A DNA stretch of 24,720 nt from positions 1 to 24,720 of IMG/VR virus record IMGVR_UViG_3300028854_000048; one strand, 5' to 3'. Within the stretch, counting starts at the first letter, position 1. Each line of letters begins with the position of its first letter. The translations under genes were made by a program, and so were the position numbers. The DNA is from a virus. This document shows, piece by piece, positions 1 to 24,720 of this stretch. Under the pieces are notes generated by a model, which was not told the origin of the DNA, ran no database searches, and saw only the letters and a list, made by a program, of their open reading frames with translations.

Positions 1-487
1 TTCCTTGTGAACCAGTTACACCAGTTGTTCCCTGTGTTCCTTGATTGCCTTGGTTTCCCTGATTTCCTTGTGAACCAGTTGTTCCAGTTACTCCTTGCGT
101 TCCTTGATTTCCTTGTGGACCGGTTTCTCCAATACTTCCTTGTGGACCTGTTTCTCCAATACTTCCTTGTGGACCTTGTGGACCTGTTTCTCCAATACTT
201 CCTTGTGGTCCGGTTTCTCCATCAAGTCCTTGTGGACCGGTTTCTCCTATATCTCCTTGTGGACCTTGTGGTCCACCAAATGAGCCTTGTGGTCCTTGTG
301 GTCCTTGCGGTCCTTGGCTTCCGCCGCCACCAGAAGCAATAACAATTCCACCCGGAGTTATACCATCAGATAATCGCAATTCTGGTATAGATTGTTCATA
401 GAAAATTTTTCCAGCTTCTCCAATAAAAATATTGGCGTTGGCTCCGGGAACTCTACTGGACCAAATTTTTTGTAAATTATCTGACAT
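1..487 (-). CDS. Collagen-like phage tail fibre protein (3' end outside the window)
   Basis: Translation from ATG at 487 on the minus strand gives a globular N-terminus followed, from about residue 58, by Gly-X-Y triplets (GPQG, GETG, GSIG, GNQG) up to the window edge. The N-terminal part contains [10 protein letters not shown] and [11 protein letters not shown], the pattern common at the start of phage tail-fibre and tropism-determinant proteins. The collagen section should form a trimeric triple-helical stalk on the virion, exposed for host contact. The start lies 3 nt after the stop of the upstream gene, so the two are probably translationally coupled. The DNA is strongly repetitive (9-bp triplet units at about 95-320). 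Plus-strand reading frames here are shadows of the repeat. The C-terminal tip, which would show receptor function, is not visible. Confidence 0.85.
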
Positions 488-490
488 TGA

Positions 491-883
491 TTACTCTTCT
501 GGAAAGTCGCTGTCTGTTGCAACAGCTAATCCTGCATTTCTTTTTATGGTTTCTAATTCAGCATCGGTTCCAGCATTCTTTGCACCACATACACATTCCC
601 CTTCACAATCACATGCTTCGCCATCATATACCGAATCAACTCCTGCAATTTTTTTCAATAATTCTATTTTTTGTTGTAATGGTGGAACCATTGCATCAGT
701 TTCATCTGAAGTAGCAACATGATCTGTAAAATTATCTTCGTTACCACCCGGTTCAATTTTTGTTACTGTTTGTATAATTGGTTGGGGAACAAGAGGAACA
801 GGTGATATAGTTGGCACTGGTGCCAATGCAGCCGCGTCAATTAAATTAGCTAAACTACGTAAAAATTCAGCAGTTGTATTCAT
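491..883 (-). CDS. Small late protein with a Cys-rich motif, unknown function
   Basis: About 130 residues. A longer start exists at 898, but the ATG at 883 has GGAG eight nucleotides upstream while the 898 ATG has no ribosome binding site, so 883 is chosen. The N-terminus is helical (LRSLANLIDAAA), followed by a Pro/Val-rich linker and a C-terminal cluster of five cysteines (CDCEGECVCG) that could bind metal. A late promoter octamer GATAAATA lies at 917-924 and gives a leader of about 28 nt. Directly upstream of the collagen-like tail gene, so it may be a tail or assembly component. I do not recognise the family. Confidence 0.7.
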   Translation of the reverse strand: MNTTAEFLRSLANLIDAAALAPVPTISPVPLVPQPIIQTVTKIEPGGNEDNFTDHVATSDETDAMVPPLQQKIELLKKIAGVDSVYDGEACDCEGECVCGAKNAGTDAELETIKRNAGLAVATDSDFPEE

Positions 884-916
884 AAAACCACACTCCATTA
901 CGCTATTCTATAAAAC

Positions 917-924
917 TATTTATC
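917..924 (-). promoter_or_regulatory. T4-type late promoter (GATAAATA)
   Basis: Minus-strand octamer GATAAATA followed by G, close to the T4 late consensus TATAAATA. The predicted +1 is near 911, leaving a short leader with a GGAG ribosome binding site before the ATG at 883. Confidence 0.6.
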
Positions 925-939
925 GTTAACAGATTTTTC

Positions 940-968
940 TTGTATATCTTTGTGTTATAGTATATGAT
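940..968 (+). promoter_or_regulatory. Probable sigma70-type promoter
   Basis: TTGTAT at 940-945 and TATGAT at 963-968 with a 17-nt spacer. The predicted +1 at about 975 is only 6 nt before the endonuclease ATG at 981. The -35 box is a weak match. Confidence 0.4.
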
Positions 969-980
969 GTTAAATAAGAT

Positions 981-1949
981 ATGTCTTATAAAAAACTCAC
1001 AACCGAAGAATTTATTGAAAGGGCAAAATTAATTCATGGTGATATTTTTGACTATACTTGTTCTGAATATAGCGGTATTTTATATAAAATAAAAATTAGA
1101 TGTAGAAAACATGGAATTTTTAAACAAATTGCAAATAGTCATTTAACTGGTAGTAAATGTCCTCTTTGTAATTTAGAAACCAGAACCAAAACACTAATTA
1201 CTTTTATTAAAGAAGCTAACTTAATATACAATAATAAATTTTTATATAATAAATTTGTTTATAAAACCTCTCATACCAAAGGAACAATTATATGTAATAT
1301 TGGCCATGAATTTGAGCAATCTCCAGCATCTCATCTACAAGGATTTGGATGTCCAAAATGCAATGTTCAAAACCGAGCACAGCGCAGTAAACAAACTACA
1401 AAACATTTCATAAACAAATCAAAATTAGTGCATGATGATATATATGAATATGACTGTTCCGAATATATTGGTCGTAATACAAAAATAAAAATTAGATGTA
1501 AAATACATGGTATTTTTGAACAGTTTCCGGGAAATCATTATGCTGGATATGGATGTCAAATATGTAAATCATCACATGGAGAAATTATTATACAAAACTT
1601 TTTAAATAAAAAAGAATTAATTTATCAAAAAGGATATATAATTTCAAAATGTAAAAATAAGAAAACATTACCTTTTGATTTTGCAGTATTCAGTTGTAAT
1701 ATTTTGCTTTTTCTAATAGAATATCAAGGTAGACAACATTATTCTGCCTCTTCTTTTGGAAGCAAAAAACAAACACCGGAAAAGATGTTTGAAATTATAA
1801 AAGTTCGAGATAAAATCAAAAAAGAATATTGTGAAAATAATAAAATTCCACTACTAATAATTCCATATTGGGATAAAGATAATATAGAAACTATTATGGA
1901 CACTTATATAAGAGAGATAGATGAAAAAAGCAAAATTAATAATTATTGA
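981..1949 (+). CDS. Free-standing homing-type endonuclease with Zn repeats (DUF723-like), copy 1
   Basis: 322 residues. Three repeats of the form K-I-x-C-x-x-HG-x-F-x-Q...H-x-x-G-x-x-C-x-x-C occupy about residues 30-210; each carries Cys/His that probably bind zinc and read DNA. The C-terminal domain has GE, FDFAVF and IEYQGRQHY followed by RDKIKKEYC and IPLLIIPY, a PD-(D/E)XK or Vsr-like nuclease layout. Such proteins are common as mobile free-standing genes in phages. It sits between a late tail gene and uvsW, and its last 29 nt overlap the uvsW start, consistent with invasion next to a conserved gene. Two related copies occur at 3935-4876 and 12664-13803. Nuclease activity and target site are inferred. 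Confidence 0.8.
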   Translation: MSYKKLTTEEFIERAKLIHGDIFDYTCSEYSGILYKIKIRCRKHGIFKQIANSHLTGSKCPLCNLETRTKTLITFIKEANLIYNNKFLYNKFVYKTSHTKGTIICNIGHEFEQSPASHLQGFGCPKCNVQNRAQRSKQTTKHFINKSKLVHDDIYEYDCSEYIGRNTKIKIRCKIHGIFEQFPGNHYAGYGCQICKSSHGEIIIQNFLNKKELIYQKGYIISKCKNKKTLPFDFAVFSCNILLFLIEYQGRQHYSASSFGSKKQTPEKMFEIIKVRDKIKKEYCENNKIPLLIIPYWDKDNIETIMDTYIREIDEKSKINNY

Positions 1950-3387
1950 TGAAGTAAATTGTAAATTTGAAAATTTAGATGCGAAAGATCGTCAATATCT
2001 TTATAAAAAAAGTAAAATATTTAATCCTGCAAATAGATTCATTCCTAGTGTAAGGTTGGGTCGATGGGATGGATGTGTATATTATTTTACTATTGGTGGG
2101 GCTACTTATATCAATTTATTGGAACCAATTATAGAATATCTTACAGAACAAGATTATGAGATTGAACTTGAGGATAAAAGAACATATAATCGCGATTTTG
2201 TTTTTGACCAAATTGATAATAATTGTGTATCTAATTTTGTTTGGCCAGAAGATAGTCCAATTGCTGGTCAACCAATTATGTTACGTGATCATCAAACAGA
2301 ATCAATAAATATATTCTTGAAAAATTTACAGGGCATCCAATCTATGCCAACTTCATCGGGGAAAAGTTTAATAACTTCTATTTTATCTAAAAAAGTAGAA
2401 AAATATGGAAGAAGTATAGTTATTGTTCCAAATAAAGATTTGATTACACAAACTGAAAAATATTACAAAATGTTAAATTTAGATGTTGGTGTATATTATG
2501 GCGATAGGAAAGAATTTTTTAAGAAGCATACTATTTGCACGTGGCAAAGTCTTGAAAAACTTCACCAATCTGCAATTGATATTGGAATTGGAGAACCAGT
2601 AACATTTTCTGATTTTATAGATAATGTTGTTGCTGTAATAGTTGACGAGGCACATGGAATTCGTGGCACTGTATTAAAAGATATGATGTGTAAGGAATTT
2701 GCACATATTCCAATTCGTTGGGCATTAACGGGAACTATTCCAAAAGAACCATTTGAAATTATTAATCTTACTATTTCCATTGGTGAAGTTATTCATAAAT
2801 TGGCTACATCTGATTTACAAGATGTTGGTATTATTAGCACATGCGATGTTAAAATTCATCAAATGATTGACAACCGAGAATTTACTAATTATGCAGCGGA
2901 ATATGATTTTTTGGTTACAGATAAAGATCGTTTAGAATATGTATCTTCTCTTATAACCAACGCTGCATTAACTGGAAATGTGTTAGTTTTGGTTGGAAGA
3001 AAAGAAACAGGTATAAAATTACAAAAATTGATACCAGATAGTGTATTTTTATCTGGTGCTACAAAATCATCTATTCGTAAAGAACATTATGATGAAGTTA
3101 AAATCAGTAATAGTAAAGTAATTATTGCAACCAGTGGTATTGCGGCTGTTGGGATCGATGTTCCAAGATTAAATACATTAATTCTCTTTGAACCGGGTAA
3201 AAGTTTTATTCGGACGGTGCAAAGTATTGGAAGAGTTCTGAGAACTGCATTTGATAAAAATCACGCAACTATTTTAGATATATGTTCCACGTGTAAATTC
3301 AGCAAACGACATCTTACTTCTAGAAAAAAATGGTATAACGAACAAAAGTTTCCGTTTTCAATTCAAAAAGTTATATGGCAAAAATAA
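1921..3387 (+). CDS. uvsW: UvsW-like DEAH-box DNA/RNA helicase
   Basis: 488 residues, close to T4 UvsW (about 500). An N-terminal substrate-binding domain (about 1-115) with RLGRWDG precedes the superfamily 2 core: Walker A PTSSGKS (143-149), DEAH box at 242-245 within IVDEAHG, motif III TGT (269-271), and in the second RecA lobe SGIAAVGIDVP and motif VI QSIGRVLR (433-440). In T4, UvsW unwinds branched intermediates and R-loops and controls the switch from origin- to recombination-dependent replication. The start overlaps the upstream endonuclease by 29 nt, with a weak GAGAG ribosome binding site. Assignment rests on motif order, length and phage context. Confidence 0.92.
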   Translation: MKKAKLIIIDEVNCKFENLDAKDRQYLYKKSKIFNPANRFIPSVRLGRWDGCVYYFTIGGATYINLLEPIIEYLTEQDYEIELEDKRTYNRDFVFDQIDNNCVSNFVWPEDSPIAGQPIMLRDHQTESINIFLKNLQGIQSMPTSSGKSLITSILSKKVEKYGRSIVIVPNKDLITQTEKYYKMLNLDVGVYYGDRKEFFKKHTICTWQSLEKLHQSAIDIGIGEPVTFSDFIDNVVAVIVDEAHGIRGTVLKDMMCKEFAHIPIRWALTGTIPKEPFEIINLTISIGEVIHKLATSDLQDVGIISTCDVKIHQMIDNREFTNYAAEYDFLVTDKDRLEYVSSLITNAALTGNVLVLVGRKETGIKLQKLIPDSVFLSGATKSSIRKEHYDEVKISNSKVIIATSGIAAVGIDVPRLNTLILFEPGKSFIRTVQSIGRVLRTAFDKNHATILDICSTCKFSKRHLTSRKKWYNEQKFPFSIQKVIWQK

Positions 3388-3392
3388 ACACA

Positions 3393-3421
3393 TTGACAAT
3401 TGATAAGTAAGGAGTTATAAT
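3393..3421 (+). promoter_or_regulatory. Strong sigma70-type promoter with start codon at +1
   Basis: TTGACA 3393-3398, 17-nt spacer, TATAAT 3416-3421, both perfect. Six bases later the ATG at 3428 sits exactly at predicted +1. AAGGAG at 3408-3413 lies inside the spacer, so it is absent from RNA made here. Confidence 0.75.
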
Positions 3422-3427
3422 AAAAGA

Positions 3428-3949
3428 ATGCTTATATTAAATGAAGAAAACAATCCTATAGATTTAAATTTAATTCCAGATCAATGTGATTTGTATTTTT
3501 GGGTTTTCGATAATAGCACGGGATTCAAAGATTATTTTTGCGTTCCATTATTAATGCTTGAATCTTTCTATTCACCAACAATAAAGTTACGTCTAACTAC
3601 AAACAAATCGCGTAAAAATGAAAAAAATTATTTTTTAAATGTCCCATCGGATTATCAAATTTTAATTGGTGAACCAACTTGTGGAGATTTAGAAATTAAT
3701 CCAATTACAAGTATTAGTTCCCGACATTTTAATGCTTTTTCAGTGAATCCAATGTCATCTTTCACTGCTGATTATCTACATTTGGAAGTAGAAGATGTTT
3801 TACCAGCCGTAAAATGGTTTATGCCGAAAACTAAAACTGGTCAATTATTATGTATTCCACTTGAAAATTGTCATAGACCAGAATGTATTTATTTAGTTAG
3901 AGAAATGCCAAAATCATTAGAAATTATTCAAAGTTCAAATGCGTGGTAA
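3428..3949 (+). CDS. Conserved-looking hypothetical protein, 173 aa
   Basis: 173 residues, soluble, no signal peptide or membrane segment. The sequence is mixed alpha/beta with a central segment NPITSISSRHFNAFSVNP. I do not recognise the family. It has its own perfect sigma70-type promoter and is predicted to be translated from a leaderless mRNA, which points to early expression. Its 3' end overlaps the tail of the minus-strand endonuclease gene by 15 bp. It lies between uvsW and the clamp-loader gene, so a role in replication or takeover is possible but unproven. Confidence 0.75.
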   Translation: MLILNEENNPIDLNLIPDQCDLYFWVFDNSTGFKDYFCVPLLMLESFYSPTIKLRLTTNKSRKNEKNYFLNVPSDYQILIGEPTCGDLEINPITSISSRHFNAFSVNPMSSFTADYLHLEVEDVLPAVKWFMPKTKTGQLLCIPLENCHRPECIYLVREMPKSLEIIQSSNAW

Positions 3950-4876
3950 ATTATCCAAGAAATTTTTAATACAGACAGAAATATTTTTCTCTTTATATGA
4001 AATTAATAATAATGGAACATTGTTCTTGGCGCAATAATTTAATTTAATCATATCTCTTTTTTGTAACTTCTCAAATTCTATTTTTCCACCGTAAAATTTT
4101 ATAGGTTTATAATGTTGTCCACCTTGAAATTCTATAAGACCTATTAATTTTTGGTTTAAAAATATTGCAAAATCAAAGGGTAATACTTTTTTATTTTTAC
4201 ATTCTGGTATTTTAAACTGAACTTTGTAATCGATATTATAATCTTGCAAAAAATTTTCTGTAGCTTGTTCTCCTTTAGATTTTATACATTTAGGACAACC
4301 ACATCCATTTAAATGACTAATAGGTTCTTGTTTAAAATCTCCGTGTAATGGGCAAGTAATAATTATTTTTGTTTTTGAATTTACATATATTGCTCGTTCA
4401 TAGGAAAATTTTCTTCTATGGATTTCCGTTGCTAATGTTATAAATTCTTCAAGAGAATAACGAGAGCTTGCTGCTGTTGCTTCCATTCCGCATGTATAAC
4501 ACCCTTGACCAGTTAAATGGTTATTTGGACGTATTAAAAAATCTCCATGTTTCTGACATGTTATTATTAATTTAATATTCCATCCTTTATAAATTGATTT
4601 TTCATAAAAATATCTATCTTTATGTATATTCATGGCAGAATTAATAAACCAAGCTGTTGTTTTTGTTCTTGCCTTAGCACCCGATATTAATCCACATTTA
4701 GGACAACCACATCCATCCAAATGATCATTTGCTTTTTGTTTGAATTCTCCGTGTAATGGGCAAGTAATTATTACTTTATTGAATATACCAGTGTATGTTG
4801 TTAATATATAAGAATATTTAAAATTATGAACAATATTTGCTCTTTCTATAAAATTTTCTGTAATATAAATATTCAA
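3935..4876 (-). CDS. Free-standing homing-type endonuclease with Zn repeats (DUF723-like), copy 2
   Basis: 313 residues, start codon TTG at 4876 with AAGGG about 11 nt upstream. Three Cys/His repeats (CPLHGEF...HLDGCGCPKC and relatives) cover about residues 30-205, then a nuclease domain with GE, LPFDFAIF, IEFQGGQHY, KRDMIKLNYC and VPLLLISY. Same architecture as the copies at 981 and 12664 but on the opposite strand. Its N-terminus (NIYITENF) resembles that of the 12664 copy. The gene is wedged between an early hypothetical gene and the promoter of the clamp-loader operon, a typical mobile-gene position. Target and activity are inferred. Confidence 0.8.
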   Translation of the reverse strand: MNIYITENFIERANIVHNFKYSYILTTYTGIFNKVIITCPLHGEFKQKANDHLDGCGCPKCGLISGAKARTKTTAWFINSAMNIHKDRYFYEKSIYKGWNIKLIITCQKHGDFLIRPNNHLTGQGCYTCGMEATAASSRYSLEEFITLATEIHRRKFSYERAIYVNSKTKIIITCPLHGDFKQEPISHLNGCGCPKCIKSKGEQATENFLQDYNIDYKVQFKIPECKNKKVLPFDFAIFLNQKLIGLIEFQGGQHYKPIKFYGGKIEFEKLQKRDMIKLNYCAKNNVPLLLISYKEKNISVCIKNFLDNLPRI

Positions 4877-4889
4877 TGAATATTTACCC

Positions 4890-4917
4890 TTGACATTTCT
4901 TAAAATAAGAGTAATAA
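4890..4917 (+). promoter_or_regulatory. Sigma70-type promoter of the clamp-loader operon, start codon at +1
   Basis: TTGACA 4890-4895, 16-nt spacer, TAATAA 4912-4917. Six bases then separate the -10 box from the ATG at 4924, so the start codon falls on predicted +1. An alternative -10 (TAATAA at 4915) would have a 19-nt spacer. Confidence 0.6.
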
Positions 4918-4923
4918 TAAACT

Positions 4924-5124
4924 ATGTTCCATAATTATTCTAATCCAGAACCATATATGTTTGATGATCTTGTTTGGATGGCAATATGGGAAGAAATTAA
5001 AGGATGGGATATAAATGTTCCAAATGAATACAATGGGTATATGGGAGCTACAGGAAATCATGTAACAGCCATATATAAAGCTATAGTAGATGTATCTACA
5101 AAAAATTCTAAAGAGATTAAATAA
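4924..5124 (+). CDS. Small hypothetical protein (66 aa), first gene of the clamp-loader operon
   Basis: 66 residues, acidic and aromatic-rich (DDLVWMAIWEEIKGWDINVP), probably helical. The stop codon overlaps the ATG of gp62 (TAATG), so translation is coupled. There is no good ribosome binding site, and the ATG is at the predicted transcription start. Function unknown; its position suggests a replication-linked or regulatory role. The antisense frame at 4900-5139 is judged a shadow. Confidence 0.7.
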   Translation: MFHNYSNPEPYMFDDLVWMAIWEEIKGWDINVPNEYNGYMGATGNHVTAIYKAIVDVSTKNSKEIK

Positions 5125-5609
5125 TGGCAATAAAATCAAAAAAAGAGTATAATGATAAATTAGCTATCTGGAATATTATGTCAGCAGCAGACAAAAAAGA
5201 TTATAATTTTTATGATCGTCTAACCAATGATCAAAAGAAACAATTTTCACCTTATCTTTTGATGCGATGGTTTTCAACAGTCGAAGGGATTACTGATATA
5301 TCAAAATATTATACTATTGCAACAAATGAATATATTAATTCAAATTTTTGGGATATTCAAAAGCATAAAAAATTACAGTGGTTATGTATATGTGCGGCTT
5401 CTCCAAGCATTGGAAAACAAAAACATTATTGGCTTGGTAATGCAAAACGAGAAAGCAGTAATTCTTTAAGAAATATTTTAATGGAATGTTTTCCAGATAG
5501 TAAAAGCAATGATATTGATTTAATGCTACGAGTAAATTCAAAAGAGGAAATAAAAGAATGGCTGAAAACGCAACGCGGGTTCGACGAAAAAAATCTGAAA
5601 AACCTATAA
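5124..5609 (+). CDS. 62: Clamp-loader small subunit gp62
   Basis: 161 residues (T4 gp62 is 187). The segment FYDRLTNDQKKQFSPYLLMRW followed by an aromatic helix and WLGNAKRESSN is typical of gp62 in T4-like phages. In T4, gp62 with four gp44 ATPase subunits loads the gp45 sliding clamp on primer-template DNA. The gp44 and gp45 genes are not in this window. The gene starts on the TAATG overlap with the 66-aa gene, and its last 52 nt are shared with the start of the next gene in another frame. Assignment is by motif recognition. Confidence 0.85.
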   Translation: MAIKSKKEYNDKLAIWNIMSAADKKDYNFYDRLTNDQKKQFSPYLLMRWFSTVEGITDISKYYTIATNEYINSNFWDIQKHKKLQWLCICAASPSIGKQKHYWLGNAKRESSNSLRNILMECFPDSKSNDIDLMLRVNSKEEIKEWLKTQRGFDEKNLKNL

Positions 5610-6337
5610 AAAAGCCAAAATATATTAAGACTTCAAAAGAATCCGTTGTTATTAAACCACGTGGTTCATTTAAATGTAAATTCTGTGAAAGAACCTTTTC
5701 AAATGAAAACACAGTAACAATGCATATGTGTGAACAGCGCAGACGATTTAATCAAAAAGATGCTACTTTTTCAAGATTAGGATTTGAAGCATTTATTTCC
5801 ATCCAACATACATATTTTGGTAATGATAAAAAGAATGACGAAGAAGATTTTAGAAAAAGCAATTTTTATCTTGCATGTCTTAAATGGGGTCATTTTGTTA
5901 TAGATATTAAATGTTTAAATCCGAAACAATATCTTAGTTGGCTTTTAAAATTAAATGTTTCAATAGATCAATGGAATAAAGATGAAATATATGATTGTTT
6001 CTTGCAACATTATGTTTTTATAGAAGATAATTGGGATGCATTTCAAAGAAGTTTTCAAAAAATAATATCATGGGGAGAAGAAGTTAATAAACCATATAAC
6101 AAATATTTTGTTGAAGCTGGAACTGCCAGAATATTAACGGATGTTCGTAAAGCATGGGTGAGTGGTTGGGTAATATATTGTAGTGAGAGTGGAAGAGGGT
6201 GGTTAGAATCATTGAATAAAGGTGATTTAGAATTAGTATGGGCATGGGTTGATCCTTCGAGATGGCAAATACAGCTTGAAAAATATCCAATGGAAGTAAC
6301 ACAATTTACAAAAATATGTAAGGATGCGGAACTATAA
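5558..6337 (+). CDS. Zinc-finger protein, unknown function
   Basis: 259 residues. The basic N-terminus (about 1-35) is followed by a C2H2/C2HC-like finger: C40, C43, then H56 and C58. The rest is a long helical domain rich in Trp and aromatics with no motif I recognise. GAGG about 10 nt before the ATG supports this start despite a 52-nt overlap with gp62. The stop overlaps the next ATG (TAATG), tying it into the operon of gp62 and the DnaE-like protein. A nucleic-acid-binding partner in replication is a reasonable inference. Confidence 0.75.
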   Translation: MAENATRVRRKKSEKPIKKPKYIKTSKESVVIKPRGSFKCKFCERTFSNENTVTMHMCEQRRRFNQKDATFSRLGFEAFISIQHTYFGNDKKNDEEDFRKSNFYLACLKWGHFVIDIKCLNPKQYLSWLLKLNVSIDQWNKDEIYDCFLQHYVFIEDNWDAFQRSFQKIISWGEEVNKPYNKYFVEAGTARILTDVRKAWVSGWVIYCSESGRGWLESLNKGDLELVWAWVDPSRWQIQLEKYPMEVTQFTKICKDAEL

Positions 6338-6897
6338 TGGATGTAGATTTAGATTTTCCTTCAAGAAACGATATACTTTCTCATATAGATCATACTGCGG
6401 CCATTTTGGAAAATGGTTCTAAACATCCATCGGGAGTTTATATAACACTAGCTCCACAAAATCCAATTACAGGTTTAGCCAGTATTAATTATAAAAAATC
6501 AGAAGAACTTGGTTATTTTAAGATAGATTTTCTTAATCAATCTGTATATAAAATGGTAAAATCCCCTGCACATCTTGAAGAACTTATATCGAGAGAACCA
6601 AATTGGAAAAAATTACTTGAAAAAGATTTTGTAAATAAACTCGTGCATATTAGCAACTATTCTGATATGATTAAGAAGTTATCGGAACCTATAGATTCTA
6701 TTGAAAAACTATCGATGTTTTTAGCTATAATAAGACCCGGTAAAAAACATCTTCAAGGCTTGCCTTGGAATATTATTAGTAAAACAGTATGGAATAGAGA
6801 AAATAATGATGGCTATACATTCCGCAAATCTCACAGTTATGCATATGCATATTTAGTAATTTTGAATATAAATTTACTTGAAGAACAAGGATATTAA
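6337..6897 (+). CDS. Miniature protein with DNA polymerase III alpha (DnaE) active-site motifs
   Basis: 186 residues. It starts directly with DVDLDFPSR (D2, D4, D6), matching the PDxDxDF catalytic strand of bacterial Pol III alpha. It then shows KHPSGVYIT (29-37; DnaE KHAAGVV), YFKIDFL with D64 (DnaE KFDFLGL, third catalytic Asp), IRPGKKHL (131-138; DnaE RPGP) and FRKSHSYAYAYL (162-173; DnaE FNKSHSAAYA). Real DnaE is over 1000 residues. The PHP, most fingers, thumb and beta-binding parts are absent, so independent polymerase activity is unlikely. Start codon overlaps the upstream stop. I recall relatives in T4-like cyanophages, but their function is not known to me. Confidence 0.8.
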   Translation: MDVDLDFPSRNDILSHIDHTAAILENGSKHPSGVYITLAPQNPITGLASINYKKSEELGYFKIDFLNQSVYKMVKSPAHLEELISREPNWKKLLEKDFVNKLVHISNYSDMIKKLSEPIDSIEKLSMFLAIIRPGKKHLQGLPWNIISKTVWNRENNDGYTFRKSHSYAYAYLVILNINLLEEQGY

Positions 6898-6900
6898 AAT

Positions 6901-7053
6901 ATGGATATGTTAATTTTTATAATAATGCTTGGTGGTTTAATTTGGACTATTGAACCTATTGCAAAAGAATTAAAAAGAGCTAATGATAGAAATGATAGAT
7001 TAGACAAGGAAAAAATATATGGAAAGGATTTTTTTCCAAAAAAGGAAAAGTAA
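6901..7053 (+). CDS. Small single-pass membrane protein (50 aa)
   Basis: 50 residues from ATG at 6901, preceded by AAGGA at about 9 nt. Residues 3-18 (MLIFIIMLGGLIWTIE) form one hydrophobic segment, followed by a charged helix (KELKRANDRNDRLDKEK) and a basic tail. The stop overlaps the next ATG (TAATG). Probably an inner-membrane peptide in the replication operon. Function unknown. Confidence 0.6.
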   Translation: MDMLIFIIMLGGLIWTIEPIAKELKRANDRNDRLDKEKIYGKDFFPKKEK

Positions 7054-7292
7054 TGAGACAAATAAAAAAAATTACATCTTTAAATAGAGTTACCTATGTT
7101 CCCGAATTAATTTTTTTAATTACAAACGAAGATTCTTCTGTTGATAAATTAATTTTTGAAGCTGAAACAAAAACAATTGATAATAAATCTTTGGAACATT
7201 TCCGTAACTTTTTAGATATGCTATTTGAAAGTAGAAATATCGCACCACTTACAGATGAAGAATACCAATCTTTAAAAATAAATGGCCAATGA
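7053..7292 (+). CDS. Hypothetical protein (79 aa)
   Basis: 79 residues, soluble, with a basic N-terminus and an acidic C-terminal helix (PLTDEEYQSL). It is translationally coupled to the small membrane protein through TAATG and lies 22 nt before thyX. No family recognised. The antisense frame at 7094-7327 is a shadow. Confidence 0.6.
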   Translation: MRQIKKITSLNRVTYVPELIFLITNEDSSVDKLIFEAETKTIDNKSLEHFRNFLDMLFESRNIAPLTDEEYQSLKINGQ

Positions 7293-7314
7293 AAAACAAA
7301 CGAGGAGTTCTTAA

Positions 7315-8295
7315 ATGTTTGAAGCAAAAATAATAGCGGATTCTATATGCAATGATCACCGTCTAACAACAATGCAATTGACACATCCACGAATTGTACA
7401 TTCAGAATTCAATACACATTGTGCCTTTGCTCGTAATGCATCAAGCAGCAGAGCTATTCCGTTTAAGAAAACAGTTCAAAAAGTAATGGAAGACCCATTC
7501 ATTCCAGAACATTGGGGTATCAATCAATCTGGTATGCAAGCAAACGAAGAACTAACTGGTATTAAACGTGAAAAAGCAATTGCAAAATGGCTTGAAGCAA
7601 GGGATGAGGCAGTTCGTATTGCTTCAGAAATGGCATCACAAAAATGTTTAATATGTAACGGCGAAGGTATTATAGAATCAGATTGTTGTATATGCGAAGG
7701 CACTGGTCTTGGATTAAATGTTCATAAACAAATAGTGAATAGACTTATTGAACCTTGGTCATGGATAACTGTTTGTGTAACTGGAGATTCTCACGCTTGG
7801 TCAAATTACTTTGCATTACGATGTCATCCAGATGCTCAACCAGAAATTCAAAAACAAGCATATATGGCACAAAAGGAATATTTTACTTCAACTCCACAAA
7901 TTATTAAACCGGGTGAATGGCATACACCATATATTCGTAAAGGAGAATATACAGATATTTTCAATTGGTTAGGAAAGCAAATTGGAGTTAATGCAGTATC
8001 TCCATCATTGTGCGATGCTATTATACAAATCTCCGTAGGTCGTTGTGCTAGAACTTCATATTTAACTCAAGAAGGAATACGAGATTATAACGAAGATATA
8101 AACTTATATAATAGACTTCGTTATCATGTTCCATTACACGCATCTCCGTTTGAACATGTTTGTGTAGCAGAGGGTGATGATGTAAGACACGGAAAATATA
8201 TTGGTTGGAAGGCATATAGACATATGTTAGATGGTGAATATGTAACAGATTTTAAACCAAACCACCCCGATCTTATTAATATGGAGGTAAGATAA
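7315..8295 (+). CDS. thyX: ThyX-like flavin-dependent thymidylate synthase with a DnaJ-type Zn insertion
   Basis: 326 residues, longer than typical ThyX (about 220-250). The ThyX signature RHRx7S appears as T34-H35-C36 with S44 and a following R46, so two arginines are replaced. Later family features are present: NRLIEPWSWITVCVTGDS and an FALRC...Q-EIQKQAY segment. Residues 111-131 contain two CxxCxGxG units (C111/C114 and C124/C127), a DnaJ-like zinc-binding insertion. ThyX makes dTMP from dUMP using FAD, NADPH and methylene-tetrahydrofolate. The ribosome binding site AGGAG sits just before the ATG, and a Nudix gene follows. Altered signature residues leave activity uncertain. Confidence 0.85.
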   Translation: MFEAKIIADSICNDHRLTTMQLTHPRIVHSEFNTHCAFARNASSSRAIPFKKTVQKVMEDPFIPEHWGINQSGMQANEELTGIKREKAIAKWLEARDEAVRIASEMASQKCLICNGEGIIESDCCICEGTGLGLNVHKQIVNRLIEPWSWITVCVTGDSHAWSNYFALRCHPDAQPEIQKQAYMAQKEYFTSTPQIIKPGEWHTPYIRKGEYTDIFNWLGKQIGVNAVSPSLCDAIIQISVGRCARTSYLTQEGIRDYNEDINLYNRLRYHVPLHASPFEHVCVAEGDDVRHGKYIGWKAYRHMLDGEYVTDFKPNHPDLINMEVR

Positions 8296-8299
8296 TACT

Positions 8300-8716
8300 A
8301 TGATCGCAGCGGGTGTTCTTTTTTACGCATTTAAATCCAAACATTTTTTATTTTTACTTCGTAATAACACACGAACTAAGAATACTTGGGGGCTTGTTGG
8401 AGGAAAACTAAACTCGCATGAAAATGTGTCTAATGGACTGCGTAGAGAATTATTAGAAGAAATTGGCGAGTTTCCAGAGGTATTAAAACAAATTCCCTTG
8501 GAAACATTCACCAGTATGGATGAAGAATTTACATATCATTCTTTTATTTTTGTAATTGAAAATGAATTTATTCCAACTCTTAACTCGGAACATAGTGGTT
8601 ATGCTTGGACAAATATAGAAAAATATCCAAAACCGTTACATCCGGGAATTTGGGCTAGTCTTAATACAGAAGTAATTCTTGAAAAAATAAAATTAACACA
8701 GGATTTGTGTAAATGA
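8300..8716 (+). CDS. Nudix hydrolase
   Basis: 138 residues with a complete Nudix box at 35-57: G35-x5-E41-x7-R49-E50-L-L-E53-E54-I-G56. Nudix enzymes hydrolyse nucleoside diphosphate-linked substrates using Mg2+ held by the REUXEE glutamates. In this position, after thyX, it may clean up or recycle dNTPs or another nucleotide, but the substrate cannot be told. GGAGG is embedded in the last codons of thyX, and the gene ends in an ATGA overlap with the PLP-enzyme gene, so the three form an operon. Confidence 0.9.
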   Translation: MIAAGVLFYAFKSKHFLFLLRNNTRTKNTWGLVGGKLNSHENVSNGLRRELLEEIGEFPEVLKQIPLETFTSMDEEFTYHSFIFVIENEFIPTLNSEHSGYAWTNIEKYPKPLHPGIWASLNTEVILEKIKLTQDLCK

Positions 8717-9480
8717 TAAATTTATTTGATATTACGCCAGTGGAACAATATGAAGATTATTTTGTTAAAAGAGATGATTTATTTTGTATTGCTGGAGTTC
8801 GTGGAGGTAAAGCAAGAACATGTTGGGAATTATCTCAAGGAGCTAATGGATTAGTAACATCTGGTTCTCGTCAATCACCACAAGCAAATATTGTAGCTCA
8901 TATTGCCAATAAACTTAATATACCATGTCATGTTCATACACCACTAGGAAAATTATCACCTGAATTAATTTCAGCACAAGCTGTTGGCGCTGAAATTATT
9001 CAGCATAAAGCAGGTTATAACAATGTTATTATTGCTCGTGCTAGAGAAGATGCACTAAAATTAGGATGGAGAGAAATTCCGTTTGGGATGGAATGTTCAG
9101 AAGCTATTCATCAAACAGAAAAACAAGTAATTAATATTCCATCGAATATTAATAGAATAATTATTCCTGTTGGTTCCGGTATGTCATTGGCTGGATTACT
9201 CAATGGATTAATAATTTATAATCTTGAACATATACATGTTTTAGGTATTCAAGTTGGAGCCGATCCTATAAAAAGATTAAATAAATACGCACCAATTGGA
9301 TGGCAAACACAATGTCAAATAATTAAATCAGATTTAGATTATCATACTAAAAGCGAAGAATGTTATATTGATAAAAATAAATCTGTTTTACTTGATCCAA
9401 TATATGAAGCAAAATGTTTACCATTTATTCAATTAAATGATTTATTATGGATAGTTGGAATTAGACAAACTATTTCTTAG
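8713..9480 (+). CDS. PLP-dependent enzyme of the ACC deaminase / D-cysteine desulfhydrase type (fold II)
   Basis: 255 residues. Fold-type II markers are VKRDDLF followed by GGKAR with K33 as the likely Schiff-base lysine, TSGSRQSPQAN (49-59) as the substrate/phosphate segment, and VGSGMSLAG as the PLP-phosphate glycine loop. ACC deaminases and D-cysteine desulfhydrases are about 330 residues, so this is a compact version. It could deaminate or desulfurate a small amino acid, or salvage an amino acid in the infected cell. The substrate is unknown. It starts on an ATGA overlap with the Nudix gene, and its end overlaps the convergent holin-like gene by 11 bp. Confidence 0.8.
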   Translation: MINLFDITPVEQYEDYFVKRDDLFCIAGVRGGKARTCWELSQGANGLVTSGSRQSPQANIVAHIANKLNIPCHVHTPLGKLSPELISAQAVGAEIIQHKAGYNNVIIARAREDALKLGWREIPFGMECSEAIHQTEKQVINIPSNINRIIIPVGSGMSLAGLLNGLIIYNLEHIHVLGIQVGADPIKRLNKYAPIGWQTQCQIIKSDLDYHTKSEECYIDKNKSVLLDPIYEAKCLPFIQLNDLLWIVGIRQTIS

Positions 9481-9838
9481 GTGTCTTCGAAATAGTTTTG
9501 AAGATTTCCGCTATTTTTGATGGAGAATATACAACAGTTATTAATAATGAGGCAAACCATCCAAATTCCAACAAATCTGCCGGAATAATATTATTTTTTA
9601 TGACCAAATAAGATACTAATCCCAAAGACACTAAGATAACAATCATTGAAGATATTCTGGAAGTGCTGCCAGTTCCATATTCAGTGGAAAATACACTACG
9701 CCAAAAAGGTTTATCCCAATTATTTGTCTCTGTGTGTTGAGTAGTCTGATGAATAACCACAGAAGAATTGGGTGTTAACTCTTTAGATTTATCTTCGGTT
9801 ACTTCTTTAGTAACTTCCACTGTTTTTTCATCGGCCAT
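9470..9838 (-). CDS. Two-TM membrane protein, holin-like
   Basis: 122 residues. A charged, Thr/Glu-rich N-terminal half (1-60) precedes two hydrophobic segments at about 63-80 and 91-104 and a short basic tail (KTISKTPKK). Small size, two membrane spans and a charged tail fit class II holins, but no lysin gene is adjacent, so another membrane role is possible. A canonical late promoter (TATAAATACT) sits at 9856-9863, with GAGGG before the ATG. Late expression supports a lysis or virion role. Confidence 0.65.
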   Translation of the reverse strand: MADEKTVEVTKEVTEDKSKELTPNSSVVIHQTTQHTETNNWDKPFWRSVFSTEYGTGSTSRISSMIVILVSLGLVSYLVIKNNIIPADLLEFGWFASLLITVVYSPSKIAEIFKTISKTPKK

Positions 9839-9855
9839 ATTTATACCCTCATAAG

Positions 9856-9863
9856 TATTTATA
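9856..9863 (-). promoter_or_regulatory. T4-type late promoter (TATAAATA)
   Basis: Perfect octamer TATAAATA followed by CT on the minus strand, the full T4 late consensus. Predicted +1 is near 9850, just before the GAGGG ribosome binding site of the 9838 gene. Confidence 0.7.
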
Positions 9864-9879
9864 ATTTTAGTGCAAAAAT

Positions 9880-9903
9880 AAGGAGCTATCTAAATAGCTC
9901 CTT
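9880..9903 (-). terminator. Rho-independent terminator
   Basis: Ten-bp stem AAGGAGCTAT (9880-9889) with ATAGCTCCTT (9894-9903) and a 4-nt loop. On the minus strand it is followed by a short T-rich stretch (ATTTTTG). It closes the virion gene that ends at 9927. Plus-strand TTTT also follows, so it may act in both directions. Confidence 0.75.
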
Positions 9904-9926
9904 TTAAAGTATTTAAAAATTATAGT

Positions 9927-10799
9927 TTAGATAGTGTCTAAGTATGCAGCCTTAACTCCAAGAGTTGCATAATCAGATGGAATTGGTTGATCTTTATAAA
10001 ACCATTTGTATTGATTACCTTGATATGTATTAAGATAATTCATGCTGGTTAATGTTTTAACATATTCTGTTGTTCCAGCCTGACCTTCGATAGTAACAAC
10101 AGGATTTACATTTACAATACCGGGAGTTAAAACTGTAACTGCTCCGGTTGCTACCACACCACCACCAACTGTTGGTTGGGTAAATGTAGGTGCAACAGTT
10201 TCTCCTCCAACTACAAAAACAGCCGAAGTATAACCTGCGCCGCCATTAACAACACCAGCAGATTCTACACCAAAATTGAATCCAATAATTGCTCCTGAAC
10301 CATTTCCTGTTGAATTAGCAGTTGGAATAGCAGCTACGTTTGCAGGAAGAACAGTATATCCTTGAGTTCCAGCAACCGGAGAAGACACTGAAACAATTGC
10401 TCCAGAATTAACTGTTAAGACTTTTACATTTGCATTGGAAGTATTAACACCACCAACAAGAGTAATATAATCATTTGCATTGTAACCAGAACCACCAAAA
10501 ACAATTTTTGTCGCAGCAATTGCTTTTAAATTTGCTGTTCCAGTTGCAGGAGTTGTTGGTTGTGTTCCTTCTGGAAATACTTTAACATAAGAAGTCCCGA
10601 CTACTAAGTTACCAGCACCATTTACAAAAGGAGTAAGACTGGTCCCATTAACAGTGGTTGCCATAAAACGATGTGGAGAATTTTGTTTAGATAAGTATCC
10701 AGCAGTTGATCCAGAATCGGCTGGTCCGTATACAGTTGCTTGAATCTGATGAGGAGCGTTTGCTCCTAGAAATTTTTGATTATTAATTGGGCGTCCCAT
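9927..10799 (-). CDS. Gly/Thr/Val-rich virion structural protein
   Basis: 290 residues starting MGRPINNQKFLG, an opening I associate with structural proteins of T4-like environmental phages. The middle is low-complexity Gly/Ala/Thr/Val beta-rich sequence with repeated glycine-tyrosine modules (FGGSGYNANDYITLVGG and VVNGGAGYTSAVFVVGG), as in fibre or decoration proteins. The C-terminus is aromatic (GNQYKWFYKDQPIPSDY). GAGG lies about 8 nt before the start. A candidate late promoter is at 10874-10881, and a strong terminator follows. The exact place in the virion is unknown. Confidence 0.75.
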   Translation of the reverse strand: MGRPINNQKFLGANAPHQIQATVYGPADSGSTAGYLSKQNSPHRFMATTVNGTSLTPFVNGAGNLVVGTSYVKVFPEGTQPTTPATGTANLKAIAATKIVFGGSGYNANDYITLVGGVNTSNANVKVLTVNSGAIVSVSSPVAGTQGYTVLPANVAAIPTANSTGNGSGAIIGFNFGVESAGVVNGGAGYTSAVFVVGGETVAPTFTQPTVGGGVVATGAVTVLTPGIVNVNPVVTIEGQAGTTEYVKTLTSMNYLNTYQGNQYKWFYKDQPIPSDYATLGVKAAYLDTI

Positions 10800-10873
10800 T
10801 TTGTTATACCTCTTTTCGGTTCTAACCGACTACGAGCATTGTTAAACTCATAAAACTCTTTTGGAGTCATTTG

Positions 10874-10881
10874 TATTTAGC
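10874..10881 (-). promoter_or_regulatory. Candidate late promoter (GCTAAATA)
   Basis: GCTAAATAC on the minus strand, the same octamer used before two lysis-region genes. It overlaps the end of the decayed GIY-YIG gene and would give a leader of about 70 nt for the 10799 virion gene, with a small hairpin (CGGTT/AACCG) before its ribosome binding site. Confidence 0.4.
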
Positions 10882-11267
10882 TTAAGTATTTAAAATTACA
10901 TTCTTCCAAGACTTTCTTGTAATAATATTATTTATTGTTCCAAGGGTTAAATTAAATAATACTCCTATTTCTTTTTGAGTCATTTTTGTTTCTGTATATA
11001 AACAATAAATTTCTTTTACTTGATCCTCTGATATTTTTCTAATTCAAAGGCATCCCTTTCAGTCATAAGTTCATAAATAAATTCAATTTTACTAATGTCA
11101 TTTGGAATTGATATTCCTTTTTGGTGTTTAATAAAAGCTCGATTTCCAGAACCTTTACCAATATAATAAGGTGATCCAATATCGCCGTTTTGTGATTTTT
11201 TAGACCGCAAATACATATAAACATAAAATCTATTGTCTTGGTAAAAGGTGATAGGATAAATATCCAT
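10882..11267 (-). pseudogene. Frameshifted GIY-YIG homing endonuclease
   Basis: The first part (ATG at 11267) encodes a GIY-YIG core with FYVYMYLRS, SPYYIGKGSGNRAF and a helix ending ELEKYQRIK before a stop at about 11016. In the next frame, with no stop until TAA at 10882-10884, lies a helix-turn-helix DNA-binding tail (SEDQVKEIYCLY, MTQKEIGVLF, NNIITRKSWKNV) of the kind at the C-terminus of such endonucleases. The two halves are joined by a frame change near 11020-11035, and the middle region is short, so an internal deletion with frameshift is likely. The leader is unusual and shared with the 12664 endonuclease. The N-terminal piece might still be made. Confidence 0.75.
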
Positions 11268-11323
11268 AGCTGATTGCCTCCTTGGGCGTTAGAGCAGTTG
11301 GAGATTGCATTCTCGTGAACTGC
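11265..11323 (-). promoter_or_regulatory. Structured 59-nt mRNA leader (copy A), through the start codon
   Basis: Minus-strand leader of the GIY-YIG gene. Hairpin 1 pairs GCAGTT with AACTGC and has an inner stem GAGA/TCTC. Hairpin 2 pairs GCC/GGC and holds the GGA of the Shine-Dalgarno in its loop. Predicted late +1 (11323) is the first base of hairpin 1. Aligns without gaps to 12608-12666, with compensatory changes in both stems. Confidence 0.7.
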
Positions 11324-11327
11324 ATTC

Positions 11328-11350
11328 TTATTTATCAAATGGATAAATAA
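11328..11350. promoter_or_regulatory. Back-to-back late promoters in a perfect inverted repeat
   Basis: TTATTTATC (11328-11336) and GATAAATAA (11342-11350) are exact reverse complements separated by AAATG. Each arm contains GATAAATA: the plus copy drives the Gp88-like gene (predicted +1 at 11355, at the GGAG ribosome binding site), and the minus copy drives the GIY-YIG leader (predicted +1 at 11323). Confidence 0.7.
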
Positions 11351-11366
11351 CTTAGGAGATTTAAAA

Positions 11367-12599
11367 ATGAGAGCTTGGGAAATTTTAGAGACGAAATTAA
11401 ATGGATTAACAATTATTCCTATAGATAGATTTATAGAGAAGGGTTATCCAAAAAATAATATTGAAGCCGAAGATTTGGACGAAGATGAAATACTTGATGA
11501 AGCTGATTTTGGATTGGGTTCCAAATATCGTGTAGCTCCAGAAGTAGAGTTACAAGATTATATCGGTAGAATTAAAAACAACGAACCAGATAAAATGGAT
11601 ACTTATAATCTTCCATATATTCATGGTAACAATATAGAAATTAAAAATGAATCTGGAGAAAATTATGATTTAGATGCTTTAAAAAAAGCAATTACAAGAC
11701 GCCCAACATCCTTACTCAAACAAAATGAAAAAATGAAACATAGTGATGGCACAGCCGATCAATATTATAATGTTGGTCTTCCTGCATTAAAAGGTTTAGC
11801 TGTTAATGAAGAAACTGGAGATTTTGTAGTTGTTGATACTTGTCCGGGTGCTGGTGCTTGCAAAACTTTTTGCTATGCAAAGAAAGGAAGTTATATAATG
11901 TTTAAAGCGGTAAGTATGAAACAAACCCAGACCTTGAATTTTTTATTGAACGATCCAGAGGGTTTCGCTTCTGAATTGAGTAGAGAAATTCAAAAAGCAA
12001 TTGATTATTGGGATAAATGGAGTTTAAATCCAAAGAAAAATATAGATAATATTGAAGTAAAGGTTGCAATCAGATTTCATGATAGTGGAGATTTTTTTAG
12101 TCCAGAATATATGAATATGGCATTTGGGGTAGCAAGATCATTTCCCAACAACTTGTTTTATGCATATACAAAAATTGCTTCGGCTGCTAACTCAAAAGAT
12201 AGACCAGAAAATTTTGTTTTGAATTTTAGTGCTGGTGCCTTATCAACTCAAAGCAAGTTAGTTAATATTACTGGCCCAAATGCTGCAAAATATAGTCAAG
12301 TTGTTCCTAAAGATATGTTCTTTGATTTAATTGCTCGTGAAGGAAATAAAATCATTAAGAATGCAGAAGGAGCTACTCAATTTAAAAACCCTGAAGCATG
12401 GGATGAATTCAAAGATAGATTAGCTGATAAATATAAAATTGACAAGGATACAATTTTATCATATGAAGAATTTATGGAAAAGAAAATGGCCCATGAACTA
12501 GATGGAAAAACAAAGGTAAACGTGGTGGTTGCACCGGGAGAGGGAGATATTTCGGCAACTGATCCAAACTGTATTGGAACATATTTACTTTTTCACTAA
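11367..12599 (+). CDS. Gp88-like phage protein with a capsid-targeting-like N-terminus
   Basis: 410 residues. The core has TCPGAGACKTFCYAKKGSY (C159, C165, C169), then FHDSGDFFSPEYMNMAF (238-254) and LFYAYTKIA, the set I associate with the phage Gene 88-like family, whose function is not known. The three cysteines suggest a metal or Fe-S site. The N-terminus MRAWEILET resembles a T4 capsid-targeting peptide ending in the protease motif I-x-E, and is followed by an acidic linker (EAEDLDEDEILDEADF). The gene has a late promoter and GGAG. Packaging inside the head is an inference. Confidence 0.75.
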   Translation: MRAWEILETKLNGLTIIPIDRFIEKGYPKNNIEAEDLDEDEILDEADFGLGSKYRVAPEVELQDYIGRIKNNEPDKMDTYNLPYIHGNNIEIKNESGENYDLDALKKAITRRPTSLLKQNEKMKHSDGTADQYYNVGLPALKGLAVNEETGDFVVVDTCPGAGACKTFCYAKKGSYIMFKAVSMKQTQTLNFLLNDPEGFASELSREIQKAIDYWDKWSLNPKKNIDNIEVKVAIRFHDSGDFFSPEYMNMAFGVARSFPNNLFYAYTKIASAANSKDRPENFVLNFSAGALSTQSKLVNITGPNAAKYSQVVPKDMFFDLIAREGNKIIKNAEGATQFKNPEAWDEFKDRLADKYKIDKDTILSYEEFMEKKMAHELDGKTKVNVVVAPGEGDISATDPNCIGTYLLFH

Positions 12600-12604
12600 A
12601 AATA
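12597..12604 (+). promoter_or_regulatory. Weak late promoter (TAAAAATA)
   Basis: One mismatch to TATAAATA, overlapping the stop codon of the Gp88-like gene. Predicted +1 falls at about 12610, at the 5' end of leader copy B. Confidence 0.35.
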
Positions 12605-12607
12605 AAC

Positions 12608-12666
12608 GCAGTTCGCGGTGTATCAGCACCCAACTGCTCTAATGTCATCGGAGACAATCAGCTATG
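12608..12666 (+). promoter_or_regulatory. Structured 59-nt mRNA leader (copy B), through the start codon
   Basis: Leader of the Zn-repeat endonuclease at 12664. Hairpin 1: GCAGTT 12608-12613 with AACTGC 12632-12637, inner stem GGTG/CACC. Hairpin 2: TGTC 12643-12646 with GACA 12653-12656, loop ATCGGA, so the GGAG ribosome binding site is partly paired. Homologous to 11265-11323 on the other strand. Confidence 0.7.
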
Positions 12667-13803
12667 GGTATTTATAACACCGAATATTTTAAAAAACGAG
12701 CACAAGATATACATTATGATAAATTTGATTATTCAGAAGCAATTTATATAAATTCAACTACAAAAATTAATATCATATGTAAAATTCATGGTTGTTTTGC
12801 ACAAACACCATCAAACCATTTCAAGTATGGATGTAATAAATGTGGTTATGAACAGTCTAGTTTAAAACAAAAAAGTAATATTGAAATTTTTATTCGTGAA
12901 TCAAATGTTATACATAATTTAAAATTTGATTATTCTGAATCTATATATGTAAATGAAAAAACAAAAATTATAATTATATGTCCATTTCATGGACGTTTTG
13001 AACAATGTCCTGTGTACCATAAACAGGGGCAAGGTTGTCCAAAATGCGGAAAAATTTCTTCCAAAAATAAACTATGTAAAAAACATAATGTGTTTATTAA
13101 AGAATCAGAATTAATACAAAAAATAAAATATGATTATAGTGAAACAGTGTATATTAATTCACATTCAAAAGTTACTATAATTTGCCCAATACATGGAAAA
13201 TTTGATCAGCTTGCTAAAAGTCATATCAATGGAGTTGGTTGTCCTAAATGTTTTGGAACACCATTATCAACTAAAGAGGAATTTATAATAAAGGCTAATA
13301 AAATACATGAATATAAGTATAATTATGAACATGTATTTTATACAGGAAACAAAATAAAAGTTATAATTGTTTGTCCAAATCACGGTGAATTTTTACAAAA
13401 ACCAAACTCTCATCTAACTGGCCAAGGATGTCCCATGTGCAAGGAATCGAAAGGTGAGCAAACAATAAGAAAATTTTTCTTAGAAAATAGTATTATTTTT
13501 AAACGTCAATATAAAATTAAAGATTGTAAAAACATTAGAACGTTACCTTTCGATTTTGCAATATTAAAAAATAATAAACTATATTGTTTGATAGAATATC
13601 AAGGTGAACAACATTATAGACCTTTTGCTTTTGGATCAAAAAATAAAGACTTATCCAATACTCGATATAACAGTATTGTTAAAAACGATCTAATAAAATC
13701 TACTTACTGTAAAAACAACAACATACCATTTCTTGCTATACCATATACAAAATTAGATAATTTAGATAATATCCTAAAATCATTTATACTCTCTTTAGAA
13801 TAA
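12664..13803 (+). CDS. Free-standing homing-type endonuclease with Zn repeats (DUF723-like), copy 3
   Basis: 379 residues, the longest of three paralogues because it carries four Cys/His repeats (the CPFHGRF, CPIHGKF and CPNHGEF units plus a first CKIHGCF unit) before the nuclease domain with GE, LPFDFAIL, IEYQGEQHY, KNDLIKSTYC and IPFLAIPY. Repeat number probably sets how much DNA is contacted. Translation starts at ATG 12664, ten nt after GGAG, within a structured leader shared with the GIY-YIG gene. It sits between two late genes with capsid-targeting-like N-termini. Confidence 0.8.
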   Translation: MGIYNTEYFKKRAQDIHYDKFDYSEAIYINSTTKINIICKIHGCFAQTPSNHFKYGCNKCGYEQSSLKQKSNIEIFIRESNVIHNLKFDYSESIYVNEKTKIIIICPFHGRFEQCPVYHKQGQGCPKCGKISSKNKLCKKHNVFIKESELIQKIKYDYSETVYINSHSKVTIICPIHGKFDQLAKSHINGVGCPKCFGTPLSTKEEFIIKANKIHEYKYNYEHVFYTGNKIKVIIVCPNHGEFLQKPNSHLTGQGCPMCKESKGEQTIRKFFLENSIIFKRQYKIKDCKNIRTLPFDFAILKNNKLYCLIEYQGEQHYRPFAFGSKNKDLSNTRYNSIVKNDLIKSTYCKNNNIPFLAIPYTKLDNLDNILKSFILSLE

Positions 13804-13806
13804 ATA
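13799..13806 (+). promoter_or_regulatory. T4-type late promoter (AATAAATA), start codon at +1
   Basis: AATAAATAC with five bases before the ATG at 13812, which therefore falls exactly on the predicted +1. No ribosome binding site is present between them, so a leaderless late mRNA is predicted. Confidence 0.5.
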
Positions 13807-13811
13807 CCATC

Positions 13812-15263
13812 ATGAAAGCTAATGAATTTATAAATGAAGGTGGTGGTTACATTCCACAAAACGAAGAAGAAGCACTCGATCCTCGATTTTCGATGGCGAT
13901 AACATGTGACATTCATCCCGGAGAAGATGTAAAACAATCGGCGAAACTTGGATTTAAACTTGAAAAAGGTGGAAGACCTCCATTACTCAAATCCAATGGA
14001 AAAATTTCAGAATCTTCCGAAAAATATACTAAGAAAACTGATTTCCGTTTTAAAAACGGCGCATTATTAATGCAACGTGTTGGCGAAATAAATGCACAAA
14101 AACAAATTCATTCAGGTGACAATGTGCCACCCGTAAAACGAGGAATGTGGGCTTTTCCTTATCCAGCTATGGATAAATATTTTGCCGCACATAAAATGGA
14201 ATCTCTTTTTCCAGTTAATCTTCGCACTACTAGTATTATGCAACAATGGGACAAAGCAAAAGAAGAAGGACGAACCGATGATGCAGAATTTAAAGAATTA
14301 TATGCTTCATTATGGGATAAACGCCGAAAATTAGAAAACACCTTAAAACCAAAACTCAAAGAAAAAATGAGAATTAAAACTTTTTGGTGGAGTGGTCCAA
14401 TATACAGTCATATTGCTCCTAAAGGCATGAAAGATGAAAATAAAAGTTGGTATCTTTGGACAGATTTAAAAGCATGGGCAAAAGAAGCTAATAAAAGCAT
14501 GGTATGTAAAACCGATGCACATAAGTATGGTGTAAAAATAAACCCAACAGAACAAGGATTTATGACTTATTCAGTAGATCATATTGAATTATTTTTACCA
14601 CAAAAAGCTGAAATTACTCATCAAGTAAAATCAAATAAAATAACGGAATCTACAATACCATGTTATCATTGTGATGGAGAAGGATATATTCATAATTTTG
14701 ATCCAAAAACCAAAACAAGCAGTGGACAAGTATGTCCATTTTGCAAAGGAAAATTAGTTATTCAAGATATATCAGATTATAGAAAAAAAGAAACAACGAA
14801 GATTAATCATTCTTTAAACTTTTTAGAGAAACAACCAGCTATTGCATGGGATATGGTTGGAACTCTTGTAATGGGACCAGCATCGGATACATTAAGAAAA
14901 TTTATTATGGATCATCCAAATATCAAACATTATTTAATTACATCTGAACCAGACGATGGATTATTAAGAGCTTATATTGAAGATGATTTTAAACATGCCG
15001 ATCCAAAATTTTCCATAAATCTTTTTCAAAAAATTATTGGGGCTGATCCTGTAAAGTATAAACACGGAATTAGACAATTCAAGTTACGAAATATGGGATA
15101 TATAGAAGGACCAATGACTTCAGACGAAGCATATGTAAAATATATGAAACCAATTATTTGTAAAAACATTGGAGTCTCAATATTAGTTGATGATGATCAA
15201 ATGTGGGAAGAGGGATGTGAAAAATATGGAGTTACTCTAATATCTCCATATGATTGTATTTAA
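13812..15263 (+). CDS. Fusion protein: unknown domain, DnaJ-type Zn motif and HAD-like domain, with capsid-targeting-like N-terminus
   Basis: 483 residues. The N-terminus MKANEFINEGG closely resembles T4 capsid-targeting peptides (internal protein III begins MKTYQEFIAEA) with an I-x-E cleavage motif. Residues 25-270 form an unrecognised domain rich in Trp (FWWSGPIYSHIAP, WYLWTDLKAWAKEA). C284/C287 and C308/C311 with GxG make a DnaJ-like zinc site. From about 343 there is a HAD-like domain: motif I D347-M-V-G-T351, motif II ITS, motif IV VDDD (459-462). The +2 acid of DxDxT is Val, so a standard phosphatase is doubtful. Late promoter with no ribosome binding site. Confidence 0.7.
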   Translation: MKANEFINEGGGYIPQNEEEALDPRFSMAITCDIHPGEDVKQSAKLGFKLEKGGRPPLLKSNGKISESSEKYTKKTDFRFKNGALLMQRVGEINAQKQIHSGDNVPPVKRGMWAFPYPAMDKYFAAHKMESLFPVNLRTTSIMQQWDKAKEEGRTDDAEFKELYASLWDKRRKLENTLKPKLKEKMRIKTFWWSGPIYSHIAPKGMKDENKSWYLWTDLKAWAKEANKSMVCKTDAHKYGVKINPTEQGFMTYSVDHIELFLPQKAEITHQVKSNKITESTIPCYHCDGEGYIHNFDPKTKTSSGQVCPFCKGKLVIQDISDYRKKETTKINHSLNFLEKQPAIAWDMVGTLVMGPASDTLRKFIMDHPNIKHYLITSEPDDGLLRAYIEDDFKHADPKFSINLFQKIIGADPVKYKHGIRQFKLRNMGYIEGPMTSDEAYVKYMKPIICKNIGVSILVDDDQMWEEGCEKYGVTLISPYDCI

Positions 15264-15776
15264 TTATTTTCCCGCACGCGCTAACCAATTTTTCAAATAC
15301 TTTTGATCCGCTGGATTTGTAGCTACAATCGCTTCATAGTGTGCAACTCTTGCAAATTTAAAAGCACTCACTAAACCATCACCTAATTTGTTTGCCATTG
15401 CAACAGTATTTGGACCCCATTGTCCATCAACAATGATCGATGGAGTAGTTAATGTATTAATAGCAATTTGTAAAATTTTAACTGCCGGAGAAATACCCAT
15501 ATTAACAGACGTGTCAAATACACGCATTGCAAGATCATTAGAAATTAAACTCTGTAACCACTTATTCCAAAAAGTAGCTTGATAAAAATTTTCAACTGCT
15601 GGTCCACGTTGACTTTGTGGTAACGCAGCTATTGCTGTATATTGTGTTGGGAATGACGCACTGTTAATACCAGAAATAGCAAATGATCCCGGTGGTGAAT
15701 CAGGCACAATAGCATGTGCCTGAGTAGCATCTTCATTAATAATCATAAAATTAAAAGCATTTTGAAATACCGCCAT
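15264..15776 (-). CDS. Endolysin, GH108-type muramidase
   Basis: 170 residues. The layout matches the glycosyl hydrolase 108 / peptidoglycan-binding family: an N-terminal helix with the likely catalytic Glu15 in MIINED, then FDTSVNMGISPAVKILQ and VDGQWGPNT, the peptidoglycan-binding part. The classic EGGY motif is degenerate (EDATQ), so activity should be tested. Such enzymes cut murein glycan strands at lysis. AGGAG precedes the ATG. It lies 11 nt after the papain-like gene in one minus-strand operon and meets the 13812 gene end to end with no gap. Confidence 0.8.
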   Translation of the reverse strand: MAVFQNAFNFMIINEDATQAHAIVPDSPPGSFAISGINSASFPTQYTAIAALPQSQRGPAVENFYQATFWNKWLQSLISNDLAMRVFDTSVNMGISPAVKILQIAINTLTTPSIIVDGQWGPNTVAMANKLGDGLVSAFKFARVAHYEAIVATNPADQKYLKNWLARAGK

Positions 15777-15787
15777 TTATATATCTC

Positions 15788-16519
15788 CTATTGAATTAAA
15801 GCAATATCCGATTGTAATTGAGTTAAATTAAATCCCTCTGGATCAATATTTTGTGTGTTAAAAAAATCCAATCCAATCAACGCATATGCCTCATCGACAT
15901 ATTTATTCCAATATGGAATACTCATTTGATATAATTTACCCCAAGAAATAAAAGTAAATGAATGTTGATCATATCCAACAACAAAAACACAATGACCGCC
16001 ATCAATTCCAGTGCTATCATCTGCAATATCCCAATAACTTGGAATATCAGACATAATATAATTTGGAACTTGCATCCCAATATAAATACCTCCAAATAAA
16101 TTAATGGCTTGTTTAACTTCTTGAGTATTTAAAGGAGATACTGTCGCAAATGCAGCTAATTTATGCCCAAAAAATCCCAAATTTTTCCAATTTTTTAAAA
16201 CATTTAATTCTATCCCACCGTTATCTGAATTAGGATCGTTTGGATTATATCCATCCCACGCTTCATACATTGCTAAAATATCACTATCTGGAACAGTAAC
16301 TTCTGTTCCAGTGTTATTACTCCAAACTTGAATTGCATGGGCTACTCCACAAATCGTGCAATTTCCAATTTTGTCATTTAACATAACTCCATAATTTTTT
16401 ACACCTTTTGTCCAATCAACTTTAATTGGTGGTAATGGCAAAGATGCACCAATATATGCACCTAATTTCTTAGTTCTTGAATCTGTAACAACTGCTTTTC
16501 TTCCTAAACAATAACTCAT
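15788..16519 (-). CDS. Papain-like cysteine peptidase fold protein
   Basis: 243 residues. The papain-type Cys region is NDKIGNCTICGVAHAIQVW (catalytic Cys in GNC), and the His region is GIDGGHCVFVVGYD. Where papain has NSWG, this protein has ISWG, so the Asn of the triad is replaced. It may be a peptidase cutting murein peptides or a virion protein. The neighbouring muramidase favours a lysis role. AAAGGAG precedes the start. No signal peptide is seen, so export would rely on a holin or virion delivery. Confidence 0.75.
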   Translation of the reverse strand: MSYCLGRKAVVTDSRTKKLGAYIGASLPLPPIKVDWTKGVKNYGVMLNDKIGNCTICGVAHAIQVWSNNTGTEVTVPDSDILAMYEAWDGYNPNDPNSDNGGIELNVLKNWKNLGFFGHKLAAFATVSPLNTQEVKQAINLFGGIYIGMQVPNYIMSDIPSYWDIADDSTGIDGGHCVFVVGYDQHSFTFISWGKLYQMSIPYWNKYVDEAYALIGLDFFNTQNIDPEGFNLTQLQSDIALIQ

Positions 16520-16530
16520 ATCATTCTCCT

Positions 16531-16857
16531 TTATTGGTTCTTTGGAATTTCAGGTAATGGAATAGATTTACTACGTAAATAATGTGTGCAATCTTCGCAA
16601 TAATTTAATATTCCATCAGTCAATACATAATGACAAACAAATGGAATAAATAAACCATTAACATCTCTAATCCATTCACCAGTCCATATACCTTTTATTT
16701 TTTCTCTAACAAAACCAGAATGTAAAAAACTTGGAGTAAATGTTGGATTTTCTAAATTACCATTAAACTTCCAACTATTGGGTAATGAATGCATTTCTTC
16801 ACATCCATTACACCAATGTGCATAACCGTTTTCTGTTTTTCTAAGTTTGTTATTCAT
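16531..16857 (-). CDS. DUF6527-like small zinc protein
   Basis: 108 residues. The pattern AHWCNGCEEMHSLP, WKFNGNLENPTFTPSF, CHYVLTDGILNYCEDCTHYL and a closing IPLPEIP matches the phage family I know as DUF6527. The CxxC and CHY/CEDC groups probably bind zinc. Function is unknown; such genes often lie among late phage genes. The only promoter signal is GCTAAATA at 16864-16871, one base short of a start codon at +1, and there is no ribosome binding site, so a leaderless mRNA is predicted. Confidence 0.75.
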   Translation of the reverse strand: MNNKLRKTENGYAHWCNGCEEMHSLPNSWKFNGNLENPTFTPSFLHSGFVREKIKGIWTGEWIRDVNGLFIPFVCHYVLTDGILNYCEDCTHYLRSKSIPLPEIPKNQ

Positions 16858-16863
16858 TATTTT

Positions 16864-16871
16864 TATTTAGC
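16864..16871 (-). promoter_or_regulatory. Late promoter (GCTAAATA) with start codon at +2
   Basis: GCTAAATA followed by six bases and the ATG at 16857; same arrangement as at 17604-17611. No Shine-Dalgarno between promoter and start. Confidence 0.45.
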
Positions 16872-16898
16872 AGAAAAGAAAACCACAGAAGCAAGAAG

Positions 16899-16921
16899 CC
16901 CAAACTGCTTTAGCAGTTGGG
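16899..16921 (-). terminator. Hairpin, probable terminator of the 17597 gene
   Basis: CCC-AA-CTGC (16899-16908, one bulged A) pairs with GCAG-TT-GGG (16913-16921) around a TTTA loop. It starts five nt after the stop codon of the minus-strand membrane-protein gene. The U-tract is weak, so termination may be partial. Confidence 0.5.
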
Positions 16922-16925
16922 TAAT

Positions 16926-17597
16926 TTACTTAGCAATCATCGCAATTTGCCAAATAATACCCCACACAGTTTGAATTTTTTGCCATGTTGTTTTCTTTTT
17001 CGGTGAATCAATAACTTGCTCTAAATGAGTAGTAACTTTATTTGTATTTGTTGTAATACCCTCAATTTGAACTCCAGTATTAGCCATTGAATTTAAAATT
17101 TTATTTATTGATGGATCATTTATTTGTGTATCCGTATCTAATATTAAATTATCAAAATTATCAATCATTGGAGGGAATTTATTTAAATCAGAAGTTAAAG
17201 CATCGGTGGCTTTAGTAGCAGATTTTGTTGTTTCATTAAACGAAGTTAACTCTATATTTGCATTAGTAGCAACATTATGAAAATCAGAAAATAATGTTGC
17301 TTCTTGATTATCTAGAGTAGATAGCTGTTTATCTTCATGATTTAAAAACATATCAGTATGTGTTAACACAGATTTTGATGTATAAATTAATTTATCCATA
17401 GATACCAATGTTCCACTATCTGGTTTATTAATAGCTGTCAAAGTAATATGTAAGTCGGTTGCATCTGAATCAATCAAAGTCAATGTTTGATTCAGATGAT
17501 TTCCCAGAATAAATCCACCAACACATAGAAATATTACCGCTGCAATTAGAACAATGTGCAGTGTTATTAAAGTTTTGTGATATAAACGAAGTATCAT
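16926..17597 (-). CDS. Membrane-anchored coiled protein in the lysis region
   Basis: 223 residues. One N-terminal membrane span (about 10-33, LITLHIVLIAAVIFLCVGGF) is followed by a long Thr/Asn/Asp-rich helical region resembling coiled-coil or methyl-accepting-like linkers (ATKATDALTSDLNKF). The end is amphipathic and hydrophobic (WGIIWQIAMIAK). Topology and size resemble the T4 t holin (218 aa, one TM, large periplasmic domain), but I see no clear sequence similarity; a spanin-like role is the alternative. The start is one base after the predicted late +1, with no ribosome binding site. Confidence 0.6.
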   Translation of the reverse strand: MILRLYHKTLITLHIVLIAAVIFLCVGGFILGNHLNQTLTLIDSDATDLHITLTAINKPDSGTLVSMDKLIYTSKSVLTHTDMFLNHEDKQLSTLDNQEATLFSDFHNVATNANIELTSFNETTKSATKATDALTSDLNKFPPMIDNFDNLILDTDTQINDPSINKILNSMANTGVQIEGITTNTNKVTTHLEQVIDSPKKKTTWQKIQTVWGIIWQIAMIAK

Positions 17598-17603
17598 ACT
17601 ACT

Positions 17604-17611
17604 TATTTAGC
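17604..17611 (-). promoter_or_regulatory. Late promoter (GCTAAATA) with start codon at +2
   Basis: GCTAAATA followed by six bases and the ATG at 17597. It directly follows the terminator of the upstream gene and shows no Shine-Dalgarno. Confidence 0.45.
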
Positions 17612-17619
17612 CAAATAAA

Positions 17620-17641
17620 AAAGCAGACCAAAGTCTGCTTT
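17620..17641 (-). terminator. Rho-independent terminator
   Basis: Nine-bp perfect stem AAAGCAGAC (17620-17628) with GTCTGCTTT (17633-17641), 4-nt loop, then a T-run on the minus strand. It closes the 17652 gene and insulates the late promoter of the next one. Confidence 0.85.
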
Positions 17642-17651
17642 AATTTAATCT

Positions 17652-17999
17652 TCATTTATATTGTCGTTCCCAATCCAAATCTATTTGTTTTAAAGAACGG
17701 CGTCTTTTTCGTTTTTCTTTGTAATATTTGTAATAGTGGCAACTTTTGCAACCACAGTTTAAATTAAATTTTGCATATCTTCCATATTCAATTATCCAGT
17801 CTGGAAAATCTGATAAGTCTTCTGTATGTAATCTTTCAATTAAATAATTTATATCTATTAAAGGGTTTATTATTTGTTTTATAAATAAATCGTATTTAGT
17901 TTCCCATTGGTTAAAAATATGTAATTTAATAAATTTACGAGCCTCAATGACTCGCGCACGATTGTATCTTCTTTCTGCACGATTATATGGATGATTCAT
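17652..17999 (-). CDS. Basic small protein with CxCxxC motif, unknown function
   Basis: 115 residues. An Arg-rich N-terminus (HPYNRAERRYNRARVIEARK), a helical middle, and GRYAKFNLNCGCKSCHYYKYYKEKRKRRR, where C-G-C-x-x-C may bind zinc. Small Arg-rich proteins with a CxCxxC-like motif are frequent in phages, function unknown. GGGAGG lies in the loop of a hairpin (18006-18026), 14 nt before the ATG, so the ribosome site may depend on folding. A strong terminator follows. Confidence 0.65.
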   Translation of the reverse strand: MNHPYNRAERRYNRARVIEARKFIKLHIFNQWETKYDLFIKQIINPLIDINYLIERLHTEDLSDFPDWIIEYGRYAKFNLNCGCKSCHYYKYYKEKRKRRRSLKQIDLDWERQYK

Positions 18000-18005
18000 G
18001 GCAAT

Positions 18006-18026
18006 GCTGGCCTCCCTTATACCAGC
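18006..18026 (-). promoter_or_regulatory. Hairpin presenting the ribosome binding site
   Basis: GCTGG/CCAGC stem (18006-18010 with 18022-18026) enclosing an 11-nt loop that contains GGGAGG on the minus strand, upstream of the 17999 start and just after the stop of the 18236 gene. Confidence 0.4.
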
Positions 18027-18029
18027 GTG

Positions 18030-18236
18030 TTACTTCTTAGGCATTGCCATATCTTCTCCTTTATTAAAATATTTCTTAACTAATTCTGCTGTTTCAGCAC
18101 TCATTATTGGTCCTGAACCCAACCCACCAAGCATTGTTGATTTCTTTATTTCATGAATAGGATCATCTTCTGATATGAAGCAATCATTATCTGTTGGGTA
18201 GTCTAAATTTTTTGTCGTGATTCTAATTTGTTTCAT
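18030..18236 (-). CDS. Small hypothetical late protein (68 aa)
   Basis: 68 residues from ATG at 18236. A TTG at 18251 in the same frame would lie inside the promoter, so it is rejected. Gly-rich centre (MLGGLGSGP) followed by a helical segment (SAETAELVKKYFNKGED). Function unknown. The late octamer GATAAATA at 18242-18249 places +1 exactly on the ATG, with no Shine-Dalgarno. The gene lies between tRNA-His and the 17999 gene. Confidence 0.6.
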   Translation of the reverse strand: MKQIRITTKNLDYPTDNDCFISEDDPIHEIKKSTMLGGLGSGPIMSAETAELVKKYFNKGEDMAMPKK

Positions 18237-18241
18237 GCTGT

Positions 18242-18249
18242 TATTTATC
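18242..18249 (-). promoter_or_regulatory. Late promoter (GATAAATA), start codon at +1
   Basis: GATAAATAA followed by five bases and ATG 18236 at the predicted +1. It lies 7 nt past the 3' end of tRNA-His. Confidence 0.55.
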
Positions 18250-18255
18250 AAATTT

Positions 18256-18331
18256 TGGGGAGGATGGGGAATTATGATATCCCGACTACTAGGGCCACAA
18301 CCTAGCGTTCTGCCTCTGAACTACACCCTCC
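18256..18331 (-). tRNA. tRNA-His (anticodon GTG)
   Basis: 76 nt including encoded CCA. G-1 opposite C73 (the His identity feature), acceptor GAGGGTG/CATCCTC with one G-U, D-stem GTTC/GAAC, anticodon stem CTAGG/CCTAG with loop TTGTGGC giving GTG, variable loop TAGTC. The T-arm is odd: GGGAT...TTCCC has a mismatch at the top pair, and the loop ATCATAA lacks the usual TTCRA. Lies 18 nt after the phosphoribosyltransferase gene and may be co-transcribed with it. Probably offsets host codon shortage. Confidence 0.85.
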
Positions 18332-18349
18332 ATAATCTTTATATACTAT

Positions 18350-18838
18350 TTATACTTCCCACCAAAAAGACCATGGAAAAATAAAATTTTGAATTTTTTC
18401 ATTACTATCGATTTCCAAACCACTATAAATAGTTTGCTCAAAACCACTTGCAATGTCGTTTATCATAACAGCAAAACGAACATTATTTCCCCAAACAGTT
18501 TTCCATTTTTCATCATCAGGTAAAGATGATTCTTGCCAATCATTCATTAACCATTTAAAATTTTTACCAGTTGCATTATAAGCATCCACAACCAAAATAT
18601 TTTTAATTTGATTATCTTCGTAACCAAATGCATCTGCTGACATTGAACCATCAGAGCAATCCATATTCAATGATTGAACTGGGATATTTAAATACGCTCC
18701 TAACATAACCGCTGGAATAATACTATCTGGTGTAAATCCAACAATATAATCTGGTTTCCACTCATCAGCTTGCATACCTCGTATAATAGTATGAAGCGCA
18801 CATCTAATATCGCCGTTTTTTAAAAAAATATTTTTCAT
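18350..18838 (-). CDS. Phosphoribosyltransferase-like protein
   Basis: 162 residues from ATG 18838, chosen because AAAGGA lies 7 nt upstream; the longer frame to 18886 would start inside the promoter -35. The PRPP loop is ILVVDAYNATGKNF (81-94), matching VVDDxxxTG with Ala for the second Asp. PDYIVGFTPDSIIPAVMLG (29-47) matches the pyrophosphate loop region of type I PRTases. It may act in purine or pyrimidine salvage, or on a modified base; the substrate cannot be told. It has its own sigma70-like promoter (18858-18886). Confidence 0.8.
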   Translation of the reverse strand: MKNIFLKNGDIRCALHTIIRGMQADEWKPDYIVGFTPDSIIPAVMLGAYLNIPVQSLNMDCSDGSMSADAFGYEDNQIKNILVVDAYNATGKNFKWLMNDWQESSLPDDEKWKTVWGNNVRFAVMINDIASGFEQTIYSGLEIDSNEKIQNFIFPWSFWWEV

Positions 18839-18857
18839 TAATTTTCCTTTCTTTTTG

Positions 18858-18886
18858 AGAATAACAGAGAAAAATGTTTTTGTCAA
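18858..18886 (-). promoter_or_regulatory. Sigma70-type promoter of the phosphoribosyltransferase gene
   Basis: Minus-strand TTGACA (18881-18886), 17-nt spacer, TATTCT (18858-18863). Predicted +1 near 18851 gives a 13-nt leader with AAAGGA, so this one is not leaderless. Confidence 0.65.
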
Positions 18887-18904
18887 TATATTTTAAAATG
18901 TATA

Positions 18905-19234
18905 TCAAGATAAAAATTTTGCCAACATTTGAATAGAAATTGTTGGATTTTTGATAAAATAAATGGCCCAACAATGTTGATTAACAGCCGCCAATTGCAC
19001 ATCTTCACTTGAATTTTGAATATAATAAATAGCAACACCGTTTTGATTCACAGCCATCAATTGCACTTTTTCACTTGGATTCTTAATATATTGAATAGCA
19101 CATCCATCTTGATTAACCGCAGCTAATTGCATGTTTTCGCTTGGCTTTTTGATAAATCGAATGACATGACCATCTTGATTAACAGCGGCCAGTTGCTCCG
19201 ATTCCGACATCAAATTGTAATCTATTTCGCTCAC
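18905..19234 (-). CDS. DUF4116-like repeat protein, short paralogue
   Basis: 109 residues, GTG start at 19234. Four repeats of about 23 residues with core AVNQ-G-AI-YI-NPSE, similar to DUF4116 repeats, predicted helical hairpins. The C-terminus PTISIQMLAKFLS matches PTISVQMMAKLLS of the longer paralogue at 22388, and both share DYN near the N-terminus. The promoter is nearly identical to that of the paralogue and places the GTG at +1. Function is unknown; repeat proteins of this kind could bind host proteins. Confidence 0.75.
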   Translation of the reverse strand: MSEIDYNLMSESEQLAAVNQDGHVIRFIKKPSENMQLAAVNQDGCAIQYIKNPSEKVQLMAVNQNGVAIYYIQNSSEDVQLAAVNQHCWAIYFIKNPTISIQMLAKFLS

Positions 19235-19240
19235 AAATCT

Positions 19241-19269
19241 AGTATATCAGAATTTGGGTTGTTTGTCAA
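19241..19269 (-). promoter_or_regulatory. Strong sigma70-type promoter, GTG start codon at +1
   Basis: TTGACA (19264-19269), 17-nt spacer, TATACT (19241-19246), then AGATTT and GTG 19234. Spacer and discriminator nearly match the promoter at 22353-22381. Confidence 0.8.
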
Positions 19270-19274
19270 CAAGG

Positions 19275-19305
19275 AAAAGGCCACTGTTACTAGGAGTGGC
19301 CTTTT
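19275..19305 (-). terminator. Rho-independent terminator
   Basis: Eleven-bp stem AAAAGGCCACT (19275-19285) with AGTGGCCTTTT (19295-19305), 9-nt loop. It closes the minus-strand exported-protein gene. T-runs on both sides allow action in either direction. Confidence 0.8.
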
Positions 19306-19332
19306 TAAAGCAAAATATATTATCTTTATCGT

Positions 19333-19767
19333 TTATGGCCGCGAATGACCACGATTTTGTGTTCTTTGTTGTCTCCCTCGTTCTTGTCGTTCTGAACGGC
19401 GAGTATTATGATTATTAAATCTACCACCACGGTTGTTATTATCACCATCAAAACGGTGTTCTCCCCATCCATGACCATAACCATAATTAGCCCATGGTCC
19501 AACCCCTAAAAATATTCCATTATAAAAATAATTTGGTGCATAATAGCCTTGATCAACACATTCATATGGGGGTGATGCATAATATCCATATGGACAATTT
19601 GGCTGAACTTCTAAATTAATTGGTGCTCCAACTTCAACTCCTACGCCATGTCTACCTATTTCTACTCCCACTTGGCCTTGCGCCACTGAGCCTAATAATA
19701 GAAACATTGAAATTAACGTCACTGACCCCACCGCGAAAATATTATATATTTTTTTATGATTAATCAT
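19333..19767 (-). CDS. Exported Gly/Tyr-rich protein resembling bacterial secreted proteins
   Basis: 144 residues. A Sec signal peptide (about 1-31) with basic start, hydrophobic core VGSVTLISMFLLLGS and AQG-Q cleavage region. The mature part has CPYGYYASPPYECVDQGYY, then YNGIFLGVGPWANYGYGHGWG, a pattern I know from proteobacterial exported proteins of unknown function, with an Asn/Arg-rich disordered tail. AAAGGAG is 8 nt before the ATG. A weak TTGACC promoter at 19841-19846 overlaps an inverted repeat, suggesting repression. Likely acquired from a host; it may alter the envelope. Function unproven. Confidence 0.75.
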   Translation of the reverse strand: MINHKKIYNIFAVGSVTLISMFLLLGSVAQGQVGVEIGRHGVGVEVGAPINLEVQPNCPYGYYASPPYECVDQGYYAPNYFYNGIFLGVGPWANYGYGHGWGEHRFDGDNNNRGGRFNNHNTRRSERQERGRQQRTQNRGHSRP

Positions 19768-19829
19768 AATTTTCTCCTTTATATTTGTTATTTGTTAATG
19801 GGTGTAACAGACGACGTAATATTTTGATA

Positions 19830-19846
19830 ACCTACACTTAGGTCAA
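19830..19846 (-). promoter_or_regulatory. Candidate promoter -35 box overlapping a short inverted repeat
   Basis: ACCTA-CACT-TAGGT (19830-19843) is a 5-bp inverted repeat. TTGACC on the minus strand (19841-19846) overlaps it, with a poor AATATT -10 at 19818-19823. Possible operator, weak evidence. Confidence 0.3.
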
Positions 19847-19877
19847 AACTGAATTTATATTAACTCATAAATTCGCA

Positions 19878-20087
19878 TTAGTTGTTATGGTCAGTAAAAG
19901 GAATTCGATTATGAAATGCCGGAATTGGTCCCAATGAACCCAAAAATCCAAATACTGACAATAACCAGAAAACAATACATAACATAACAATAACATTTAG
20001 CATATTTTTAGTTCTTTGATTCATTGGAACATACGTATTAACTAACCAAAGAAGAATGCCGATAATGATTAAATATACAAATATCAT
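19878..20087 (-). CDS. Thivi_2564-type small membrane protein
   Basis: 69 residues with two membrane spans (about 2-18 and 30-50). The pattern LIIIGILLWLVNTYVPMNQRTKNMLN followed by WLLSVFG fits the Thivi_2564 family of small proteobacterial membrane proteins, also seen in phages; function unknown. AGGAGG lies 8 nt before the ATG, and a perfect late octamer TATAAATA is at 20126-20133. It sits upstream of the exported-protein gene, so the two may form an envelope-directed pair. Confidence 0.75.
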   Translation of the reverse strand: MIFVYLIIIGILLWLVNTYVPMNQRTKNMLNVIVMLCIVFWLLSVFGFLGSLGPIPAFHNRIPFTDHNN

Positions 20088-20125
20088 GTTATTACCTCCT
20101 ATATATTAATTTTCTAACATGCAGT

Positions 20126-20133
20126 TATTTATA
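20126..20133 (-). promoter_or_regulatory. T4-type late promoter (TATAAATA)
   Basis: Perfect TATAAATA on the minus strand followed by ACT. Predicted +1 near 20120 leaves a leader of about 33 nt with AGGAGG for the 20087 gene. Confidence 0.65.
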
Positions 20134-20158
20134 TCAAAAAATATCTATTTTAAAACTA

Positions 20159-20182
20159 AAAATGAGCTATATAGCTCATTTT
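20159..20182. terminator. 24-bp perfect palindrome between divergent late promoters
   Basis: A 12-nt arm ending GAGCTAT joined directly to its exact reverse complement, with A and T tails, resembling a bidirectional terminator. It lies between two divergent genes rather than after a gene, so it would block antisense run-off from either promoter, or act as a protein site. Confidence 0.55.
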
Positions 20183-20222
20183 ATACACAAAATTAAATAT
20201 AGTTTGGTTTAAAATGATTCAC

Positions 20223-20230
20223 GATAAATA
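20223..20230 (+). promoter_or_regulatory. T4-type late promoter (GATAAATA)
   Basis: GATAAATACT; predicted +1 at 20236 is the first G of the GGAG ribosome binding site of the 20249 gene. Confidence 0.65.
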
Positions 20231-20248
20231 CTCATGGAGATATTCATA

Positions 20249-20959
20249 ATGCGACTCAATGAAATCGATAGTATAAATTTTATTCGAAAAGATTCTGAGG
20301 TATTTATTACTCTTTATAATCAATGGAAAGAAAAAATGCGCTCCGGTTGTGAGGTAGACTCCGTTGGTAAAATTGGTCCATATCGCATTCTAACGTTAAA
20401 TTATAAGGTATGGTCAAATGATGACTGTAAAATGTATTGTATATACGATATTAAAAAAGAAGAAGAACCAGCGGGTTTTGTTGAATTATATAGTTTTGGA
20501 AACTCAAATCGAGTATTTGAAGTAAATTATGTTGGAATATCTAAAAAATATCAAGGGCAAGGATTATCTGTAGCTCTCTACACATTTTTAATACAAAAGT
20601 TAAATTTAATATTAATGTCTGGATCATGTCAATCAATGGGTGGAAGAGATATTTGGACAAAATTAGGAAAAGTTAATGGTATTTTTATGTTTGCTTATGA
20701 TAAAGCACATAAAAAATCATATCAAATCGAACAAGACGATTTATTTAATACCGATGTATATACCGCAGATATTCTTGATGAAATAGATGAATTAGAACAA
20801 GAAAGAGATGAAATAATCGCTAATAGTGATTTAAATATTAATCAAGCATTACAAAATAAAAAAGTAATGGAAATCAATCAAAAAATATCTGATTATCGCG
20901 AAGAAGTTCGCTCACTTGAAAAAGTTTATTTAGTTGCAATAAAAGGTAGAAAGAAATAA
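20249..20959 (+). CDS. GNAT-like paralogue 1
   Basis: 236 residues. An upstream ATG at 20234 precedes predicted +1, so the start is 20249, which has GGAG 9 nt upstream and aligns with both paralogues. The centre VNYVGISKKYQGQGLSVALY fits GNAT motif A with an intact Q-G-Q-G acetyl-CoA loop, followed by the shared SMGGRDIWTKLGKVNGIFMF segment and a Glu/Lys-rich coiled tail (ELEQERDEI). Probably an N-acetyltransferase; substrate unknown. The N-terminus MRLNEI is capsid-targeting-like. First of three tandem paralogues under one late promoter. Confidence 0.7.
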   Translation: MRLNEIDSINFIRKDSEVFITLYNQWKEKMRSGCEVDSVGKIGPYRILTLNYKVWSNDDCKMYCIYDIKKEEEPAGFVELYSFGNSNRVFEVNYVGISKKYQGQGLSVALYTFLIQKLNLILMSGSCQSMGGRDIWTKLGKVNGIFMFAYDKAHKKSYQIEQDDLFNTDVYTADILDEIDELEQERDEIIANSDLNINQALQNKKVMEINQKISDYREEVRSLEKVYLVAIKGRKK

Positions 20960-21628
20960 ATGACTCTAAATGAAATTATCAATATTGACCGAGTATCTAA
21001 ATCATCTGATTTATATTTGAAACTTGTCCATAATTGGATAGAGGGAGAAAAGATTGATCGTCCAATTAAAATATTGGGTAAGCTATCTGGTTATGAAATT
21101 CAATATATGGAAATTCCTCAATACAAAGGATATTATTACGGACTGTTTGATAAGAATAAAAATCAATTTGCATTTTTTCTTGAGTTATCTAAATTTGGAC
21201 GAACGACAAAATGTTTACAGGTTGAAATGGCGGGTATTAAAGATGAATATTCAGGTATGAATCTTCCAATCAAATTATATTCATGGCTTATTTTACAGCA
21301 GGGTATAGTTATGGTATCTGGTTTTGAACAATCAATTGGTGGAAGATCAATATGGGAACGACTCGCTAAGGTTTCTGGTGTTTTTATATTTGGTTATGAT
21401 ACAAAAACAAAAACGTCATTTCAGCTTGATCAAAATGATATATACAATGAAGATATCTATTCACGTGATGTCACAGATGAATACAATGATTTAATACAGC
21501 AAAGAAATTCATCATCTGACAAAAATGAAATCAACAAACTAACTACACAAATTAAATCATTAAACAATACAATAAGAAATACTTTTAATATTAGATTAGT
21601 TGCCATTAAAAATACAAATAGGAAATAA
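20960..21628 (+). CDS. GNAT-like paralogue 2
   Basis: 222 residues, starting directly after the stop codon of paralogue 1. It shares the whole architecture: N-terminus MTLNEI, a motif A-like segment VEMAGIKDEYSGMNLPIKLY, then SIGGRSIWERLAKVSGVFIFGYD, a conserved acidic stretch (LDQNDIYNEDIYS) and a polar coiled tail. The acetyl-CoA loop is changed to Y-S-G-M-N-L, so binding may be altered or lost. It has probably diverged after duplication into a structural or binding role. No separate promoter. Confidence 0.7.
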   Translation: MTLNEIINIDRVSKSSDLYLKLVHNWIEGEKIDRPIKILGKLSGYEIQYMEIPQYKGYYYGLFDKNKNQFAFFLELSKFGRTTKCLQVEMAGIKDEYSGMNLPIKLYSWLILQQGIVMVSGFEQSIGGRSIWERLAKVSGVFIFGYDTKTKTSFQLDQNDIYNEDIYSRDVTDEYNDLIQQRNSSSDKNEINKLTTQIKSLNNTIRNTFNIRLVAIKNTNRK

Positions 21629-21630
21629 CA

Positions 21631-22356
21631 ATGAAACTATGTGAGATTGAAAACTTAAAAAGTATAAAAAAATCTAATACTGGATTTAATGAACTTTATT
21701 GGTCATGGAAAGATTTACAACGGCGCGGGAATATATTTGACGTTGTTGGAAAACTGAATAATTTTGAAATTCAATATAATACTGAATATATATCTTCATT
21801 TTATTACGGTGATAAATATTATTCTTTATATGACAAAAAGCAAAACCAATATGCAATGATTGTGCACCTTTCTAAATTTAAGAATAAAGAATCTGTGTTA
21901 GAAGTTGATATGGTTGGAGTAGAAAATAAATATAAAGGTTTAAATTTATCGGTTAAGTTATATGCATGGCTCATTAAAAATAAAAGTATTACTTTGGTAT
22001 CTGGTAGGCAGCAATCTCCGGGTGGAAGGTCAATATGGGAAAGACTAGCTAAAGTTCCCGGTATTTTTATGTTTGGATTTAATATTCTATCTGAAAAATC
22101 ATTTCAGATAGAACAAAACGATTTGTTTAATGAAGATATATATGATGATGAATTACAGAAAGAAGCTGATTATTTATATAGAGAATATAACGCTACAGAA
22201 AAAGAAATGCATAAAATTGAAAACTCAGATGAAAAAGAATATAAACGTTTAAGACTAAAATGCTCTGCAATCGATGAACAATTAGATAAAATTAATGATG
22301 ATGTTCGTTTAATGGATTCTATTGTATTGGTGGCAACCAAAAATAAACGGTCTTGA
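21631..22356 (+). CDS. GNAT-like paralogue 3
   Basis: 241 residues, two nt after paralogue 2. N-terminus MKLCEI, motif A-like VDMVGVENKYKGLNLSVKLY (loop again altered, K-G-L-N-L), SPGGRSIWERLAKVPGIFMFGF, IEQNDLFNEDIYDDE and a long charged coiled tail. It is closer to paralogue 2 than to 1 in the central block, suggesting stepwise duplication. The last codons TCT TGA form part of the -35 box of the next gene's promoter. Confidence 0.7.
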   Translation: MKLCEIENLKSIKKSNTGFNELYWSWKDLQRRGNIFDVVGKLNNFEIQYNTEYISSFYYGDKYYSLYDKKQNQYAMIVHLSKFKNKESVLEVDMVGVENKYKGLNLSVKLYAWLIKNKSITLVSGRQQSPGGRSIWERLAKVPGIFMFGFNILSEKSFQIEQNDLFNEDIYDDELQKEADYLYREYNATEKEMHKIENSDEKEYKRLRLKCSAIDEQLDKINDDVRLMDSIVLVATKNKRS

Positions 22357-22381
22357 CAAACAAACCAAATTCTGATATACT
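22353..22381 (+). promoter_or_regulatory. Strong sigma70-type promoter, start codon at +1
   Basis: TTGACA 22353-22358 (overlapping the TGA stop of the previous gene), 17-nt spacer, TATACT 22376-22381, then AGATTT and ATG 22388 at +1. Nearly identical to the promoter of the 19234 paralogue. Confidence 0.85.
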
Positions 22382-22387
22382 AGATTT

Positions 22388-22915
22388 ATGAATGAAAAAG
22401 ATTACAATTCGATGTTAGAATCAGAGCAATTGGCTGCGGTTAATCAAAATGGTTATGCCATTCAATATATCAAAAACCCAAGCGAAGTAGTGCAATTGGC
22501 GGCGGTTAATCAAGATGGTTATGCCATTCGATACATCGAAAACCCAAGCGAAGATGTGCAATTGGCTGCGGTTAAACAAAATGTTTGGGCCATTGAATAT
22601 ATCAAGAAACCAAGCGAAGATGTGCAATTGGCTGCGGTTAATCAAAATGGCGTGGCCATTCGATACATCGAAAACCCAAGCGAAGAAATGCAACTGGCTG
22701 CGGTTAATCAAGATGGTCATGCAATTTATTATATCAAAAAACCAAGCGAAGTAGTGCAATTGGCGGCTGTTAATCAAGATGGTTGTGCCATTCAAATTAT
22801 CAAAAACCCAAGCGAAGATGTGCAATTGGCGGCTGTTAATCAAGATGGTTGTGCCATTAAATATATTGACAATCCAACAATATCTGTTCAAATGATGGCC
22901 AAATTATTGTCTTGA
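22388..22915 (+). CDS. DUF4116-like repeat protein, long paralogue
   Basis: 175 residues with seven 23-residue repeats (core AVNQ-G-AI-YI-NPSE-VQL). At the DNA level the 69-bp units are highly alike, indicating recent expansion or gene conversion. N-terminal DYN and the C-terminal PTISVQMMAKLLS are shared with the four-repeat paralogue on the other strand at 18905. No ribosome binding site; a leaderless mRNA is predicted. Probable helical solenoid; function unknown. The antisense frame at 22421-22891 is a shadow created by the repeats. Confidence 0.8.
   Translation: MNEKDYNSMLESEQLAAVNQNGYAIQYIKNPSEVVQLAAVNQDGYAIRYIENPSEDVQLAAVKQNVWAIEYIKKPSEDVQLAAVNQNGVAIRYIENPSEEMQLAAVNQDGHAIYYIKKPSEVVQLAAVNQDGCAIQIIKNPSEDVQLAAVNQDGCAIKYIDNPTISVQMMAKLLS
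22430..22870 (+). repeat. Tandem 69-bp coding repeats
   Basis: About seven 69-bp units, each containing variants of CAATTGGCGGCTGTTAATCA, with units differing at a few positions. They encode the DUF4116-like repeats and could expand or contract by recombination or slippage. Confidence 0.8.
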
Positions 22916-22995
22916 CAAGGATTCAAAAAGCCGAATATAATAGAAAATATGAACAATTTCACACCCTTGACATTTGCGCTTGATTCAGGTATATT
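22912..22995 (+). promoter_or_regulatory. Two tandem sigma70-type promoters
   Basis: P1: TTGACA 22912-22917 (overlaps the TGA stop of the previous gene), 18-nt spacer, TATAAT 22936-22941. P2: TTGACA 22967-22972, 17-nt spacer, TATATT 22990-22995. P2 leads to the 23087 membrane-protein gene through a leader of about 85 nt. Confidence 0.7.
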
Positions 22996-23038
22996 CATTT
23001 TGTGGGCAGGATGCAAACGTTCAGGCATAATGCTATAA
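22949..23038 (+). CDS. Possible leaderless 29-aa peptide
   Basis: ATG at 22949, seven bases after the P1 -10 box, opens a 29-residue frame with a short hydrophobic stretch (SGIFILWAG). No ribosome binding site. P2 lies within it, so coding may be accidental; kept only because of the leaderless pattern of neighbouring genes. Confidence 0.25.
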   Translation: MNNFTPLTFALDSGIFILWAGCKRSGIML

Positions 23039-23086
23039 ATGTTGAAATGTTTGTGTTGCTATTAACAACGAAACGGAGAAGAAATA

Positions 23087-23275
23087 ATGGATATATATGT
23101 AATATTGTGGTTTGTTTGTGGAATTCTTGGTTATTATTTTAATAAAACCATTTTTACAAAAAATAATATAAGGATACCACATTTAATGATTTTAACCGTG
23201 TTACTTGGCCCTTTAGAGCTATTGGATGCGCTGTTAGTTTATTTATTTTGTTTCAAAAAGAAAAAGGATTTATAA
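23087..23275 (+). CDS. Small two-TM membrane protein, copy 1
   Basis: 62 residues with two membrane spans (about 3-20 and 32-54) and a Lys-rich end (KKKKDL). CGGAGAAG is 8 nt before the ATG. The opening ILWFVCGILGY is repeated in the following reading frame (23276-23458), showing tandem duplication. It is served by promoters P1/P2. Function unknown; small early membrane proteins of phages often act on host envelope processes. Confidence 0.65.
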   Translation: MDIYVILWFVCGILGYYFNKTIFTKNNIRIPHLMILTVLLGPLELLDALLVYLFCFKKKKDL

Positions 23276-23458
23276 TATTATATTATACTTTGGTTTGTTT
23301 GTGGAATTCTTGGTTATTGGTTAGGTGAAGCAGTATCTAAAAATAATGATGGTGTTTCTCCACCTGAATGCGTATTATTTGCATTTTTAGGGCCAATTAC
23401 TCTTGTTATTGCATTAGCATATACTATTAAAATTGCTCTTTCAAAGAAGAAGGTATAA
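23276..23458 (+). pseudogene. Second copy of the two-TM protein, in frame after the stop and without a start codon
   Basis: Directly after the TAA of copy 1 and in the same frame, 60 codons remain open and encode YYIILWFVCGILGYW..., a clear paralogue with two membrane spans, LGPITL matching LGPLEL, and a Lys-rich end (SKKKV). There is no ATG, GTG or TTG before the homologous region. An exact 28-nt DNA match to copy 1 covers the WFVCGILGY codons. It is either decayed, read through the TAA, or started at ATT/ATA after the AAGGA at 23264. Confidence 0.6.
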
Positions 23459-23462
23459 AAAT

Positions 23463-23999
23463 ATGGAAAATAAAGAAACTTATAAAACAGTTGCCGGTAT
23501 TAAATATGACAGTGGTTATGAATTTCTAATTCAAATCAAAGGAATAGATCGTGATCTTACCGAAGATGAACAAGATGCTTTTAATAGAGCATCTGATATT
23601 ATTGCCGATGCCTTATTAAAAGGTAATACTGGCGCTAATCCAGAAACACACAAAAAAGCTAAGTTAAATAAATTAGAATTAATGTCTTATTTTGGACTCA
23701 ATGCTTTATATGTTGAAGAAATTTCAAACGGTTATTGTTCTCGTGGTTGTTGTGCTTTTTATCCATGGTTTGTTGTAACTACCCCAATTGGTCGTATTAA
23801 AATTGGTTGGAGGAAAAGCGTCATTCATCTTGAATGGACAGATTCAAAAATTAAAGCAGATGCATCTGAAATATTTCCTCATGAAGAAGCGTGGTCGGGG
23901 TATGAAACAACACAATATGATAAGGTTATTCATGCACATAATTATGATGCTGCAAAAAATTATATTGATCGTTTGATGAACTTCGAAAATAAATCTTGA
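23463..23999 (+). CDS. Conserved phage protein with Cys cluster, unknown function
   Basis: 178 residues from ATG 23463 (AAGG 9 nt upstream). The longer frame from 23433 would start inside the upstream reading frame and is not favoured. The central segment VEEISNGYCSRGCCAFYPWFVVTTPIG, then KIGWRKSVIHLEWTDS and a C-terminal HAHNYDAAKNYIDRLM, is a pattern I recall in phage and plasmid hypothetical proteins. Three cysteines (C-x3-CC) may bind metal. Its last codons TCT TGA overlap the next promoter's -35 box. Confidence 0.7.
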   Translation: MENKETYKTVAGIKYDSGYEFLIQIKGIDRDLTEDEQDAFNRASDIIADALLKGNTGANPETHKKAKLNKLELMSYFGLNALYVEEISNGYCSRGCCAFYPWFVVTTPIGRIKIGWRKSVIHLEWTDSKIKADASEIFPHEEAWSGYETTQYDKVIHAHNYDAAKNYIDRLMNFENKS

Positions 24000-24024
24000 C
24001 ATTTGGTTTTGAATTTGATATACT
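23996..24024 (+). promoter_or_regulatory. Strong sigma70-type promoter
   Basis: TTGACA 23996-24001 (overlapping the TGA stop codon), 17-nt spacer, TATACT 24019-24024. Predicted +1 near 24031 gives a leader of about 20 nt with AGAGGA before ATG 24052. Confidence 0.8.
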
Positions 24025-24051
24025 AAAAATGTAGTCAAGAAAAGAGGAAAT

Positions 24052-24270
24052 ATGAAGATTGGCGACCTAAAGCCCGGTGAATTTGCTATTACCAAAAATG
24101 AAGATATGCTTATTATGGGTGTTTCTCCACTTTCGTTTGTTGTGTCCGATGAAATGTATGCTCACACTGTTCATGTGGCAAATGGTGTCGGAAATTTCTT
24201 TAAGAATTCTGAATGCACCAAGATTATGAGAAGTAGCCCTATTTTTGCTATTCAAAATAAGTGGCTTTAA
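24052..24270 (+). CDS. Small hypothetical early protein (72 aa)
   Basis: 72 residues, opening MKIGDLKPGEFAITKNEDMLIMG, which suggests a small beta-barrel-like fold; no membrane segment. AGAGGAAAT precedes the ATG. The next gene starts directly after its stop codon, so they are coupled. Function unknown. Confidence 0.65.
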   Translation: MKIGDLKPGEFAITKNEDMLIMGVSPLSFVVSDEMYAHTVHVANGVGNFFKNSECTKIMRSSPIFAIQNKWL

Positions 24271-24366
24271 ATGAAATGGTCTGATGCTTGTGTATTAATT
24301 GCTAGTATAGGTGGTATTGTGCTGCTTATTGGATTTTTATCTGGTAGCATAATCGTTCATTTTTAA
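24271..24366 (+). CDS. Single-TM peptide (31 aa)
   Basis: ATG directly follows the TAA of the previous gene. 31 residues, almost all one membrane span (VLIASIGGIVLLIGFLSGSI). Probably a membrane peptide translated by coupling. Function unknown. Confidence 0.5.
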   Translation: MKWSDACVLIASIGGIVLLIGFLSGSIIVHF

Positions 24367-24390
24367 AGTAAAGATTTAATAAAGGATCGT

Positions 24391-24576
24391 ATGCAATTTA
24401 GGTTTTGGTATTGGGGAGAAGTATTTCTCCTATTGCAATTCGCGAACATTACCCATGTAAGTTATTGGTGGGTTGCGTTTTTCTACCTTATTGATGCTGG
24501 TGAGTATTACGGTTTCATTCGTGATGAAAAACTTCTTGGTCATATTAAAGATGATAAGGAAAAGGAAGAGAATTAA
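24391..24576 (+). CDS. Small aromatic-rich membrane-associated protein (61 aa)
   Basis: 61 residues with a Trp/Tyr/Phe-rich hydrophobic stretch (about 4-36) and a charged tail (KDDKEKEEN). AAAGGAT lies 3-4 nt before the ATG region, a close but usable site. The stop overlaps the next ATG (TAATG). Function unknown. Confidence 0.6.
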   Translation: MQFRFWYWGEVFLLLQFANITHVSYWWVAFFYLIDAGEYYGFIRDEKLLGHIKDDKEKEEN

Positions 24577-24720
24577 TGAAACTTTTTTGGGGTTTGATTG
24601 AAACAGTTGAAAAACATATGCATACATTTAATCCAGATAAGTGGGTTAAGGTGGCTAATTATACGATAACAACAACAGACCTATATGCAAGACACAAAAG
24701 TACCAAAAAAGCATTGGAAT
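24576..24720 (+). CDS. Hypothetical protein, N-terminal part only
   Basis: ATG at 24576 overlaps the preceding stop, with AAGGAAGAG upstream. 48 residues are visible (MKLFWGLIETVEKHMHTF then NPDKWVKVANYTI), running off the right edge. No family recognised. Confidence 0.55.
   Translation, partial: MKLFWGLIETVEKHMHTFNPDKWVKVANYTITTTDLYARHKSTKKALE

Follow-up and report, generated by a model that had tools for sequence, protein, structure and literature searches.

A GIY-YIG-type gene and a Zn-repeat nuclease gene in one stretch of virus DNA (24,720 nt, positions 1 to 24,720 of IMG/VR record IMGVR_UViG_3300028854_000048; hereafter the window) start with copies of a conserved module, which on balance appears to be a mobile expression unit of ~95 bp carried 5' of unrelated homing endonuclease genes by T4-like environmental phages. 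Our preferred reading, to which we give a probability of roughly 0.55 on the strength of sequence comparisons, is that two late promoters facing each other would transcribe one duplex, yielding the leader of the endonuclease mRNA from one strand and, from the other, a two-hairpin antisense RNA that lies over the ribosome-binding site. It builds on a family of copies with defined boundaries and conserved base pairing, an asymmetry between the strands, paired promoter motifs and a tie to endonuclease genes.

The module in the window and in other virus contigs

An earlier note on this DNA had described two 59-nt leaders, at 11323-11265 (minus) and 12608-12666 (plus), and both are present, each ends in ATG, and the two align without gaps (Table 1). 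The shared blocks it listed, GCAGTTC, CCAACTGCTCTAA, GGAG and CAATCAGCTATGG, occur in both, and the stem exchanges GAGA/TCTC for GGTG/CACC and GCC/GGC for GTC/GAC were verified. The similarity does not begin at the G of GCAGTTC, as had been supposed, since a late-promoter-like ATAAATA precedes it, 5 nt before that G in 174 of 252 copies; TATTTAT is indeed common to both genes, as a motif of the nucleotide sequence and not as protein similarity. With up to three mismatches allowed, the window contains two occurrences of GGAGNCAATCAGCTATGG and no more, where 0.01 would be expected, and the covariance model described below scored the two copies, both of which belonged to the 74 sequences that built it, at 63.2 and 53.6 bits, with nothing else above 7.1 bits. 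Folding of each leader alone on the mRNA strand was unremarkable (z -0.69 and -1.77), so two copies were insufficient to decide and more were required. The GIY-YIG ORF, which had no Pfam match at E 0.1, reaches a stop shortly after its GIY-YIG part, its leader is intact, and it is probably a decaying copy; the Zn-repeat nuclease is a probable homing endonuclease.

Table 1. Features of the two module copies, in window coordinates.
Feature	Position	Strand	Basis or remark
Late-promoter-like GATAAATA, candidate promoter of GIY-YIG mRNA	11329..11336	-	Ends 5 nt before hairpin-1 G; spacing rule n=252
mRNA-strand hairpin 1, GCAGTT...AACTGC, inner GAGA/TCTC	11294..11323	-	Leader comparison, folding, covariance model
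mRNA-strand hairpin 2	11274..11288	-	Shine-Dalgarno GGAG at 11281-11278
GIY-YIG-type homing endonuclease ORF, truncated, 83 aa (MDIYPITFYQ...YYIGKG)	11016..11267	-	Motif by eye
Opposing late-promoter-like GATAAATA	11255..11262	+	Within GIY-YIG codons 2-4; elsewhere kept in several frames
Antisense SL1, CUGAUUGCC-UCCUUG-GGCGUUAG	11270..11292	+	Loop region carries Shine-Dalgarno complement
Antisense SL2, GCAGUU...AACUGC with G-Y-G bulge	11294..11323	+	Folding
U-rich tract 3' of SL2, complement of mRNA promoter	11324..11336	+	Possible weak terminator; U content n=252
Late-promoter-like TAAAAATA, one mismatch, candidate promoter of Zn-repeat endonuclease mRNA	12597..12604	+	Overlaps TAA stop of upstream gp88-like gene
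mRNA-strand hairpin 1, GCAGTT...AACTGC, inner GGTG/CACC	12608..12637	+	Leader comparison, folding, covariance model
mRNA-strand hairpin 2	12643..12657	+	Shine-Dalgarno GGAG at 12650-12653
Zn-repeat nuclease ORF, 379 aa	12664..13803	+	DUF4379, DUF723
Opposing late promoter motif TATAAATA	12669..12676	-	Exact T4 consensus; inside endonuclease codons 2-5
Antisense SL1, CUGAUUGUC...GACAUUAG	12639..12661	-	Folding
Antisense SL2, Zn-repeat copy	12608..12637	-	Folding

Further copies, which a covariance-model search had been expected to reveal, proved numerous far outside the window: pattern scans and the model together gave more than 250 distinct copies in virus contigs, with up to 13 per contig. 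The full block string, as an exact pattern, matched 4 IMG/VR stretches, looser patterns matched 19 and 38, a few of them falsely (the 38 from the hairpin-1 pattern alone), and at least 120 stretches each were matched by CTCTAA-N8-22-TCAGC-ATG-NN-TAYTTAT and by the GTAGTT version of hairpin 1. The module was defined from an alignment of 105 non-redundant copies and from the covariance model R1, built on 74. R1 found copies in all 27 virus contigs and the one phage isolate searched, including 13 each in G001 and G002 and 12 in G012; because these records were chosen for carrying copies, the search gauges how many copies a record has and how well the scores separate, and says nothing on how common the module is among phages. 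The virus-contig copies scored at least 42 bits; the copy of the Rhizobium phage reached 31.2 bits, and the sole other match 15.8. Averaged over 214 copies, conservation runs from ATAAATA, 12 nt before hairpin 1, to TATTTAT just past the start codon, and falls to background outside these sharp edges.

No copy was found in ten records searched with stricter filters, among them T4, S-PM2, P-SSM4, ACP17, phiN3, Merlin and avDM2. The only isolate found with a module is Rhizobium phage RHph_I1_18 (MN988519), whose divergent copy (L269:3013-3078) sits 5' of EVB91_137, a hypothetical protein with a TTG start (MTIYQPYTYL), and has nearly the same folding energy on either strand (-13.5 vs -12.9). Three more copies that looked genuine (L262, L266 and L268) come from metagenome-assembled genomes, under the labels Nitrosarchaeum, Erysipelotrichaceae and Bacteroidetes, and probably lie on misbinned phage contigs.

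The claim that a base-paired module is common to unrelated homing endonucleases is borne out by this family. Virtually all copies adjoin the start codon of a homing endonuclease gene of the GIY-YIG or HNH type, and the window adds the Zn-repeat nuclease as a third type. In six long contigs, whose copies were collected completely or almost so and whatever gene lay downstream, 59 of 60 led into the start codon of an ORF of GIY-YIG or HNH type (truncated in some cases), and the remaining copy was decayed. Pfam searches of 54 downstream proteins found HNH_3 in 16 and NUMOD3 in 9, the GIY-YIG assignments being mostly motifs seen by eye. Among 68 copies fetched by hairpin 1 alone, endonuclease motifs were recognized, by a regular expression and manual reading of its misses, in all except a few truncated or frameshifted genes. 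Some modules stand before truncated endonuclease ORFs of 30-61 aa (L305, L317, L329 and L349) and one stands before none (L359), as expected from the homing life cycle. The 3' ends of the endonuclease genes had no partner element, and two relatives of the Zn-repeat gene (L379 and L380) had no module. A further Zn-repeat endonuclease gene in the window (3935-4876, minus strand) begins at an inverted repeat, GTAAATATTCATTGAATATTTAT (4887-4865), which resembles two facing promoters without the module core, and the covariance model finds no copy there.

The strand that carries the fold

Covariation was strong in both hairpins across the alignment. At 14 pairs defined on the mRNA strand, 92.9% of cells were paired, compared with 66.2% in shuffles and 29-45% when the pairing was slid, and 301 cells were doubly changed, compared with 81 in shuffles. 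The copies in alignment A3 had been selected with a paired outer stem, so the outer stem was retested on 111 copies fetched regardless of it; all six pairs were intact in 92 of these, as against 2% of shuffles.

The earlier note had assigned this structure to the mRNA leader, a choice of strand that is probably wrong. The copies are related and their counts are not independent, making a count by distinct stems the fairer one, and, counted once for each of the 51 different outer stems of hairpin 1, changes on one side only amount to 23 A.C and 0 G.U when read on the mRNA strand. For hairpin 1 over 222 copies (outer six pairs plus inner pairs 1-3) the figures are 28 A.C and 0 G.U, and the internal-loop pair R9-Y is G-C in 179, A-C in 29, A-T in 12 and G-T in 0. 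Hairpin 2 behaves alike, with 17 A.C and 1 G.U at pairs 1-3 and a closing pair that is C.A in 109 copies and T.G in 2; the inner pair 4 beside the loop has no strand preference (G.U 18, A.C 13). An A.C mismatch on one strand is a G.U pair on the other, which places the selected fold on the strand opposite to the mRNA. Mutational strand bias was rejected as the cause of the A.C excess, as skews in the flanks are near zero (GC 0.046, AT 0.026), and selection merely to weaken the mRNA hairpin would not preserve the perfect Watson-Crick stems seen in 28 of the 51 hairpin-1 stem types.

Predicted stabilities point the same way. The antisense fold is the more stable in 197 of 213 copies, compared with 53% for random stretches from the same loci, and the consensus fold reaches -22.0 kcal/mol on the antisense and -14.0 kcal/mol on the mRNA strand with RNAalifold (-38.1 vs -26.9 with RIBOSUM scoring). 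In the window, antisense and sense energies are -18.5 and -14.5 kcal/mol for the GIY-YIG copy and -18.4 and -17.8 kcal/mol for the Zn-repeat copy. Most of the gain arises in SL1, where the antisense mean is -6.6 and the mRNA-strand mean -2.5 kcal/mol, and little in SL2 (-9.3 vs -8.4 kcal/mol). The constant blocks TCTAA and TCAGC, left unpaired in the first reading, pair fully only on the opposite strand: there the constant TCAG and CTAA read as CUGA and UUAG, which pair, one of their pairs being a nearly invariant G.U, and extend the second hairpin to ~8 bp. Rare variants of these blocks are still paired (CCAG in 20 copies, CTAT with ACAG in L330, TTAG in L192 and L252). The likeness of the TCTAA segment to group I intron P4-P5 elements did not hold up, and an intron remnant was rejected, given that TCTAA and TCAGC are pairing partners in the antisense fold and that Rfam offered no match. 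Against Rfam 15, four module loci gave no intron match at E 5 and no family at the gathering threshold, and the whole window gave only a tRNA at the gathering score.

These results bear directly on the alternative closest to the original proposal, a structured 5' mRNA leader in which hairpin 1 would cap and stabilize the 5' end, hairpin 2 would tune access to the Shine-Dalgarno and the opposite strand would be silent. Promoter, predicted start, Shine-Dalgarno (AGG or GGA within hairpin 2 in 248 of 252 copies) and AUG all stand in register on the mRNA strand, and hairpin 1 folds well there too, at a mean of -8.4 kcal/mol compared with -9.3 for the antisense strand. We nevertheless consider this improbable: G.U is nearly absent and A.C frequent on that strand, the consensus fold is 8 kcal/mol weaker than its antisense counterpart, and TCTAA, TCAGC and a TATTTAT kept in several frames are left unexplained. 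Hairpin 2 of the mRNA had been thought to hold part of the Shine-Dalgarno, and at a mean of only -2.5 kcal/mol it probably does not hold it tightly.

Facing promoter motifs and the proposed antisense RNA

The module is flanked by promoter-like motifs on both strands. On the mRNA side ATAAATA represents a T4-type late promoter motif, and in most copies TAAATA falls within a few nucleotides of the leader; for the T4-like cyanophage S-PM2, NATAAATA has been published as the late promoter (PMC2984593). Upstream of ORFs in these contigs, ATAAATA lies on the strand of the gene and on the opposite strand in a ratio of 173:73. Frames resembling T4 gp55 were found in 8 of 16 records searched and not found in the other 8, including G012 with its 12 copies, for which fragmentation or divergence is a possible reason. 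At the far end TATTTAT is this late-promoter motif facing backwards from inside the coding sequence: TATTTA stands 5 nt from YCAGC, that is from the predicted first base of the antisense RNA, in 180 of 252 copies, and it is kept across three codon frames (offset 5 in 207 copies, 3 in 20 and 4 in 15). In the Zn-repeat gene the backward motif TATAAATA is closer to consensus than the forward motif TAAAAATA.

A closing helix between ATAAATA and TATTTAT was considered as the main constraint on these motifs and rejected. The two are paired in the minimum free energy structure of 58 of 198 mRNA-strand read-through RNAs, the helix is mostly unstable and covaries little (ATAAGTA is paired with TACTTAT in only 2 copies, and in 20 copies the C has no matching G), and promoters account better for the 5-nt spacing found at either end.

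In the mechanism that we propose, two late promoters opposed across one ~57-bp duplex would both fire late in infection. The endonuclease mRNA would start at the G of hairpin 1, carry its Shine-Dalgarno in a weak hairpin and reach its AUG just past the duplex, and the antisense RNA would start at or next to GCUGA and consist, in order, of a G, SL1 (CUGA-NNNN-loop with CCUU-NNNN-UUAG), an A, SL2 and a U-rich tract. Its complementarity to the mRNA leader extends from about +1 almost to the AUG, so the antisense RNA may block ribosome binding, and the endonuclease would consequently be made late and in small amount. The invariant A.C mismatches of the mRNA, as G.U pairs of the antisense RNA, would leave the Shine-Dalgarno open in the former and the latter well folded. 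We infer that the antisense strand is transcribed, that its transcript ends near SL2 and that it represses. The suggestion that the module controls endonuclease translation is retained as plausible, with the folded RNA probably coming from the opposite strand instead of the mRNA leader. Identical outer stems recur in many copies of one genome, so action of the RNA is not necessarily confined to cis, and the conserved G-Y-G bulge goes beyond what antisense pairing alone explains.

About as improbable as the mRNA leader is an insulator or bidirectional module, whose opposite-strand hairpins and U-rich tract would stop antisense transcription passing through the endonuclease gene and so spare its neighbors. 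The tract after SL2 averages 6.75 U in 12 positions, compared with 4.5 further on (252 copies), an AAAGT spacer behind it is not seen at other late-promoter-like sites, and divergent upstream neighbors are common (108, as against 63 on the same strand, of 171). This explanation accounts neither for the G-Y-G bulge nor for a promoter motif set at an exact distance from the antisense RNA start, and the tract begins with A-C instead of U; because it is also interrupted by A's, termination is uncertain, and a terminator scan called neither window copy. With 63 neighbors on the same strand, and at varying distances, the antisense RNA was also rejected as the 5' leader of a divergent neighboring gene.

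Less probable still, the module might encode a trans-acting small RNA, a protein-binding RNA or a ribozyme, with the endonuclease merely using its promoter and ribosome-binding site. The strict conservation of UUAGA and of the G-Y-G bulge in SL2 (10-11 bp) would fit such a role, as would the presence of up to 13 copies per genome and an SL1 loop, CCUU, that could pair with many Shine-Dalgarno sequences, but no gene of any other kind than an endonuclease was found with a copy and no known family matches. A DNA-level element, in which one strand would form a hairpin as single-stranded DNA for homing, replication or recombination, is very unlikely: its pairing would be nearly perfect and strand-specific as observed, and G.T is tolerated on single-stranded DNA too, but promoter motifs with the usual 5-nt spacing at both ends indicate RNA and the 3' ends of the genes lack a matching element.

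Relation to known systems

Cis-encoded antisense RNAs are familiar from plasmid copy control and type I toxin-antitoxin loci, where, as proposed here, a short hairpin RNA is encoded across from the ribosome-binding region of a gene that could do harm. The module shares their opposite-strand promoter, at the level of its motif, and their defined antisense fold; unlike them it has phage late promoter motifs on both strands, one of them in codons 2-4, and moves between unrelated endonucleases. The HEARO/OMEGA RNAs of IscB-type nucleases are likewise structured RNAs beside a mobile nuclease gene, but they are much longer, lie on the same strand as the nuclease and act as guides; such length, strand and guide function are not seen in the module, and Rfam gave no match to it.

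Closer to the phages considered here, the T4 genes for I-TevI, I-TevII, I-TevIII and segB, and mobE of Aeh1, are controlled by late promoters and RNA hairpins, the hairpin of the read-through mRNA hiding the ribosome site and late transcripts lacking the hairpin-forming sequence (PMC2988022). That arrangement resembles the module in its T4-like phages, its homing endonucleases, its late promoter just upstream and, as proposed here, an RNA structure that helps to limit translation, but the module serves unrelated families, selection on its fold acts on the opposite strand, and a further promoter motif faces back. Cyanophage S-PM2 produces CfrI, a ~225-nt RNA antisense to a homing endonuclease gene and psbA, which has been confirmed at one locus and connects two genes (PMC2984593). 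CfrI is thus also an antisense RNA at a homing endonuclease gene of a T4-like phage; we infer that of the module from sequence, and CfrI is longer and known from one locus with two genes, in a phage without a module copy. The single parts are known in kind, as late promoters and hairpins of T4 endonucleases (PMC2988022) and as the CfrI antisense RNA (PMC2984593). What appears to be new is a bounded two-promoter module that is portable and shared by unrelated endonucleases. We found no published description of it in a literature search that covered few subscription papers, so an earlier mention is possible.

The chances seem even that these sequences represent a new phage small-RNA family, of late two-hairpin antisense RNAs with a built-in promoter, portable, acquired by unrelated endonucleases and dictating their first residues. 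On that reading the endonucleases mostly begin M-x-I-Y because these codons encode the antisense RNA promoter. Selfish endonucleases require expression high enough to spread and low enough to spare the phage, and one module before GIY-YIG, HNH and Zn-repeat nucleases would show the control unit itself moving between selfish genes. How phages manage a dozen such endonuclease genes at once becomes directly testable, the 57-nt model together with the M-x-I-Y start provides a simple marker of freestanding homing endonucleases in metagenomes, and the G.U/A.C asymmetry is a clear case of identifying the strand of a functional RNA.

Several other loci deserve mention. Sinorhizobium phage phiN3 has a gene related to the endonuclease of the Rhizobium phage, and close upstream of its start codon (L370:1443-1490) lies a long hairpin, CTCCCATGTATGG...CCATACATGGGAG, whose loop contains CTAAATA, an I-TevI-like arrangement. 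Elsewhere in the window, two tandem-repeat proteins (22388-22915 and 18905-19234) share a unit of the type EDVQLAAVNQDGxAIxYIxNPS, and three adjacent related genes of ~220-240 aa each (20234-22356) probably arose by tandem duplication.
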